Source: Methylophilus sp. 13 (GTDB lineage: Bacteria; Pseudomonadota; Gammaproteobacteria; Burkholderiales; Methylophilaceae). From it: 64,000 bases of DNA. Numbering within the stretch: the stretch's first letter is position 1; every line of letters starts with the position of its first letter. Position numbers and translations under genes: made by a program. A model generated the notes under the pieces. That model was not told where the DNA came from. It saw nothing but the letters and a program-made list of their open reading frames with translations, and did not search any database. Shown here piece by piece: positions 1-64,000 of this stretch. The stretch covers positions 186,001-250,000 of the forward strand of contig NZ_JADKYR010000004.1 of NCBI RefSeq assembly GCF_015354335.1. The letters are read 5' to 3'.

Positions 1-80
1 TGTGCCTGAGCAAAGCCAAGTTTGACGCCTTTGACAGGCAGTAGGGTCCCGGCAGCGGGAGCAGTCAGTTTAACGGGCAT
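1..80 (-). CDS. argJ: Glutamate N-acetyltransferase ArgJ, N-terminal fragment
   Basis: Only the first 26 codons lie in the window; the gene runs off the left edge. The reverse-strand start reads MPVKLTAPAAGTLLPVKGVK, the typical opening of bifunctional ornithine acetyltransferase/N-acetylglutamate synthase, which recycles the acetyl group in arginine biosynthesis. A GAAGGAA ribosome-binding site sits a few bases upstream of the ATG. It follows the cysS stop by 37 bases on the same strand, so the two are probably co-transcribed. The call depends on a short N-terminus, but that N-terminus is distinctive. Confidence 0.75.
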   Translation of the reverse strand, partial: MPVKLTAPAAGTLLPVKGVKLGFAQA

Positions 81-117
81 CCAAGTTCCTTCGTGATTGC
101 TAATGAGTTGTTTTTAA

Positions 118-1479
118 TCAGGCACGACGCCAGGTGGTGCCTTGAGGCGTATCTTCCAGAATCACGCCTGCTTCAGACAGGGCTTTGCGAATCCGGTCGG
201 CCTCGGCATAGTTCTTGGCTGTTTTGGCGGCGATGCGTGCACTGATCATGCCTTCAATATCCAGGCTAGTGCTACCGGTGTCGCCTTGCATAAAGCTTTC
301 CGGGTCACGTTGTAGCAAGCCGATAATCGCAGCCAATTGTTTCAGTAATGCGGCGGTGGTCGCAGATTTATCTTTATTGAGATCGTTGGCAAGTTCAAAC
401 AAGGCGGCAATCGCCTCTGGGGTGTTGAAGTCGTCATTCATGGCTGCCTGGAATTTGGCCGCTTGCGGTTGTTGCCAGTCGATCTCACATGCATCGACCT
501 TAATCCCGCGCAAGGCCGTGTACAGGCGGGTCAACGAGGCTTTGGCATCATCCAAGTGCTTGTCAGAGTAATTAAGCGGGCTGCGGTAATGGGCGCGCAG
601 AATAAAGAAACGTACGACCTCTGGATCATATTTTTCCAGCACTTCACGGATGGTGAAAAAGTTGCCCAGCGATTTGGACATTTTTTCGTCATCGACCCGC
701 ACAAAGCCATTGTGCATCCAGTAGTTGGCCATGGTGCAGTCGTGGGTGGCTTCGGATTGGGCAATTTCATTTTCATGGTGCGGGAACTGCAGATCCTGCC
801 CGCCACCATGAATATCAAAGTGCTGGCCGAGATGGGCGGCACTCATGACCGAGCATTCAATATGCCAGCCGGGACGGCCATTGCCCCAGGGGGATTCCCA
901 GTAGGGTTCGCCAGGTTTGACGGACTTCCACAACACAAAGTCTAGCGGGTCTTGTTTAAAGCTATCGACTTCAACGCGTTCACCCGCACGCAGGTCTTCC
1001 AGGCTTTTGCCGGAGAGCTTGCCGTAATCATTAAATCTGCGCACTTTGTAAAATACATCACCATTTTGTGCCTGGTAAGCAAAGCCTTTGTCTATGAGTT
1101 TGCTGATCATGTCCAGCATGCCCTGCACATGTTCGGTTGCGCGTGGTTCAAGGTCAGGGCGCAAAATGCCAAGCTTGGCCGAGTCCTCGTCCATGGCGGT
1201 AATAAAACGCTGCGTTAGACTTTGGATGGTTTCATTGTTTTCGTTGGCACGCTTGATGATTTTGTCGTCAATATCGGTGATATTGCGTACATATGTCACT
1301 TGATAGCCAGTGGCACGCAGCCAACGCGCCACCATGTCAAACACCACCATGACGCGGGCATGTCCCAAGTGGCAAAAGTCATACACGGTCATGCCGCAGA
1401 CGTACATCTTTACCTGGTTGGGCTGAATCGGCTTGAAATCTTGCTTGCTGCGTGTAAGGGTGTTGTAAAGTTTTAGCAT
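118..1479 (-). CDS. cysS: Cysteinyl-tRNA synthetase
   Basis: Class I aminoacyl-tRNA synthetase that charges tRNA-Cys in the cytoplasm. The protein (453 aa, usual length about 460) has the VCGMTVYD zinc/substrate region, the HIGH-type signature HLGHAR near residue 40, the GWHIECS zinc-binding segment and the KMSKS signature ([10 protein letters not shown]). A longer reading frame extends 38 codons upstream. The ATG at 1479 was chosen because the family starts with this [10 protein letters not shown] pattern. argJ follows closely on the same strand; the TPR gene is divergent. Confidence 0.95.
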
Positions 1480-1745
1480 GCGAATGAAATTGAAGAAGGA
1501 TGGATGCGTGATAAAATTAGCAGAAATAGTCTGGTGTTTAATTGGTGTTAAGCAGGCAGGCTGTATGTTTTGCCTAAAACAGTCTACAAACAATCCCTTG
1601 CTTGATCAGCTTGTTGTGGTTGAGGCGACGCCAAACACAAAATGATGTGTAATTCGTCTGCATATTCACCTAATTTTGCACTGTCTCTAGTACAATCCGA
1701 GTATAACATACTGATAAAAATCAACGATTACCCAGGTAATAGCTC

Positions 1746-2903
1746 ATGAACGCAACATTAAAAAAATATTTACTCGTGCTTGGCGTCTTTTTAAGCCAGG
1801 CGGCCTTCTCCGATACCGTGCTGGCCGGTCAAACAAATGTCGAGTTGCGCGAAATCAACCAGCTCTCTGAGCAGGGGAATCAGGCAGCAGCGCTGGATCG
1901 GGTGAACAATTATCTGGCAGCCAACCCGAAAAATGCCGAAGCCATGTTTATGCGTGGCGTGATTCTGGTCGAGCTGGGCAAGCGGGACGAAGCGATCAAG
2001 GCTTTTACCGAATTGACTGACAAATATCCTAGCCTGCCTGAGCCTTATAACAACCTGGCCGTGCTGTATGCGGATCAGGGGCAATATGACAAAGCGAGAA
2101 AAGCGCTGGAGTCTGCCATCAAAACGCACCCAAGTTATGCCACGGCCCATGAGAATCTGGGCGATATTTATGCACGTCTGGCCTCTGAAGCTTATGACAA
2201 GGCGCTCAAGCTGGATACTTCAAATAGCCGCGCGCAGAATAAGCTGGCCATGATTACGGATCTGTTCGGCGGGAAACGTGCGCAAGCGCGTCCAGCAACA
2301 GCTGTACCACCTGCCGCGAGCGTATCGCCTACGCCGCCCACCAATAATGCGGCTGTGAATCCACCGGCAGCGGTGACGCCACCGGCTGCGACCGCCCCTG
2401 TGACCAATAATTCTCCCGTGACAGAGACTAAAAAACCGGTCGTCACTGAAGTAAAACCGCAGGAGATCAAGACGGCTGAGCCAAAACCAGTAGAGTCCAA
2501 GGTCGCTGAGTCCAAGCCAACAGAGTCTAAATCTGCCGACAGTAAATCATCTGCACAACTCGAGCGCGCAGTGTTGGATGCGGTAAACGCCTGGGCGGAT
2601 GCTTGGGAGGCACAAAATGTAGAGCGCTATCTGAACAGCTATGCCAAAGATTTTAAAACACCCGCAGGTGAGCCGCGCAAACAGTGGGAATCCACGCGTC
2701 GTGATCGCGTGAGCCGGCCAAGTAAAATTTCTGTCAAGTTGAGCAATATCGATGTCAGGATGGAGGGCGACAGCAAGGCAAAAGTCACCTTCCGTCAGGC
2801 CTATAAAGCAACCGGCCTGGATGCAAACTCAAACAAAACACTCAATATGGTCAAAGAAGGTGGTCGCTGGTTGATTCAGCAAGAGCGTGTAGGCAAGTTT
2901 TAA
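1746..2903 (+). CDS. Exported TPR protein with NTF2-like C-terminal domain
   Basis: A 385-aa protein with an N-terminal signal peptide (hydrophobic run followed by a DTVLAG-type cleavage region). About three tetratricopeptide-like repeats span residues 30-160 (ALDRVNNYLAANPKNAEAM, PEPYNNLAVLYADQGQYDKA). A low-complexity Pro/Ala/Lys linker covers about 170-270. The last 110 residues look like an NTF2/SnoaL-type domain (WADAWEAQNVERYLNSYAKD). The same C-terminal domain ends the L,D-transpeptidase just downstream, so the two probably act together on the periplasmic envelope. An AGGTAA ribosome site precedes the ATG. Partner binding is an inference; no enzymatic motif is visible. Confidence 0.75.
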   Translation: MNATLKKYLLVLGVFLSQAAFSDTVLAGQTNVELREINQLSEQGNQAAALDRVNNYLAANPKNAEAMFMRGVILVELGKRDEAIKAFTELTDKYPSLPEPYNNLAVLYADQGQYDKARKALESAIKTHPSYATAHENLGDIYARLASEAYDKALKLDTSNSRAQNKLAMITDLFGGKRAQARPATAVPPAASVSPTPPTNNAAVNPPAAVTPPAATAPVTNNSPVTETKKPVVTEVKPQEIKTAEPKPVESKVAESKPTESKSADSKSSAQLERAVLDAVNAWADAWEAQNVERYLNSYAKDFKTPAGEPRKQWESTRRDRVSRPSKISVKLSNIDVRMEGDSKAKVTFRQAYKATGLDANSNKTLNMVKEGGRWLIQQERVGKF

Positions 2904-3038
2904 ATTGGCGCACTTGCCTCTGGGGGCCTCTTGCATGATGCATGCTGGTGTTCTTGAGGCGGGTCACACCAAAGCCGCACTGCGGCGCCTGGGGCCTGAG
3001 CACACGGGTTTTTACTGAAACAATTGTATAATCATGGT

Positions 3039-4271
3039 ATGAGTCGGTTGAGAAAGTACTGTTGTATTGCGTTTGTCAGCGCTGCGCTTTTGCCCTGGAA
3101 TGCAACTGCGGTTAACCATGAGGCGTTAACCGCCAGGTTGTTCATGCAAAGCAAAAACACCAATGCGGTAGAGCGCATGTTGGTGCAGACTTTGCAGTCT
3201 ATTAAAGAAGGCCATTTGCAACAGGCGCTGGATTATGTCGATCAGTTACTCGCCATCTCTCCCAATTTTGCACTGGCGCACTTGATTCATGGCGATCTCT
3301 TATCCGCCAAAGCCAGAATCCTGCATGGCTTTGGCGATGCGCATGTCGCCGATGTCAGCCGTATCCAGGACTTCAAAGAAGAAGCTGAGATTCGGATTCG
3401 TAATTACTTTGACCGCAATCGTGGCTTGACCCAACCGAATCTGCTGGTTGAGTTGTCCGAAAAACAAAGCCATGTCCTGTTTGTCGATACCGCACGCTCC
3501 CGTGTCTATGTCTACGAAAAAGGCAATGACAATGAGCTCAAATACATTGCTGACTATTATGTCACGATAGGAAAAAATGGCATCGGCAAAAAAGACCAGG
3601 GCGACAAACGTACGCCTATCGGTGTGTATTTTGCTTCGCGCAAACTGAACCGTCCCTTACCAGATTTGTATGGCGATGCGGCTTATCCGCTCAACTACCC
3701 GAACGAAATAGATAGCTACGAGCGTAAAACAGGCTCGGGGATCTGGATTCATGGCACCCCACGCGATACCTACAGCCGTCCGCCAAGGGCCAGTGATGGC
3801 TGTGTTGTGTTGTCCAATCCTGACATGCAAGCGTTGCAAGGTATTTTGCAAGCTGGCAATACGCCCGTGGTAATCGGGGTGGATTTTCAATGGGTGACAC
3901 CCGAGTCCGCCCGTCAGCAAGATCGTGCCAAGGCTGATCTCAAACAGGCGATCGAGCGCTGGCGTAAAGACTGGATGGCGCAAAATACAGAGGCTTATCT
4001 GTCGCACTACACGCCTGACTTCTTTTACTCTGATGGTGATTTGTCTAAATGGGCCAGTTACAAACGCCAGATTCAAGCGGCCAAGCCCAAGGTCAATATC
4101 AATTTGTCTGATGTCAGCATGTTCACCTATCCGAACGCCAAGCGCAATATGGTGGTCGTAGATTTTGAGCAGGAATATATTAGCGCTGCGCTCAGGAATG
4201 TCATGAAGAAACGGCAGTACTGGGTGCAGGAAAACGGTGAATGGAAAATTCTTTACGAAGGATCAGCTTAA
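3039..4271 (+). CDS. L,D-transpeptidase (YkuD family) with NTF2-like C-terminus
   Basis: Periplasmic peptidoglycan enzyme of the ErfK/YbiS/YafK-like group (410 aa). It has a signal peptide, a helical TPR-like N-terminal part (about 30-120), the YkuD catalytic domain (about 140-280) and a C-terminal NTF2-like domain. The active site is complete: WIHGTP with His238 and the S-D-G-C motif (ASDGCVVLSN) with Cys255. Such enzymes make 3-3 crosslinks or attach or release proteins on peptidoglycan; the exact reaction cannot be told here. The ATG at 3039 is preferred over an in-frame TTG at 3024 because it gives a standard signal peptide. Its stop overlaps the next start (TAATG). Confidence 0.85.
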   Translation: MSRLRKYCCIAFVSAALLPWNATAVNHEALTARLFMQSKNTNAVERMLVQTLQSIKEGHLQQALDYVDQLLAISPNFALAHLIHGDLLSAKARILHGFGDAHVADVSRIQDFKEEAEIRIRNYFDRNRGLTQPNLLVELSEKQSHVLFVDTARSRVYVYEKGNDNELKYIADYYVTIGKNGIGKKDQGDKRTPIGVYFASRKLNRPLPDLYGDAAYPLNYPNEIDSYERKTGSGIWIHGTPRDTYSRPPRASDGCVVLSNPDMQALQGILQAGNTPVVIGVDFQWVTPESARQQDRAKADLKQAIERWRKDWMAQNTEAYLSHYTPDFFYSDGDLSKWASYKRQIQAAKPKVNINLSDVSMFTYPNAKRNMVVVDFEQEYISAALRNVMKKRQYWVQENGEWKILYEGSA

Positions 4272-4834
4272 TGCGTGTGTGGTCAAAATTAGTAGGTGTG
4301 TGCTTGATGTTGGCTGTGAATCTGGCGATTGCAGCAACGCAGGTCATGTTTGAAACCAATCAGGGTAATTTTACGGTAGAGGTCTATCGTGACAAAGCAC
4401 CTAAAACCGTGGATAACTTTTTGCAGTATGTGAAAGACGGTTTTTACAGCAATACCATTTTTCATCGTGTGATTGGCCGTTTCATGATTCAGGGCGGAGG
4501 CTTTGACAGTGACCTCAACGAAAAACCGACCCGCGCGCCCGTCGTCAATGAGGCGGCCAATGGGTTGATCAACCAGACTGGCACGATTGCCATGGCTCGT
4601 ACACCAGACCCTAACTCGGCCACCGCCCAGTTTTTCATCAATGTTGCAGATAACCAGTTTTTGGATTACACCAGCCCGGAACCGGACCGTATCGGCTACT
4701 GTGTCTTTGGCAAAGTGGTGTCTGGCATGGATGTGGTATTCAAAATCAGCAACTTACCGACAGGTAACCAGCGCGGTTTTTCGGATGTGCCCTATCGTAC
4801 GGTCATCATCAAACGTGCAACGATAGTCAATTAA
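4271..4834 (+). CDS. ppiA: Exported peptidyl-prolyl cis-trans isomerase (cyclophilin)
   Basis: Cyclophilin-type prolyl isomerase that helps proteins fold in the periplasm (187 aa). Residues 1-23 form a signal peptide (LAVNLAIAA). The cyclophilin core shows FHRVIGRFMIQGGG and MARTPDPNSATAQFFINV, which carry the catalytic Arg, Phe, Met and Gln. The start at 4271 overlaps the preceding stop and has GAAGGA upstream. An upstream in-frame ATG at 4241 would bury the signal peptide and is not preferred. A cytosolic paralogue follows at once, the usual ppiA-ppiB pair. Confidence 0.9.
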   Translation: MRVWSKLVGVCLMLAVNLAIAATQVMFETNQGNFTVEVYRDKAPKTVDNFLQYVKDGFYSNTIFHRVIGRFMIQGGGFDSDLNEKPTRAPVVNEAANGLINQTGTIAMARTPDPNSATAQFFINVADNQFLDYTSPEPDRIGYCVFGKVVSGMDVVFKISNLPTGNQRGFSDVPYRTVIIKRATIVN

Positions 4835-4878
4835 TTGAGCTTATTGATTGTCGCAACCTTTAATCAACGGAGAATATT

Positions 4879-5373
4879 TTGGTCAAACTGACGACTAACT
4901 TTGGCGATATCACGCTAGAACTCAACGCAGAAAAAGCACCGATCACGGTCGCTAATTTTTTAAGCTATGTAGAAAAAGGCTTTTATGATGGCGTGATTTT
5001 TCATCGCGTGATCAAAGACTTCATGATTCAAGGCGGTGGCTTTGATGTCGACATGAAGCAAAAACCAACTGACGCGCCGATCAAAAATGAAGCCGATAAT
5101 GGCCTCAGCAATGACAAATATACCATTGCCATGGCACGTACCATGGTGCCAGACTCAGCGTCTGCCCAGTTTTTCATCAACGTGAAAGATAACGACTTCC
5201 TCAACTTTAGCGCACCCACCACTCAAGGTTGGGGTTACTGCGTGTTTGGTAAAGTAGTCGAAGGCATGGACGTCGTGGATAAAATCACAGCAGTCAAAAC
5301 AGCTAGCCGCGCTGGTCATCAGGATGTGCCCGTTGAATCTGTGGTGATTGAAAAAGCAGTTGTGGTTGCCTAG
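4879..5373 (+). CDS. ppiB: Cytoplasmic peptidyl-prolyl cis-trans isomerase B
   Basis: A 164-aa cyclophilin without signal peptide, closely related to the preceding exported one: [32 protein letters not shown] and [10 protein letters not shown] are all present. It accelerates proline isomerisation during folding in the cytoplasm. The start is a TTG (TTG GTC AAA CTG); AACGGAG lies eight bases upstream and no ATG fits the conserved N-terminus. lpxH starts three bases after its stop, so it belongs to the same transcription unit. Confidence 0.93.
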
Positions 5374-5376
5374 GGC

Positions 5377-6123
5377 ATGACCACCTGGATCATTTCTGAT
5401 CTGCACTTGAGTGCGCAAAGGCCTGCGGTAACGCAGGCTTTTTTGCATTGGCTAGACACCGTGGTTAGTCAGGCCAACGCATTGTATATTCTGGGTGATT
5501 TTTTTGAGGTCTGGGTGGGTGACGATCTGCTGCAAGACGCCGAGTATGGCCGAGCATTTTTGCCAGTCGTCCAGGCGCTTAGGGCTTTGTCGGCACAAGG
5601 GATTCAGCTTTATTTCATGCATGGCAACCGCGACTTCTTAATCGGGGATGCCTTTGCTCAAGCCTGTGGCCTCACTTTACTCCAAGACCCTGCACGCTTG
5701 CAGATGGCAGGCAAAAGTATTCTGTTGAGTCATGGGGATTCGCTATGCACGGACGATGTGGCTTATCAGCAATTTCGTCAGCAGGTGCGCAGTCAGGCCT
5801 GGCAAGACGCTTTTCTGTCGCAGCCGTTGGCAGCACGCATTGCCTTTGCCCAACAAGCGCGTAGCCAGAGTGCGCAAAACAAAGCCAGCCAAAGCATGCA
5901 GATCATGGATGTGAATGGTGAGGCGGTCAACCAGTTGATCCGCGATAATCACTATCCGGATGTGTTGCTGCATGGCCATACACACCGGCCAGCGATACAT
6001 CCTTTGCTGGTCGATCAGCATGCCTGTGAGCGTTGGGTGTTGGGGGATTGGCACTATACCGCAGTGGTGGCACGTTTAGATGCTGCTGAAATGCGGTTGG
6101 TGACGTTATCACTTGATGCGTAA
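5377..6123 (+). CDS. lpxH: UDP-2,3-diacylglucosamine diphosphatase
   Basis: Metallophosphoesterase of lipid A synthesis that hydrolyses UDP-2,3-diacylglucosamine to lipid X and UMP at the inner membrane (248 aa, normal length about 240). The dinuclear metal motifs occur in order: DLHLS near residue 8, GDFFEVWVGDD near 40, HGNRDFLIG near 80, LSHGDSLCTDD near 115 and HGHTHRPAIH near 195. It follows ppiB with a 3-base gap, and a hairpin terminator follows it. Confidence 0.95.
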   Translation: MTTWIISDLHLSAQRPAVTQAFLHWLDTVVSQANALYILGDFFEVWVGDDLLQDAEYGRAFLPVVQALRALSAQGIQLYFMHGNRDFLIGDAFAQACGLTLLQDPARLQMAGKSILLSHGDSLCTDDVAYQQFRQQVRSQAWQDAFLSQPLAARIAFAQQARSQSAQNKASQSMQIMDVNGEAVNQLIRDNHYPDVLLHGHTHRPAIHPLLVDQHACERWVLGDWHYTAVVARLDAAEMRLVTLSLDA

Positions 6124-6154
6124 TTGCTATTTTTTGTGACTTACTCACTCCGCA

Positions 6155-6195
6155 CATAAAAAAGACAGCGCTTTTAAGCGCTGTCTTTTTTATGT
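6155..6195. terminator. Bidirectional intrinsic terminator, lpxH/nusB
   Basis: A perfect inverted repeat (AAGACAGCGCTT / AAGCGCTGTCTT) flanked by A-run and T-run lies between two convergent genes, so it can stop transcripts from both sides. Confidence 0.9.
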
Positions 6196-6222
6196 CAGAT
6201 CCAGGTTCAAACCGTCAAAGAA

Positions 6223-6693
6223 TTACTTTTTGACTTGTTGACCAAATTCATGCGGACGGACTTGCGCGGCGACTTTATCCAAGACGCCATTGATGTATTT
6301 ATGGCCGTCTATGCCACCATAAGCTTTGGCGAGCTCCACGCCTTCATTGATCGCGACCCGGTACGGGATGCTGACATCAAACATCAGTTCATAACCTGAA
6401 ATACGCAAAATGGCATGTTCGATTGGACTCAGTTCTTCGAGTTGACGGTCAATAAACTGGCCGATCATGGCGTCGATTTGCTCGGTCTGCTCGAGTACCC
6501 CGGTCAGCAGTTGCTTGAAATACGCTTCATCCGCTTTGAAATAGTCTGGGTCATCCAAACTGTCCAGGCGCAGTTGTTTGACGTCGCCCGCATTCATACG
6601 GTTTCGATACAGGGCCTTGAGCGCCAGCTCACGCGATTTGCGGCGGTTTTTACTGCCTTTGCTTTTGCTGGGTGCTGCCTGATCAGCACTCAT
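6223..6693 (-). CDS. nusB: Transcription antitermination protein NusB
   Basis: RNA-binding partner of NusE in rRNA antitermination (156 aa). After a basic N-terminal tail it shows the family pattern [14 protein letters not shown], with [17 protein letters not shown] near residue 90 and the ending [26 protein letters not shown]. The start overlaps the ribH stop by four bases (ATGA), the common ribH-nusB arrangement and a sign of translational coupling. Confidence 0.95.
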
Positions 6694-7139
6694 AGTGCAT
6701 TCACCAGATTGGCCATTTCAATCGCCACTTGTGCAGCTTCAGCGCCTTTGATGGCCATGCGTGCTTCGGCTTGTTCGTCGTTTTCGGTGGTCAGGATGGC
6801 GTTGGCGACGGGCACGCCAGTGTCACGCTGTACTTCGGAAATGCCGCGCGCGGACTCGTTGGACACCACTTCAAAGTGGTAGGTCTCGCCGCGGATAATC
6901 GCGCCCAGGGCAATCAGGGCATCGAAGTTTTCTGACAGCGCCATGTGCTGCAGAATCAGGGGCGTTTCGAGCGCACCAGGGACACTGGCAAGCGTAATAT
7001 CTTCAGCAGCGACGCCCAGTTTGAGCAGTTCTTGTTCGCAGGCGTTAAGCAAACCTGCACCGATATTGTCGTTAAAACGGGAAAGAACGATACCGATTTT
7101 TTTACCGGTACCGTCCAGATTTTGGGCAATTTTGTTCAC
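6690..7139 (-). CDS. ribH: 6,7-dimethyl-8-ribityllumazine synthase
   Basis: Penultimate step of riboflavin synthesis: joins the ribityl-aminouracil with dihydroxybutanone phosphate. Family motifs: [45 protein letters not shown] (catalytic His) and [13 protein letters not shown]. Two GTG starts are possible. The one at 7139 (149 aa, [10 protein letters not shown]) aligns with the normal family N-terminus and has a GGA-containing site upstream. The one at 7160 would add seven residues. nusB overlaps the 3' end. Confidence 0.92.
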
Positions 7140-7199
7140 TTTGAGTCCGTGGGTTAACACATAAAAGTGCTATTTTAACCCAAACGGCTGCTTTACGGA

Positions 7200-8873
7200 T
7201 TATGCGAACAATGACCAGGCTTTTTGTACGGTCATCCAGATGCCGTAACTGATGGGGATCAGTACCGCCAGCCAGGCCAGTTTTACCAGTATGGCAGGTG
7301 TTGGCGTATCTGTTTTAGCCAGACTGACTGCGTTGTCTGCCGGTTTTTTGCCGCTTTGCTGTTCAGCCGCCAGTTCGCTGTCGGACATGAAGTATTTGTC
7401 TGCCACTGGCCGGACCAGCAAATTGGCCGTGAAGCCCACCCCAAGCAAAGCCGCCAGCGTCATGAATATCGGCGCATAAATGTCTGCATACGGAACATGA
7501 GCCTCCAGCCTTACATCGTGCATGTAGTTGACGATGACGGGCCCCAAAATCCCTGCGGTCGACCAGGCGGTTAACAGGCGGCCATGAATCGCACCGACAA
7601 ACTGCGTGCCAAACAGGTCTGCCAGGTAGGCGGGAATGGTCGCGAAGCCGCCGCCGTACATGGAGGCGATCACACAAAACACCAGTAGGAACAAGGCTAG
7701 CTGATGATGGTTGGCGGCGTAGGTGCCGCAGACATACATCATGATACCCAGCACAAAAAAGATAAAGTAAGTGGTTCTGCGCCCCAATTTATCGGAAGAG
7801 GTGGCCCAGCCGATACGGCCAAAAATATTGAACAGCGAAATGAGACCGACAAAGCCTGCGCCAACCGCGGCTGCTGTGGCGGTTAATGCTTCGTCTGCCT
7901 TGATCTCGGCAAAGCCCAGTTGTGGCTGGCCTATCAATACGCCACCAAAGGTCTCTTGTAACATCGGCGCTGCTGCGCCAATAATACCGATGGCTGCGGA
8001 CACATTCATGCACAAAATCAGCCATAACAGCCAAAACTGTGGCGTTTTATGGGCATTTTTCAAGTGTACATGCCGGGTGGCTACCAGTCGGTTGTGTTGT
8101 ACATCGGGTGGCGTCCAGCCAGCAGGTTTCCAGTTGGCGGCGGGGACACGGTAACCCAGCGAACCACAAGTCATGAATACCGCGTAAATCAGCGCCAGCA
8201 CCACAAACGTTTGCCAGACACCAGGGTCTGTCGGTGTGGCAAACATCGCCATCAGCTTAGTCGCCAGAGGTGAGCCTATCATGGCGCCCCCGCCAAAGCC
8301 CATAATCGCCAGGCCGGTCGCCATGCCGCGCCGATCTGGGAACCATTTAATCAGGGTGGAAACTGGTGAGATGTAGCCTAGCCCCAAGCCGATGCCGCCG
8401 ATGACGCCGCTACCCAGCCACATCATCCAGAGTTGATGCTGGTGTATGCCCAGCGCCGAAATCAGTAACCCCCCACACCAGCAAAGCATGGCTACCAGCC
8501 CGGCTTTACGCGGTCCTGCCCGTTCTAGCCAGCCGCCCCAAACGGCGGCCGAGCAGCCAAGCAAGACAAAAAATAAGGTATACATCCAGCCCAGATCAAA
8601 CTGGGTCCAGTTACAATCGGTGGCAGTCAATGCTTTTGCGGTGCCGGCCAGTTTGTCGGCGAAAGTGGATGCGCCTGCAGCACAGGCGTCAACAGGTTTG
8701 CCATCTGCTCCGGTCAATGCATTGCCCAACGGTTTCCAGAACACGCTGAAGCCATAGGCCATGCCTATTGAAAGATGTACTGCCAATGCCGCTGGCGGTA
8801 CCAGCCAGCGATTAAACTGATTGCCGGCTGTAATGTGTTCTTTGGAAAGATTAATCAAGATAAAGCCCCTCAT
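7200..8873 (-). CDS. OFA-family MFS transporter (oxalate/formate antiporter type)
   Basis: Inner-membrane major facilitator with about 12 transmembrane helices (557 aa, longer than the usual 400-430). The N-terminal HLSIGMAYGFSVFWKPL, the GGIGLGLGYISPVSTLIKWFPDRRG segment after helix 4 and the second-half loop SSDKLGRRTTYF are typical of the oxalate:formate antiporter group. There is a Cys-containing loop after helix 1 (about residues 55-95). An additional C-terminal hydrophobic segment (LAWLAVLIPISYGIWMTV) resembles the small-subunit proteins often found beside OFA transporters. Substrate is unknown; formate or another small carboxylate is a reasonable guess in a C1 organism. It is divergent from phoB across a Pho box. 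Confidence 0.8.
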   Translation of the reverse strand: MRGFILINLSKEHITAGNQFNRWLVPPAALAVHLSIGMAYGFSVFWKPLGNALTGADGKPVDACAAGASTFADKLAGTAKALTATDCNWTQFDLGWMYTLFFVLLGCSAAVWGGWLERAGPRKAGLVAMLCWCGGLLISALGIHQHQLWMMWLGSGVIGGIGLGLGYISPVSTLIKWFPDRRGMATGLAIMGFGGGAMIGSPLATKLMAMFATPTDPGVWQTFVVLALIYAVFMTCGSLGYRVPAANWKPAGWTPPDVQHNRLVATRHVHLKNAHKTPQFWLLWLILCMNVSAAIGIIGAAAPMLQETFGGVLIGQPQLGFAEIKADEALTATAAAVGAGFVGLISLFNIFGRIGWATSSDKLGRRTTYFIFFVLGIMMYVCGTYAANHHQLALFLLVFCVIASMYGGGFATIPAYLADLFGTQFVGAIHGRLLTAWSTAGILGPVIVNYMHDVRLEAHVPYADIYAPIFMTLAALLGVGFTANLLVRPVADKYFMSDSELAAEQQSGKKPADNAVSLAKTDTPTPAILVKLAWLAVLIPISYGIWMTVQKAWSLFA

Positions 8874-8943
8874 TTACGTCTGTTACATATTGTTACAATT
8901 TACCCCAAAAGGCAATAACAGTCTTGATTAAATTTATGTGATG

Positions 8944-8961
8944 TTGTCATTAAAATGTCAT
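8944..8961 (+). promoter_or_regulatory. Pho box upstream of phoB
   Basis: TTGTCATTAAAATGTCAT matches the PhoB-binding box, two CTGTCAT-type repeats separated by four A/T bases; 12 of 14 repeat bases fit. It lies about 70 bases before the phoB start, with AT-rich TTCATAAA a suitable distance downstream as a -10 region. This points to autoregulation of phoB under phosphate starvation. The divergent MFS gene begins about 70 bases on the other side and might share the site. Confidence 0.75.
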
Positions 8962-9029
8962 AATTCATTCATAAACTGGCGAGCATTCAATTAAGTAGTT
9001 TGATCTCAATATTGCTCGAAGGGAGTGTC

Positions 9030-9737
9030 ATGGCTGCAGCGAATATTTTGGTGGTAGAAGACGAACCGGCGATCCAGGAATTGCTGGCGTTGAATATCAA
9101 ACAGGCGGGGCATCATGCTATCCGTGCCACCAGCGTTGAACATGCACAAATGTTGTTACGCGAAACGATGCCAGACCTGATTTTGCTGGACTGGATGTTA
9201 CCTGGCATGAGCGGAATCGAGTTTGCGCGCAGGCTTAAATCTGACAGCATGACCAAGGAAGTGCCGATTATCATGCTCACTGCCCGCGGCGATGAGTTTG
9301 ACAAGGTGCGTGGTCTAGAAGTGGGTGCGGATGATTATGTGACCAAGCCATTCAGTCCGCGTGAATTAAATGCACGCATCAAGGCAGTGTTGCGCAGACG
9401 TGCGCCGCAGATGACAGATGATCCGATTGAAATTGCCGGCTTGCATCTGGACCCGACTACCCATCGTGTGACCGGTCATAATGTCCATATTCCATTGGGC
9501 CCTACCGAATTCAAGCTGCTGCATTTCTTCATGACCAATCCTGAGCGTGTGCATAGCCGCACGCAACTGCTGGACAAGGTGTGGGGTGACCGTGTCTTTG
9601 TTGAAGACCGTACCGTGGATGTGCATATCCGTCGTTTACGCAACGCACTGGTGGCCTCCAATCATCAGGAAATGATTCAGACTGTCCGCGGTTCAGGCTA
9701 CCGTTTCTCCGTGCATACCGATCCTGGTACGCAATAA
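9030..9737 (+). CDS. phoB: Phosphate regulon response regulator PhoB
   Basis: OmpR/PhoB-type two-component regulator (235 aa). The receiver domain (1-120) has the acidic pair around E10/D11, phospho-acceptor D54 in LLDWMLPG, T84 and K106 in TKPFSP. The winged-helix domain (about 135-230) shows [18 protein letters not shown] and [14 protein letters not shown], a PhoB rather than generic OmpR pattern. ATG at 9030 has GGGAG upstream; an in-frame TTG at 9000 is not preferred. No phoR kinase or pst genes are adjacent, unlike the common phoBR layout. A Pho box lies in front. Confidence 0.92.
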
Positions 9738-9764
9738 GCATTCTTCATTAATTTGACAAAATAC

Positions 9765-9787
9765 GAGCAAGACCATGGGTCTTGCTC
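9765..9787. terminator. Strong hairpin after phoB, no U-tract
   Basis: A perfect ten-base-pair stem with a 3-base loop (GAGCAAGACC ATG GGTCTTGCTC) lies 28 bases after the phoB stop. No T-run follows, so it may be an mRNA-stabilising or attenuating hairpin rather than a full terminator. Read-through into the envelope gene cluster remains possible. Confidence 0.5.
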
Positions 9788-9837
9788 TACCATCCGGCAG
9801 GGTGTCGTGATACGCTTGCGCCTGTTTCATTTTTTTA

Positions 9838-11478
9838 ATGGCAAGGCCCATGAACGCTGCTGCAAATGCTTCCTCGAATGAGTCACTTTACCGCTGGTTG
9901 ATCCGGCTGTTTTGGCTTGTACTGGTCGCATGGGTGGCGTTGACCTTCCGTCAGCATGGCATCAGCAATGATGAGTATGTGCAGCATACCTATGGCCAAA
10001 TGCTGCTCGACTGGTATCAGTCGGGATTCAAGGACCAGGACGCTTTTCATTACCGTAATCTATATCTCTATGGCGGCCTGTTCGATATTATCGCGGCCGC
10101 ACTCGACCCCTACATCCCGGTCATGATCTGGGATATCCGGCATCTGCTCTCTGCCTTGTTTGGCTTGCTTGGTTTTTATGGCGTTTCTCAATTTGGCCGA
10201 TTGCTAGGCGGCCCCCGTCTGGCACTGTTGGCAATGACCATGTTGTTTTTGACGGTGTCGTGGTCAGGCACCATGTTTACCCATACCAAAGATGTTCCGT
10301 TTGCGACCTGCATGCTGTGGGCGCTGTATGCCACCGCATTGGTGGTGCGCGACATGGAGCTGGTGAGTGGCAGAGTCATTGTCCTGCTCGGCTTTGCAGT
10401 CGGCGGTGCGCTTGGCTTGCGTGTGGGCGGGGCCTTTGCCGTGATTTATCTGGTTTTGCTGGTCATGCTGCGGGCCTGGCTCGATCATAGGCAACTGCAC
10501 ACGCCGATATTTTCGCGCCTGTTGCGTATGGTGTGGGTGTTGCTGCCTGCGGCAGTGCTGGCGTTTGTGTTTATGGCCATGTGCTGGCCGTGGAGCGTGA
10601 TCGAGGCCGACAACATGCTGGAGGCGGCCAAGTCGTTCTCCCACTTTGACTTTAATATGCAAACCATCGCCAACGGGGTGGTGTATAACATCAGCGAAGT
10701 TCCACGCAGCTATTTGTTCCAGTATCTGGCAGTGAAGTTGCCCGAGGCGGCGCTACTAGCGTTTGCCGGGGTCGCCGTGCTGTGGCTGCTGAATAGACGG
10801 TCACTGCGCCTGGCTGACAACGCAATACGCATGGCTATGTATACGCTGTTGATGGGCATCCTGTTTCCGCTGGTCTTTGTCATGGATGACCGTCCAGCTT
10901 TGTACAATGGCGTCCGACACTTTACCTTTATCTTGCCCTTGCTGGCCATCTTGTCTGCCTGGTCTGTGCTCGCGGTTTGGCAGGCCTGCGTGCAGTGCAC
11001 ATCGTCCTTGCGTTATCACGCCCAGGCGCTGTGGGCGGGTGTTATCGCCGGGCTCATGCTGGTGACGCTGGTGGATATTGTGCAAATGCATCCGTATCAA
11101 TACGTCAGGTTAAATCGTCTGGTTGGCGATCAGGCACAAGCACAGTTCAAATGGGAGGGCGATTACTGGTCCAGCGCCCTGCGGGCGGCTGCGGCCCAAC
11201 TCACGGCCCTGCATTTGCCCGCGCGCACCCAGCCTTATTGGGTGGCTGCCTGTGTGGATACGCCACAAATTGAGCCCTATCTGGATGGTCGCTTTAGTGT
11301 CACCCGCCGTTGGGAGGAAGCAGATTTTTTCCTCTCCACCACCAATATGCATTGCCACGAGGTCATGCAAGGCAAACTCATCAGTGGCGTCCAGCGCGAA
11401 GGCATGTGGCTGGCAGTAGTCAAAGACCGTCGTCACTTGCAAGGGGCGGATCGCAAAGCGACGCCAGCCAAAAACTAA
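9838..11478 (+). CDS. GT-C membrane glycosyltransferase (ArnT/PMT-like)
   Basis: Large polytopic membrane protein (546 aa), roughly ten or more hydrophobic segments from residue 20 to about 420, then a soluble C-terminal part. The first periplasmic loop carries an acidic Asp-Glu pair (SNDEYVQHTYG), the hallmark of GT-C enzymes such as ArnT and PMT that use a polyprenyl-phosphate sugar on the periplasmic side. Next to a GT2 polyprenyl-phosphate glycosyltransferase, a GtrA flippase and a YdjC deacetylase, it probably performs the final transfer, perhaps to lipid A. Acceptor and sugar are inferred. The ATG at 9838 or the one at 9850 could be the start; ribosome sites are weak for both. Confidence 0.75.
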   Translation: MARPMNAAANASSNESLYRWLIRLFWLVLVAWVALTFRQHGISNDEYVQHTYGQMLLDWYQSGFKDQDAFHYRNLYLYGGLFDIIAAALDPYIPVMIWDIRHLLSALFGLLGFYGVSQFGRLLGGPRLALLAMTMLFLTVSWSGTMFTHTKDVPFATCMLWALYATALVVRDMELVSGRVIVLLGFAVGGALGLRVGGAFAVIYLVLLVMLRAWLDHRQLHTPIFSRLLRMVWVLLPAAVLAFVFMAMCWPWSVIEADNMLEAAKSFSHFDFNMQTIANGVVYNISEVPRSYLFQYLAVKLPEAALLAFAGVAVLWLLNRRSLRLADNAIRMAMYTLLMGILFPLVFVMDDRPALYNGVRHFTFILPLLAILSAWSVLAVWQACVQCTSSLRYHAQALWAGVIAGLMLVTLVDIVQMHPYQYVRLNRLVGDQAQAQFKWEGDYWSSALRAAAAQLTALHLPARTQPYWVAACVDTPQIEPYLDGRFSVTRRWEEADFFLSTTNMHCHEVMQGKLISGVQREGMWLAVVKDRRHLQGADRKATPAKN

Positions 11479-11523
11479 CCGCAATCCGCTACAATAGTCC
11501 CAGTTATTTTTGAGTATGACGCC

Positions 11524-12501
11524 ATGACCACTGCTGTTAGCCATCGCCAATCTGCCCAGCCGCATATGACGGTGATGGTGCCTGCCTACAACGAAGAAAA
11601 AAATATTGCAAAAACCTTGCAAAATATCCGGCACGATTTGCAGCAAATGTCGCCCAATTGGGACATTGTCGTGGTAGATGACGGTAGCCGTGATCAGACC
11701 TCTCTTGTGGTGCAGTCGCTGGTGGAAGAGTGTCGTGTGACCCTGGTCAAGTTCTCCCGCAACTTTGGCAAGGAAAACGCCATCAGCGCTGGCCTGACTT
11801 ATGCCAAGGGTGAGATCGTTATTTGTATGGATGCTGATGGTCAGCACGCTTCAGATCTGATGTACACCATGCTGGAAAAGTGGCGGGAGGGATATGACAT
11901 GGTCTATGCCGTGCGTCAGGACCGCGAGCAGGAATCGCCCTTCAAACTCTGGGGGTCTAGGCTGTTTTATCGCATGATGAGTAGCAGCACCCATGTGGAA
12001 ATCCCACGCGACGCCGGTGACTTCCGCCTGATGGACCGTAAAGTGGTCGATGCGCTGTGTGCACTGCCAGAACGCAACCGCTTCATGAAAGGTATCTATG
12101 CCTGGGTTGGCTACAAGTCGATCGGCATTCCGTACACCCCATTGCCGCGGTTGCATGGTGAAAGTGCTTATTCAAAACTCAAGCTGATTGCCTTGGCCTG
12201 GACTGGCATTACCAGTTTCTCGGTGTTGCCTTTGCGTCTGGCCAGCCTGACTGGTGCCACCCTGGCTATTCTGGCTTTTGCCTATGGTCTGCTGGTGGTC
12301 ATTGATGCGCTATTTTTTCATGAGTCTGTTCCTGGATGGCCCACGGTCGTTGCCAGCATGATGTTCCTGTCTGGTGTGCAGTTGTTGTTTATCGGCGTGC
12401 TTGGCGAATATCTGGCGCGTGTTTATGATGAGGTCAAAGGGCGGCCACCCTACATTGTGGCAGAAGTCGTCACGCCTGCGCCGTCAGCGGGTTCCCGCTA
12501 A
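11524..12501 (+). CDS. GT2 polyprenyl-phosphate glycosyltransferase (GtrB/ArnC-like)
   Basis: A 325-aa family-2 glycosyltransferase. It opens with VPAYNEEKNIAKTL and has VVDDGSRDQT, the metal-binding MDADGQH and the acceptor-side REQESPFKLWGSRLFYRMM, all typical of GtrB/DPM-type enzymes. These transfer a sugar from a nucleotide donor to undecaprenyl phosphate on the cytoplasmic face. Two hydrophobic helices near residues 235-300 anchor it. It follows the GT-C gene by 45 bases and precedes the GtrA-like flippase, so it likely supplies the lipid-linked sugar for the module. Confidence 0.88.
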   Translation: MTTAVSHRQSAQPHMTVMVPAYNEEKNIAKTLQNIRHDLQQMSPNWDIVVVDDGSRDQTSLVVQSLVEECRVTLVKFSRNFGKENAISAGLTYAKGEIVICMDADGQHASDLMYTMLEKWREGYDMVYAVRQDREQESPFKLWGSRLFYRMMSSSTHVEIPRDAGDFRLMDRKVVDALCALPERNRFMKGIYAWVGYKSIGIPYTPLPRLHGESAYSKLKLIALAWTGITSFSVLPLRLASLTGATLAILAFAYGLLVVIDALFFHESVPGWPTVVASMMFLSGVQLLFIGVLGEYLARVYDEVKGRPPYIVAEVVTPAPSAGSR

Positions 12502-12508
12502 GCGTCCC

Positions 12509-12895
12509 ATGCGTGCCTCGGTACTCGGGTTTGTCAGTGTTGGTGCCTTGGCGGCCGCCGTCCATTATGTCATGGCGCTACTGGCACATGCCTGGGGCCT
12601 GTCACCAGCACAGGCGAATTGGATCGGCTTTTTATGCGCATTTCCGGTCAGTTACCTCGGTCATCGGCTATGGTCTTTTCGCGGCACACAAGCCAATCAT
12701 CTGGCGGCATTCTGCAAGTTTTTTGCGGTGGCCTTATTGGGGTTCTTTGGCAATCAGGCCCTGTTATGGCTGGGGCTGAACTATACGCCGCTGCCTTTCT
12801 GGCTGGTGCTCGGCTGCGTGATGGTGATGGTCGCGGCAAGCACCTGGCTGCTCAGCCGCTTTTGGGCGTTTCAACATCATGAGGGCCAAGCATGA
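12509..12895 (+). CDS. GtrA-like small membrane flippase
   Basis: A 128-aa protein with four hydrophobic helices and the GtrA pattern: FVSVGALAAAVHYVMALLA, ANWIGFLCAFPVSYLGHRLWSF and a terminal TWLLSRFWAF. GtrA-type proteins are thought to flip undecaprenyl-phosphate sugars across the inner membrane. The start at ATG 12509 lies seven bases after the GT2 stop; a longer frame would overlap the GT2 gene and lacks family similarity. The stop overlaps the next start (ATGA). Confidence 0.85.
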   Translation: MRASVLGFVSVGALAAAVHYVMALLAHAWGLSPAQANWIGFLCAFPVSYLGHRLWSFRGTQANHLAAFCKFFAVALLGFFGNQALLWLGLNYTPLPFWLVLGCVMVMVAASTWLLSRFWAFQHHEGQA

Positions 12896-13743
12896 CGCAG
12901 CTGATTATTTGTGCAGATGATTATGCGCAGTCCGCCGAGATTGATGACGCCATCCTGGCCTTGATCGAGCGCGGCGTATTGACTGCCACCTCTTGCATGA
13001 CCCTGAGTCCGCGATGGCAAGAGACTGCCCGGCATGTCACGCCAGCCATCCGCAATTTGGCAGACATCGGCTTGCATCTTGATTTCACGCAGTACGCGCA
13101 CACCTCACGCTTTTCACATCCCGTCCTGATCATGCGCAGCCTCTGCGGCATGCTCAACCCTGCAGATGTGACGGCGAATATCACACAGCAACTGGATGCC
13201 TTTGAAGCGGCTTTGCACACGCTGCCTGATTATATCGATGGGCATTTGCATGTGCACCAGTTGCCAATGATCCGCGAATCGTTGATCGCTGTCATGCAAC
13301 AACGCTATGGCCATCTGCCCGTGGATCAACGTCCCTGGCTGCGTATTTCCAGCCCGCCAGCAGCAACCGGTCTCAAGGGGCGCATTATTCATTGGCTAGG
13401 CGCACAAGCCTTGCAGCGACAGGCAAGTGCGGCTGGTTTCCGGGTCTCCCCAGTATTATTAGGCGTCTATGATTTTCAGGGTGATGCTGCTGCCTATCAG
13501 GCACATTGGATAGAATGGGCCAGACAACTTAAGCATCTGAGGCCTGCCACGCAAAACGAATTGCCACCCGTCCTCATGTGCCATCCTGCCCGGCCAACAC
13601 AGACGGTGGATCCCTTAGACTCCATCGCCATTGCGCGCATGATCGAGTGGCAAGTCATGCAGTCCGCTGATTTTTCAGCCTGGCTTAAGATGGCGGACCT
13701 GCAGCCGGTCAAAGGCCACCCGAAAGGCCTGCCATGCGCGTAA
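12892..13743 (+). CDS. YdjC/ChbG-family carbohydrate deacetylase, NaxD-like
   Basis: A 283-aa YdjC superfamily protein. The metal-binding elements are visible: ADD at residues 8-10, GLHLD with His62, and DGHLHVHQ with His118, His120 and His122. Family members remove N-acetyl groups from amino sugars. NaxD of Francisella and its Bordetella relative deacetylate an undecaprenyl-phosphate-linked N-acetylhexosamine before transfer to lipid A. Position inside a GT-C/GT2/GtrA cluster fits that role. Overlaps gtrA (ATGA) and lnt (ten bases), so all are translationally coupled. Confidence 0.85.
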   Translation: MTQLIICADDYAQSAEIDDAILALIERGVLTATSCMTLSPRWQETARHVTPAIRNLADIGLHLDFTQYAHTSRFSHPVLIMRSLCGMLNPADVTANITQQLDAFEAALHTLPDYIDGHLHVHQLPMIRESLIAVMQQRYGHLPVDQRPWLRISSPPAATGLKGRIIHWLGAQALQRQASAAGFRVSPVLLGVYDFQGDAAAYQAHWIEWARQLKHLRPATQNELPPVLMCHPARPTQTVDPLDSIAIARMIEWQVMQSADFSAWLKMADLQPVKGHPKGLPCA

Positions 13744-15212
13744 TCACCGCCTGGCTCAGCCAGGCCTCGTGGATACAACAAGCCTTTCTCTCGTGCCTGT
13801 TAGGCGCGTTAACGGTGTTTGGTTTTGCGCCGTTTAACCTGTTTTGGCTACCTTGGCTGACGCTGGCAGCGTTGCTGGTAATTTGGCAGCAGGCGGCCAC
13901 ACCCGCGCAAGTGTTCAGGCTGGGCCTGGCGTTTGGCTTGGGCTTATACGGTGTTGGTATCTACTGGATTTATATCAGCCTGCATACCTTTGGCGGCATG
14001 CCCTGGTGGTTTGCCGGTTTTTGTACCTTTTGCCTGTGCGCCTTCATGGCGCTTTTCCCGGCCCTCGCGGGTTATCTGGCAAAAAAAGTCGGTCATCTGC
14101 TATGGTCTGCGCCACTGCTATGGGCCTTGTCCGACTGGGTGCGTAGCTGGATTTTTACCGGGTTCCCCTGGTTGACACTGGGCTACAGTCAGGCCCCAGA
14201 CAGTCCACTCACCGGCTTTCTGCCTGTTGTTGGCGTCTATGGTGTCTCTGCCTTGCTCATGCTAGGGGCCGCCAGTCTTGCTTGCCTGCTGATCATGCCG
14301 CAGCGTAAACCGGCCTTCATCATGCTCGCGCTATTGTGGCTAGGCGGCAGCCTGCTGACACTGGTGCCGTGGACGCAGCCTACGGGAAAACCTCTCTCGG
14401 TCGCCTTGCTGCAAGGCAATATTAGCCAAACCATCAAATGGTCGCCTGAGCACGCGGAACAGACCCTGCGTCAGTATTTCGACATGGTGCAGCAAACCCA
14501 GGCCCAATTGATTGTGCTGCCCGAAACCGCTTTGCCGGTGTTGCTTGACCAACTTGCGCCCAGCTATCTCGATGCTCTCAAACAGCACGCAGTACAGCAA
14601 AAAGGCGACCTCTTGGTGGGCGTTGTTGAGTCCAAACAAGACCAGTACTTTAATAGCGCCATCAGCCTGGGCAGCTCTCCCACACAGTCTTACTCCAAAA
14701 GCCACCTGGTGCCTTTTGGCGAATTTATTCCGCTTAAAAGCCTGTTCGGCTGGATATACCGAGACTGGCTGCATATGCCGCTCAGCGATTTATCCCGCGG
14801 CACATCGAAACAGCCATTGCTGATTGCCGGGCAAAAAGTCGGTGTCAATATTTGCTATGAAGACGTGTTTGGGGAAGAAATTGCCCAGCAACTGCCGCAA
14901 GCCGAGCTCTTGGTCAATATCAGCAACGATGCCTGGTACGGACAATCGTTTGCGGCCGACCAGCATATGCAATTCAGCCAGGTGCGCGCCATTGAAACCG
15001 GGCGGATGGTGTTGCGTAGCACCAATACGGGCGCGACCGCCATCATCGATAAAAATGGCCAGGTATTGCAGCATGCACCGCATGATGAGGCGGTGATTTT
15101 GACGGGCGAAGCGCACAGCTACCAAGGACAGACGCCTTATGTTTGGTGGGGGAATTGGGCGTTTTTGGTCTTGAGTGTGGCAGGATTGATCTGGATTAGG
15201 GTAAGAAGGTAA
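13734..15212 (+). CDS. lnt: Apolipoprotein N-acyltransferase
   Basis: Inner-membrane enzyme that adds the third acyl chain to the N-terminal cysteine of lipoproteins (492 aa). Several N-terminal membrane helices are followed by a nitrilase domain with a complete catalytic triad: Glu264 in VLPETALP, Lys322 in KSHLVPFGE and Cys374 in NICYEDVF. A final hydrophobic helix closes the protein. Its start overlaps the deacetylase gene by ten bases, tying it to the upstream envelope cluster. Confidence 0.95.
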   Translation: MRVITAWLSQASWIQQAFLSCLLGALTVFGFAPFNLFWLPWLTLAALLVIWQQAATPAQVFRLGLAFGLGLYGVGIYWIYISLHTFGGMPWWFAGFCTFCLCAFMALFPALAGYLAKKVGHLLWSAPLLWALSDWVRSWIFTGFPWLTLGYSQAPDSPLTGFLPVVGVYGVSALLMLGAASLACLLIMPQRKPAFIMLALLWLGGSLLTLVPWTQPTGKPLSVALLQGNISQTIKWSPEHAEQTLRQYFDMVQQTQAQLIVLPETALPVLLDQLAPSYLDALKQHAVQQKGDLLVGVVESKQDQYFNSAISLGSSPTQSYSKSHLVPFGEFIPLKSLFGWIYRDWLHMPLSDLSRGTSKQPLLIAGQKVGVNICYEDVFGEEIAQQLPQAELLVNISNDAWYGQSFAADQHMQFSQVRAIETGRMVLRSTNTGATAIIDKNGQVLQHAPHDEAVILTGEAHSYQGQTPYVWWGNWAFLVLSVAGLIWIRVRR

Positions 15213-15343
15213 TTCTTGCTGCTTGCGTTTGCGGATTGAAGTAGACCAGTCTTGTCGCTAGCGCAGTCACTTCTGCGTGGGTTTAAGAGGCGATTCTTAC
15301 GACATTCTTGGTCCACATCAAGGTTGATTGATAGAGTAGTAGG

Positions 15344-15361
15344 GTGGGCATGGATGCCCAC
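15344..15361. repeat. Small palindromic hairpin
   Basis: GTGGGCAT GG ATGCCCAC is a perfect eight-base-pair stem-loop in the lnt/efflux intergenic region. GTAGGGTGGGCA...TGCCCACGC palindromes of this kind are commonly dispersed in proteobacterial intergenic DNA. No second copy was seen in this window. Confidence 0.45.
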
Positions 15362-15390
15362 GCGGATAGTTGCTTGTAATCTGTGATGTT

Positions 15391-15655
15391 CTATTTCGCC
15401 ACTCGGCGAGTGATTTTTCTTTGCTTGCTCAAAGAACAAGTCAGCAAAAGAAAGTGCACCCGAGTTTCCGCTGATTCCCTGCGGTGCTCGGCTTAGGGAT
15501 TTCGTCCATTGCTTTGCCGGACTTAGGCTAAGCGCTCGCGAAACTCATCTTGGCTAGAACTGCCAATACGGCTTCACCTGAAGCTCAGCCTATGCCGCAA
15601 CACTGTGCTGGACGAGGTGACTTTCTGGAGGTAAGTCACTGGTCTAAAGGCGAAA
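15391..15655. repeat. Dispersed intergenic element, short copy
   Basis: Begins with CTATTTCGCC and a hairpin-forming stretch (TTTTTCTTTGCTTGCTCAAAGAACAAG). It continues through a core (AAAAGAAAGTGCACC, TTGCTTTGCCGGACTTAGGC, AGCGCTCGC). It ends with an inverted match of the start (GTGACTTTCTGGAGGTAAGTCAC then GGCGAAAAG). The first 160 or so bases align with the element at 38205, but the interior is shorter. Noncoding; it fills most of the 497-base gap between lnt and the efflux operon. Confidence 0.75.
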
Positions 15656-15709
15656 AGATTGCCTGACTAGTCAGCCAAACATCAATGCTAAGAAGAGTTG
15701 CTTGCTCAT

Positions 15710-18700
15710 TTAACCCCTCTTTTCCCTACCAAAAAAGTGCTGATACAAAATCGGCAAGACAAACAATGTTAAAAAGGTCGCTGTGATGAGGCCACCAATC
15801 ACCACAATGGCTAATGGCCGTTGAATCTCAGCGCCTGGTCCGGTGGCAAACAATAAGGGAATCAAGCCAAAGGCGGTGATGCTGGCGGTCATGAGTACTG
15901 GCCGCAGGCGGCGTTTGGCGCCTTCGTAGGCGATGAGGCTGGCGGCCATCCCTTGTTCGGCCAGGTGTTGGAAGTGACTGACCATCACGACGCCATTTAG
16001 TACGGCGATCCCTAGCAGCGCGATAAAGCCTACCGAGGCTGGGACAGACAGGTATTCACCTGATAGCCACAGTGCGAATACGCCACCGATCATGGCGAAT
16101 GGGATGTTGGCGAGTATGAGCAGGGCTTTGGGCAGGGAGCCGAAGGTCATGAACAGCAGCAGGGCAATCAGTGTGACCGCAATCGGGATGACGATGCTGA
16201 GGCGTGCGGCGGCACGTTGCTGGTTTTCGAACTGGCCGCCCCATTTCAGCCAGTAGCCTTCGGGTAGCGCTACTTGCTGAGCCACTTTTTGCTTGGCTTC
16301 TTCTACAAAACTGACCAGATCGCGCCCTTTGACATTGGCGGTGACGACGACCATGCGGTTGCCGCGTTCGCGGTCTATCTTGACCGGGCCTTCTTCGCGC
16401 ACGACGTGGGCGACACTGGAAAGGGGGACGGTATCGCCTTGTGGCAGCGCCAGCATCAGCTGGCTGAAGTCGGCGGCGGATTCGCGCACGATCTGGCTGC
16501 CGCGTAGCAAGATTGGGGTGCGGCGGTTGCCTTCCAGCACGATGCCCAGCAATTTGCCTTCGAGCTGGCTTTGCAGCAGGGTGTTGATGTCCGCCACGCT
16601 GAGGCCGAGTCGGCCGGCGGCGACGCGGTCTATCTTGATTTGCAAATATTGCACGCCACTATTTTGCGGGGTATAGACATCTTGATTGCCCGGGATGGAT
16701 TCAAGCACTTTGATGATTTGCTGCGCTTTCTGGTCGAGTACGTTGAGGTCTGTCCCAAAGATTTTGAGCGCCAAATCACCACGCACACCGAGGATCATTT
16801 CGTTTACGCGCATTTCGATCGGTTGCGTGAAGTTGTAATCCAGGCCAGGAATGCTGTGCATGACCTGGCGCAGCTTTTCGATCAGCGTGGCTTTGTCTGG
16901 CACTTGCCATTGGTCACGCGGTTTGAGCACCAGAAAATTATCGGTCTGATTCACGCCCATCGGGTCCAGGCCCAGTTCATCAGCGCCCGCCCTGGAGTAA
17001 ACGCCTTCGAGTTCTGGCACCTGTTGTAGCAGCGTTTGTTGCAGATGGTTATCTGTTACGATGCTTTGTTGCAGGGAAATAGAAGGCAGTTTTTCGGTGC
17101 CGATGATGATGTCGCCTTCATCCATGGTGGGCATAAAGGTTTTGCCGATCCGTGGATAGACGATGGCTGTGAGCACCAGCAGGACAACCGCGGCTAAAAG
17201 TACAGGGCGCTTATGTTGCATGGCCGTGTTCAATGCGCTGGCATACCAGTGATTGAGGTGCCGGATCAACCACGGGTTTTCGCTGGTCTGGTCGCGGATG
17301 AGGAACGAGGCCAGTACTGGAATAATGGTGAGCGATAGCAACAACGATGAACCGAGAGCGAAAATAATGCTCAGCGCCACCGGCGCAAACAGCTTGCCTT
17401 CCAGCCCTTGCAGACTGAGCAAGGGGAGAAATACGGTCATGATGATGATCATACCGGCACTGACAGGCACACTGACCTCGCGCATGGCCGCGAGAATGAT
17501 GCCGAGTTTATCTGTGGTGGGTGAGGCTTGGTTGTGCGCCAGATGTTCGACGATGTTTTCGACCACCACCACGGCAGAGTCGACCAACATGCCAATGGCG
17601 ATGGCAAGGCCCCCCAATGACATGAGATTGGCTGACATGCCATATTGCTGCATGAGCCAAAAGGTGGCGAGCATGGCCAGTGGCAAGGCGCAGGCGACCG
17701 TGAGCGCTGCACGCAGGTTGCCTAAAAACAGTACCAGCAAAATCAAGACCAGCACTACCGCTTCCATCAGCGCCTTGTTCACTGTGTGCACTGCGTGTTC
17801 GACCAGATTGCCACGGTCATAAAACACATGAATGGTGACGCCCTTGGGGAGGGTGGGGGCGATTTCATCCAGTTTGGCACGAACGCCTTCCACCACTTGT
17901 CTGGCGTTCGCGCCCCTTAAGCCCAACACCAGGCCTTCCACCGCTTCACCTTTACCATTACGGCTGACGGCACCGTAACGTGTCAATTCCCCGATGCGGA
18001 CTTCGGCAACATCCGCGATGCGTATGGGGCTGCCCTGGTGACCTTTGAGCACGGTATGGCGCACATCATCCAGCGTCTTAAAAGCGCCTTCAGCACGTAC
18101 CAGTAAAGATTCTTCGCCATCCTTGAGGCGGCCTGCACCATCATTGCGGTTGTTTTCGCTGATGGCTTGTTGCAGCTCGCTCAAGGCGACGCCACGTGCC
18201 TGCAGCTTGGTGTTATCCGGCACGATTTCAAAGCTGCGCACCAGTCCACCCAGGGCATTGACGTCGGCCACGCCAGGCACGGTGCGCAAACGTGGACGAA
18301 TCACCCAGTCCAGGAGCGAGCGCTTTTCCTGCAGGCTGAGCGTGTCCGACTCTATGGTGAACATGAACATTTCGCCGAGCGGAGTGGTCATGGGGGCGAT
18401 ACCGCCAGAAATCTCGGCGGGCAAGTTGGGCCAGGCATTGTTGAGCCGCTCAGTGACCTGCTGGCGCGCCCAGTAGATATCGGTGCCGTCTTCAAAGTCT
18501 ATGGTGATGTCGGTCAGGGCATATTTCGCCACCGCGCGTAAACTGGTTTGTTTGGGGATGCCCAGCATCTCGACTTCAATCGGTGCGGTAATCCGCGTCT
18601 CAACTTCTTCCGGCGTCATGCCCGGTGATTTGATGATAATTTTGACTTGCGTCGAAGAGACGTCCGGGAAGGCGTCAATGGCAATGGTCTGATAAGCGGT

Positions 18701-18784
18701 CCAGCCTGCGAACAGCAGGCCGATCGCAAACACGCATACCAGTAGCCGCTGCTTGAGCGAGGTTTCAATAAGCCAGTTCAACAT
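15710..18784 (-). CDS. Heavy-metal efflux RND transporter (CzcA/CusA family)
   Basis: Trimeric proton-driven inner-membrane pump of the HME-RND family (1024 aa, family norm about 1040), with two blocks of transmembrane helices and large periplasmic loops. It carries the CzcA-like pore region RVNEMILGVRGDLALKIFG, not the Met-rich CusA version. The transmembrane-4 segment reads AIGMLVDSAVVVVEN. The metal is uncertain; the family covers Zn, Co, Cd, Ni and Cu/Ag. ATG at 18784 has GGGGGAG upstream and lies two bases after the adaptor gene. Last gene of a czcC-B-A type operon. Confidence 0.88.
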   Translation of the reverse strand: MLNWLIETSLKQRLLVCVFAIGLLFAGWTAYQTIAIDAFPDVSSTQVKIIIKSPGMTPEEVETRITAPIEVEMLGIPKQTSLRAVAKYALTDITIDFEDGTDIYWARQQVTERLNNAWPNLPAEISGGIAPMTTPLGEMFMFTIESDTLSLQEKRSLLDWVIRPRLRTVPGVADVNALGGLVRSFEIVPDNTKLQARGVALSELQQAISENNRNDGAGRLKDGEESLLVRAEGAFKTLDDVRHTVLKGHQGSPIRIADVAEVRIGELTRYGAVSRNGKGEAVEGLVLGLRGANARQVVEGVRAKLDEIAPTLPKGVTIHVFYDRGNLVEHAVHTVNKALMEAVVLVLILLVLFLGNLRAALTVACALPLAMLATFWLMQQYGMSANLMSLGGLAIAIGMLVDSAVVVVENIVEHLAHNQASPTTDKLGIILAAMREVSVPVSAGMIIIMTVFLPLLSLQGLEGKLFAPVALSIIFALGSSLLLSLTIIPVLASFLIRDQTSENPWLIRHLNHWYASALNTAMQHKRPVLLAAVVLLVLTAIVYPRIGKTFMPTMDEGDIIIGTEKLPSISLQQSIVTDNHLQQTLLQQVPELEGVYSRAGADELGLDPMGVNQTDNFLVLKPRDQWQVPDKATLIEKLRQVMHSIPGLDYNFTQPIEMRVNEMILGVRGDLALKIFGTDLNVLDQKAQQIIKVLESIPGNQDVYTPQNSGVQYLQIKIDRVAAGRLGLSVADINTLLQSQLEGKLLGIVLEGNRRTPILLRGSQIVRESAADFSQLMLALPQGDTVPLSSVAHVVREEGPVKIDRERGNRMVVVTANVKGRDLVSFVEEAKQKVAQQVALPEGYWLKWGGQFENQQRAAARLSIVIPIAVTLIALLLFMTFGSLPKALLILANIPFAMIGGVFALWLSGEYLSVPASVGFIALLGIAVLNGVVMVSHFQHLAEQGMAASLIAYEGAKRRLRPVLMTASITAFGLIPLLFATGPGAEIQRPLAIVVIGGLITATFLTLFVLPILYQHFFGREKRG

Positions 18785-18786
18785 GC

Positions 18787-19875
18787 TTATTCTCCCCCCA
18801 TGCCCAGCCAATAACCTTTTAAGGCGGCTACGCCATGCGTGGCGATACGCTCATTGCCGGATAAATCGGCTTTGATAATGAGCTGTTGGTCTTCTTCCAG
18901 CAGAATGTTGACGGGCATGACGGTCACGCCGTTGGCTTGTTGCACAAAAATCAGCGCCTGTTCGCCCTGGCGGGCCACCGCCGTTCTCGGGACGGCAAAA
19001 CTGTGTTGTGTCGTATGCTCAACCAGCGCCACATCTACGATTTGCCCGATAGACAGTTGCTCGGCGCCTTCGCTAATCACGGCACGGACTTGCGTGGTTT
19101 GGTTGTTTTTGTTGAGCTTGCGCAACACGGTTTCAACTTTGGCGCTCAGCCCCAACTTGGGCAATTTGACGGCTGTGCCAGGCGTCAGTGTGCTGGCCTG
19201 AGTCATCGGCAGCTGCATCATCAGCCATAACGGCTTGGGATTCATGATCGTGAAAATCGGCATGGCCATGTCCACGCGAGCGCCTACGGATTGTTGCTGA
19301 TCCATGATTTGGCCGCTGATAGGCGCAATAATGACCATGCCGTTTTGCATGCTGCGTTTTTGCGCCAGCTGATGGATTTGCGTTTCGCTCAGGCCAGACA
19401 GCTTGAGGGTTTGTTGCCGCTCATGCATGAGCGCCTGGCTGGTTTCATAGGCGCTTTGGGTTTCCTGCATCCGGCGCTGGGCAATAATGCCGTCCTTGAA
19501 CAATTCCTGGTCACGTTTGAGAGCTTGCTCATGCAGTCTGGCCTGGGTTTCTGCTTGCAGATAATTGCTTTGCAAGGCGATCAGGTCCGGGCTGCTGAGC
19601 TGGCCGATGACCTGGCCTTGTTTCACACTATCGCCGACACTGACATTCAGTTTGGTAATCAGGCCGGCTTGTGGCGCGGTGACCACGCGTGTTTGCGTGG
19701 GCGGCAAGACGACTTCTGCGGGATAGCTGGCAGAAAGACCGGTTTGCTGGGCTTTCAACGGCCCCCATTGCACCTGCATTTGCTGCAGTTGTGAGGCGGT
19801 CAGTGGCAAGCGTGTGGCCGCCAGCGTGTTCAAGGACAGGCAAGCCGCGAGCGTGAATAACAGTATTTTTTTCAT
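18787..19875 (-). CDS. RND efflux periplasmic adaptor subunit (CzcB/CusB-like)
   Basis: Membrane-fusion protein linking pump and outer-membrane channel (362 aa). Signal peptide at the N-terminus (LFTLAACLSLNTLAA). Barrel-sandwich hybrid halves (VTAPQAGLITKLNVSVGDSV and APISGQIMDQ) flank a coiled-coil hairpin from about 110 to 190. Beta-barrel and membrane-proximal domains follow. No His-rich or Met-rich N-terminal metal motif was seen. Start at 19875 overlaps the channel gene stop (ATGA), with AGGAG upstream. Confidence 0.88.
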   Translation of the reverse strand: MKKILLFTLAACLSLNTLAATRLPLTASQLQQMQVQWGPLKAQQTGLSASYPAEVVLPPTQTRVVTAPQAGLITKLNVSVGDSVKQGQVIGQLSSPDLIALQSNYLQAETQARLHEQALKRDQELFKDGIIAQRRMQETQSAYETSQALMHERQQTLKLSGLSETQIHQLAQKRSMQNGMVIIAPISGQIMDQQQSVGARVDMAMPIFTIMNPKPLWLMMQLPMTQASTLTPGTAVKLPKLGLSAKVETVLRKLNKNNQTTQVRAVISEGAEQLSIGQIVDVALVEHTTQHSFAVPRTAVARQGEQALIFVQQANGVTVMPVNILLEEDQQLIIKADLSGNERIATHGVAALKGYWLGMGGE

Positions 19876-21164
19876 GGGAGGACTCCTACGGCCTGATTGT
19901 ATTTGGCGATATTCCATTGCACTTGAAGTTGCTGGCTGCTCAAACTGCGTTCAGCTTCAAAAGCCAGCAGTTGCAGGCGTAATAATTGGTTGAGGTCAAG
20001 CTCGCCCAGCCGATAAGCTTTGCGTGCCAGCGCAAAATTTTCACTGGCGATGGCTTGTTGTTGCTCGATGACGGCGAGCTCCTGGCGGCTGACATGCAGG
20101 TTGTGCTCAGCCTCGTGCAGGCTGTTTTCGAGCTGGCGGCGCAGGGTTTCCAGTTGCATGCGGGCATCGCCTATATTTTGTTCTGCATTGGCAATCAGGG
20201 GCGCACGCTGCACTTCGCTTTGCAGCGGGATGTTGACGTAAAGCCCCATGCTGCTATTGAACTTGCTATCAAACCCTCCTTGCATAGTGCGCGTGTTCAC
20301 CGTGAGCGTCGGGTTTTGTCGCTGCTCTATCATGGTCAGGTCACGCTGCCCTTCTGCCAGCTTGACTTTTGCCTGGGCTGCCAGCCAAAACGGGGATTCT
20401 GTATAGCCTTCACGGCTGGAGAGGGATTCTTCGAGACGGGCTGGCATTTCATTCAGGCCGGTCAACTGCTGGTAGCGGAATTGCGCATGCATGAGTTCTG
20501 CCTGTGCCGTGATCCACAAGCGCTCAGCCTGCAAGGTTTCCTGGCTGGTTTGCATCACCTCGAGTCTGGCCACTTCTCCCGCCCGAAAGCGTTTTTGCAC
20601 ATCCTCGGCAATGCTGCGCAAGGTGTCGCGTCTGCTTTCTGCCAGACGCAACTCATTACGGCGCATGGCAATCTCCCAAACCGCATTGCGCAACAAGTCT
20701 GCCGCCAGCTGTTGCAGGCTGGCCTGGTCCTGTGACAGGCTGTTATCAGCCAAACTGGCCACCTGGCTACGCGCTTCGCGTTGCCCCGGTAGCCAGATCG
20801 GAATTTGCATTTGTGCTTGCCATTCGCGCTCATCGCGATCACTCAGCCAGGCATCGTTTTGATGAGAGAAACCCACGCTAGGTGCCAGGGGCAACCAGCT
20901 TTTTGCCATGATTTTGCGTGCGTTGACCATTTGCTGATGCGCGGCCAGCAAGGCTTGTTGCGGGTGAGTGGCCACCACCTGCTGCAAAACCTCGTGCAGT
21001 GACAGGCGTGCATTGAGCGCCACGGTATCTTCGTGCTCGGTAGGATGCTGGGCGACACTGGCGGGCAATTTCTCGGCCAGCGCTGGTTGCGCAAGCCAGA
21101 CGCCGCAGGCGGCAAGCCAGGCGATCAGCAGGGAGCGGTTGACTCCCCTAACTAAATGAAACAT
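19872..21164 (-). CDS. Outer-membrane efflux channel (CzcC/TolC-like)
   Basis: TolC-superfamily outer-membrane factor (430 aa) with a signal peptide (LAACGVWLAQPALA) and two long helical repeats rich in Gln, Ala and Leu. The second repeat carries the ARKAYRLGELDLNQLLRLQ motif typical of CzcC/CusC-like channels. No lipobox cysteine is seen at the cleavage site. First structural gene of the tripartite efflux set; CAGGAG precedes the ATG. Confidence 0.88.
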   Translation of the reverse strand: MFHLVRGVNRSLLIAWLAACGVWLAQPALAEKLPASVAQHPTEHEDTVALNARLSLHEVLQQVVATHPQQALLAAHQQMVNARKIMAKSWLPLAPSVGFSHQNDAWLSDRDEREWQAQMQIPIWLPGQREARSQVASLADNSLSQDQASLQQLAADLLRNAVWEIAMRRNELRLAESRRDTLRSIAEDVQKRFRAGEVARLEVMQTSQETLQAERLWITAQAELMHAQFRYQQLTGLNEMPARLEESLSSREGYTESPFWLAAQAKVKLAEGQRDLTMIEQRQNPTLTVNTRTMQGGFDSKFNSSMGLYVNIPLQSEVQRAPLIANAEQNIGDARMQLETLRRQLENSLHEAEHNLHVSRQELAVIEQQQAIASENFALARKAYRLGELDLNQLLRLQLLAFEAERSLSSQQLQVQWNIAKYNQAVGVLP

Positions 21165-21227
21165 AGAGACTCCTGAATAAAACAGGCAAACGGATGGCTA
21201 ATGCCAACCGGTGCTACGCGTATTTAT

Positions 21228-21665
21228 TCAGGCGTAAGGCGGTGCGCGTGGGGCGTGGCAGGCGAGAGTGAGATTGGACGGAGCGCGTTCCTGACGGTGT
21301 CGCTCAAAAGGTTTTTCAGATCGTTGCAGCGCGATTGCCAGCAACAGTAGTGCGGGCAAAATGGCGGCGGGCAGCCAAAAGCTGGCATAGGCATCTATCA
21401 GTGATGACAGCGGATTGCTTTCGCTGATGGCTTGGCCTAAGCCGATGATTTGACCGTGCGATTTGTTGGAGTGTACATGCCAGTGAAAAGGGTGCTTGGA
21501 AGCTTCGGCCTGAGTATGCAGGGCGGGGATATCCACCATGTGCATGTGCGGACCGTCATCCGCCGCGGTATCGCCAGCAGCATGGGCGTGCATGAGTGGC
21601 GCGACGGTTTGCAGCAAGGCAAACCATAACGTCAACAACAATACCCATGTGCGATAAGTGCTCAT
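21228..21665 (-). CDS. Small His-rich exported/membrane protein (DUF2946-like)
   Basis: A 145-aa protein with an N-terminal signal or anchor, then a His-rich segment (MHAHAA, PHMHMVD, HPFHWHVHSNKSHG), a hydrophobic helix near residues 90-112 and a Pro-rich tail ending APRAPPYA. Such short His-rich proteins commonly head heavy-metal efflux operons (CzcI or DUF2946 type) and may sense or buffer metal in the periplasm. It lies 63 bases upstream of the channel gene on the same strand. Family assignment rests on the tail and context. Confidence 0.6.
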   Translation of the reverse strand: MSTYRTWVLLLTLWFALLQTVAPLMHAHAAGDTAADDGPHMHMVDIPALHTQAEASKHPFHWHVHSNKSHGQIIGLGQAISESNPLSSLIDAYASFWLPAAILPALLLLAIALQRSEKPFERHRQERAPSNLTLACHAPRAPPYA

Positions 21666-21836
21666 CTTCTCAATCTAACAAAATTCAGTGAATGCCACAA
21701 TCGCAAAAAGCCGTAAAAAAAGCATTCAACTCTTCAAATGGGGCTGCCAGGTAGCTGGACATGGCCTGAATGCAATTTCTTTACCCGGGCTGAATCAGGT
21801 AAAATATTGGTTTTACATTTATCTGGATCAGGCGTC

Positions 21837-22781
21837 ATGGTACTGACCTTTCAACAAATTATTTTAAAGCTTCAGGAATACTGGGACAAACAAGGCTGCA
21901 CTTTGTTGCAACCTTACGATATGGAAGTGGGCGCTGGTACCAGCCACACCGCAACTTTTTTGCGCGCCCTGGGCCCTGAGCCCTGGAAAGCCGCCTATGT
22001 GCAGCCTAGCCGCCGCCCCAAAGATGGTCGCTATGGCGAAAACCCAAATCGTTTGCAGCATTACTACCAATTTCAGGTGGTACTGAAGCCCGCCCCTGCC
22101 AATATCCTGGAGCTCTACCTCGGCTCACTTGAGGCACTGGGGTTTAATCTGAAAGAAAACGATATCCGTTTTGTCGAAGATGACTGGGAAAACCCGACGC
22201 TGGGCGCCTGGGGTCTGGGCTGGGAAGTCTGGCTCAACGGCATGGAAGTGACGCAATTCACCTATTTTCAGCAAGTAGGCGGTATTAACTGCAAACCGAT
22301 CACCGGTGAAATTACTTACGGGCTGGAGCGTTTGGCCATGTACCTGCAAGGCGTTGAAAACGTCTATGACCTGGAATACTCACCTGGGGTGAAATACGGT
22401 GATGTGTTCCACCAGAATGAAGTGGAGCAATCGACCTATAACTTTGAGCATTCCGATGCTGATTTCCTGTTCACCGCTTTTAATGCGCATGAGAAGCAGG
22501 CCAAGCACCTGATGGAAGTCAAACTCGCCTTGCCTGCCTATGAACAGGTGCTCAAAGCCGCACATACTTTTAACCTGCTGGATGCCCGCGGTGCCATTTC
22601 CGTCACCGAGCGCGCGGCTTATATTGGCCGTATCCGCAACCTGGCGCGTGCCGTGGCCGCCAGCTATCTCGATAGTCGCGCCCGTCTGGGCTTCCCCATG
22701 GCGCCTAAAGCCTGGGCAGATGAAGTGATTGCCAAACTGGCCAGTGAACAAGCCGAACAAAACAAGAAAGCCGCCGCATGA
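21837..22781 (+). CDS. glyQ: Glycyl-tRNA synthetase alpha chain
   Basis: Catalytic subunit of the heterotetrameric bacterial glycyl-tRNA synthetase (314 aa). Diagnostic runs include [44 protein letters not shown] and [13 protein letters not shown] at 21837 gives the standard N-terminus; an in-frame ATG 33 codons earlier is not conserved. The stop overlaps glyS by four bases. Confidence 0.96.
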
Positions 22782-24901
22782 GTACCCGCAATCTGTTAGT
22801 TGAATTATTTGTAGAAGAGCTGCCGCCGAAAGCGCTTAGAAAACTGGGCGAATCCTTTGGCAAGGAAATCTTTGAGTATCTGCAAAAAGCAGATTTTTTA
22901 GTAGATGCAGATTCTATATTGACTGTTTATGCTTCTCCAAGAAGACTAGCTGCACATATCACAAATGTTTTAAGTATCTCTCCTGAGAAAATGCAAAAGG
23001 ATAAGCTGGTTCCAGCTTCTGTAGGTTTAGACAGTAATGGTAAGCCTACTCAAGCTTTGATTAAAAAGCTCATATCTACATGTGGATACACGCAGGATAC
23101 AGATTTCGAGCAAATACTGAGCGAACGCATCACAACAGAAAATGATGGCAAAAATGATGTGCTTTTTCACTCGCAGATTGCCGCAGGAAGTCCTTTGCAA
23201 AGTGCGCTTGATTCCGCAATACATGAATCATTGAGGCGTTTGCCTATCCCCAAAGTCATGACATACCAGATCAACGATGGCTGGGAAAGCGTCAATTTTG
23301 TGCGCCCAGCGCATGGGTTGGTGGCATTGCATGGCAGCGAAATCGTGCCTGTTTCCACCTTGGGGTTGACGGCAGGCAACACCACGCAAGGGCACCGCTT
23401 TGAAGCGAAAAATCCGGTGGTGACGCTCACGTCTGCCGACACCTATGCGCAACAACTGGCGGATGAAGGGGCGGTGATTGCGAGTTTTGATGCGCGCCGT
23501 GCAGAGATTGTGCAGCAATTGCAAGCCGCTGCTCAAAAGCAAGGCTTGACGCCGATTGACGATGACGACCTGCTGGATGAGGTCACTGCCCTGGTGGAGC
23601 GTCCGAATGTATTGCTGGGCCAGTTTGAAGAAGCGTTTTTGGCGGTGCCGCAAGAGTGCCTGATCCTGACCATGAAGGCCAACCAGAAATACTTCCCGCT
23701 GCTGGATGCCAATGGCAAGCTGACAAATAAATTTTTAATTGTGTCCAATATTAACCCGGCCGATCCAAGCAAGGTGATTGGCGGTAATGAGCGCGTGGTG
23801 CGTCCGCGTCTGGCCGATGCCAAGTTCTTCTTTGACCAGGACCGCAAAAAGACGCTGGAAAGCCGTCTGGCGGGCTTGGCGAGAGTGGTTTACCACAACA
23901 AGCTCGGCTCGCAAGGCGAGCGCAATGAGCGCGTGGTGGCGATTGCCACCGCCATTGCGCAACACATCGGCGGTGACGGCTTTGTCGCCAAAGTGGCACA
24001 AGCCGCGCGCTTGTCCAAGGCTGACCTGCTGACCGATATGGTCGGCGAGTTCCCTGAATTGCAAGGCATTATGGGCCGCTACTACGCCCAGCATGAAGGC
24101 TTGGCCGATGACGTGGCGTATGCGATAGAAGACCACTACCGCCCACGCTTTGCCGGTGATGAGTTACCACGCAGCCAGGTAGGTGTGGTGGTGGCCTTGG
24201 CCGATAAGCTGGAAACCCTGGTTGGGCTATTCAGCATTGGTGAGAAGCCCACTGGCGATAAAGACCCGTTTGCTTTGCGCCGTCAGGCCCTGGGCATTTT
24301 GCGTATGCTGATGGAAACCGATTTGCCGTTGGCCTTTGATCAGTTAATCGCACAAACGCTGAGCGTCTTTCATGGGGATGCCGAGGTGGCAGAAGCCATC
24401 CAGGCTTTCTGCTTTGATCGTCTGGCGGTAAACCTGCGTGACCAGGGTGCGACTGCGCAAGAGGTGGATGCGGTATTGTCCTTGTCACCTAACCAGTTGG
24501 CAGAAGTGCCGCGCCGGTTAAGTGCCGTGCAAGCATTTGCCAATTTGGCAGAAGCGCCTGCGCTGGCGGCTGCCAATAAGCGTGTGTCGAATATCCTTAA
24601 GAAAGTTGAAGGGGACGTTAAGGCCGAAGTGAACGACAGTTTGTTGCAAGAGGCGGCTGAAAAAGCCTTGTATCAGGCCCTGGCTGACACCAAGCCTAAA
24701 GCAGATCAGCTGTTTGAAGCAGGCGATTACACCGCTTCGTTACAGGCACTGGCCGTGCTTAAGGCTCCGGTGGATACCTTCTTTGATGAGGTCATGGTGA
24801 ATGCCGAGGACCCTGCTTTGAAAGCCAATCGTCTGGGACTGCTGGCGACCTTGCATCAGGCCATGAACCGTGTGGCTGATTTGTCCAAGTTGGCCAGCTA
24901 A
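22778..24901 (+). CDS. glyS: Glycyl-tRNA synthetase beta chain
   Basis: tRNA-binding subunit of glycyl-tRNA synthetase (707 aa, usual about 690). It opens with [23 protein letters not shown] and contains [16 protein letters not shown] and [19 protein letters not shown], all typical. The frame is intact. The DNA from about 22,890 to 23,230 is far more AT-rich than the rest of the gene (93 G/C in the 240 bases 22921-23160, against 35 in the 60 bases 23281-23340) and uses codons such as AGA and CTA that neighbours avoid. A replaced segment within an otherwise vertical gene is likely. Confidence 0.95.
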
Positions 24902-24922
24902 ACAGCCGTCAGGAGTGTAGCC

Positions 24923-25465
24923 ATGAAACTCGTCATTCTTGATCGTGACGGCGTGATTAACCGCGACAGCGCGACCTTTATCAAAAATCCTAACGAATGG
25001 ATTCCGATTCCGGGGAGCCTGGAGGCGATTGCGCTGCTCAACCAGCATGGCTACCGGGTGGCGGTGGCGACGAATCAGTCGGGCATCGCGCGCGGCTATT
25101 TTGATATGGCCACGCTCAATGCCATTCACGACAAAATGCACAAAGCCTTGGCGCAAGTTGGTGGCCGTATTGACGCCGTCTTTTATTGCCCACATGCGGC
25201 CGATGCACATTGTGACTGCCGCAAGCCCAAGACCGGCATGCTGGAAGAAATCAGCCGCCGTTTTAATGTTGAGCTGACCAAAGTGCCAGGCGTGGGCGAT
25301 GCCTTGCGAGATTTGCAGGCCTTCGCCAAAGCCGGTTGCCAGCCTTACCTGGTGCGCACCGGCAAGGGCGAGGAAACCTATAACTTGTCCGAGGTGCCTG
25401 CGAACACGATTGTGGTGGCTGATTTGGCCGCTGCGGTACAGCACATCATTGCTGGGGATAAGTAA
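24923..25465 (+). CDS. gmhB: D-glycero-beta-D-manno-heptose-1,7-bisphosphate 7-phosphatase
   Basis: HAD-superfamily phosphatase of the ADP-heptose pathway for the LPS inner core (180 aa). It has the nucleophile motif LDRDGVIN, VATNQSGIARGYF, and the zinc-binding loop CPHAADAHCDCRKPKTGM. The stop overlaps the plsC start (TAATG). In betaproteobacteria gmhB often sits between glyS and plsC, as here. Confidence 0.94.
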   Translation: MKLVILDRDGVINRDSATFIKNPNEWIPIPGSLEAIALLNQHGYRVAVATNQSGIARGYFDMATLNAIHDKMHKALAQVGGRIDAVFYCPHAADAHCDCRKPKTGMLEEISRRFNVELTKVPGVGDALRDLQAFAKAGCQPYLVRTGKGEETYNLSEVPANTIVVADLAAAVQHIIAGDK

Positions 25466-26178
25466 TGCAAACCGTGCTGCTGTATGTGCGGGCCTGGCTG
25501 TTTTATCTTGGCCTGTTTGTGCTGACCATTCCATTTTCATTGTTGGCAATCCTGCTGATTCCGCTGCCCGCGGTGACGCGGTCACGCTGGGTCAGTGGTT
25601 GGGCGCATGCGGTGATGTGGTGGCTGAAGGTCACCTGCAATCTGCGTTATGAAGTCAGTGGCCGCGAGCATATCCCGGCCACGCCCAGTATTATTCTGGC
25701 AAAACATCAATCTGCCTGGGAGACCATTGCCCTGCAAACCATTTTGCCGCCGCAAGTGTGGGTGCTCAAAAGAGAGTTGCTGATGATCCCGTTTTTTGGC
25801 TGGGGTTTGTGGGCGGTGGGCTCGATTCCGATTGACCGCAGCAGTGGCCGCGAAGCGCTGAAGAAATTAGTGAATCACGGCAAAGACCGGCTCAAGCGTG
25901 GCTTGTGGGTGGTGATTTTTCCGGAAGGCACACGCACCGCCCCCGGTGCCCGCGCCAAGTATCATATTGGTGGCGCCTGGTTGGCGAGTCATACGCAAAC
26001 CGCAGTGTTGCCGGTGGCGCACAATGCAGGCCGCTACTGGCGTAAAAACTCCATCCTTAAATATCCAGGCGTGATTCAGGTGGTGATCGGCCCAGTCATC
26101 GCCACCAACGGCCTCAAGCCGGATGCACTGAATCAGCAAGTCGAAACATGGATTGAAACGGAGATGCAGCAGTTGTGA
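25465..26178 (+). CDS. plsC: 1-acyl-sn-glycerol-3-phosphate acyltransferase
   Basis: Inner-membrane lysophosphatidic acid acyltransferase of phospholipid synthesis (237 aa). One N-terminal hydrophobic helix is followed by acyltransferase motifs: KHQSAWET (the HX4D box, here with Glu in the sixth position), GSIPIDRSSGREAL, and FPEGTRTAPG. The Glu variant also occurs in related proteobacterial enzymes. It overlaps gmhB upstream and the next gene downstream (GTGA). Confidence 0.92.
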   Translation: MQTVLLYVRAWLFYLGLFVLTIPFSLLAILLIPLPAVTRSRWVSGWAHAVMWWLKVTCNLRYEVSGREHIPATPSIILAKHQSAWETIALQTILPPQVWVLKRELLMIPFFGWGLWAVGSIPIDRSSGREALKKLVNHGKDRLKRGLWVVIFPEGTRTAPGARAKYHIGGAWLASHTQTAVLPVAHNAGRYWRKNSILKYPGVIQVVIGPVIATNGLKPDALNQQVETWIETEMQQL

Positions 26179-26888
26179 TCACGCAGCAGTTGCAACTGCC
26201 AAATGGGCAAACGATTGCTTACCAGCTGGATCTGCGGGCACGTAGAACCATAGGCCTTAAAATCACGGCCGAGGGCTTGGTGGTCCATGCGCCCAAGCGC
26301 ATTTCTGCCTCGCAATTGCAGCAAGTTTTGCAGGAAAAATCTAGCTGGATACAGCAAAAGCTGGCCCTGCGTGAGGCTAATCAGGTGGCCCCCATGCAAT
26401 GGCTGGATGGTGAGCCACTGTTGTTTATGGGCCAGGATATTGTGCTGACCCTGATTGCGCATCCCACCAGTAAGGCAGTCACGCTAGAGGGGGACAAGCT
26501 GCTGGTCCGTTCACCTTATATCAACAATCCCGATTGGGTCGCGCGCAAAGTGCTGCAATGGTATGCGCAGCAGGCTTTGCCTGATTTTAAACGCCGCGTG
26601 GCCTTAATTGCCGCCCAGATGGGCGAGCAGGTGAGCGGTGTCGGACTTTCCAATGCCAAGTCACGCTGGGGTAGTTGCAATAGTCGCAAGCAGATTCGCC
26701 TGAACTGGCGCTTGATCCAGGCGCCGCCACATATCATTCAATATGTGGTTTGCCATGAAATGGCGCATCTGAAAGAAATGAATCATTCAGCCAGGTTTTA
26801 TGCGGTGCAGGCCAGTTTGTTTCCGCAATACGAACATGCCGAGAAAGCGTTAAAGGCCCTATCTCCTATCTTGCATCGCATGGCTTGA
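26175..26888 (+). CDS. YgjP-like zinc metallohydrolase (DUF45/WLM type)
   Basis: A 237-aa protein of the YgjP/SprT-like group. The C-terminal half has SRWGSCNSRKQIRLNWRLI and the zinc signature CHEMAHLKEMNHSARF (HExxH with a third His). A peptidase or hydrolase role is expected from the motif; the physiological substrate is unknown. The GTG start overlaps the plsC stop (GTGA), showing translational coupling. Confidence 0.85.
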   Translation: MITQQLQLPNGQTIAYQLDLRARRTIGLKITAEGLVVHAPKRISASQLQQVLQEKSSWIQQKLALREANQVAPMQWLDGEPLLFMGQDIVLTLIAHPTSKAVTLEGDKLLVRSPYINNPDWVARKVLQWYAQQALPDFKRRVALIAAQMGEQVSGVGLSNAKSRWGSCNSRKQIRLNWRLIQAPPHIIQYVVCHEMAHLKEMNHSARFYAVQASLFPQYEHAEKALKALSPILHRMA

Positions 26889-26891
26889 TTT

Positions 26892-27800
26892 TTAATGCAC
26901 CTTGCCGGTGTTCGCCAGCCCAATACCACAAAAAATTGTCAGCATGCCTGCCAGTTGGTAGCCATGAAAGGGTTCGCTCAATAATGCGCTGGAGAGTAAG
27001 GAGCCAAAAATCGGCATGGCATGAATAAACACGCTGGCGCGCACCGAGCCGACCAATGTGACAGCCTTGGCATAAGCCAGGAAAGCAATCACCGAAGGAA
27101 AAATCCCAATATAAAGCAGTGACCAGACTGTTTGTACATGGTCTATCGTTGTCACGGCGGTCTGCTTCTCCCAAATATAGAGCGGTAACAATAAAATCAG
27201 CGCAATCAGAACCTGGCATAACATGAGTCCGGTGCGGTCAATAAACGCTGGAATCTGTTTCAGCCACAAGGTAAACAACGCCCAGCAGATCATGGCGACA
27301 AAAATAATCATATCGCCAGGAGCAAATGCCAGCGATCGCAGCACTTGTATATCGCCATGCGAGACGACCGTCAGGACGCCGATCAATGAAATCAGCAGCC
27401 CGAGCAATTGACGGGTCGATAAGCGTTGCTGATAAAACAACCCGCCAAAGATTGCGACTAGAAAGGGAATAAACGAATTCAGGATAATGCCGTTGGTTGC
27501 GCTGGTGCCATGCAAGCCCCAGTACACCAGCAGATTAAATGCAAGTACGCCCGTCATTGCGGTCCCTAGCACATGCCAGCGGTAATTTAGGTAGTGGACG
27601 CGGTCACGCAAAAACGGTTTGATCGCAAAAGGGAGCAAGCATAAAAACGCCAGGCCCCAGCGGATCAGGGATAAAGCAACGGGCGGCACCTCATGGCTGA
27701 CGGCGCGGCCTGCGATAAAGTTACCTGCCCAAAGCAGGGGCGGGAGAAGTAACAGCCCCAGTGTATACGGGGTAAGAGTGGCGTGCGATGTGTCTGTCAT
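26892..27800 (-). CDS. EamA/DMT-family membrane transporter
   Basis: Ten-helix drug/metabolite transporter (302 aa) with two EamA repeats: LLWAGNFIAGRAVSHEVPP and SLIRWGLAFLCLLPF at the start, and the second repeat near GDMIIFVAMICWALFTLWLKQI. Members export amino acids, metabolites or drugs; the substrate cannot be told. ATG at 27800 is preferred; a longer frame to 27872 exists but adds non-conserved sequence. It ends three bases from the convergent YgjP-like gene. Confidence 0.85.
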   Translation of the reverse strand: MTDTSHATLTPYTLGLLLLPPLLWAGNFIAGRAVSHEVPPVALSLIRWGLAFLCLLPFAIKPFLRDRVHYLNYRWHVLGTAMTGVLAFNLLVYWGLHGTSATNGIILNSFIPFLVAIFGGLFYQQRLSTRQLLGLLISLIGVLTVVSHGDIQVLRSLAFAPGDMIIFVAMICWALFTLWLKQIPAFIDRTGLMLCQVLIALILLLPLYIWEKQTAVTTIDHVQTVWSLLYIGIFPSVIAFLAYAKAVTLVGSVRASVFIHAMPIFGSLLSSALLSEPFHGYQLAGMLTIFCGIGLANTGKVH

Positions 27801-27929
27801 CTGGGGATTGCATACGATGATTACCTGTTTGCTGACATGGTATGCTGCCCCAGCCTCTCTGGCTAGGGGCAATGTTGGATGATTGTGTGCCTGAGTGACT
27901 AAAAGGGTCCGTGAGGCGAGTGATCAGGC

Positions 27930-27959
27930 CGCTGGCGGGTCAGGGGTTGATCGCCAGCG
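27930..27959. other. Inverted repeat between the DMT transporter and the efflux operon
   Basis: CGCTGGCG and CGCCAGCG form an eight-base-pair stem with a 14-base loop, about 20 bases past the 3' end of the outer-membrane channel gene. It lacks a U-run in that direction, so it is at best a weak terminator for the efflux operon. Confidence 0.4.
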
Positions 27960-27979
27960 TTTCCTTTGTGCTCCGAATG

Positions 27980-29386
27980 TCAGAATGCGCCGCCCCCCAG
28001 GACTTTATATAAGGTCACCTGATTGGAGACTTCCGACAGCCTGACGCTGATAAGCGTCTGTTGCGCAGCGTAGTAGCTACGTTGTGCATCCAGTACTGTC
28101 AGGTAACTATCCAGGCCTTTCTCGAATCTGGCGCGAGATAGTACAAAGCTTCTTTGCGTGGCATTCACCTGCGCCGTTTGCGCCGACAATTGTTCTTCCA
28201 GCGTGGCACGTAATGCCAGCGCGTCAGAGACCTCTTTGAACGCGGTTTGAATCGCTTTTTCATATTGCGCCACGCTAATCTCCCGGCTGACTTCGGCAAC
28301 CTTCAGGTTGGCCTTGTTTAACCCACCATTGAAGATGGGCAGCACGATTTGCGGTGCAAAACTCCAGACATGGTTATTGCCGCTAAACAGGCTCCCCAAC
28401 TCCGGGCTGGCCAAACCGGCGGATGCCGTCAATGAAATGGTCGGAAAGAAGGCTGCTCTGGCCGCACCAATATTGGCGTTATTGGCCTGCAGCGTGCGCT
28501 CTGCTTCCAGCACGTCCGGCCTGTTCTGCAAGACCGTAGAGGGAAGGCCATCAGGCAGGCTGGCGGTTTGCGAGACGGCCTGCAAGTTGTTCACCTGTTC
28601 AAGATTGATATTCGGAGGCTCACCCACCAGTAGTGCCAGCGCGTTTCTATCCTGGTCTACCTGGGTCATATATTTGGCGACATTGACTCGGGCAGTCTCC
28701 ACGCTGGTTTCCACTTGCCGCAGCGTCAGCTCATTGATACTGCCCAAGGCCAGTTGCCGTTTACTCAAGTCGAAAGTCGCCTGTTGGGTGCGCAAGGTTT
28801 CCCGTGCCAGCGCCAGGCTTTCACTATCTGCGGCCAATGTCAGGTAGGCGTTCGCCACCTCAGACACCAGGCTGATCTGGGCGCTTCTCTTGGCCTCTTC
28901 TGTTGACAGGTATTGATACACGGCCTGATCGCGCAGGCTGCTGATGCGCCCGAAAAAGTCCATCTCATAGGAAGAGAATCCCAGGTTTGCCGAGTACTGG
29001 TGGCTGTTAAATGTCATGGGTCCGGTCGGCAAGTTCAGCATCATCCGTTGATTGGTCCCGCTGACCGTGCCATTTACCTTGGGAAACAGGGCCGCCCGCT
29101 GGATCTGATATTGGGCACGTGCCTTTTCGATATTGAGCGAGGCGACCCTTAAGTCACGGTTGTTTTCCAGCGCCTGCCGGATTAACTTTTTCAATTCGTT
29201 GTCGGTAAAAAACTGCTCCCAGCCCAATTCAGCCGAGAGTGTGTCTCCCGTCAGTTTTGCTTGGCCTGACGATGGCTGCCATTGTGCAGGAATCGGTGCG
29301 GTAGGCCTTTCATAGTTGGGTTGCATGTTGATGCAGCCTGCCAGCATCAAGCTGGCAATCACAATGGGATAGCGTGATTTATTCAT
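27980..29386 (-). CDS. Outer-membrane efflux lipoprotein (OprM/NodT family)
   Basis: TolC-like channel of an RND multidrug pump (468 aa). The signal peptide ends in a lipobox (LMLAGC), so it is lipid-anchored. Typical segments: NYERPTAPIPAQW, ALENNRDLRVASLNIEKARAQ, NRPDVLEAERTLQANNANIGAARAAFFPTISL. Last gene of the pump operon; GGAAT lies upstream of the ATG and the gap to the pump gene is 27 bases. Confidence 0.92.
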   Translation of the reverse strand: MNKSRYPIVIASLMLAGCINMQPNYERPTAPIPAQWQPSSGQAKLTGDTLSAELGWEQFFTDNELKKLIRQALENNRDLRVASLNIEKARAQYQIQRAALFPKVNGTVSGTNQRMMLNLPTGPMTFNSHQYSANLGFSSYEMDFFGRISSLRDQAVYQYLSTEEAKRSAQISLVSEVANAYLTLAADSESLALARETLRTQQATFDLSKRQLALGSINELTLRQVETSVETARVNVAKYMTQVDQDRNALALLVGEPPNINLEQVNNLQAVSQTASLPDGLPSTVLQNRPDVLEAERTLQANNANIGAARAAFFPTISLTASAGLASPELGSLFSGNNHVWSFAPQIVLPIFNGGLNKANLKVAEVSREISVAQYEKAIQTAFKEVSDALALRATLEEQLSAQTAQVNATQRSFVLSRARFEKGLDSYLTVLDAQRSYYAAQQTLISVRLSEVSNQVTLYKVLGGGAF

Positions 29387-29413
29387 GTTGGTTATTCCTT
29401 TTAATGAGCGACC

Positions 29414-32400
29414 TTAGCCTTTGAATACCCTGCGTACCGCCACGAAAAACAGCGGTACAAACAGGATGGCGAGTACGGTGGCTGTGAGCATGCCGCCAAT
29501 CACGCCTGTGCCCAGCGCATTTTGGGCGCCAGAGCCTGCGCCAGTCGAAATGGCAAGCGGCAGCACGCCAAGGATGAAGGCCAGCGATGTCATGATAATT
29601 GGCCGGAAGCGCAACCTTAACGCCTCTAATGTGGCCTCTGTCATCTCTTTGCCTTGCTCCATTTTTTCCTTCGCAAACTCTACAATCAGGATGGCATTCT
29701 TGGCAGACAGGCCTATGGTCAACAGCAAGCCAACCTGGAAATACACATCGTTTGAGAGTCCGCGCATGGACGCTGCAATCAAGGCGCCGACGACCCCCAG
29801 CGGCACCACCAGCATGACTGCAAATGGAATGGACCAACTCTCATACAATGCGGCGAGGCATAAAAACACAATCAGCAGGGATAAAGCATACAGCGCGGGG
29901 GCTTGTGAACCCGTCATGCGCTCCTGGTATGACAATCCTGTCCACTCGTAGCTGATGCCGGGAGGCAGGGTTGCCGCCAATGACTCCATGATGGCCATCG
30001 CCTCGCCGGTACTATGCCCGGGTGCCGGGGCGCCCAGAATTTCTACCGAGGATTGACCGTTATAGCGTTCCAGCTTGGGTGACCCATAAGCCCAGTGTGC
30101 GCTGGCGAATGAAGAAAATGGCACCATTTCACCGCTGGCATTTTTCACATACCACTGATCAAAATCCTTGGGTTCCATCCGTGCTGAAGTGGCCCCTTGC
30201 AGGTACACGCGCTTGACCCGGCCGCGGTCCATAAAGTCATTGACGTAAGTGCTCCCCCAGGCGGTGGAAAGCACTGAGTTGATATCCGCGAGGGAAATGC
30301 CCAGGGCACTGGCTTTGGCTTGATCAATATCCAGCTTGTATTCTGGTGAGTCTTCCTGCCCGTTTGGCCGCACCCCGACCAATGACCGATTCGCCGAGGC
30401 CATCCCCAGCAGCTGGTTGCGTGCCTGCATGAGGGCCTCATGCCCAAGGCCTGCCCGGTCTTGCAACTGGAGGTCAAAGCCCGAGGCATTCCCTAACTCG
30501 ACCACGGCTGGCGGGCCGAATGCAAAGACCATGGCTTCGTTAATGGTTGAGAATTTACCCATGGCTTTTCCGATCACCGCTGATATTTTCAGGTCAGGTC
30601 GTTTACGTTCTGACCAGTCTTTCAAGCTGACAAAGGCGAGCCCATTGTTCTGGCCACTCCCCGCAAAGCTGAAGCCAGACACCGTGAACACGGATGCAAC
30701 GGCCTCTTTTTGTTCGGCCAGGAAATGATGCTCTACCTTGTTTAGGACTGCCCGGGTGCGCTCTGTTGTTGCCCCGGCAGGCAAGATCACTTGCGTAAAC
30801 AGGATACCCTGGTCTTCATCAGGCAAGAAAGCCTGTGGCAAACGGACAAATAATAGCGCCATCACGACAACAATCAGTGCATAAATCAGTCCGTAGCGGC
30901 CAAGACGATGCAACATACGGGCAACCACGGATTGACTGCCCTGGGTGGTACGTTCCACCCCTCGATTAAATACCTTAAAAGCACCCGTCAACGGGTTGTG
31001 TGTCTTGGTGTGTGGTTTCAGTAAGGTGGCGCATAGGGCAGGCGTCAGAATCAGGGCTACCAGCACTGAGAGCACCATGGCCGATACGATTGTGATCGAG
31101 AATTGCCGGTAAATGACGCCGGTAGAGCCGCCGAAAAATGCCATGGGGACGAATACCGCCGAGAGCACAAGGGCGATGCCGATCAAGGCTCCACTAATTT
31201 GCGTCATGGAACGACTGGTGGCTTCCTTGGCAGACAGTCCCTCTTCGTGCATCACCCGTTCGACGTTCTCTACCACCACAATGGCATCGTCTACCAGCAG
31301 GCCAATCGCCAGTACCATGGCAAACATGGTCAGCGTATTGATCGAGTATCCGGTGGCGGACAACACGGCAAATGTCCCCAGCAGGACCACAGGCACGGCA
31401 ATGGTCGGGATGAGTGTGGCACGGATATTTTGCAGGAAAAGATACATCACCAGAAATACCAAGATGATGGCTTCTACCAGCGTTTTGATGACTTCCTCGA
31501 TGGAGACTTTGACAAAGGGGGTCGTGTCATACGGCATCACCGCCTTCATGCCCGCCGGGAAAAACTGTTCCAGCTCAAGCAGTTTAGCCTTGACGGCTTG
31601 AGCCGTTTCCAGCGCATTGGCGCCGGTTGCCAGCTTGATTGCCAGCCCTGTTGCCGGTTTGCCGTTATATTGAGCGACAACCTCATAGCTTTCGCCACCG
31701 AGTTCGATCTGGGCGACATCCTGCAATCTGACCGCAGCCCCATTGGCGGTGCTTTTTAATAAAATCTGCCCAAACTGCTCGGGTGTTTGCAAACGACTTT
31801 GCGCCGTCACCGTGGCATTTAATTCTTGCCCCTTTTTGGCAGGCATGCCACCGATTTGTCCTGCTGACACCTGGGCGTTCTGTGCTGTGATCGCCGCGCT
31901 GATTTCGGCAGGCGTCAGCCCAAAATTGTGCAGCTTGGCCGGATCCAGCCATATGCGCATGGCATATTTGGTCCCAAAAACCTGCGTATCGCCTACGCCA
32001 TTCACCCGGCTGATAATGTCCTGGACATTCGACCCGACATAGTCCCCCAGATCGATGCTCGACATGCTGTTGTCTTCTGAGATAAACGCAGCCACCATGA
32101 GGAAGTTATTGGAAGCTTTGGCGACCTGCACGCCTTGTTTTTGCACATCCTGCGGCAGCAGCGGGGTAGCCAGCGCGAGCTTGTTCTGGACCTGTACCTG
32201 TGCAATATCCGGGTCGGTTCCCGCGTCAAAGGTCAGTGTAATGGTGACGCTGCCTGAAGCGTCGCTGGTCGACGACATATAGGTCAGGTGGTCTATCCCT
32301 TTCATTTTTTGCTCGATCACCTGCGTGACGCTGTCTTCCACCGCTTTGGCCGAGGCGCCCGGGTAAGTGGTCGTGATGGAGATCGCAGGCGGTGCAATCA

Positions 32401-32509
32401 TCGGGTATTGCGCAATCGGTAATGACCGGATCGCGAGTATGCCTGCCAGCATGATCACGATCGCAATCACCCAGGCAAAAATAGGGCGGTCAATAAAAAA
32501 TTTAGACAT
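29414..32509 (-). CDS. Multidrug RND transporter, AcrB/MexB type
   Basis: HAE1-family proton/drug antiporter (1031 aa). Recognisable from [20 protein letters not shown], the [24 protein letters not shown] transmembrane-4 region with the paired aspartates, and [16 protein letters not shown] near the end. Two blocks of helices and large periplasmic pore domains match the family. It works with the adaptor upstream and the lipoprotein channel downstream. GGGAG lies upstream of the ATG. Confidence 0.95.
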
Positions 32510-32518
32510 GATGACTCC

Positions 32519-33694
32519 CTATATTGGCTTGGTTGTGCGGCTTTTGTCGGTCGACACAATTTTTACCGGCATTCCAGGCCGTATTTTTTGCAGCCCATTC
32601 ACTACCAGCCTGTCGCCTGCATTCAGGCCCTGGCGTACCACCCATTGGCCATCCAGCGTCTTGTCCGCCTGAATATTCCTGAGTTGCACCTTGCTATCCT
32701 TGTCCAGCACATACACGACAGGGTCCCCTTTGGCGTCGCGACTCACGCTACGTTGTGGCACCAGGATGGCGGTTTCTGCAACGCCTTGTTCCAGGACTGC
32801 GCGCACATACATGCCCGGTAAGAGTACGCCTTTGGGGTTGGGGAATATGGCCCGCAGCGACACGGTGCCTGTCGACTGGCTCACGGTAATGTCTGCAAAT
32901 GCCAGCTTGCCAGTCAGTGCATAGGTACTGCCATCCTCAAGGACGAGTTTCACTTCGGCCTGGTTTTCTCCTGCCTTCTTGAGGCGGCCACTCTCCCAGT
33001 CATGGCGCAGCCGCAACAGATCAGCGCTAGACTGGGTCACATCGACATAAATGGGATCAAGCTGCTGGATATTGGTCAGCATGGTTTCCTGGTTCGCAAT
33101 CACCAGGGCGCCCGGTGTAATGTTCGATTTCGCCACCCGTCCAGAAATCGGCGCCAGCACGCTGGTATATGCCAGGTTGATTTTTGCTATTTGCAATGCG
33201 GCCTTCGCCAAATCTACCTCTGCCTGCGCCTGATCCAGCGCTGATTGCGCATCCTCTAAATCCTGCTTGCTCACGGCTTGTATGCTCGCCAGCTCGTGAT
33301 AACGCTCAGCCTTGCTTTTTGCAGCCACAAGATTCGCCTGGGCTTTATTCAGGCTTGCCTGCGCACTGTCTAATGAAGCCTTGTATGTGGAAGGGTCAAT
33401 TTGGTACAGCTGTTGGCCCGCCTTGACATCTGTCCCTTCGGTGAACAGGCGTTTTTGCAAAATACCACTGACCTGCGGCCGGATCTCCGAAACCAGAAAG
33501 GGGGAAGTGCGCCCAGGTAACTCGGTTTTCAGGTTAACCGATTGTGGCTGGAGGTTGATGACTTCCACTTCTGCTGGCGGAGGGGCTGCCGGTGCAGGGG
33601 CAGCGCCCTGATGGCAACTGGTAAGTAATTCACATAAAGCGAGCAATACCGGAAATGCCGTCGCCAAACGCATGGTCTGTAATGTTGGTTTCAT
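32519..33694 (-). CDS. RND periplasmic adaptor, AcrA/MexA type
   Basis: Membrane-fusion lipoprotein (391 aa) with a lipobox-like LLTSC near residue 27. Lipoyl-type half motifs occur at LPGRTSPFLVSEIRPQVSGI and VLAPISGRVAKSNITPG, with a coiled-coil hairpin between. The ending has the AcrA-type VNGLQKIRPGMPV. First gene of the pump operon. The AGGAG ribosome site is strong. A palindromic operator lies 60-100 bases upstream, shared with the divergent regulator. Confidence 0.93.
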   Translation of the reverse strand: MKPTLQTMRLATAFPVLLALCELLTSCHQGAAPAPAAPPPAEVEVINLQPQSVNLKTELPGRTSPFLVSEIRPQVSGILQKRLFTEGTDVKAGQQLYQIDPSTYKASLDSAQASLNKAQANLVAAKSKAERYHELASIQAVSKQDLEDAQSALDQAQAEVDLAKAALQIAKINLAYTSVLAPISGRVAKSNITPGALVIANQETMLTNIQQLDPIYVDVTQSSADLLRLRHDWESGRLKKAGENQAEVKLVLEDGSTYALTGKLAFADITVSQSTGTVSLRAIFPNPKGVLLPGMYVRAVLEQGVAETAILVPQRSVSRDAKGDPVVYVLDKDSKVQLRNIQADKTLDGQWVVRQGLNAGDRLVVNGLQKIRPGMPVKIVSTDKSRTTKPI

Positions 33695-33751
33695 AGGATT
33701 CTCCTTTTAAGTACCGCCATGAAAATTGGTTTTTTTCAGGTTGCCTTAAAT

Positions 33752-33798
33752 TAGATTGAGTATTCATTCTAGATTGAATGATCATTCTAATATAGAAT
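33752..33798. promoter_or_regulatory. Operator of nested palindromes for the TetR-family regulator
   Basis: Three overlapping perfect inverted repeats lie between the divergent regulator and pump genes: TCATTC-N6-GAATGA (33764-33781), GAATGATCATTC (33776-33787) and ATTCTA-ATA-TAGAAT (33784-33798). TAGATTGA is also repeated directly at 33752 and 33770. This is the expected place and form of a TetR-family binding site. Confidence 0.75.
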
Positions 33799-33841
33799 AC
33801 TAAAAAAGCAACTTTTATTTTTAATGATGACAGGAGAAGTC

Positions 33842-34468
33842 ATGTCCCTCTCGAACATACAGAACAGCCGTGCGGACCTCCGGCGCAACCAGGTGCTGAC
33901 GGCCGCGACTGAGTGCTTTAGAAACCAGGGCTTTCATGGCACCAGCATGTCCCAGATATCCAAAGCCTCGGGCATGAGTGTTGGGCACATCTATCATTAC
34001 TTTGAGAATAAAGAGGCCATTATTGAGGCGATCGTGGAAAAAGATTTGCTCAAAATACTCAATGTTGCTAACCGCGTTGAGCAAAACCGGGGCGACGGTG
34101 ATATCTTTGATGCCCTGATTGCTGACGTTGAAACGACTGCGATGGATACTTTCTATGATCCAGATGCGCCCTTATTGCTGGAGGTGATTGCCGAGGCCGC
34201 ACGCAATCCCAAAATTGCCAATATCATCCGCCGCGCAGAAGCCACGGCCATGGAAAGTATCAAAAGTTATTTTCGTAAAGGAATGATGCAACGGCAAATG
34301 AACATCTCAGAAGAGGCGCTAGATACCGCTTGTAATTTGATAGCTTCTTTGTTTGAAGGCTTTACTATCCGGTTAATCAGGAATCCTGACCTTTCACTGA
34401 AACGTACTATCCCGATGTTAGGCAGGACGATTCGGTATGTTCTGGAGCACGAGTTAAATGCCAGCTAA
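33842..34468 (+). CDS. TetR/AcrR-family transcriptional repressor
   Basis: A 208-aa regulator with the N-terminal helix-turn-helix (VLTAATECFRNQGFHGTSMSQISKASGMSVGHIYHYFENKEAI) and a ligand-binding helical C-terminal domain. It is divergent from the AcrAB-OprM-type operon and surely controls it, probably repressing both directions until a drug-like ligand binds. ATG at 33842 is chosen because AGGAG precedes it; two ATGs six and seven codons earlier lack a ribosome site. Confidence 0.92.
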   Translation: MSLSNIQNSRADLRRNQVLTAATECFRNQGFHGTSMSQISKASGMSVGHIYHYFENKEAIIEAIVEKDLLKILNVANRVEQNRGDGDIFDALIADVETTAMDTFYDPDAPLLLEVIAEAARNPKIANIIRRAEATAMESIKSYFRKGMMQRQMNISEEALDTACNLIASLFEGFTIRLIRNPDLSLKRTIPMLGRTIRYVLEHELNAS

Positions 34469-34596
34469 CAAGTAGGATGGTTAAAAGTAACTGTGTTTTT
34501 AGAGATTAGACAAGCGCTGAGAGTTGCTTTTGGCTCACTTGCGCGCGCGGAGAAGATCGTGATTGGCAAGAGTGATGTTTGCCAAAAGCGGGCAAT

Positions 34597-34624
34597 AAAA
34601 AAGGGGCTGATAGCCCCTTTTTTT
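34597..34624. terminator. Bidirectional terminator, regulator/bfd
   Basis: AAAAAAGGGGCT GAT AGCCCCTTTTTTT forms a GC-rich stem with an A-run before it and a T-run after it, between two convergent genes. Confidence 0.92.
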
Positions 34625-34638
34625 GAAACTGTATGTAA

Positions 34639-34866
34639 TCAGGCGGCGCCTAATTGTACAGGTGTTAACTGGATCAGTTTTTTAACCAGGCCCGGATGCT
34701 GTTCTGCATGCGCCTCTTTCAGGCAGGCTTTGGCACAGCTGGCACATTTGCCGCATTCTGCCCCTACGCCCAGTTGATCTTTCAAATGCTTGACGGTTTT
34801 TGCGCCATTCTTCACTGCTTGATGAATCTGTCGCTCTGTCACTGCATTACACACGCAAACGTACAT
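34639..34866 (-). CDS. bfd: Bacterioferritin-associated ferredoxin
   Basis: A 75-aa [2Fe-2S] protein that passes electrons to bacterioferritin heme to release stored iron. It has the BFD pattern: Cys4 and Cys6 in MYVCVCN, then Cys38 and Cys41 in AECGKC. ATG at 34866 follows a GAGG site; an in-frame ATG seven codons earlier is not conserved. A perfect Fur palindrome overlaps the promoter region, so it should be induced under iron limitation. The bacterioferritin genes lie just upstream on the same strand, past a terminator. Confidence 0.93.
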   Translation of the reverse strand: MYVCVCNAVTERQIHQAVKNGAKTVKHLKDQLGVGAECGKCASCAKACLKEAHAEQHPGLVKKLIQLTPVQLGAA

Positions 34867-34888
34867 ATTGCCTCTAATTAAGTTCACT

Positions 34889-34907
34889 AATGATAATTAT
34901 TATCATT
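34889..34907. promoter_or_regulatory. Fur box upstream of bfd
   Basis: AATGATAAT T ATTATCATT is a perfect 9-1-9 palindrome close to the Fur consensus (GATAATGATAATCATTATC). It lies 23 bases before the bfd start codon. Confidence 0.88.
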
Positions 34908-34948
34908 TAATGTGACTTTGTCAAGCGGCATATGGTTCCTTGCAGCCA

Positions 34949-34974
34949 TAAAAAAAGCCGCTTTCGCGGCTTAA
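34949..34974 (-). terminator. Intrinsic terminator after the bacterioferritin genes
   Basis: On the minus strand AAGCCGC GAAA GCGGCTT is followed by a T-run, 28 bases after the bacterioferritin stop. It separates the bacterioferritin operon from bfd. Confidence 0.88.
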
Positions 34975-35001
34975 TTCAATGATTCACTGGCATGTATCCA
35001 G

Positions 35002-35478
35002 CTAATCAGACTCAATCTGTGATTGCAGGTAGTTCGGCAGGGTCACGTCTTCGATCAGGCTTTGCTGGGTTTCCAGCCAGTCTATGGCTTCTTCACACGC
35101 TTCAAGCAACTCGGTCAACAAGTCGCGTGTGACGTAATCTTGCAGTTTCTCGGCTTCGGCAATCGCCTCTACCAGTTGCGGGCGCTGCACTTCTTTTTCA
35201 AAGCTCAGGTCGCCCTGCAGACATTCCACCACCTCTTCGCCTATGAGTAACTTGCCCAGATTTTGCAGGTTAGGCAGGCCATCCAGAAAAAGAATGCGTT
35301 CAATCACCTCGTCCGCTTCTTTCATGACGCGGATGGATTGTTTGTACTGGTAGTCATTCAGTCGCTCGAGCCCCCATTTTTTGAACATGCGCGCATGCAA
35401 AAAATATTGGTTGATCGACGTCAGTTGGTTTTTAAGCACCTTGTTCAAGGTGGTAATGATTTGTTTATCGCCTTGCAT
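35002..35478 (-). CDS. Bacterioferritin subunit, heme-type without ferroxidase centre
   Basis: A 158-aa bacterioferritin. It keeps the heme-ligand Met (Met52, in SIRVMKEAD) and the start [13 protein letters not shown]. Several di-iron ligands of the E. coli protein are replaced: Glu18 is Gln, Glu51 is Val, His54 is Glu and His130 is Ala. It therefore should not oxidise iron alone and probably co-assembles with the partner encoded just upstream. This division of labour is known from paired bacterioferritins such as those of Neisseria. AAGGAG precedes the ATG; the gap to the partner gene is 12 bases. Confidence 0.9.
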
Positions 35479-35490
35479 GCGTGATACTCC

Positions 35491-35979
35491 TTATGCGGCA
35501 GAAGGGCTGCTGCCCATTTGGCTCTGGCAGTAGTTTTCGATACCCACCAGTTTGATCAGATTTAGCTGTTTTTCCAGCCAGTAGGCGTGGTCCATTTCGG
35601 TATCTTCGAGTTGCACCAGCAACATTTCGCGGGTGACGTAATCTTGCGCTTGTTCACAGGCTTCCATGGCCTTTTTCAGGTGTTTGACCACGGTGTATTC
35701 CAACGCCAGGTCAGACTCCAGCATGGATTTCACATCCTTGCCAATATTCAGTGATTCACGCTTGGCCAGATTGGGTTTGCCTTCGAGGAACAGAATGCGC
35801 TGTATCAAGGCACGTGCATGTTCGCGTTCGTGCAGCGATTCATGCAGGCTATGCTCTGCCAGGCTGCCCAGGCCCATATCGGCATACATTTCACCGTGAA
35901 TCAGGTATTGATCGGTGGCGGACAACTCGCCTGCCAGCAAGTCGTTCAGTATCTCTATGATTTTTTTGTCGCCCTTCAT
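35491..35979 (-). CDS. Bacterioferritin subunit, ferroxidase type without heme Met
   Basis: A 162-aa bacterioferritin with intact di-iron ligands (Glu18 in AGELSA, Glu51 and His54 in HEREHA, Glu127 and His130 in TEMDHAYW). The heme-ligand Met52 is replaced by Arg. It complements the downstream subunit, which has the reverse pattern, so a mixed 24-mer storing iron is expected. ATG at 35979 follows AAGGAG; an ATG five codons earlier lacks one. Confidence 0.9.
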   Translation of the reverse strand: MKGDKKIIEILNDLLAGELSATDQYLIHGEMYADMGLGSLAEHSLHESLHEREHARALIQRILFLEGKPNLAKRESLNIGKDVKSMLESDLALEYTVVKHLKKAMEACEQAQDYVTREMLLVQLEDTEMDHAYWLEKQLNLIKLVGIENYCQSQMGSSPSAA

Positions 35980-36143
35980 GACGGCTCCTTGCACGTTTCA
36001 GATGCTAGCCATCATACAGTAAAAATAAATTGATGCAATTGAAATTTTTATGTAACTATTTGATTTTAAATGATATTTTAAATAGAAACATAAATGACAA
36101 TCGTTCTTGATGCGCTTGGGGTGAATCATTCCAGTCAGCGAGG

Positions 36144-36734
36144 CTATAACAGCAACGAGAGGTCATGCGCAATATTCTCTGGCTTCTCGCCATAGCCCTC
36201 GTAAATACGCGGTGCGCCAGTCTTATCAAACACATACAAGCCTGCGCTGTGGTCCATAGTGTATCCCGATTTGCCCGGCTCGCTGACTTTGGCGGCATAC
36301 ACCTTATATTCGCTCAAATTGGCCGCCACTTCAGCCGGGGTGCCGCGCAAGCCAATAAAGCGCGCATCAAAGCCGGGGACAAACTGCGCCAATACCGCTT
36401 GCGTGTCGCGCTCCGGGTCCACCGTCACAAACAGCACCTGTACATCGTTGGATTTTTCACCCAGTAATTGCATCGTCTTTTTCAGGTCGGTCATGGTAGT
36501 GGGGCAAACATCCGGGCAATGCGTGTAACCAAAAAACATCACCACGACCTTGCCTTTAAAGTCGCTCATATGACGCAATTTGCCCGTGTGATCGGTGAGA
36601 GACAGCGGCTGCCCAAACTGGGTACCAGTCAGGTCGGTGCCAATAAAGCGGGCAGAGGGCCCTTGCTGGCAAGCCACCAGCAGCATGCTCAATAGCGAGA
36701 ACACCAGATAAAGCCACTTAAATCGCACAGGCAT
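36144..36734 (-). CDS. SCO1/SenC copper chaperone lipoprotein
   Basis: Thioredoxin-fold protein that delivers copper to the CuA site of cytochrome c oxidase (196 aa). The lipobox LLVAC at residues 18-22 predicts a lipoprotein on the periplasmic side. Copper ligands are complete: Cys73 and Cys77 in THCPDVCP and His162 in MDHSAG. The oxidase operon it would serve lies about 18 kb downstream in the same window. Confidence 0.93.
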   Translation of the reverse strand: MPVRFKWLYLVFSLLSMLLVACQQGPSARFIGTDLTGTQFGQPLSLTDHTGKLRHMSDFKGKVVVMFFGYTHCPDVCPTTMTDLKKTMQLLGEKSNDVQVLFVTVDPERDTQAVLAQFVPGFDARFIGLRGTPAEVAANLSEYKVYAAKVSEPGKSGYTMDHSAGLYVFDKTGAPRIYEGYGEKPENIAHDLSLLL

Positions 36735-36846
36735 GCAAAAAATCCTTGTAAATCATCATTGAAATGGATTCTAGCATAGGCGAAAAGGGCGCAGATTAGT
36801 TTACAATACTGGTTTTTGATGACTGACGGATTAAAGGCGAGTTTAA

Positions 36847-37782
36847 ATGGCAATACCGAGTTCGATGGCAGACCGTGACGGCGTTATCTGGTACGACGGC
36901 AAAATGGTCAACTGGCGTGACGCCACCACCCATGTATTAACCCACACCCTGCACTACGGTATGGGCGTGTTTGAAGGGGTGCGTGCCTACAAGACTGACA
37001 AGGGGACCGCGATTTTCCGCCTGAAAGAGCATACTGACCGTTTGTTCCGCAGTGCGCATATCCTCGGCATGAAAATGCCGTTTGATAAAGCGACCATCTC
37101 CGAAGCGCAAAGAGCTGCCGTGCGTGAGAATAATCTCGACTCTGGCTATCTGCGCCCAATGGCGTTTTATGGTGCAGAGGCCATGGGCATTTCTGCTAAA
37201 ACCTTATCTACCCACGTCATTGTTGCCGCCTGGAGCTGGGGTGCTTACATGGGCGAAGAGGCGATTACCAAAGGCATTCGCGTAAAAACGTCTTCTTTTG
37301 CGCGTCACCACGTCAACATCACCATGTGTAAAGCCAAAGCCAACGGCAACTATATGAACAGCATTCTGGCACACCAGGAAGCGGCGCAGGATGGTTACCA
37401 GGAAGCGCTGTTGCTGGATGTGGACGGTTTCGTGGCTGAAGGTTCCGGTGAAAACATTTTCATCATCCGTAACGGCAAGCTGTACACGCCAGACCTGACC
37501 TCTGCGCTGGAAGGCATTACCCGTGACACCATCATTCACCTGGCCAAAGAAGAGCTGGGCCTGGAAGTGATTGAAAAACGCATTACGCGTGACGAAGTCT
37601 ACAGCGCTGACGAAGCCTTCTTCACTGGCACCGCTGCTGAAGTGACGCCTATTCGTGAACTGGATAACCGCGCCATTGGCGAAGGCATCCGTGGCCCGAT
37701 CACCGAGAAACTGCAAAGTATGTATTTCGATGTGGTTAAAGGGAAAAACGCCAAGTACGCTCACTGGCTGACCCTGGTTTAA
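36847..37782 (+). CDS. ilvE: Branched-chain amino acid aminotransferase
   Basis: PLP enzyme catalysing the last step in leucine, isoleucine and valine synthesis (311 aa). It has DGVIWYDGKMVNWRDA, THTLHYGMGVFEGVRAY, HVNITMCKAKANGNYMNSILA with the cofactor lysine, and AEGSGENIFIIRNGKLYTP. An AAAGGCGAG ribosome site lies before the ATG. The zinc-finger gene follows 31 bases later. Confidence 0.95.
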   Translation: MAIPSSMADRDGVIWYDGKMVNWRDATTHVLTHTLHYGMGVFEGVRAYKTDKGTAIFRLKEHTDRLFRSAHILGMKMPFDKATISEAQRAAVRENNLDSGYLRPMAFYGAEAMGISAKTLSTHVIVAAWSWGAYMGEEAITKGIRVKTSSFARHHVNITMCKAKANGNYMNSILAHQEAAQDGYQEALLLDVDGFVAEGSGENIFIIRNGKLYTPDLTSALEGITRDTIIHLAKEELGLEVIEKRITRDEVYSADEAFFTGTAAEVTPIRELDNRAIGEGIRGPITEKLQSMYFDVVKGKNAKYAHWLTLV

Positions 37783-37813
37783 TGAATTGTTGCCTGTTTG
37801 CTGGAGAGTTTGA

Positions 37814-38002
37814 ATGTCTGATGTCAAAGAGTTTGAAGTAGACGGCAAAGACTTGCCATTGCATTGCCCAACCAAAGAAGTTGCTTTGTGGGCATCACAT
37901 CCAAGAGTGTTTCTGGATGTGGCGAAAACGGGGCAGGTGTCTTGCCCGTACTGCGGGACGAAATACCGATTGAAACCCGGCACACAGGTGCATCACCATT
38001 AA
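37814..38002 (+). CDS. Small CHCC zinc-finger protein
   Basis: A 62-aa protein of the zf-CHCC family, related to the zinc-binding part of the mitochondrial complex I subunit NDUFS6. Putative ligands: Cys and His in the PLHCP/HPRVF region, and CPYCG near residue 45. The tail ends in three His. In betaproteobacteria it commonly follows ilvE, as here. Function is not established. A ribosome site GGAGAG precedes the ATG and a strong terminator follows. Confidence 0.88.
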   Translation: MSDVKEFEVDGKDLPLHCPTKEVALWASHPRVFLDVAKTGQVSCPYCGTKYRLKPGTQVHHH

Positions 38003-38005
38003 GTC

Positions 38006-38032
38006 AAAACCCACGCATCGCGTGGGTTTTTT
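38006..38032 (+). terminator. Intrinsic terminator after the zinc-finger gene
   Basis: ACCCACGC ATC GCGTGGGT followed by a T-run; it ends the ilvE transcript. Confidence 0.93.
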
Positions 38033-38204
38033 GTTGGTGGGGTTGTTGCGTAGTTTAGAAGTTTTAGGAAAGTCATTTGGTATTTCTGCGACATTCCGCG
38101 GAGGCTGGAATCCAGGCGAGGCGAAGGGTTGGTTTGGCTGTAATAAAAGAGCAAACGTTGCATATGTTGGAAGTACAAATGGATATTTCTTTGGATAGTC
38201 ATAC

Positions 38205-38865
38205 TTCTATTTCGCCTGTAGGCGAGTTACTTTTCTTTGCTTGCCCAAAGATAAAGTAACCAAAAGAAAGTGCACCCCAGCTTCCGCTTGTTTCCTGTGT
38301 TGCTCGGTTTAGGACTTTCGTCCGTTGCTTTGCCGGACTTAGGCATAAGCGCTCGCAGAACTCATCCTAGCGGCCTGCACAAAACGCAGGCCACCGCGGG
38401 ATTCGAACAGCCGCTCGCTTAATCTTATTTTGTCTGCGCTACTCGGCGCGGCAGATGGGGACCCCGAACACCATGCGAGCGCAACCGTCATTTGTTTCAA
38501 CAAAAGAATTGGAGATTAAAACTGTCCAAACTTCAACGATGCAACTTTGGCGAGATAAATCCCATTCCATCACGCTGAGTAGCGGAGACAAAGTAAGAAA
38601 CAAGGGAGCGACTGTCTGAGCTCCGCGGCAGCTTGCAGGGTGTGCAGGCTGCTAGGACGAGTTTCGTGACTGCTTACTTTGTTGATAACTAAGACTGTGA
38701 AGCAGTCTGTTACGGCGTAGGCTAACTCGCGTAGCGATGTTAAGCGCAGCGGCCGTAGCCAACAACGCAAGGGAGCCGCAAGGCAGTGATGGCTGGGTGT
38801 CGTCCTCTTTGGTTACTTTCTGGGGGACCAGCACCAGAAAGTGACTCGACGAGAGGCGAAAGAGT
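38205..38865. repeat. Dispersed intergenic element, long copy with inverted hairpin ends
   Basis: This noncoding block fills most of the 946-base gap between the zinc-finger gene and murI. The left end (TATTTCGCC..GGCGAGTTACTTTTC.. AAAGTAACCAAAAG) reappears inverted at the right end (TTGGTTACTTTCTGG..CCAGAAAGTGACTCG..GAGGCGAAAG). Each end can also fold on itself (GTTACTTT with AAAGTAAC). The first 160 bases align well with the short copy at 15391. No credible coding region is seen inside. Confidence 0.75.
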
Positions 38866-38948
38866 AGTCTGTGAATGCGACGAGTTGAAGAGTCTTTTAA
38901 GTGATAAATAAAAAATTACTTTTTTAGGATGTCCCTATTCGTAATCAG

Positions 38949-39731
38949 CTAAACCGAGTTGCTCCACAAGGCTTGCATTACTTGCTGAGTTTCTTCTGTT
39001 CCACTGGTCAAAAACACAAAATCCCCAGCTTCCATAGCTGCATTAAGTATCTGCTTTTGCTCCAGCACCTGATGTAGACGCTTGGCAACAGCTGCCCCGG
39101 TATCAATCAAGGTGACTTCGGGCCCCACAATCTCTTGAATCTGCTTTCTAACAAACGGGTAGTGTGTGCAGCCCAGCACTATGGTGTCTGCGCCTGCAAC
39201 TATGAGCGGTCGGCAGTACTGTTGCAGAAGTGCCAGGGTTTGCGGGGTATCTAGCTGACCTTGTTCTATGCACTCTACCAGTCCCACGCAGGCTTGTGTC
39301 ACGACTTGCACGCCTTGACCGTAATGCTCGAGCAGGGCGGCGAATTGTGCGCTTTTAAGCGTGCCAGTGGTGGCGAGCACGCCGATGATGCCGTTTTTGC
39401 TGGCCGCTGCCGCGGGTTTGACGGCGGGTTCCATGCCGATAATGGGTAGAGTGTAACGCTCGCGCATGGCGCTGATGGCCGCGGCAGTGGCGGTGTTACA
39501 GGCGACGACCAGTGCTTTTGCACCTTGGTCGATGAGGGTGTCGGCGATGGTAAAGCAGCGCTGCTGAATTTCTGTCGTCGTTTTGTTGCCATAAGGCGCA
39601 TGCGCGCTGTCAGCAAAGTAGTAGAAATGCTCGTGTGGCAGTTGGCGGGTTAAGTGTTTGAGGACGGTGAGGCCGCCGACCCCGGAATCCATGACCCCGA
39701 TTGGGGCGTTGACTGCAATCGCTGAGCACAT
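38949..39731 (-). CDS. murI: Glutamate racemase
   Basis: Supplies D-glutamate for peptidoglycan (260 aa). Both catalytic cysteine motifs are present: VVACNTATAAA and VLGCTHYPF, with the start signature IGVMDSGVGGLTVLKHL and YFADSAHAPYG. The ATG lacks a strong ribosome site; other starts do not fit the family better. Divergent from the cobalamin adenosyltransferase. Confidence 0.95.
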   Translation of the reverse strand: MCSAIAVNAPIGVMDSGVGGLTVLKHLTRQLPHEHFYYFADSAHAPYGNKTTTEIQQRCFTIADTLIDQGAKALVVACNTATAAAISAMRERYTLPIIGMEPAVKPAAAASKNGIIGVLATTGTLKSAQFAALLEHYGQGVQVVTQACVGLVECIEQGQLDTPQTLALLQQYCRPLIVAGADTIVLGCTHYPFVRKQIQEIVGPEVTLIDTGAAVAKRLHQVLEQKQILNAAMEAGDFVFLTSGTEETQQVMQALWSNSV

Positions 39732-39793
39732 CGAAATGGCACGGTATGATTTATAATGGCTGGATTATATCGGATTTTATACGGGTGACAGGG

Positions 39794-40345
39794 ATGGCCA
39801 ACCGGCTGAGCAAGATTTACACGCGTACCGGCGATAGCGGTACGACCGGGCTGGGCGACGGCACGCGCGTCGCAAAGTCTGATCTGCGCGTGGAAGCCAT
39901 GGGTGACGTGGATGAGCTGAATGCGGTGTTAGGCATGTTGCTGGTTGAAACCTTGCCTGAGGATGTGCGTGACAGTCTGCTGGCGATACAGCATGACTTG
40001 TTCGATCTGGGCGGTGAATTGTGTATGCCAGGGCATACGTTTATGCAGGCTGGCCGTGTCGCGTTTTTGGAAATGACGCTGGATACCTGGAACGAAGCAT
40101 TGACGCCGTTAAAAGAGTTTATATTACCTGGCGGCAGTCGGGCAGCCGCGGTGTGTCATTTGGCACGCACGGTGTGTCGGCGTGCCGAGCGGGTGTTGCA
40201 TGCCTTGCATGCGCAAGCACCGGTGACGCCCGTGGCCTTGCAATACCTGAACCGTTTGTCCGATTTGCTGTTTGTCCTCTGTCGTACCTTAAACCGGCAT
40301 GCGGGTGTGCCGGATGTCTTGTGGAATAACCAACATAAACTGTAG
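39794..40345 (+). CDS. Cob(I)alamin adenosyltransferase, PduO type
   Basis: Makes adenosylcobalamin from ATP and cob(I)alamin (183 aa). PduO-type motifs: IYTRTGDSGTTGLGDGTRV, DELNAVLGML, FILPGGSRAAAVCHLARTVCRRAER and the ending RLSDLLFVLCRTLN. ATG at 39794 gives the standard N-terminus; a longer frame exists upstream. No cobalamin riboswitch was recognised in the short leader. Confidence 0.93.
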   Translation: MANRLSKIYTRTGDSGTTGLGDGTRVAKSDLRVEAMGDVDELNAVLGMLLVETLPEDVRDSLLAIQHDLFDLGGELCMPGHTFMQAGRVAFLEMTLDTWNEALTPLKEFILPGGSRAAAVCHLARTVCRRAERVLHALHAQAPVTPVALQYLNRLSDLLFVLCRTLNRHAGVPDVLWNNQHKL

Positions 40346-40378
40346 CGCGGCGCAGGCTGACGCTCGAATTGCAAAATA

Positions 40379-41725
40379 ATGATTAAACAATTACTGCAGA
40401 AAGTATTCCGTCGGCGTGCCAGCGCGAATACACACACTCAATTGCCAGCGGCGCAAATCATCCAGGCGGGCAAGCACAAAATCAACCAGAAGCATATTAG
40501 TCAGGCGGCCCTCAAAACTTGCGACCAGCTGCAAAAGGCCGGGTTTCAGGCTTATATCGTCGGCGGCGCAGTGCGCGATTTGCTGCTAGATCATCCGCCC
40601 AAAGACTTTGATGTGGCAACCAATGCCACCCCTGAGCAGGTGCATAAGGTTTTCCGCCGTTCGCGTATTATTGGCCGCCGTTTCCGGCTGGTGCATGTGT
40701 TATGGGGGCATGAGACTATAGAGGTGTCTACCTTTCGCGGGCATCACCTGAGTGAGGGCGATGCTGAAACCAATGACAGTGGCCGTATCATTCGCGATAA
40801 CGTGTTTGGCAGCATAGAAGAGGATGCGGTGCGCCGCGACTTCACCGCCAATGCTTTATATTACGACCCCAAGCGGCAGGAAGTGCTCGATTTTCATAAT
40901 GGGGTGGCCGATATTCGTGCCAAAACCTTGCGTATCATCGGCGACCCGATCAAGCGTTATCAGGAGGACCCGGTGCGTATGTTGCGCGCCGTGCGCTTGT
41001 CAGCCAAACTGGGCTTGAAGTTGGAGCGAGATACCGAGACCCCGATTCGCAAGCTGGCCGATTTACTTGAAGACGTGCCGCCTAGCCGCTTGTTTGATGA
41101 AATGCTTAAGCTGTTCTTGTCCGGGCATGCCATTGAAAGCATCAATGCTTTGCGTGCGCAGCAGTTACATCACGGCTTGTTGCCGTTGCTGGATGTGATA
41201 CTTGAGCAGCCCATGGGCGAGAAGTTTGTCATGCTGGCGCTTAAGAATACCGACGAGCGCATTTCGTCCGGCAAGTCATCCAACCCCAGCTTTTTGTTTG
41301 CAACCTTGTTGTGGCATGAAGTCTTGCTTGCCTGGCAAGAAAACCAGAAGCGTGGCGAACATATGATTCCTGCGCTGCATGAGGCGATGAACGAAGTCAT
41401 CGACAAGCAAGCCGAGAAGATGGCGATTCATAATCGCTATACGACCACCATGAAAGAGATCTGGGCCATGCAGCCGCGCTTTGAACAGCGCTCGGGCAAG
41501 CGGCCATATGCCTTGCTCACGCATCCGCGTTATCGCGCCGGCTATGATTTTCTGCTATTGCGCTGTGCCTCTGGCGAGCTGCCGCAAGAACTCGGTGACT
41601 GGTGGACGCGTTTTGCCGATGCCGGGACAGAAGAGCGTACCGCTATGCTGCTACCGGAAAGCGGACCGAAAAAACGTAGACGCAAGCCACGCAAGAAAAA
41701 ACCGGCGGGTGGAGACCTGGCCTGA
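40379..41725 (+). CDS. pcnB: Poly(A) polymerase I
   Basis: Nucleotidyltransferase that polyadenylates RNA and promotes its decay (448 aa). GGAVRDLLL and DFDVATNATPEQVHKVFRR give the catalytic acidic pair. EEDAVRRDFTANALYY and EDPVRMLRAVRLSAKLG complete the class II signature. A basic tail (KKRRRKPRKKKP) matches the RNA-binding end. A weak ribosome site precedes the ATG. The stop overlaps folK (TGATG), the classic pcnB-folK order. Confidence 0.94.
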   Translation: MIKQLLQKVFRRRASANTHTQLPAAQIIQAGKHKINQKHISQAALKTCDQLQKAGFQAYIVGGAVRDLLLDHPPKDFDVATNATPEQVHKVFRRSRIIGRRFRLVHVLWGHETIEVSTFRGHHLSEGDAETNDSGRIIRDNVFGSIEEDAVRRDFTANALYYDPKRQEVLDFHNGVADIRAKTLRIIGDPIKRYQEDPVRMLRAVRLSAKLGLKLERDTETPIRKLADLLEDVPPSRLFDEMLKLFLSGHAIESINALRAQQLHHGLLPLLDVILEQPMGEKFVMLALKNTDERISSGKSSNPSFLFATLLWHEVLLAWQENQKRGEHMIPALHEAMNEVIDKQAEKMAIHNRYTTTMKEIWAMQPRFEQRSGKRPYALLTHPRYRAGYDFLLLRCASGELPQELGDWWTRFADAGTEERTAMLLPESGPKKRRRKPRKKKPAGGDLA

Positions 41726-42219
41726 TGGCGATTGCCTTGATTGCCCTGGGCGGCAATTTGCAGCAGCCGGAGCGGCAGGTTAGCAAAGCCATTGAGGTGT
41801 TGGCGCATACGCCAGGCTTGGCGCTGCTGCAAGCTTCTAGCCTCTATGCCACCGCCCCTGTGGGGTATGATAACCAGCCAGACTTTATCAATGCCGTGGT
41901 GCAAATGGCGACCGAGATCGAGGCGCCACACCTCATGCAATTGCTGTTGGAGATAGAACAGCAGTTTGGCCGCGAGCGCCCTTTTCCCAATGCGCCACGT
42001 ATTCTGGACCTGGATCTGCTCGATTATGACGGCATGCAGTTGGATACCCCGCTGCTCACCCTGCCGCATCCACGCATGCATATGCGCGGCTTTGTGGTGG
42101 TGCCGCTGGCTGAAATTGTGCCGGACTTTGTGCTGCCATCCGGGCAGAGTGTTGTAGAATGGTTGACAACAAACAAGCACGACGACGTGCGCAAACTGGA
42201 TCCGAATTCAATCCGCTAG
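41725..42219 (+). CDS. folK: 2-amino-4-hydroxy-6-hydroxymethyldihydropteridine pyrophosphokinase
   Basis: Folate pathway kinase (164 aa) that pyrophosphorylates hydroxymethyldihydropterin. It begins IALIALGGNLQQPERQ and has ASSLYATAPVGYDNQPDFINAV, FGRERPFPNAPRILDLDLL and LPHPRMHMRGFVVVPL, matching HPPK motifs. It overlaps pcnB by one base and lies 13 bases before the kinase gene. Confidence 0.95.
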   Translation: MAIALIALGGNLQQPERQVSKAIEVLAHTPGLALLQASSLYATAPVGYDNQPDFINAVVQMATEIEAPHLMQLLLEIEQQFGRERPFPNAPRILDLDLLDYDGMQLDTPLLTLPHPRMHMRGFVVVPLAEIVPDFVLPSGQSVVEWLTTNKHDDVRKLDPNSIR

Positions 42220-42232
42220 ACGAGCAATCTCC

Positions 42233-42871
42233 ATGTTTACCCGCTTTCCTTATGTTGTCATTGAAGGTCCTATTGGCAGTGGCAAAACCACGCTGGCCCG
42301 CATGCTGGCAGACAAGTTTTCGGTAGAGTTACTCTCCGAAAAAGCCGAAGCCAATCCTTTTTTGACCCGCTTTTATCAGGATGCGCAACGCTACGCCTTG
42401 CCTACGCAGCTATTTTTCCTGTTTCAGCGTTCACGGCAGATTGAGGACATGGCGCAGCGTGACATGTTTGGCCAGCCTACGGTGTCTGACTTTTTTCTCG
42501 AAAAAGACCCGCTGTTTGCGCGCCTGAATCTCGATGACGAAGAGTATTCGCTTTACCATCAGATTTACCAACATCTGCAGCTCAAGGCACCCAAGCCTGA
42601 CCTGGTGGTCTATCTGCAAACCCCGGTCGATGCCTTGATGGATCGTATTGAAGAGCGCAATATCAGCTATGAGCAAGACATGCCGCGCGAGTATATTGCG
42701 CGTCTGGCTGAGGCTTACAGTGAATTCTTTCATGCTTATGATGCTTCACCTTTGCTGATCGTCAACAACGAAAAGCTCAATATCATTAAAGACCCGGAAG
42801 CCTTTGATTTGCTGATCGAACGCATAGGCCAGATCAAGAGCAGTCGCGAGTACTTTAATCCTAATTTCTGA
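42233..42871 (+). CDS. Deoxynucleoside kinase (dGK/dAK/dCK family)
   Basis: A 212-aa kinase with the P-loop EGPIGSGKTTLA, a LEKDPLFARLNL lid region and YLQTPVDALMDRIEERN, as in bacterial deoxyadenosine/deoxyguanosine kinases. It phosphorylates salvaged deoxynucleosides. Location between folK and panB is a conserved order in betaproteobacteria. Base specificity cannot be read from the sequence. Confidence 0.88.
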   Translation: MFTRFPYVVIEGPIGSGKTTLARMLADKFSVELLSEKAEANPFLTRFYQDAQRYALPTQLFFLFQRSRQIEDMAQRDMFGQPTVSDFFLEKDPLFARLNLDDEEYSLYHQIYQHLQLKAPKPDLVVYLQTPVDALMDRIEERNISYEQDMPREYIARLAEAYSEFFHAYDASPLLIVNNEKLNIIKDPEAFDLLIERIGQIKSSREYFNPNF

Positions 42872-42931
42872 TGCGGGTCTGCTACGACGCATGTGCTTTT
42901 TGCGGGCAGCCTTTTAAGACGACATAACGAC

Positions 42932-43741
42932 ATGCTGAATACTCTGATCACCAGGGCCAGATCGGGCGAGAAGATTGCCATGCTGACCTGCTATGACGCC
43001 ACCTTTGCCAAGTTGCTGGCATTGGCGGGGGTGGATGTATTGCTGGTCGGGGATTCACTAGGTATGGTGATACAGGGTGGCAGCAATACGCTCGCCGTCA
43101 CCATGCAAGACATGATTTACCATACCCGTATGGTCGCCAGAGGCGCGCCGCATACGGTCATCATGAGTGACATGCCTGCTTGCAGCTATGAGCATGATAG
43201 AGAAACTGCGCTCACCAACGCACAAACCCTACTCGCGGCAGGCGCGCATATTGTCAAAATCGAAGGCGGTGGAGACATGGTCGAAACCGCGCGCTATCTG
43301 ATTGAAAACGGTGTGCCGGTCTGTGCGCACCTTGGCTTTACCCCGCAATCCGTTGAAAAGCTGGGCGGCTATAAAATCCAGGGCAAGACAGAAGAAAGCG
43401 CCCGCGCCATGCTGGCCGATGCGCAAGCGATGGCCGCCGTCGGCGTCAGTATGGTGCTGTTTGAAATGGTGCCCGCCGCTCTGGCGACGCAGATTACGCA
43501 AACGATTCAGGTGCCTACCATAGGCATAGGCGCCGGGGCAGGCTGTAGCGGCCAGGTGCTGGTATTACAAGATTTGTTGGGCATTTATACTGGCCCCGCC
43601 GACAAAGCGCCGCAAGACTACAAAGCGCCCAGGTTTGTGCAAAACTTTTTGCAACAGGGCGGCAGTGTGCAGGGCGCGGTGGAGCGTTATGTGCACGCCG
43701 TAAAGACCGGGTGTTTTCCTGAGGAAAAGCATCGTTATTAA
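42932..43741 (+). CDS. panB: 3-methyl-2-oxobutanoate hydroxymethyltransferase
   Basis: First committed step of pantothenate synthesis, using methylenetetrahydrofolate (269 aa). Motifs: MLTCYDATFAKLLA, LLVGDSLGMVIQG, HIVKIEGGGDMVETA, AHLGFTPQSV and TIGIGAGAGCSGQVLV. ATG at 42932 fits the family start; a GTG 13 codons earlier is not conserved. panC does not follow. Confidence 0.95.
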   Translation: MLNTLITRARSGEKIAMLTCYDATFAKLLALAGVDVLLVGDSLGMVIQGGSNTLAVTMQDMIYHTRMVARGAPHTVIMSDMPACSYEHDRETALTNAQTLLAAGAHIVKIEGGGDMVETARYLIENGVPVCAHLGFTPQSVEKLGGYKIQGKTEESARAMLADAQAMAAVGVSMVLFEMVPAALATQITQTIQVPTIGIGAGAGCSGQVLVLQDLLGIYTGPADKAPQDYKAPRFVQNFLQQGGSVQGAVERYVHAVKTGCFPEEKHRY

Positions 43742-43751
43742 TCTGCGTACC

Positions 43752-44453
43752 ATGAAATTACTTTCCATCGAATCCTCCACCGAAACCCTGTCACTGGCCC
43801 TGCAAACCGAGGCCGGTATGTTGACGTTTGATGAAGTGACCGGTCCAGCGGCTTCTCAGCGCATCTTGCCAGAAATACAACACTTGCTGACCCAGGCCGG
43901 GGTCAAGTTGTCCCAGCTGCATGGGATTGTCTATGGCACGGGCCCGGGCGCGTTTACGGGGGTGCGTGTGGCAGTCGGGGTGACGCAAGGCTTGGCCTTT
44001 GGCGCCAACCTGCCAGTGATTGGTGTCAGTTCGGTGTTGGCCGTGGCAGAGACGGCATGGCAGCAAACGCAGTCCGAGAAGGTGCTGGTGTGCCTGGATG
44101 CACGTATGGGCGAGGTCTATCATGCTGCGTTTATCCGCGAGGCGGATCAGTGGCTGGCGGTGAGTCCGCCGGTGGTGTGCAAGCCACATGAGGTGCCTGC
44201 AATAGCGGGCGACGGTTGGTTGGGGGCGGGCTCGGGGTGGCGGGTGTTTGCCGAGGGCTTGTCCGCGCAATATGCAGGGCAGGTGAGTGAATTTGGCCCT
44301 GAATGTTTGCCTAAAGCCAGTGCCATGCTCGCCTTGGCGCAGCCATTGTTTGTGGCTGGGCAAGGGCAGGCGGCCCATGAGGCGGCCCCTTTGTATGTGC
44401 GCAACCGGGTGGCGTTGACCGCCGCTGAGCGTGCGCAAGGCCAGACCTTGTAA
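43752..44453 (+). CDS. tsaB: tRNA t6A biosynthesis protein TsaB
   Basis: Non-catalytic partner of TsaD in threonylcarbamoyl-adenosine modification of tRNA (233 aa). Opens LLSIESSTETLSLAL and has GTGPGAFTGVRVAVGVTQGLAF and CLDARMGEVYHAAF. rimI starts seven bases after the stop; tsaB-rimI is a common pair. Confidence 0.93.
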   Translation: MKLLSIESSTETLSLALQTEAGMLTFDEVTGPAASQRILPEIQHLLTQAGVKLSQLHGIVYGTGPGAFTGVRVAVGVTQGLAFGANLPVIGVSSVLAVAETAWQQTQSEKVLVCLDARMGEVYHAAFIREADQWLAVSPPVVCKPHEVPAIAGDGWLGAGSGWRVFAEGLSAQYAGQVSEFGPECLPKASAMLALAQPLFVAGQGQAAHEAAPLYVRNRVALTAAERAQGQTL

Positions 44454-44460
44454 GGGCCAT

Positions 44461-44922
44461 ATGAGCGCATTACCACATTCCCAACCCAGTTTCAGGCCGA
44501 TGACAGAGCAGGATCTGTCTGCCGTGATGCGTATCGAACCCACCATTTACAGTCATCCGTGGACCCTGGGCAATTTCAAGGACTCCCTCAATGCCGGCCA
44601 TAGCGCCTGGGTCATGGAGTTGGCGGGCGAGTTGGTCGGCTATGCGCTGGTGATGATGGTGCTGGATGAAGCCCACTTGCTCAACATCAGTGTGGCAAAA
44701 CCGTTTCAGGGGCAGGGTTTGGGGCGTGCGTTGCTGGCGCAGATGATTGCCATCTCTCGCCGCTATCAGGCGGCCAATATGTTTCTTGAGGTGCGGGTCA
44801 GCAATACGTCCGCGATTGCCTTGTATGAGGCGGTGGGGTTTTGTGAAATGGGTATACGCCGTAATTATTATCCGACCAAGAGCGGCCGCGAGGATGCGGT
44901 GCTGATGGGCTTGGCCTTATGA
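44461..44922 (+). CDS. rimI: Ribosomal protein S18 alanine N-acetyltransferase-type GNAT
   Basis: GNAT acetyltransferase (153 aa). It has IEPTIYSHPWTLGNF, the acetyl-CoA loop VAKPFQGQGLGRALL, EVRVSNTSAIALYEAVGF and IRRNYYPTKSGREDAVLMGL, the RimI pattern. ATG at 44461 is preferred; ATG at 44500 is an alternative. It lies next to tsaB, and the following gene may be HolD-like, as in the holD-rimI pair of enterobacteria. Confidence 0.9.
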   Translation: MSALPHSQPSFRPMTEQDLSAVMRIEPTIYSHPWTLGNFKDSLNAGHSAWVMELAGELVGYALVMMVLDEAHLLNISVAKPFQGQGLGRALLAQMIAISRRYQAANMFLEVRVSNTSAIALYEAVGFCEMGIRRNYYPTKSGREDAVLMGLAL

Positions 44923-44932
44923 GCAGGAGGGC

Positions 44933-45694
44933 ATGATGAGCTTGACCCGTGACGATATGCTGCGTGAACTGGAGTTGTTGCCAGCATGGCATGTGCGCAT
45001 GCCGCCAGTGCTGGAGATGGCTGCTGCCATGCCGCAAACAGCGCCTGTGTCTGTGGGCGAGCAAGTGAGCCTGGTCGCAGAAAAAGCGGCCCCTCCAGAT
45101 GTGACAGAGACCGCTCCCGAGTTACCTGTCATTGAGTCGCCAACCTTGATGCCAGTGGCTGCTGCTGGTGAGCCAGAAAATGTTTCCCTGCCCAACTGGC
45201 AGCCCAACGTTGCTGAAGAGGCCCCCATGCACAGCGTGTCGCTTGACGCGCCAGTGCTGGCGCTTGAGGTGGATCACCCTGTAGAGGATATCGCCGCTGA
45301 GACACCAGCCGAGAGCGTTGCAACGCTGATTCAGTCTCCCTGGCTGATCTATTCGACCCGCCCCGTTGACGCCCCCAGCCAGCAATTGCTGCAAAACATC
45401 ATGCAAGCCATGCAGTTACCTGCTGATGAGGTGACCGTGACTCATGAACCGTTGCAACGCGCACAGGTCAGCAGCCGCTTTTGTGTGCTGTTTGGCCTGG
45501 CGGCCGCCAATCAGTTTTTAAATGTCCAACATACCGAGATCGCAGCCGTGCGTGGTCAGTTGCATGCAGTGGGTGACTTGTGGTGTGTGGTGACGCATGA
45601 CTTGGCTGCGATGTTGCAAACACCTGCGCTCAAGCGTGAGGTATGGCAGGACTTGTGCCTGTTACTGGCAAAGAAAAGCGAACTGATGGCTTGA
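44933..45694 (+). CDS. HolD-like / degenerate uracil-DNA glycosylase-like protein
   Basis: A 253-aa protein without a clear family motif. The N-terminus (MLRELELLPAWHVRMP) and C-terminus (PALKREVWQDLCLLLAKK) resemble the psi subunit of DNA polymerase III (HolD). The last 110 residues also follow a family-4 uracil-DNA glycosylase layout (VLFGLAAANQFL, RGQLHAVGDLWCVVTHDLAAML). The GEAPG motif and iron-sulfur cysteines of an active glycosylase are missing. A low-complexity Pro/Ala/Glu linker covers about 35-130. AGGAGG precedes the ATG. The rimI neighbour supports a HolD role; this is inference. Confidence 0.5.
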   Translation: MMSLTRDDMLRELELLPAWHVRMPPVLEMAAAMPQTAPVSVGEQVSLVAEKAAPPDVTETAPELPVIESPTLMPVAAAGEPENVSLPNWQPNVAEEAPMHSVSLDAPVLALEVDHPVEDIAAETPAESVATLIQSPWLIYSTRPVDAPSQQLLQNIMQAMQLPADEVTVTHEPLQRAQVSSRFCVLFGLAAANQFLNVQHTEIAAVRGQLHAVGDLWCVVTHDLAAMLQTPALKREVWQDLCLLLAKKSELMA

Positions 45695-45815
45695 ATAAAC
45701 ACTTCTTTGGCCGCATCTATTGCAGTGTTGTGGAGTGTTTGAATGTGGCTAACCAATCGTGGCAAGCCCGTCACCACCAAATATTTTTAAGTGATTGAAG
45801 ACTGGAGTCTCAAAT

Positions 45816-46412
45816 ATGCGCCGTTTATTCACTCTGTTGTTGCTGACTGCGACACTTAGCCTGTCTGGGTGTGGCTATAACCAGTTCCAAAGCCTGGATG
45901 AAGAAACCAAAGCCAATTGGTCTGAAGTGCTCAACCAGTACCAGCGCCGGGCCGATCTGGTGCCTAATCTGGTTTCGACAGTCAAAGGCTATGCCAGCCA
46001 CGAAGAAAAAGTACTGACTGAGGTGACCGAGGCGCGCGCCAAAGTTGGCAGCATGCAAGTGACGCCAGAGCTGCTGAATGATCCTGAGGCGTTTGCCAAG
46101 TTTCAGGCGGCGCAAGGTCAATTGACCAGTGCCTTGTCACGCTTGATGGTGGTGTCAGAAAACTACCCTAACCTGAAGGCAGATGCCAGTTTCAGGGACT
46201 TGCAGGCGCAGTTGGAAGGCACAGAGAACCGTGTCACCGTGGCGCGTAACCGTTACATCGAATCCGTGAAGCAATACAACGTCGCCGTACGCAGCTTTCC
46301 AAACAACCTGACCGCCATGATGTTTGGTTATCAGCCCAAGCCCACGTTTACGGTAGAAAACGAAAAAGCCATTTCTAGCGCGCCTAAAGTCGATTTTGGT
46401 GACAGCAAGTAA
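45816..46412 (+). CDS. LemA-family lipoprotein
   Basis: A 198-aa protein with lipobox LSLSGC and the LemA signature VLNQYQRRADLVPNLVSTVKGYASHEEKVL, then a helical bundle and FGYQPKPTF near the end. LemA proteins are membrane-associated and of unclear function; they are regularly followed by TPM-domain genes, as here. ATG at 45816 follows GGAG; a TTG seven codons earlier is not needed. Confidence 0.93.
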   Translation: MRRLFTLLLLTATLSLSGCGYNQFQSLDEETKANWSEVLNQYQRRADLVPNLVSTVKGYASHEEKVLTEVTEARAKVGSMQVTPELLNDPEAFAKFQAAQGQLTSALSRLMVVSENYPNLKADASFRDLQAQLEGTENRVTVARNRYIESVKQYNVAVRSFPNNLTAMMFGYQPKPTFTVENEKAISSAPKVDFGDSK

Positions 46413-46418
46413 CGGCGG

Positions 46419-47288
46419 GTGGCTTTGCGCTTAAGAGCATTATTTCTTACCTGGTGCCTGTTCTGCATGGCGCTGGTCAGCCATGCAGACGATCTGGTTG
46501 CTATCCCTGCTTTACAGGCTGCGGTTACCGATTTGACGCAGACCTTGCGTCCTGAAGAGCAAGCGGCCCTGAACCAGAAGCTGAGCCAGTTTGCACAGCA
46601 AGCTGGCTCGCAGGTCGCGGTACTGATCTTGCCCAGCACGCAGCCAGAAGACATCGCGCAATTTGGCATTCGCCTGGCCGAAGCCTGGAAAATTGGCCGC
46701 GATAAGCAGGATGATGGCGTGATTGTGATCGTCGCCAAAAACGACAAAAAAATGCGCATTGAAGTCGGCTATGGGCTGGAAGGGGCGATTCCTGACGCGA
46801 TTGCCAAGCGCATTATTGCCGAGCAAATGGCGCCGGCCTTCAAGCAGGGCCAGTTTTACAACGGCCTGAATCTGGCCACGGATACCTTGATCAAGCTGAT
46901 ACAAGGCGAGCAACTGCCCGCAGCGGATAAATCATCCTCGCATCACTCAAATGCGGATGGCTGGATGACCATGCTGCCGATATTGATGTTTGCCGCCATT
47001 ATCGCCGGGGCGATTTTCAAGAGCATGTTAGGGGATTTTCCGGGCAGCCTGGTGACTGGCGGTGCGTTGGGTGTACTGGCCGGATTCATGGGGGCCACTT
47101 TGCTGGTCATGGGCTTGGTCGGCCTGGCGGCATTTGTCTTTACACTGGCCATGGGCGGGCGCGGTGGCAGTGGTATGCCGTATTCTGCGGGCGGCTTTGG
47201 CGGCTACTCAGGCGGCAGCCGTGGGCCAGATATTTTCAGTGGCGGTGGCGGTGATTTTGGCGGCGGCGGGGCTTCCGGCGATTGGTAA
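46419..47288 (+). CDS. TPM-domain membrane protein with Gly-rich tail (YgcG-like)
   Basis: A 289-aa protein. It has a signal peptide (WCLFCMALVSHA), the TPM domain (about 25-160; VAVLILPSTQPEDIAQFGIRLAEAW, DDGVIVIVAKNDKKMRIEVGYGLEG), a helical region with two hydrophobic stretches (about 190-245) and a Gly/Ser-rich tail ending GGGASGDW. The start is probably GTG at 46419. It follows lemA by six bases. TPM proteins are linked to membrane or photosystem repair in plants; the bacterial role is unknown. Confidence 0.88.
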   Translation: MALRLRALFLTWCLFCMALVSHADDLVAIPALQAAVTDLTQTLRPEEQAALNQKLSQFAQQAGSQVAVLILPSTQPEDIAQFGIRLAEAWKIGRDKQDDGVIVIVAKNDKKMRIEVGYGLEGAIPDAIAKRIIAEQMAPAFKQGQFYNGLNLATDTLIKLIQGEQLPAADKSSSHHSNADGWMTMLPILMFAAIIAGAIFKSMLGDFPGSLVTGGALGVLAGFMGATLLVMGLVGLAAFVFTLAMGGRGGSGMPYSAGGFGGYSGGSRGPDIFSGGGGDFGGGGASGDW

Positions 47289-47297
47289 ACTAAACAC

Positions 47298-47807
47298 ATG
47301 AAACCCATTCATCCTCTCAAACGCTGGTTTAAGCATGCCTGGAGCCATCCTCGCCAGGTCAAGGTTCTGTTTTCTGCACAGGCGCTGGCCAATATTGAAA
47401 ATGCTATCTCACAAAATGAACACCATCATGCCGGTGAAATACGCGTGGTGATTGAGTCTGGCTTGCCTGCCTATGCTATCCTGAGAGGGCTCACCCCACG
47501 GCAACGCGCCATTCACTTGTTTGGTCATTTGAATATCTGGGATACCGAGCAGAACAATGGCGTACTGATTTACCTGTGCCTGGCCGATCAGGATGTAGAA
47601 ATTGTCGCCGACCGCGGTATTCATCGGCAGGTGGGGCAATCAGGCTGGCAGCAGATTTGCCAGCAGATGGAAGGGATGTTCAGAAGTGGGCAGTTTGAAG
47701 CAGGTGTGCTTTACGGTATTCAGGCCATTGGCCAACATTTGGCAGCGCATTTTCCGCCCGAAGCTGTGCCGCGTAACGAGTTGTCTAACCGCGTCCTTAT
47801 TCTCTAG
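47298..47807 (+). CDS. Soluble TPM-domain protein
   Basis: A 169-aa protein without obvious signal peptide, carrying a TPM domain (HHHAGEIRVVIESGLP, WDTEQNNGVLIYLCLADQDVEIVADRGIH, FRSGQFEAGVLYGIQAIGQHLAAHFP). Its N-terminus is basic (KPIHPLKRWFKHAWSHPRQVK). It completes a lemA-TPM-TPM operon. Function unknown; an intracellular partner of the membrane TPM protein is possible. Confidence 0.85.
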   Translation: MKPIHPLKRWFKHAWSHPRQVKVLFSAQALANIENAISQNEHHHAGEIRVVIESGLPAYAILRGLTPRQRAIHLFGHLNIWDTEQNNGVLIYLCLADQDVEIVADRGIHRQVGQSGWQQICQQMEGMFRSGQFEAGVLYGIQAIGQHLAAHFPPEAVPRNELSNRVLIL

Positions 47808-48453
47808 CGCACACCTGTTCTCTGGTTTTGTATTGGCCTGCTTATCGGGCGCGATGCCAGCACAGGCCGATCTCAAAGACATCTATCGTATTTATCACAG
47901 TCCTCCCACCCTGCAAGCTTTTGAGATTTGTCAGGGCGGGGGCTGTGTCCAGTCAGACGTGCTGAGCCTGAGCTCTGCCGAATGGGATAACGTCGAGCAA
48001 CTATTTACGCCGCTACCATCGAATGCAGAGGCCGAGCGCGAGGCCATTGCAAAAGCCATCGGCCTGCTGGAGGACATGGTCGGTACCAAAATTGGTACTG
48101 CAGCAGACCGTGCCGGGACGTTTAACAACAGTGAATACCTGCATCAACAAGACTGCAACGACGAAGCGATCAACAGTACGACCTATCTGCGACTGATGCA
48201 GCAAGCTGGCCTGATCCGTTACCATGACATTCTTGATACCCGCACCCGCAAGTTTTTTCTAACCGGCTGGCCACATACGGCCGCCGTCATCCGTGAGCAG
48301 GCCAATCAAGCTGAATATGCGGTTGATAGCTGGTTCTACGATAACGGCTATCCGGCCACCATCATCCCGATGGCGACCTGGAAAGACGGATACATTCCTA
48401 CCGATAGTCCGATCTTGCAACGGCCACAGCAAAAAGAGGCGACTGCCGAGTAG
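47728..48453 (+). CDS. Conserved exported protein of unknown function
   Basis: No family was recognised. A signal peptide is clear (LFSGFVLACLSGAMPAQA, cleaved before DLKDIY). Conserved-looking points in the mature part include two Cys in FEICQGGGCVQSD, QQDCNDEAINSTTYL, HDILDTRTRKFFLTGWPHTAAVI and DSWFYDNGYPA. The pattern is like a widespread proteobacterial family of short exported proteins. The start is uncertain: the frame overlaps the TPM gene and no ATG gives a signal peptide. The TTG at 47728 is a guess. The mature region begins near 47860. Confidence 0.6.
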   Translation: MANIWQRIFRPKLCRVTSCLTASLFSSAHLFSGFVLACLSGAMPAQADLKDIYRIYHSPPTLQAFEICQGGGCVQSDVLSLSSAEWDNVEQLFTPLPSNAEAEREAIAKAIGLLEDMVGTKIGTAADRAGTFNNSEYLHQQDCNDEAINSTTYLRLMQQAGLIRYHDILDTRTRKFFLTGWPHTAAVIREQANQAEYAVDSWFYDNGYPATIIPMATWKDGYIPTDSPILQRPQQKEATAE

Positions 48454-48520
48454 GCGCGGATGACGCCGCCAGCGAATAAGGCTAAAATCGCGCTTTCGGA
48501 TTTTAATTAAAGTTATTCTT

Positions 48521-50230
48521 ATGCGCGCCTCACAATTTTTCATTGCTACCCAAAAAGAAGCCCCTTCAGACGCTGAACTCATCAGCCACAAACTGATGGT
48601 GCGTGCCGGCTTGATCAAAAGGCTGGGCAGCGGGTTGTATAGCTGGATGCCGCTGGGCTTGCGCGTGCTGCGCAAGGTAGAAAACATTGTGCGCGACGAG
48701 ATGAACAAGGCGGGGGCACTGGAGCTGTTGATGCCCGCCGTGCAGCCTAAAGAGTTGTGGGAGGAAACCGGCCGCTGGGCGGTGTTTGGCCCACAAATGC
48801 TCAAGATTCAGGACAGGCACGAGCGTGACTTCTGCTTTGGCCCCACGCATGAAGAAGTGATTACTGACATCGCGCGTAAGGAAATCAGCAGCTACAAACA
48901 GTTGCCGCTAAATTTTTACCAGATTCAGACCAAGTTTCGTGATGAGATTCGCCCGCGTTTTGGCGTGATGCGTGCCCGCGAATTTTTGATGAAAGATGCC
49001 TACTCTTTCCATACCAGCGTCGATTGCCTGGTGAATACCTACAACACCATGCACACGGCTTATAGCAATGTGTTCACTCGCCTGGGCCTCAAGTTCCGCG
49101 CCGTGAAAGCCGACTCAGGCGCCATTGGTGGCGATGGCTCGCAAGAGTTTCACGTACTGGCAGACAGCGGTGAAGATGCACTGGCCTATTGCGAGCAATC
49201 TGATTACGCGGCTAACGTAGAACTGGCCGAAGCCGTGGCGACTGGCAGCCGTGCTGCAGCCACAGAAGCCATGCGTGAAGTGGATACACCCAAGCAGACC
49301 ACGTGTGAAGATGTGGCCAAGTTGCTGGAAGTGCCAGTGAGCAAAACCGTGAAGTCGGTGGCCTTGGTAGTGGATGGTGTGTTTACGCTGGCCTTGTTGC
49401 GCGGTGATCATCAACTCAATGAAGTGAAATTCGGCAAGGTAGAGGGCGTGAAAGAGTTTCGACTGGCAACAGAAGAAGAAATCCGCGCCAACCTGAACTG
49501 CCCACCTGGCTTTATTGGCCCGGTGGGCGTGAATGCCAATGTACGCGTGGTGGCCGATAGAACCGTGGCCCTGATGAGTGACTTTGTCTGTGGCGCCAAT
49601 AAACCTAAGTTTCACTTGGCAGGGGTTAACTTTGGCCGCGATTTGCCTGAGCCAGCCATCGTGGCCGATATCCGCAACGTGATAGAAGGCGATGCGAGCC
49701 CGGATGGCAAAGGCACCCTGAGTTTGTGCCGCGGCATTGAAGTCGGCCATATTTTCCAGTTGCGCACCAAGTATTCAGAAGCCATGCAGGCGACTTATCT
49801 GGACGAAAACGGCCAATCACAAGTGATGGAAATGGGCTGTTATGGCATTGGCGTGTCACGGATTGTGGGGGCAGCGATTGAGCAGGGCAATGATGACAAA
49901 GGCATTATTTTCCCCTTGAGCATGGCACCGTTTGCGGTGGTGATTTGCCCGATCGGCCTCGATAAGAGCGACGCAGTCAAACAGGCCGCGTTTGAGCTCT
50001 ATGCGCAACTGCAACAGGCGGGTGTAGATGTCTTGCTCGATGACCGTGGCGAGCGTCCGGGGGTCATGTTTGCAGAAAGTGACCTTATGGGCATTCCGCA
50101 CCGCGTGGTGATTGGTGACCGTGGCCTGGCTGAAGGCAAGGTGGAATACAAAGGCCGCACCGATGCTGAAGCACAAAACCTGCAAGTGGCTGATTGCTTG
50201 GCCTTTTTGCAGCGCAAGCTTGCTGAGTAA
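48521..50230 (+). CDS. proS: Prolyl-tRNA synthetase
   Basis: Class II synthetase of the bacterial long type (569 aa) with an editing insertion. Motifs: [36 protein letters not shown]-type [41 protein letters not shown], editing-domain residues near 240-390 and CYGIGVSRI. The frame is complete. A short hairpin with a T-run follows. Confidence 0.96.
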
Positions 50231-50235
50231 TTAGC

Positions 50236-50256
50236 GGGATTTAATCCCTCTTTTTG
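50236..50256 (+). terminator. Weak terminator after proS
   Basis: A five-base stem GGGAT TTA ATCCC followed by TCTTTTT begins five bases past the proS stop. Confidence 0.45.
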
Positions 50257-50295
50257 CCCGTCCACGGCACGCCGCTTGTGATTACAATAGGCAAC

Positions 50296-50940
50296 ATGAA
50301 AAAAGTGTTTTTTTATGTGTTTGCCTTGTTGGTCACCGGCCTTTGTCTGTGGGCGGCGCCTTCTATGGCGGGCAATCAAAAAGAAGAGCCGCTGGCCAAT
50401 AGCGTTAAAGCTGTGATGCAAAAATCCGTCAGTGACCTGGCCGCGCCGCGTCTGATTTTTGATTCCGAGCAGGCAGCACAAGTCTGGTTGCAAGAAATGT
50501 CAGCCCGCTTGGCCAAGCGCATGCCAGACGCGCACTACCGTGAAGATTTTCTCAAGTCCGTGCATTATGAGGCCACACGCGCCGGGCTGGATCCGCAGTT
50601 GGTGCTAGGTCTGATTCATGTTGAAAGCGGGTTTAAAAAGTATGCAGTCTCTAGCGTGGGCGCGAGAGGCTATATGCAGGTGATGCCTTTCTGGGTGCAG
50701 TCTATTGGTACGCCTGAACACAATCTGTTTGATATGCGCCTGAATCTGCGTTATGGCTGCACGATATTGCGCCATTATCTGGATATTGAGCGCGGCGATT
50801 ATTACCGGGCCTTGGGCCGCTACAACGGCAGTCTGGGCAAGCCGGACTATCCGAATTTAGTGGTGGGGGCTTGGCGCAATCATTGGCATTACACGCCATC
50901 GGCGCAAGTGATCAAAGTGAATATGACCAGCAGCCAGTAA
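50296..50940 (+). CDS. Exported lytic transglycosylase (SLT domain)
   Basis: Periplasmic murein lytic transglycosylase (214 aa). It has a signal peptide (FALLVTGLCLWAAPSMA) and a goose-type lysozyme-like SLT domain. The catalytic Glu lies in LIHVESGFKKYAVS, with GARGYMQVMPFW and ALGRYNGSLGKPDYP. ATG at 50296 gives the signal peptide; a longer frame upstream is not preferred. It cleaves glycan strands to 1,6-anhydro products. Confidence 0.92.
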   Translation: MKKVFFYVFALLVTGLCLWAAPSMAGNQKEEPLANSVKAVMQKSVSDLAAPRLIFDSEQAAQVWLQEMSARLAKRMPDAHYREDFLKSVHYEATRAGLDPQLVLGLIHVESGFKKYAVSSVGARGYMQVMPFWVQSIGTPEHNLFDMRLNLRYGCTILRHYLDIERGDYYRALGRYNGSLGKPDYPNLVVGAWRNHWHYTPSAQVIKVNMTSSQ

Positions 50941-50978
50941 AAAGTACTTTACAGGTAACGTGTGCCTGCCAGCAATCA

Positions 50979-51009
50979 AAAAACCGCGCTTGAATCAGCG
51001 CGGCTTTTT
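50979..51009. terminator. Bidirectional terminator, transglycosylase/secreted protein
   Basis: CCGCGCT TGAATC AGCGCGG with an A-run on one side and a T-run on the other, between convergent genes. Confidence 0.9.
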
Positions 51010-51015
51010 TATGGG

Positions 51016-51888
51016 TTACTTGACCACCTTGAATCCGTAATAGGTGCCAAACTCGCCTTCCGATTCGTGATAAACGAATAGCATGCCGTTGGTGTATCCC
51101 AGCCCATTAAAGTGATTTTGTGAGCGCAGTTTCATGGTAGCGGGTAAGGCGCTTTTGCCCACATATTGCCCGTTTAAATCAAAAATCAATACGGCTTTAT
51201 GGTCTACGTCGAGCAAGGCCAATTCATTACCTGCCACGCCGGTGAAGGCAACAAAGTGGTCGCTGACATCATCGTGTGCCACTTTGGCTTTGGCAAAGTC
51301 CAGCTTGATCTCTTGCAATTTTTCGCGCTGCTTGGTATCCACAACAAACACCAGATTGCCCCGCTCTTGCTTGGCGAAATAGTGTTTGCTCACCGGGTCA
51401 TAACTGGGCATGGTGGCCGCATCGCCAAAGGCTGGGTTGAATTGTGAAATTTCGCCCGAAGTGCCCAGCAGCTCGCCAGTCTCGGCTACTTCCAGGCTGA
51501 AAATCCCAGTGTTAGGCAAAAAGCCGACTGCGCTAGAAATGTTGTAAGTAATGATCTCCAGCTTGCCACTATTGGGGTTGAAATAGAGCGAGCGGTTATC
51601 AAAGCCCGGTTTGGCTGACTGCACATACTTGCCGTCGCCGGTAAACGTATGCACTTCAGATTTAGAGATGGGCGCTTCAAACTCGCTGCCCATGGGCGCC
51701 AGGCCGCCATCGGCAATGTAGTAATGCTGGTTGGTTGGCAAGTAGGCCACGCCCATTGGGCGTGTGGTTGGTTTCTTGGCCAGCGGGATTTTGATGCCGA
51801 TTTCTGCCTCAGGCAAAATCTCGGCCTGGGTGGTGAGCGTCAGGCATAGCAGTGCCAGGCCGCTCAAAGTTTTTGGGATGAATTGCAT
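51016..51888 (-). CDS. Secreted protein, probable beta-propeller, function unknown
   Basis: A 290-aa protein with a signal peptide (LSGLALLCLTLTTQA) and repeating strand-rich units such as RPMGVAYLPTNQHYYIADGG, SEVHTFTGDGKYV, LVFVVDTKQREKLQEI and AVLIFDLNGQYVGKSAL. These resemble NHL/SMP-30-like propeller blades. No catalytic signature was seen. It stands alone, with ACGGAGAT before the ATG. Substrate or partner is unknown. Confidence 0.7.
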   Translation of the reverse strand: MQFIPKTLSGLALLCLTLTTQAEILPEAEIGIKIPLAKKPTTRPMGVAYLPTNQHYYIADGGLAPMGSEFEAPISKSEVHTFTGDGKYVQSAKPGFDNRSLYFNPNSGKLEIITYNISSAVGFLPNTGIFSLEVAETGELLGTSGEISQFNPAFGDAATMPSYDPVSKHYFAKQERGNLVFVVDTKQREKLQEIKLDFAKAKVAHDDVSDHFVAFTGVAGNELALLDVDHKAVLIFDLNGQYVGKSALPATMKLRSQNHFNGLGYTNGMLFVYHESEGEFGTYYGFKVVK

Positions 51889-51959
51889 ATCTCCGTATCC
51901 TAGTTTTTATCAGTGTTTAATAGACGTTATTTTAGTCTGCAAGTTTAATGCTGGGCGGA

Positions 51960-52985
51960 TTACTTGCGCGTGATCAGCATGGCATCGCCATAACTAAAAA
52001 AGCGGTAAGACTGGGCAATCGCGTGCGCATAGGCTTCACGCATCAAATCGTAACCGCCAAATGCCGAGACTAGCATCATCAAAGTGCTCTTCGGCAGGTG
52101 AAAGTTGGTGATCAAACGGTCTACCAGTTTAAACTCAAATCCTGGCGTAATAAAAATATCCGTGTCGCCATGGTGCGCAAACAACTTGCCGGCATGAGCT
52201 GCGCTTTCCAGCGTCCGCAATGAAGTGGTGCCCACGGCTGTGACCCGTTTGCCTTCAGCACGTGCTGCGAGGATGGTAGAGATGGTCTCTTCCGGCAAAT
52301 GGTAAACCTCGCTATGCATATGGTGCTCGGCGATATTGTCTACCTTCACTGGCTGAAACGTCCCCGCGCCCACATGCAGCGTCACATAACGCACATGGAC
52401 GCCTTTATCCATTAGCGATTGCAACAGCACCTCGTCAAAATGCAACCCCGCAGTTGGCGCGGCCACTGCACCCGCATGCTTGGCAAACACCGTCTGGTAG
52501 CGGCTATCGTCGGTCGCATCTGCCGCGTGCTCAATATACGGCGGCAAAGGTAATTGGCCATACTGTTCCAAAAAGTCATACCACGACTGTTCGCCAAGTA
52601 AGCGAATATGGAACATATCCTGCACCCTGCCGAGCACCTCAGCCTGCATCTCGCCAGCCAGGTGCAGCATACTCCCTGCCTTTGGGGAGCGGGATGATTT
52701 GATTTGCGCATAAGCTTCTTGCGGCGACAGCACGCGGTCTATCATCACCTCAATCTGTCCGCCAGTGGCTTTCTGGCCAAACAATCTGGCCTTGATGACT
52801 TTGGTATCGTTCAGGACCAGCACATCGCCTGCGGCAAACTGCTCGCCAATCTGCCGGAACAATTTATCCTTGATGGAACCGTCTTGCGCATTGACCTCCA
52901 GCAAGCGGCTTTCTGAACGATTGGGTAACGGATATTGGGCAATCAGGTGGGGTGGAAGATAAAAATCGAAATCTAGAGTTCTCAT
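51960..52985 (-). CDS. queA: S-adenosylmethionine:tRNA ribosyltransferase-isomerase
   Basis: Queuosine pathway enzyme (341 aa). Begins [20 protein letters not shown] and has [51 protein letters not shown] and [17 protein letters not shown], all typical of QueA. Its 5' end lies 54 bases from the divergent tRNA-Leu gene. No tgt gene follows. Confidence 0.96.
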
Positions 52986-53007
52986 AAATGAAAATTATGG
53001 TTATAAT
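52979..53007 (+). promoter_or_regulatory. Promoter of the tRNA-Leu gene
   Basis: A perfect -10 box TATAAT (53002-53007) is preceded by TTCTCA (52979-52984) at 17-base spacing. Transcription would begin about 26 bases before the mature tRNA. The -35 box overlaps the divergent queA start codon. Confidence 0.65.
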
Positions 53008-53039
53008 AGCCGTCTTTGATGTCCTACATTATATCCCAT

Positions 53040-53124
53040 GCCGGGATGGCGGAACTGGTAGACGCACTGGACTCAAAATCCAGCGCCGCAAGGCGTGCCG
53101 GTTCGATTCCGGCTCCCGGCACCA
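53040..53124 (+). tRNA. tRNA-Leu (anticodon CAA)
   Basis: The acceptor stem GCCGGGA pairs with TCCCGGC (53114-53120). The anticodon arm CTGGA-CTCAAAA-TCCAG gives anticodon CAA, reading UUG. A long variable arm (GCCGCAAGGC) marks a class II tRNA, the T-arm has GGTTCGATTCC, and the 3' CCA is encoded. An intrinsic terminator lies about 50 bases downstream. Confidence 0.97.
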
Positions 53125-53173
53125 AGAAGTACTCTCAAGTAGTACCAAAAAGACTCAAAATAGTATGAATTTC

Positions 53174-53203
53174 AAAGGCTTAGATGAAAATCTAAGCCTT
53201 TTT
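53174..53203 (+). terminator. Intrinsic terminator after tRNA-Leu
   Basis: AAAGGCTTAGAT GAAA ATCTAAGCCTTTTT, a 12-base-pair perfect stem ending in a T-run. Confidence 0.9.
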
Positions 53204-53250
53204 GCTTTACGAGAGACTATATCGCAGGATATGGACTTTAAACGAGCGGA

Positions 53251-54036
53251 TTAATTTTTTACCTCAATCAAATCCCGATAGACATGCCAACTTGCGTGCC
53301 CAACCACGGGCATGGTCAGCATTAAACCTAAAAAGTTGGTCGCCAGGCCAAATCCAATGAGCACGACAATACAAAAAGCCCAGAGCAGCATGGGGATAGG
53401 GTTGCGGGCGCAGGTGCGCAGGCTGGTAATGGCGGCGGTCCAGGCGCTGGTGTTTCTATCTAGCATGAGGGGCATGGCAATGACGCTGATGCTGAAAATG
53501 GCAGCGGCAAACAAGGCGCCAGTGCCAAAGTAAACTAACAGGAAAACCGGTTGTTTGAATGTGAATACATTGATGACGACATCGGTAAAGGTGGGCAGCG
53601 CACCGTGAAAGTAATGCGAGAAAATGGTCATGGAGAGCCGCACCCAGCTTAAAAACAAACACACCAGCAGCACGGTAAACAGAGTGATGTTGATGAGGTT
53701 GGGTAGCCAGGCCATGAGCGTGGGGGCGAGGGCGGGTGGCTCACCAGCTTCCATGCGTCTGCTCAGATCGTATAGCCCCATGGCCAGGAATGGCCCTAGC
53801 AGGAAAAACCCGGTAGTGAGCCCGGCGAGCAGCCAGTAATTTTCAGCGAAGATGGTGTGTAACAGGATGCCTGTTGCCGCAAAAAAAATGCCATAAAACA
53901 GGCTGGCACGGCCACCGAGATGAATGTCAGTTACGCCGGAGTGTAGCCAGTCTGGAATGATGTGGATGGGGACTTTTCGAATTAAAAATTCATCGTCAGC
54001 GTGTATTTTGTTGGCTGAAATATGCTGTATGCCCAT
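53251..54036 (-). CDS. DUF2189 integral membrane protein
   Basis: A 261-aa membrane protein with six or so hydrophobic helices. Key segments: HLGGRASLFYGIFFAATGIL, GPFLAMGLYDLSRRMEAGE and VIAMPLMLDRNTSAWTAAITSL, as in the DUF2189 family of proteobacteria. These are often annotated as cytochrome c oxidase-associated or simply unknown. ATG at 54036 has GGGGG upstream; a TTG six codons earlier is possible. It lies near the cox operon in opposite direction. Confidence 0.85.
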   Translation of the reverse strand: MGIQHISANKIHADDEFLIRKVPIHIIPDWLHSGVTDIHLGGRASLFYGIFFAATGILLHTIFAENYWLLAGLTTGFFLLGPFLAMGLYDLSRRMEAGEPPALAPTLMAWLPNLINITLFTVLLVCLFLSWVRLSMTIFSHYFHGALPTFTDVVINVFTFKQPVFLLVYFGTGALFAAAIFSISVIAMPLMLDRNTSAWTAAITSLRTCARNPIPMLLWAFCIVVLIGFGLATNFLGLMLTMPVVGHASWHVYRDLIEVKN

Positions 54037-54054
54037 GTGTTTGGCCCCCGTCAA

Positions 54055-54602
54055 AAATGATGGCTATCATTCATTGCTGCTGGCAGTGGGGCCGGTCTTA
54101 AAACTAAAAATACACTTTCGTGGACGGCGGTCCCGCTACTGGCATTTCTAATCAATCAACACAAAAAACTGCTTTGAATGCGCCAAGTTTTGAGGCTTTG
54201 CGCACGTTACCCGGAGCGCATTTCTGTTCCGAGAGTTGTTTAGCTTAATCATGAATGGTGGCTTAAGCAACAACAAAAATGTGACAACACCCACCGGAAT
54301 ATTTTCTTGATTGTGCTTTTAAGTGACATTTTGCGCTGCGGGTGAGCACAACTATCTAGATGGCCGAATCAAGGTTTTGAATTGCTTTGCCGCGTTTTTA
54401 AGGGGCTGTGAGGGGGATTGCAATTGTGAGATTGGTAGAGTGAGAGTGTTTTTTTGTTAAGCGTGGCTATTCATAAATTTACATTGATGACATTGGCGCC
54501 GGGCATTTTTTGTCTTGTCACTGCGATTATCTTGTGCTAATTTACAACATGTAACAAATTTGTAACTAAACGTAATTTGGTTGATACAAGCTGAATTCTG
54601 GG
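54055..54602. other. Gene-free region before the cox operon
   Basis: About 550 bases without a credible coding region. It is AT-rich towards its right end and probably holds the cox operon promoter. No unambiguous promoter boxes or operator were recognised. Confidence 0.5.
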
Positions 54603-54611
54603 TTGGCAAAC

Positions 54612-55073
54612 ATGTTATCTATTTGCGAAACACAATGCGTTACCAGGCCAAATGCCTCGGCTTCATCGGAAAGTGTGTTGAAGTTGTTGCTGAGTTTGGG
54701 CGTGTTTTCGGGGCTGATTGCCATGGCTTTTTTGCATATCGGTGCCTGGATGGTGTTGCCATTTGCTGGCTTGGAATTGGTGTTGGTGGTTCTGGCGTTT
54801 GTGGTGGTGCTGCGTCATAGCGGTGACTACGAAAAAATCACTTTCGTTGAGGATCATATTGAAATCGAACAAAGTGTGTTGGGGAAAATAAAACACGTTC
54901 GGTTTCAGCGCTACTGGACCCGTATAACGCTCAGGGAAGGTGAGAACGGCAAGACGTCACTGTGGATAGGGTCCCATAATCAAGAAGTCGAGTTTGGTCG
55001 AGATACCATGGATGATGCGCAACGCGAAGCCCTGGCCTCTCATCTCAAACGAATACTTCTAAAAACTAGATAA
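54612..55073 (+). CDS. DUF2244 integral membrane protein
   Basis: A 153-aa protein with two transmembrane helices (LKLLLSLGVFSGLIAMAFLHIGAWMVLPFAGLEL region, split at the loop) and a soluble C-terminal part (EKITFVEDHIEIEQ, VRFQRYWTRITLR). DUF2244 genes commonly precede the cytochrome c oxidase operon in alpha- and betaproteobacteria. Function unknown. ATG at 54612 is preferred to the TTG at 54603. coxB follows 20 bases later. Confidence 0.85.
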   Translation: MLSICETQCVTRPNASASSESVLKLLLSLGVFSGLIAMAFLHIGAWMVLPFAGLELVLVVLAFVVVLRHSGDYEKITFVEDHIEIEQSVLGKIKHVRFQRYWTRITLREGENGKTSLWIGSHNQEVEFGRDTMDDAQREALASHLKRILLKTR

Positions 55074-55093
55074 CTGGATTTTGGAGCGATTAG

Positions 55094-56260
55094 ATGCAAG
55101 GGATGAAGAAACTCGGGGTTGGTGCGGTTGCATGGTTTTTGTCTTTAAGTGCGCATGCTGACTACACCTGGAATTTTCCGGAGCCAGTCACGCCAATGGC
55201 TTTGGATACCCTCCACGTACATAATAAATTCATGCTGATTACTGCCGTGATTTTTGTGGTGGTGCTGGCAATCATGATTTACTCGATTGTGACCCACCGG
55301 CACAGCAAAGGCTACAAACCTGTCGCCGATAACCCTCCCTCTACTGCCGTAGAAATTTTCTGGACCTTGATCCCGTTTGCGATCCTGCTGTTGATTGACT
55401 TTGTCATCATGGGTATCCCGGCCTATCACAGCGTGGTGATGATGGAAGACACGCGAGACCAATCGACCATGGTGATCAAAATTACCGGGTCACAGTGGCG
55501 CTGGCAATATGAGTATCTTGATGGCGATGCCAAGGGCATCAAGTTCGTCAGCAACCTGGCGACGACTAACGGCCAAATGCATAACGAGGAAGATAAAGGC
55601 GAGCACTACTTGCTTGAAGTCGATAATCCGCTGGTGTTGCCTGTCGGCGAGAAGGTGCGCATTTTGATGACGGCCTCTGATGTGTTGCATAACTGGTGGG
55701 TGCCACAGTTTGGCTCGTCACGTGTGGCCGTGCCTGGGTTTATCCGTGAAACCTGGGTGCAAGTCGAGAAGCCAGGCGTCTACCGCGGTCAATGCAAAGA
55801 ACTCTGTGGCAAGGGGCATGGCTATATGCCGGTGGTTGTGAATGCGGTTTCCAAAGAAGAGTTTGCGCAGTGGGCAAACAAAAAACAGGATGAGCAAAAA
55901 GCCGCGAATGATGTGAAAGAAATGACCAAGGATGAGTTGGTGGCGCAGGGTAAAGTGGTATACGAGAAAAACTGTGCCGTCTGCCATCAGGTGACCGGGG
56001 CTGGCTTGCCGCCTGCATTCCCGGCCTTGACCGGCAGCAAAATTGCGACGGGCGCTATTTTTGGCTCTGATGGCAAATATCAGAAAGATAGCCATCTTGA
56101 CCGCGTGCTGAATGGCAAGGGTGTGATGCCCGCCTGGAAGGCAACTTTGAACGATACGGAAATTGCAGCGGTGATCACCTATGAGCGTAATGCCTTGGGT
56201 AACGCGGCGGCAGTGGATGCCGTGTTGCAGCCGGCGCAAGTTAAAGCAGCCCGTGAATAA
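55094..56260 (+). CDS. coxB: Cytochrome c oxidase subunit II with fused cytochrome c domain
   Basis: caa3-like subunit II (388 aa). It has a signal peptide, two transmembrane helices (about 40-65 and 80-105) and the CuA domain with HNWWVPQFG and GQCKELCGKGHGYM, giving the copper-binding His, two Cys, Glu, His and Met. A C-terminal class I cytochrome c domain carries CAVCHQ near 295 and GVMPAW as distal Met. The CuA centre accepts electrons directly. GGAG precedes the ATG; first oxidase gene of the operon. Confidence 0.95.
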   Translation: MQGMKKLGVGAVAWFLSLSAHADYTWNFPEPVTPMALDTLHVHNKFMLITAVIFVVVLAIMIYSIVTHRHSKGYKPVADNPPSTAVEIFWTLIPFAILLLIDFVIMGIPAYHSVVMMEDTRDQSTMVIKITGSQWRWQYEYLDGDAKGIKFVSNLATTNGQMHNEEDKGEHYLLEVDNPLVLPVGEKVRILMTASDVLHNWWVPQFGSSRVAVPGFIRETWVQVEKPGVYRGQCKELCGKGHGYMPVVVNAVSKEEFAQWANKKQDEQKAANDVKEMTKDELVAQGKVVYEKNCAVCHQVTGAGLPPAFPALTGSKIATGAIFGSDGKYQKDSHLDRVLNGKGVMPAWKATLNDTEIAAVITYERNALGNAAAVDAVLQPAQVKAARE

Positions 56261-56290
56261 ATATTTAAGCGATTGATTTAGGAGAGCACT

Positions 56291-57883
56291 ATGAGTACTA
56301 CTTCAGTAGCACATCATGACGAGCATCAGGATCACCCAACCGGGATCATGCGTTGGCTGACGACGACAAACCACAAAGATATCGGGACCATGTACCTGAC
56401 GTTTTCACTGATTATGTTTCTGGTCGGTGGCAGCATGATTCTTGGTATCCGTGCCGAGTTGTTCAAGCCCGGACTGCAATTGATGAACCCCGAGTTCTTT
56501 AATCAGTTAATTGGTGTGCATGCGCTGATCATGATTTTTGCAGCGTTGATGCCGGCTGCAACCGGATTTGCCAACTGGATGTTGCCGTTGCAGATCGGTG
56601 CGCCAGACATGGCTTTGCCACGCTTGAATAACTGGGGCTTCTGGATTTTGCCCCCTTCAGCCATCTTGCTGACGTTGCCATTCACTCTGGCATTGTTTGG
56701 CGTGGGTGATGGCGCGCTGGCCACCGGTTGGACCTTTTACCCGCCGCTGTCTGTGCAAGGCGGCATTGGTGTGGACTTTGCCATTTTTGCGGTGCACTTG
56801 CTGGGTATTTCTTCTGTGTTGGGTTCAATCAATATTATTGTGACGATTTACAACATGCGTGCGCCTGGCATGACCTTGATGAAAATGCCGATGTTTGCCT
56901 GGGGTTGGCTGATCACCGCCTTCTTGCTGATTGCCACCATTCCTGTGTTAGCCGGCGCAGTGACCATGTTGCTGACGGACCGTCACTTTGGTACACACTT
57001 CTTTGACGCGGCCGGTGGCGGTGACCCGATTATGTTCCAGCATTTGTTCTGGTTCTTTGGTCACCCGGAAGTCTACATTCTGCTATTGCCCGTCTGGGGC
57101 TTTATCCCCCAGATTCTGCAAACCTTCAGCCGCAAGCCTATGTATGGCTATAAAGCGCAAGTGTATTCATTGTGGGCGATTGGCGCTTTGGCGGTCGTTG
57201 TTTGGGCGCACCACTTCTTTACAGCCGGTATGCCTGTGCCTGCATTGCTGTACTTTATGTATAGCACCATGGCAATTTCCTTACCGTTGGCGGTACTGTT
57301 CTATTGCTGGATCCGCACCATGTGGAAAGGCTCCATGAGCTTTGAAACCCCAATGCTGTTCACGGTTGGTTGGATTATTCTGTTTGGCGTGGGTGGTCTG
57401 ACTGGTCTGGTGCTCGCAGACGTGGCTGCCGATGCGCAATATCACAATAGTTACTTTGTGGTCGCACATTTCCATTACACCCTGTTTGCGGGTGGCATCA
57501 TGGGGATTATGGCGGGCGTGTACTACTGGCTGCCAAAAATGACAGGCCATATGTATAACGAGAAACTGGGTAAATTGCATTTCTGGTTAACAGCCATTTC
57601 ATTCAATGTGACCTTTATTCCACAGTTCTTTGTCGGCTTGGCCGGGATGCCGCGCCGGATTCCAGACTATGCCTTGCAGTTTGCCGAATTCAATATGATT
57701 TCGAGTATCGGTGCATTTGCCTTGGGTCTGTCACAGTTGCTGTTTGTCTACATCATTATCAGCTGTGTCAAAGGTGGCAAAAAGGCATCAGACCGAGTCT
57801 GGGAAGGGGCGCAAGGCCTGGAGTGGACGTTGCCATCTCCTCCGCCATATCACAGCTTTACTGAACAGCCGGTGGTTAAATAA
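56291..57883 (+). CDS. coxA: Cytochrome c oxidase subunit I
   Basis: Catalytic heme a/a3-CuB subunit (530 aa) with 12 transmembrane helices. Motifs include VHALIMIFAALMPAATGFANW with the low-spin heme His, WFFGHPEVYILLLPVWG (CuB His and crosslinked Tyr), HHFFTAGMPVP (CuB His pair) and HFHYTLFAGG. Aspartate/lysine channel residues appear intact. It reduces oxygen to water and pumps protons. Confidence 0.97.
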   Translation: MSTTSVAHHDEHQDHPTGIMRWLTTTNHKDIGTMYLTFSLIMFLVGGSMILGIRAELFKPGLQLMNPEFFNQLIGVHALIMIFAALMPAATGFANWMLPLQIGAPDMALPRLNNWGFWILPPSAILLTLPFTLALFGVGDGALATGWTFYPPLSVQGGIGVDFAIFAVHLLGISSVLGSINIIVTIYNMRAPGMTLMKMPMFAWGWLITAFLLIATIPVLAGAVTMLLTDRHFGTHFFDAAGGGDPIMFQHLFWFFGHPEVYILLLPVWGFIPQILQTFSRKPMYGYKAQVYSLWAIGALAVVVWAHHFFTAGMPVPALLYFMYSTMAISLPLAVLFYCWIRTMWKGSMSFETPMLFTVGWIILFGVGGLTGLVLADVAADAQYHNSYFVVAHFHYTLFAGGIMGIMAGVYYWLPKMTGHMYNEKLGKLHFWLTAISFNVTFIPQFFVGLAGMPRRIPDYALQFAEFNMISSIGAFALGLSQLLFVYIIISCVKGGKKASDRVWEGAQGLEWTLPSPPPYHSFTEQPVVK

Positions 57884-57890
57884 ATGCTAA

Positions 57891-57934
57891 AAAAGCCAGT
57901 CAATCCAGTTTTTTTGGTTGATTGGCTTTGTTTT
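57891..57934 (+). terminator. Imperfect hairpin after coxA
   Basis: AAAGCCAGTCAATCC and GGTTGATTGGCTTT pair imperfectly around a T-rich loop, followed by GTTTT. It may attenuate transcription between the structural genes and the assembly genes. Confidence 0.5.
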
Positions 57935-57948
57935 AAGGTTGACGTATT

Positions 57949-58050
57949 TTGAGTGATCCCAAGCAGTCTAATAACAGGAAAATTGCATGGCTGCTCGCTG
58001 CGGTAGCAATTCTCTGGTACCTGATTTCGATGTTTACGATCTGGAAGTAA
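57949..58050 (+). CDS. 33-residue membrane microprotein in the cox operon
   Basis: A short frame starting at TTG 57949 encodes a polar N-terminus (SDPKQSNNRK), one transmembrane helix (IAWLLAAVAILWYLISMF) and a stop at 58050. It fits the cytochrome oxidase small assembly protein that betaproteobacteria place between coxA and ctaG. An AAGG lies 11 bases upstream of the TTG. Role presumed to be in oxidase assembly; no experimental basis visible here. Confidence 0.75.
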   Translation: MSDPKQSNNRKIAWLLAAVAILWYLISMFTIWK

Positions 58051-58069
58051 ACCAGTTGCTGAAACAGTT

Positions 58070-58609
58070 ATGGCATTAAAACAAGATCAGGTAGAAGCCA
58101 ATCGAAAATTGGCTTTTAAATTGGTGTGGATCATCGTCGGTGCGCTGTTGTTTGCCTTTGCCTTGGTGCCATTGTATGACGTCATTTGTTCTGTGACCGG
58201 GCTCAATGGCAAAACCAAAAATACGGCGGAAACAGCCACAAAAGCAGTTGTAGATTTAAAGCGGGAAGTCACCGTGCAGTTTGTGTCCTCGGTGATGCCA
58301 GGCTTGGGGTGGAATTTTTATCCTAAGCAAAACAGTGTGGTGGTGCATCCTGGCCAAGTCACTACGGTCATGTTTGAGGCAAAAAACATTACCAATGAGG
58401 AGGTGGTCGGTCAGGCCATTCCCAGTGTGACCCCAGGCAAAGCATCGGCCCACTTGAAAAAAATAGAGTGTTTCTGCTTTGTCAGGCAATCGTTAAAACC
58501 GGGTGAGGTGAAGGCATTGCCACTGCGATTCTTCGTCAGTGCCGAATTGCCCAAAGATGTACAAGAAATGACCTTGTCGTATTCGTTTTTTCCGGCAAGT
58601 CAGCAATAA
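58070..58609 (+). CDS. ctaG: Cytochrome c oxidase assembly protein CtaG/Cox11
   Basis: Copper chaperone that inserts CuB into subunit I (179 aa). One N-terminal transmembrane helix (LVWIIVGALLFAFALVPLYDVIC) and a periplasmic domain with the copper motif ECFCF in KKIECFCFVRQSLKPGE. It lies 19 bases after the microprotein. Confidence 0.95.
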   Translation: MALKQDQVEANRKLAFKLVWIIVGALLFAFALVPLYDVICSVTGLNGKTKNTAETATKAVVDLKREVTVQFVSSVMPGLGWNFYPKQNSVVVHPGQVTTVMFEAKNITNEEVVGQAIPSVTPGKASAHLKKIECFCFVRQSLKPGEVKALPLRFFVSAELPKDVQEMTLSYSFFPASQQ

Positions 58610-58649
58610 ATAATATGAGTAACACGATCAAAGGATAGGGAGTTAATGC

Positions 58650-59582
58650 ATGGCTAGTCATTCAGAAAATCACTATTTTGTCCCGCACGGCAGTATCTAC
58701 CCGGCATTGATTTCAGTCGGGTTGCTGTCGATGGCGAGTGGCTTTGTCTTTAATGTTACCGGCTCGGACACGCGGCTAGATGGGTCTATGAAAAATCCGG
58801 CCTTGTCCTACCTCGCTACCCCGGGCAAGTACATGATGTATCTGGGCCTAGCGATTGTGCTGGCCATGATGTTCAAGTGGTTAAGTACAGTTGTCACTGA
58901 AAGTGTCACCGGCCAGTATAAAAAATGGGAAGACAAATCTTTCCGTATTGGCATGATCGTGTTCATTTGCTCTGAGGTGGCTTTTTTTGCGGCGTTCTTC
59001 GGGGCATTGTTTTATATGCGCGTGTTGTCGGTGCCTGATCTGGCTTCTTACGCGCCAGACATTACGCCTTACAAGGACTTTTTAAGTACTTGGCCATCAC
59101 AGGGGCCTGGCGGAACGGTTCTGGGGGAGACCTATCAACCAAGCACCGCCTTTCACCCCATGACTTGGAGTGGCCTGCCACTGATCAATACCTTGTTGTT
59201 GTTGAGTTCTGGTGCGACCATTACCTGGGCACACTGGGGCTTGATCAAAAATAACCGCAAACAACTGATTGTAGGGCTGTTCCTGACGATTGCACTGGGG
59301 GTGACCTTCTTGTGCTGCCAGGCAGCCGAGTATCACCACGCTTATACAGAAATGGGGCTGACGCTGAAGTCTGGCGCCTATGGTGCGACCTTCTTCATGT
59401 TAACCGGTTTCCATGGCTTTCACGTTACCATTGGCACCCTCATGCTGATTGTGATCTGGTTGCGCAGCATTCGCGGTCACTTTACTCCCGAGCACCACTT
59501 CGGGTTTGAAGGCGTGGCCTGGTATTGGCACTTTGTGGATGTGGTTTGGCTCGGTTTGTATATCTTTGTTTACATGCTCTGA
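58650..59582 (+). CDS. ctaE: Cytochrome c oxidase subunit III
   Basis: Integral membrane subunit (310 aa) with seven helices. ICSEVAFFAAFFGALFY carries the family Glu, and HPMTWSGLPLINTLLLLSSGATITWAH, GFHGFHVTIGTLMLIV and WYWHFVDVVWLGLYIFVY complete the pattern. GATAGGGAG precedes the ATG. A terminator follows. Confidence 0.96.
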   Translation: MASHSENHYFVPHGSIYPALISVGLLSMASGFVFNVTGSDTRLDGSMKNPALSYLATPGKYMMYLGLAIVLAMMFKWLSTVVTESVTGQYKKWEDKSFRIGMIVFICSEVAFFAAFFGALFYMRVLSVPDLASYAPDITPYKDFLSTWPSQGPGGTVLGETYQPSTAFHPMTWSGLPLINTLLLLSSGATITWAHWGLIKNNRKQLIVGLFLTIALGVTFLCCQAAEYHHAYTEMGLTLKSGAYGATFFMLTGFHGFHVTIGTLMLIVIWLRSIRGHFTPEHHFGFEGVAWYWHFVDVVWLGLYIFVYML

Positions 59583-59587
59583 CGGTT

Positions 59588-59614
59588 AAAAAGGGCGCAA
59601 ACAGCGCCCTTTTT
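59588..59614. terminator. Bidirectional terminator after ctaE
   Basis: AAAAAGGGCGC AAACA GCGCCCTTTTT between ctaE and the convergent DUF2909 gene. Confidence 0.9.
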
Positions 59615-59639
59615 AGTCTGGTGATTCCATCGTTCTGGA

Positions 59640-59840
59640 TTAAAGCGTATGGCCCACGTAGCCAAAATGTGCGGCGATGACCAATGCCAGAAATAGGAAG
59701 ATAGACAGACCAATACGCAGGGTAAGTGCTTTAACCGTACGGTCTGATCCGCGTTTGTCTTTGAGTAAAAAAAGCAGGGCAGAAAACAGGCTGCCAATAA
59801 TGACGATCAGTATCAAAATGGTGGCAATTTTAATTAACAT
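59640..59840 (-). CDS. DUF2909 twin-transmembrane protein
   Basis: A 66-aa protein with two hydrophobic helices (IATILILIVIIGSLFSALLFLL and IGLSIFLFLALVIAAHFG). DUF2909 proteins sit inside cox operons on the opposite strand in many proteobacteria, as here between ctaE and surf1. Function unknown. ATG at 59840 is the conserved start. Confidence 0.87.
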   Translation of the reverse strand: MLIKIATILILIVIIGSLFSALLFLLKDKRGSDRTVKALTLRIGLSIFLFLALVIAAHFGYVGHTL

Positions 59841-59889
59841 GATGTGATCTCTCGGTAACGTGATGACATTATGGGCTGTAAGCAAAAAA

Positions 59890-60615
59890 ATGCAAATACC
59901 CTTGGGAAATTATGTTTTTCGTCTGCGCTGGATGGTGGTGGCTGTGATGGTGGTGGCAATCTGGAGTTGTCTGCGCTTGGGCCTGTGGCAGTGGCATAAG
60001 GCTGAGCAAAAACAGGCGATTATGCTGGCATTGAAACCGCATGGCGATGCCGTGGAGCTGCGCGCACAAGCGCTGGATATTCCCAGTCATGTTGAGGCCC
60101 TGCACTTGCAGACAGTGATGATCGGCGGCCGCTATCTACCACAATACAGTTTTTTTCTGGATAACCAGGTGGTTCAAGGGCAGGCCGGATTTGCTGTCAT
60201 CACACCTTTTTTGCTGCATGACCAGAAGCATCTTATTTGGGTGAATCGTGGTTGGGTGCCCGGTTTTGCAGACCATCAAAAAATCCCCGAGATTCAGACC
60301 CCTGAAGCAGAGCAAGTTATCCGGGGGATGTTCTGGCGACAAAGCAAAACCGGATTCCGGTTGGATAAAGCGGGCTCAAGCTGGCAGCCGGTGCAACCTG
60401 TAATCGATTTTTCCTACTTACGGCAGCATGTGCCTTTTTCGTTTGCAAATGTCATCCTCAAACTAGATCCAGCAATGCCTGCCGGATTCGTTAGAGTATG
60501 GGAAGTGCCAGGTGGGCAAATTGAAAAGCATATGAGTTATGCCTATCAGTGGTTTGGGTTTGCCTTGGCGAGTTTTATGATTGGTCTTTATCAAATGATA
60601 GAAAAGCGGTCTTGA
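59890..60615 (+). CDS. SURF1-family cytochrome oxidase assembly protein
   Basis: Membrane protein with N- and C-terminal helices and a periplasmic domain (241 aa), helping heme a insertion into subunit I. SURF1 signatures: LGLWQWHKAEQKQ, GRYLPQYSFFLDNQV and VNRGWVPGF, with SYAYQWFGFALASFMIGLY at the end. The start at ATG 59890 is a choice; ATG 59863 or GTG 59860 are in frame. Divergent from DUF2909. Confidence 0.9.
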   Translation: MQIPLGNYVFRLRWMVVAVMVVAIWSCLRLGLWQWHKAEQKQAIMLALKPHGDAVELRAQALDIPSHVEALHLQTVMIGGRYLPQYSFFLDNQVVQGQAGFAVITPFLLHDQKHLIWVNRGWVPGFADHQKIPEIQTPEAEQVIRGMFWRQSKTGFRLDKAGSSWQPVQPVIDFSYLRQHVPFSFANVILKLDPAMPAGFVRVWEVPGGQIEKHMSYAYQWFGFALASFMIGLYQMIEKRS

Positions 60616-60617
60616 TC

Positions 60618-61232
60618 ATGCAGGAACAGTTGACAGAGGTGGTTTTGGACCCGGTCCAGCAGCGCAAAGGCCGCAGGGTATTTTTTCTGCTGGCGGTATT
60701 TTTTACAGTGCCGCTGCTCGTCGTGGTCGCGATGTTCAAGTTTGATTGGCGACCCAGCGGTAAAAGTCATGGTCAGCTCATTCATCCGCCGGTCTCGATT
60801 GCGCATGCGACGCACTGGGTCAGCGACAGGCAGCAAGCGCTGCCCACCTTCTGGCAAGACAAATGGAATATGGTGTTTATCGCACGGGAGTGCGACAGCG
60901 CTTGTATGCAGCGGCTGTACGACCTCAGGCAGATTTATGTCTCCTTGTATAAAGACATGATCCGCGTGCAACGGGTGCTCATCACGCAACAGGCCGATAC
61001 CACAGCGATCCGTGCACGTTATCCTGATTTGCTGATTATTAATGGAGATACGCAGCAAGTTGCAGAATTGGGTGGGCTATTAAGCGGTGGTGGACAGAAT
61101 ACGCTGGATGCCCACCGCGTGTATTTTATTGACCCGCTCGGCAATATCATGATGCAGTACGGGCCAGAGATGGAAGCCAAGTGGATACGCAAGGACTTGG
61201 TCAAATTGTTAAAAGCTTCTTGGGCTGGATAG
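60618..61232 (+). CDS. Membrane-anchored Sco-like thioredoxin-fold protein
   Basis: A 204-aa protein with one N-terminal helix (VFFLLAVFFTVPLLVVVAMF) and a thioredoxin-like periplasmic domain. It keeps a CX3C motif (CDSAC, Cys92 and Cys96) as in Sco proteins, and HRVYFIDPLGNIM replaces the usual DHSxxxY region. A role in copper or thiol handling of the oxidase is likely from motif and position between surf1 and ctaA. ATG at 60618 lies two bases after surf1. Confidence 0.75.
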   Translation: MQEQLTEVVLDPVQQRKGRRVFFLLAVFFTVPLLVVVAMFKFDWRPSGKSHGQLIHPPVSIAHATHWVSDRQQALPTFWQDKWNMVFIARECDSACMQRLYDLRQIYVSLYKDMIRVQRVLITQQADTTAIRARYPDLLIINGDTQQVAELGGLLSGGGQNTLDAHRVYFIDPLGNIMMQYGPEMEAKWIRKDLVKLLKASWAG

Positions 61233-61235
61233 TCG

Positions 61236-62210
61236 ATGTTTAAACGCTTAAGTGTGCTGGCGGCGATGGTGGCCTTTTGTGTGGTGGTGCTAGGGGCTTA
61301 TGTCCGGCTCTCTGATGCCGGCTTGGGCTGCCCAGACTGGCCGGGTTGTTATGGTGCGCTCACCGTGCCGCAAAGTGAGGCGGCGATCGCGTCTGCGCAA
61401 CAGGCCTATCCGGATAAACCACTACAACATGCCAAAGCCTGGAAGGAAATGGCACATCGCTATCTGGCTGGTAGCTTGGGCCTGTTGGTATTGCTGCTTG
61501 GCGTATTGGCTTACAGGCAAAGGCAATTGTTGCACACCCCGTGGCAGCTCTCGGTAGGATTGATCGGCTTGATTGTGGTACAAGCGCTGCTGGGTATGTG
61601 GACGGTGACTTTGTTGCTGAAACCCATGATAGTGACTTTACATTTGCTGGGCGGCATGACGACCTTGGCTGTCTTAAGCTGGATCGCCTGCCGACATGTT
61701 GCCAGCCAACGTATCGTGATCAGGCCGTGGCAATTGCGCTGGTTGCAACTGGCTTTGCTGGTCTGGATACTGCAGGTGTTACTGGGGGGCTGGACCAGCA
61801 GTAATTATGCGGCCCTGGCCTGTACGGACTTTCCCACTTGCCATGGTGCCTGGTGGCCAGACATGGATGTGGGCGAGGCGTTTCATTTGACTCGGGCCTT
61901 GGGTGAAAGCCGGGAGGGCGGACAGCTGCACCTGAATGCATTAACGGCCATCCAATGGGTGCATCGGTTAGGGGCACTGCTGGTGTTTGTATGGCTCATG
62001 GTCAGCGTCAAGCTGTTGTGGCAATCAGCCATGCCGCGTTGGTTGCCTGCCTGCTTGCTGATGCTCGTGTTGGGTCAGATTGCATTGGGGATTGCCAACC
62101 TGATTTTGCAGTTACCGTTAGTGCTGGCGGTCATGCATAACGCCGGGGCTGCGCTGCTCGGAATATGTCTGGTCGCCATTAATGCCAGATTGAAACATTC
62201 ATTAGATTAA
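61236..62210 (+). CDS. ctaA: Heme A synthase (CtaA/Cox15)
   Basis: Eight-helix membrane enzyme (324 aa) that oxidises heme O to heme A for the oxidase. Motifs: GAYVRLSDAGLGCPDWPGCYG, EMAHRYLAGSLGLLV, LHLLGGMTTL, LGGWTSSNYAALACTDFPTCHG, IQWVHRLGALLVF and MHNAGAALL, giving the heme-ligand His pairs. It begins three bases after the Sco-like gene. Confidence 0.95.
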   Translation: MFKRLSVLAAMVAFCVVVLGAYVRLSDAGLGCPDWPGCYGALTVPQSEAAIASAQQAYPDKPLQHAKAWKEMAHRYLAGSLGLLVLLLGVLAYRQRQLLHTPWQLSVGLIGLIVVQALLGMWTVTLLLKPMIVTLHLLGGMTTLAVLSWIACRHVASQRIVIRPWQLRWLQLALLVWILQVLLGGWTSSNYAALACTDFPTCHGAWWPDMDVGEAFHLTRALGESREGGQLHLNALTAIQWVHRLGALLVFVWLMVSVKLLWQSAMPRWLPACLLMLVLGQIALGIANLILQLPLVLAVMHNAGAALLGICLVAINARLKHSLD

Positions 62211-62228
62211 AACAAGGGGGAGTATGCG

Positions 62229-63125
62229 ATGCAAACAGCATGGATCACACACATGGCCGCTGCAAAAATGGGCTTGCGGCACTTTTATGCCTTATGTAAA
62301 CCGCGCGTCACTGCGCTGATCGTCTTTACCGCCATGATAGGCATGTTTATGGCCACGCCGGGTATGGTGCCGGTCACTGTGCTGGTGGCCGCCACGGTGG
62401 GCATTGCTTTCGCATCTGGGGCTGCCGCGGCATTCAATTGCCTGATCGAGTATAAGATTGATGCCATGATGGCGCGTACGCGCGCACGCCCATTGCCTAC
62501 CGGCCAGTTATCGCAAATGGAGACCTTGCTGTTTGCCAGCGTGCTGGGCGGGGTAGGGTTGAGCATCCTCTATTACTGGGTAAACCCGCTCACCATGTGG
62601 CTGACCTTAGCTACATTTGTCGGCTATGCGGTGATTTACACGGTGTTTCTCAAACCCGCTACCCCGATGAATATTGTGATTGGCGGCGCTTCTGGCGCCA
62701 TGCCGCCGATTCTGGGTTGGGCAGCAGTCAACAATACCGTCTCGCCAGAGTCGCTGGTGATGTTTTTGATTATTTTTGCCTGGACGCCTCCGCACTTTTG
62801 GGCGCTGGCTTTGTATCGCCGCGAAGAATACGCCAAAGTCGGCATGCCCATGTTACCGGTCACCCATGGTGAGCGGTTCACACTGTTGCATATTGTCTTG
62901 TATACCGTGATTCTGGTGGTGGTGTCGCTGATGCCTTACGGCCTCGGCATGAGTGGCTGGCTCTACCTGTTGTCCGCCGTGCTGCTCAATGCAGTGTTTA
63001 TGTATTATGTGGTCAGCCTCTACCGACAGTATTCAGATGCGCTGGCTAAAACCACCTTCAAGTATTCCATCCTCTACTTGAGCCTGATTTTTGCGGCGCT
63101 GTTACTGGATCATTACCTCATTTAA
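62229..63125 (+). CDS. ctaB: Protoheme IX farnesyltransferase (heme O synthase)
   Basis: UbiA-family prenyltransferase (298 aa) that adds a farnesyl group to heme [22 protein letters not shown] provides the first Asp/Arg motif, and [17 protein letters not shown] matches the second loop. About eight helices are present. GGGGGAG precedes the ATG at 62229. Last gene of the oxidase biogenesis operon. Confidence 0.95.
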
Positions 63126-63146
63126 AAAACAACAGCGTTTAAAATC

Positions 63147-63196
63147 AAAGCCACAGTGCCGATGCGGATAGCTCCCGTATCGGCACTGTGCTTTTA
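63147..63196. terminator. Bidirectional terminator, ctaB/sodC
   Basis: A long stem (CACAGTGCCGAT with ATCGGCACTGTG) ending in CTTTT lies between convergent genes. Confidence 0.85.
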
Positions 63197-63201
63197 GCCC
63201 G

Positions 63202-63723
63202 TTATTTAATCACGCCACACGCGATTCTTGGCCCCGCATTGCCCGCTGGCTGAGTCACATAATCGTCAGCATCGCGATGAAGAATCATCGCATGTCCAAT
63301 CAGTGCATGTGCCCCTTCAGCCAGGCTGGCATTCTCCAGCGTTGCGCGGTAAATGGCATGGCCCGTGTTGTCTGCTTTCAGGTTAGGAAGGTCGCCAAAA
63401 TGATGGCTAGGCGTTGCTTGCGAGGCATGTGGATGTGCATCGGGATTGAAGTGCCCGCCTGCACTCGAAGCATCCGCCGCAGAGCAATCGCCTTTCTCAT
63501 GAATATGAAAGCCGTGTATGGAGTTGGGCGTCAAGCCAGCCACACGGGCAATCAACAGTACTTTCGTGCCCTGTTGAATCAGGTCTACATCGCCGGTGAC
63601 CTTTGAGTCGGATTTGGCTTCCAGCGTGGCGTGCGCAGAAGTCTGCTGCATGAAAGGTATTTGACTGCAGGAGGCCAATAAAAAAGGCGAGAGGCTGAGC
63701 AGCAAGCGGGATAGGGTTTGCAT
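63202..63723 (-). CDS. sodC: Cu/Zn superoxide dismutase, lipoprotein
   Basis: Periplasmic superoxide dismutase (173 aa). The signal peptide ends in LLASC, a lipobox. Metal and disulfide motifs: GFHIHEKGDCS, AGGHFNPDAHPH, HHFGDLPNL and the ending PRIACGVIK. ATG at 63723 follows AAGGAG; a longer frame upstream is not supported. Confidence 0.93.
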   Translation of the reverse strand: MQTLSRLLLSLSPFLLASCSQIPFMQQTSAHATLEAKSDSKVTGDVDLIQQGTKVLLIARVAGLTPNSIHGFHIHEKGDCSAADASSAGGHFNPDAHPHASQATPSHHFGDLPNLKADNTGHAIYRATLENASLAEGAHALIGHAMILHRDADDYVTQPAGNAGPRIACGVIK

Positions 63724-63880
63724 GAAATACTCCTTGGTATGAATCATTGAGCGAGAGATTACTGTCATCAGGCGAGGGCAGGTGTCGCAAAGTCGGGCAT
63801 AGACCCTTAAAGCAGGCACCAGGCTTTAAAAGTTTCCATGACGATGACTGGCACCATGCCACGATGCCTGGGTGATCCGA

Positions 63881-64000
63881 CTACTTGGGTTGCAAGAAGC
63901 CCAGGCCATGCGACCAGGTAATCACATGCACGCCGGCCTCTTTCTGTTTGTCAGCAATTTGCAAATGCAGTTCATGCATTTTGGTCCAGTGGTGCTTGGG
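63881..64000 (-). CDS. Unknown protein, C-terminal fragment
   Basis: Forty C-terminal codons of a minus-strand gene that enters from the right edge. They include HHWTKMHELHLQIADKQKEAG and VHVITWSHGLGFLQPK before a TAG. No family recognised. About 160 bases without a gene separate it from the sodC start. Confidence 0.5.
   Translation of the reverse strand, partial: PKHHWTKMHELHLQIADKQKEAGVHVITWSHGLGFLQPK

Follow-up and report, generated by a model that had tools for sequence, protein, structure and literature searches.

The window, a 64,000-nucleotide stretch of the genome of Methylophilus sp. 13, carries four genes at positions 9838-13743 that all lie on the plus strand in the order GT-C, GT2, GtrA, YdjC (Table 1). 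An earlier note had proposed this arrangement, and a check of the open reading frames across the window confirmed it. The genes are closely packed. GT-C and GT2 are separated by 45 nt and GT2 and GtrA by 7 nt when the ATG at 12509 is taken as the GtrA start, while GtrA and YdjC overlap by 4 nt and the end of YdjC overlaps the start of lnt by 10 nt. The phoB stop lies 100 nt before the GT-C start, and lnt follows directly after YdjC. Both neighbours are what they had been taken for, as phoB scores 355.9 bits with TIGR02154 (cut-off 296.2) and lnt 351.2 bits with TIGR00546 (cut-off 132.9).

Table 1. Genes and sequence features of the module and its surroundings (window positions).
Feature	Position	Strand	Basis or remark
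GT-C-fold membrane glycosyltransferase (546 aa)	9838..11478	+	ORF, AlphaFold model; sequence distinct from ArnT
GtrB/ArnC-like GT2 (325 aa), predicted to make undecaprenyl-phosphate HexNAc	11524..12501	+	profile and structure matches
GtrA-type predicted lipid-sugar flippase (128 aa)	12509..12895	+	PF04138; open frame begins 12374
YdjC-family predicted deacetylase, NaxD-like (283 aa)	12892..13743	+	PF04794, tree, fold
lnt, apolipoprotein N-acyltransferase (neighbour)	13734..15212	+	TIGR00546
phoB, phosphate response regulator (neighbour)	about 9030..9737	+	TIGR02154
Two overlapping Pho-box-like matches, 5' of phoB	8944..8972	+	2 and 3 mismatches
10-pair palindrome between phoB and GT-C	9765..9787	.	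terminator-like on the minus strand only

The four genes form a conserved unit, as seen both from the co-occurrence of GT-C and YdjC in the family and from the gene content of GT-C loci. YdjC was found in 57/150 family genomes and GT-C in 56/150, and all 56 are among the 57 YdjC carriers. Twenty regions, each 12-16 kb long, were compared from other family genomes; all 20 keep the order GT-C, GT2, YdjC, and 19 of the 20 have GtrA between the latter two. A search of genome contigs for the GT-C family gave a set of named loci, the best 79 of 576 matching stretches, in which all four genes are present in 65/79, in three arrangements (30, 29 and 6 loci). Parts of the module can be missing, since within the same best 79 of 576 two loci (L121, L136) have GT-C without the other three genes despite wide flanks and two Methylovorus loci (L088, L090) are without GtrA. 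Two Azospirillum plasmids carry a GT-C relative for which the PLSDB gene table, which is incomplete, lists no partner within 8 kb. An ABC-transporter-like family, recognised by eye, was considered as an additional partner and dismissed; it occurs in 12/79 loci (best 79 of 576) at scattered positions.

The GT2 and GtrA proteins are clear members of their families. GT2 scores 120.1 bits with PF00535 (cut-off 23.3) and matches the GtrB structure of sll0501 (5ekp) with E 7.4e-82 and ArnC structures with E 1.1e-46 to 4.8e-43; judged by family and similarity, it would be the kind of GtrB/ArnC-like enzyme used in NaxD/Lgm-type systems. A genome search turned up no other full-length match to it, the next hit covering 109 residues at 31%. 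GtrA scores 73.9 bits with PF04138 (cut-off 26.1), and the genome search found one GtrA and one YdjC.

The YdjC protein scores 152.1 bits with PF04794 (cut-off 29.7), and D9, D10, H62, D116, H118 and H120 are invariant in 41 aligned sequences. Its predicted structure opens with a strand rather than an N-terminal membrane helix, which makes a cytoplasmic location probable. ChbG (7vi8) is the best fold match, with ArnD (8t0j) lower in the list. This shared fold would be expected of an ordinary ChbG or HpnK enzyme that acts on chitobiose or hopanoids and is located here by chance, and an AU test in which ChbG was forced into the group of the window YdjC did not reject that placement (p 0.286). 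Such an identity was nevertheless rejected, and it is very improbable. The protein falls far below the cut-offs of the NCBIfam ChbG equivalog (48.2 against 227 bits) and HpnK (45.5 against 232.6 bits), its identity is 20.9% with ChbG (134 residues) and 34.8% with NaxD (267 residues), and its gene is linked to GT2 and GT-C. In a tree without LgmC and Francisella NaxD it groups with the Acinetobacter baumannii NaxD-like row (99/96) and is split from ChbG/HpnK (100/99). The proposal that the deacetylase is of the NaxD type is thus favoured by tree and identity, although the AU result leaves it short of certain.

The GT-C protein is much harder to place. It matches PMT_2 only, below the cut-off of 26.1 bits (16.9 bits, and 22.9 bits in the genome search). 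Its AlphaFold model has a mean pLDDT of 91.5 and a GT-C fold, and ArnT (5f15, E 6.1e-8) is the top Foldseek match. However, the VIA Z values for ArnT (24.4), ALG12 (23.5), OST (23.3) and PMT (22.5) are nearly equal, and on the model the likeness to ArnT, within 1 Z of that to ALG12, is that of the general GT-C fold. S43-N44-D45-E46 and Y78-G79-G80-x-F82-D83 are invariant in 55 aligned GT-C sequences, with D45-E46 in 55/55 rows. Among the best 79 of 576 loci, YGGxFD is found in 79/79 but in 0/5 comparison proteins, while KPPL/HPPL is found in 0/79 against 4/5 comparison proteins, the exception being Pantoea ArnT. The GT-C protein shares with ArnT, the L-Ara4N transferase, the GT-C fold and a DE pair that follows the first membrane helix, but differs from it in these motifs and does not match the ArnT model NF009784; at E up to 0.1 it matches 0 NCBIfam families. 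The ArnT model also fails to hit a Variovorax GT39 that matches PMT_2 strongly and is of the PMT_2 type. No significant pairwise match was obtained between the GT-C protein and the A. baumannii GT39, and none by sequence to ArnT in the PDB. An hhalign comparison with GT39 proteins, a weak test in which one of the two alignments had 3 rows, gave E 0.0018 and probability 14.8, and the profile of the GT-C family itself matched a Cupriavidus GT39 with 9.2 bits (E 2.3e-4). These weak sequence hints point to a remote kinship with GT39 proteins. As far as sequence can tell, the GT-C protein lies outside the ArnT sequence family and belongs to another, unstudied family.

Similar sets of genes have been described from several organisms. 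LgmB and FlmK are ArnT-family transferases. In Francisella, the GT2 and deacetylase of flmF2-naxD-flmK make undecaprenyl-phosphate galactosamine, which is then transferred to lipid A. The logic of that pathway is like that of the window module by description rather than by compared sequences, and flmF2 and flmK are tied to lipid A galactosamine in passages of PMC4688374. Bordetella lgmABCD, whose likeness to the module is also one of description and not of compared sequences, is presented in passages of PMC4993483 as a cluster for lipid A phosphate glucosamine in which lgmA, lgmB and lgmC are required and lgmD is not. The NaxD operon of A. baumannii, which serves lipid A galactosamine, combines YdjC, GT2, GtrA and GT39 genes and so has the four gene kinds of the module, arranged in a different order, and its GT2, GtrA and YdjC are 46%, 37% and 35% identical to those of the window. 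Its GT39 is ArnT-like, with 186.3 bits against NF009784 (cut-off 567) and E 7.5e-48 against 5ezm, and has an HKPPL motif, whereas the window GT-C is neither ArnT-like nor in possession of KPPL/HPPL. NaxD/Lgm-type systems use an ArnT-family transferase, which the window GT-C is not, and the module is therefore not classed with these lipid A systems. Of the amino-sugar module that the earlier note had seen here, the NaxD-type donor pathway stands, on the identity of GT2 and YdjC and on the tree; the assignment of the GT-C to the FlmK/LgmB/ArnT kind does not, and lipid A phosphate consequently does not follow as the acceptor. In Gtr-type periplasmic glycosylation, as outlined in passages of PMC11127046, a GtrB acts with a GtrA flippase and a system-specific GT-C. 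The window has a linked GtrB-like GT2, GtrA and GT-C-fold transferase in common with these three-component systems and adds a deacetylase, so that the sugar is presumably cationic. The passages of PMC11127046 are without a deacetylase, and among the papers that a literature search listed, one group of which makes no mention of GtrA, none was seen to deal with the four-gene set.

The architecture thus looks like a Gtr-like three-component system combined with a NaxD-like deacetylase and an uncharacterised GT-C. We consider it likely (probability about 0.7) that the genes encode a four-component periplasmic glycosylation system that places a cationic sugar on an envelope glycolipid. The evidence for an undecaprenyl-phosphate hexosamine system as the donor half is good. 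GT2 would transfer an N-acetylhexosamine, with GlcNAc as the simplest guess, from its UDP form to undecaprenyl phosphate, and YdjC would remove the acetyl group to give undecaprenyl-phosphate hexosamine. GtrA would then carry this lipid across the membrane, and the GT-C, with a periplasmic active site, would hand the cationic sugar on to a glycolipid of the envelope, for which a portion of LPS, either lipid A or the inner core, is the most likely candidate. The sequences themselves show that the genes are present and linked, to which families they belong, that residues of catalytic type are conserved and which folds are predicted, whereas the sugar, the activities, the order of the steps and the acceptor are inferred.

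Lipid A is one option among several for the acceptor. A module that adds hexosamine to lipid A phosphates, as happens in Francisella, Acinetobacter and Bordetella, with the GT-C as a diverged functional equal of FlmK, LgmB and ArnT, can be entertained only tentatively. The A. baumannii-like donor genes, the grouping of YdjC with NaxD, the Foldseek rank of ArnT and the faint GT39 profile hints agree with it, but the missing match to the ArnT model, the low hhalign probability and the absence of KPPL/HPPL throughout the named loci do not, and the same genome carries a separate ArnT relative. A literature search over titles and the start of abstracts found no relevant work on Methylophilus lipid A. 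The unlinked ArnT relative (G000:C13:35194-36801) scores 199.9 bits with NF009784, below the cut-off of 567, and matches the ArnT structure 5ezm with E 2.4e-36. No donor genes were seen beside it, and with the module GT2 as the only full-length enzyme of its kind found, undecaprenyl-phosphate hexosamine might feed two transferases, of which the ArnT relative would serve lipid A and the module GT-C a different acceptor. This is unlikely, as the ArnT relative has a patchy distribution (7/22 genus genomes have it at E under 1e-100, against 20/22 for the module GT-C) and may use another lipid as donor.

More doubtful still is an acceptor among the other glycans of the periplasm or the cell surface, such as a beta-glucan. 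The module adjoins a GH17-like gene and a GH17-GT2 synthase in 25/79 loci (best 79 of 576), the two genes being equated across the 25 loci by clustering, size and position; in L051 the counterpart of the first gene scores 23.9 bits with Pfam GH17 (cut-off 28.2), and that of the second carries GT2 plus GH17 at 33.8 bits. However, 24 of these 25 loci among the best 79 of 576 are Methylophilaceae or Methylophilales by title and one is labelled only Betaproteobacteria, so the link may be an inherited position, and the GH17-GT2 gene lies elsewhere in 7/7 genus genomes checked that have the module between phoB and lnt. A broader proposal, which we rate slightly below decoration of lipid A, is that the GT-C is the first member of a separate family of transferases for amino sugars, which use the same undecaprenyl-phosphate hexosamine donor as the NaxD pathway but serve another envelope acceptor (LPS core, another glycolipid, a periplasmic glycan or protein), that this family is widespread in environmental Alpha- and Betaproteobacteria, and that the two halves of the module have been exchanged with ArnT/PMT_2-type systems. 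AU tests rejected a single clade of all GT-C-linked YdjC rows (p 0.0017) and did not reject one of all GT-C-linked GT2 rows (p 0.062), with groups that were defined after the first tree had been seen and with long branches involved. Partner exchange among the GT-C-linked donor genes is therefore suggestive only.

The position of phoB had also led to the suggestion that the module responds to phosphate stress. This suggestion rested on an adjacency that is found in 6/20 family regions and in 7/79 named loci (best 79 of 576), all seven Methylophilus by name, and the phoB-module-lnt arrangement occurs in only part of a single genus. In 9 other family genomes phoB and lnt either share a contig at a distance of about 69 to 286 kb (6 genomes) or are on different contigs (3 genomes), and the idea that the module as such is under phosphate control was rejected on this ground. 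No Pho-box-like site with up to 3 mismatches was found between phoB and GT-C, and the module is not assigned to the Pho regulon. The window as a whole has 10 Pho-box-like matches against 5.1 expected by chance, a number reached in 4/100 shuffles, and the region has 7 terminator-like sites against 7.8 expected from shuffles. Since the palindrome downstream of phoB is terminator-like in the opposite direction, transcriptional read-through from phoB into GT-C is possible.

Amino sugars on lipid A alter resistance to cationic peptides, to which Bordetella lgmB mutants are more sensitive according to passages of PMC8168481. Among the matches listed, the four-gene unit is common in methylotrophs, Rhodocyclales and Xanthobacteraceae. 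If the proposed function is true, amino-sugar capping would extend beyond the pathogen examples, perhaps with a different acceptor, and would proceed via a transferase that is not an ArnT.

The four genes claimed for this stretch are all present as described, and they form a unit. Genes two to four exceed the Pfam cut-offs for Glycos_transf_2, GtrA and YdjC, and in the 3.11 Mb host genome a single GtrA, a single YdjC and a single full-length GT2 match were found, each inside the module. The GT-C product falls below the PMT_2 cut-off of 26.1 bits (16.9 bits; 22.9 bits in the genome search) and matches zero NCBIfam families at E up to 0.1. Among 150 Methylophilaceae genomes, YdjC is found in 57 and GT-C in 56, all 56 of which also have YdjC; the sole genome with YdjC and no GT-C (G145) is a draft, 80% complete. 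Twenty regions of 12-16 kb elsewhere in the family share the window's gene order, save that GtrA was not found in one of the 20, L058, which resembles the Methylovorus loci L088 and L090 in this respect. In the class, GT-C is rare (4 of 369 sampled genomes, the host's own among them). A scan of named genomes gave at least 576 stretches encoding a GT-C relative, of which the best 79 loci were kept. Among these best 79, the nearest relatives of the window GT-C are Methylophilus loci (77-84% identity), and 65 of the 79 have the complete set, arranged as GT-C, GT2, GtrA, YdjC (30 loci), as divergent YdjC, GT2, GT-C, GtrA (29) or as GT2, GtrA, YdjC, GT-C (6). Equal content in three gene orders argues for a functional unit and not an inherited position. 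Fourteen of the best 79 are incomplete; in ten the sequence stops within 2.2 kb of GT-C on one side, and one of the ten (L153) has no partner gene in 7.8 kb of its other side. In L088 and L090 only GtrA is missing and GT2 directly adjoins YdjC. The GT-C relatives of L121 and L136 have none of the three partners in at least 7.6 kb searched on each side.

Coordinates of the module and of the other loci discussed
Feature	Sequence	Coordinates	Strand
GT-C	window	9838-11478	+
GT2	window	11524-12501	+
GtrA	window	12509-12895	+
YdjC deacetylase	window	12892-13743	+
lnt	window	13734-15212	
Second lnt relative	G000:C1 (host genome)	120757-122178	
Second GT-C, ArnT relative	G000:C13 (host genome); L166	35194-36801; 6192-7802	
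GT2 adjoining YdjC	L088 and L090 (Methylovorus)	9638-11458	
YdjC and DMT-family transporter	L072 (Azospirillum ramasamyi)	4973-6864	
GT39, GtrA, GT2	L074 (Cupriavidus metallidurans pMOL30)	4971-8076	

The donor half consists of GT2, GtrA and YdjC. Among known structures, GT2 is matched by GtrB 5ekp at E 7.4e-82 and by ArnC structures at E 1.1e-46 to 4.8e-43. The YdjC protein is 34.8% identical over 267 residues to the NaxD-like protein of A. baumannii and 20.9% over 134 residues to E. coli ChbG. The former was identified as NaxD by species and operon content, not by locus tag; its operon (YdjC, GT2, GtrA, GT39) adjoins gyrA in a record filed as a 561 kb plasmid. According to PMC10215926, NaxD deacetylates N-acetylgalactosamine, as is required for placing galactosamine on lipid A. 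In a tree of 84 rows, the window YdjC groups with the A. baumannii NaxD-like, Comamonas and Variovorax rows (support 99/96), and ChbG, two HpnK and six further rows split off (100/99). However, the tree carries long branches and an AU test forcing ChbG into the window group was not rejected (p 0.286), thus the tree by itself is insufficient against ChbG kinship. The scores and the linkage complete the case against ChbG kinship. All 41 sequences compared share D9, D10, H62, D116, H118 and H120; D10 and H62 align with D11 and H61 of E. coli ChbG and residues 116-122 with its His-rich stretch, presumably functional residues there. The AlphaFold model of YdjC (pLDDT 94.5) has ChbG 7vi8 as its top match, with ArnD 8t0j lower.

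In its tree the window YdjC lies closer to rows with a GT39 partner of the ArnT/PMT_2 type (A. baumannii, Variovorax) than to the GT-C-linked rows of Rhodocyclales and Xanthobacteraceae, and a single clade for all GT-C-linked YdjC rows is rejected (AU test, p 0.0017). The GT2 tree has a similar pattern, with a clade test that is not significant (p 0.062). These trees suggest that donor halves may have swapped transferases.

The likeness to lipid A pathways holds for the donor half, with YdjC nearer to the NaxD-like protein than to ChbG, but it is weaker for the GT-C. The window GT-C has no match to the ArnT model or ArnT structure by sequence, and a profile of 14 relatives did not find ArnT among PDB sequences. 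The A. baumannii GT39 reaches 186.3 bits with the ArnT model (below the cut-off of 567) and matches the ArnT structure at E 7.5e-48. Alignment of the GT-C by hhalign with three GT39s of module-like operons gave E 0.0018 and probability 14.8; this is a weak test, given that the three are only 16 and 24% alike and that the ArnT model hits just one of them, from A. baumannii. The GT-C profile scores a Cupriavidus GT39 at 9.2 bits (E 2.3e-4) and has no match on the A. baumannii GT39; an Azospirillum GT-C relative exceeds the PMT_2 cut-off (33.0 vs 26.1 bits). These remote hints indicate that the GT-C is a distant branch of the GT39/PMT_2 stock and not an ArnT. Both [ST][ND]DE and YGGxFD occur in all of the best 79 GT-C rows (of at least 576), and KPPL/HPPL in none. 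KPPL/HPPL is found in four of five comparison proteins (A. baumannii, Variovorax, Cupriavidus and the host's own ArnT relative) and is absent from the fifth, Pantoea ArnT; YGGxFD is in none of the five. Two of three remoter relatives from the class search deviate, with SWDE in L063 and TWDE and YGAAFD in L064. TKDxPF (64 of the best 79) falls within a search pattern used in the scan of named genomes and was left out of the motif evidence. The AlphaFold model (pLDDT 91.5, pTM 0.92) predicts a clear GT-C fold, for which Foldseek places ArnT first (E 6.1e-8) and OST second (3.1e-6). In VIA-align, ArnT, ALG12, OST and PMT spread over less than 2 Z, and with such near-equal scores the fold gives no acceptor identity.

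The module lies between phoB upstream and lnt downstream, as the earlier note had it. These flanks are found in six of the 20 family regions and in seven of the best 79 named loci (of at least 576), all seven named Methylophilus; at least one further locus with that name, L093, lacks them, which confines the arrangement to part of the genus. Nine more genomes of the family have phoB and lnt well separated: in six the two share a contig at a distance of about 69 to 286 kb, and in three they lie on separate contigs. Elsewhere in the family, the module is followed by a GH17-like gene and a GH17-GT2 synthase (25 of the best 79 loci), and in both scanned examples (L051, L054) queG comes before it; all seven checked genomes of the window's genus retain the synthase at a different site. 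Both neighbourhoods look positional. Control by phosphate is not upheld as a general trait of the module, phoB and lnt being apart in those nine genomes. A Pho-box-like pair precedes phoB, and the gap between phoB and GT-C has no such site at up to 3 mismatches. A palindrome in this gap counts as a terminator-like site for the - strand only, so read-through from phoB would be possible in genomes with these flanks. The host genome has a second lnt relative (43% identity); in the nine other family genomes searched, a single match apiece reached E 1e-40 or better.

It is most likely that Und-P-HexNAc would be synthesized and deacetylated, and that the hexosamine lipid would then be flipped across the membrane and its hexosamine transferred outside it. 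As a first guess, the acceptor for the GT-C would be LPS. Until its final step the module would work like the NaxD and Lgm systems, but its transferase, which is not of the ArnT family, keeps it from being classed with them. PMC4993483 gives Bordetella lgmA, B and C as required for lipid A glucosamine and lgmD as dispensable, which, if lgmD is the counterpart of GtrA, would agree with the absence of GtrA from the two Methylovorus loci. The Gtr three-component scheme, as outlined in PMC11127046, fits the module, which has a deacetylase in addition. In A. ramasamyi a DMT-family transporter adjoins YdjC in place of GtrA and may represent a different kind of flippase in a related pathway. On pMOL30 the GT39, GtrA and GT2 genes are consecutive and no deacetylase is annotated with them; a gene for a heavy-metal P-type ATPase lies nearby.

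The second GT-C of the host genome has 536 aa and is convergent with a gene read as hemE. It is related to ArnT, scoring 199.9 bits with the ArnT model (under its cut-off of 567) and matching the ArnT structure 5ezm at E 2.4e-36. Its distribution is patchy: 7 of 22 genus genomes have it at E <1e-100, and 20 of the 22 have the module GT-C. This unlinked ArnT-like GT39 may be a second user of the module's donor. If the lipid A carries hexosamine, the ArnT relative would be as plausible as the module GT-C for placing it there.
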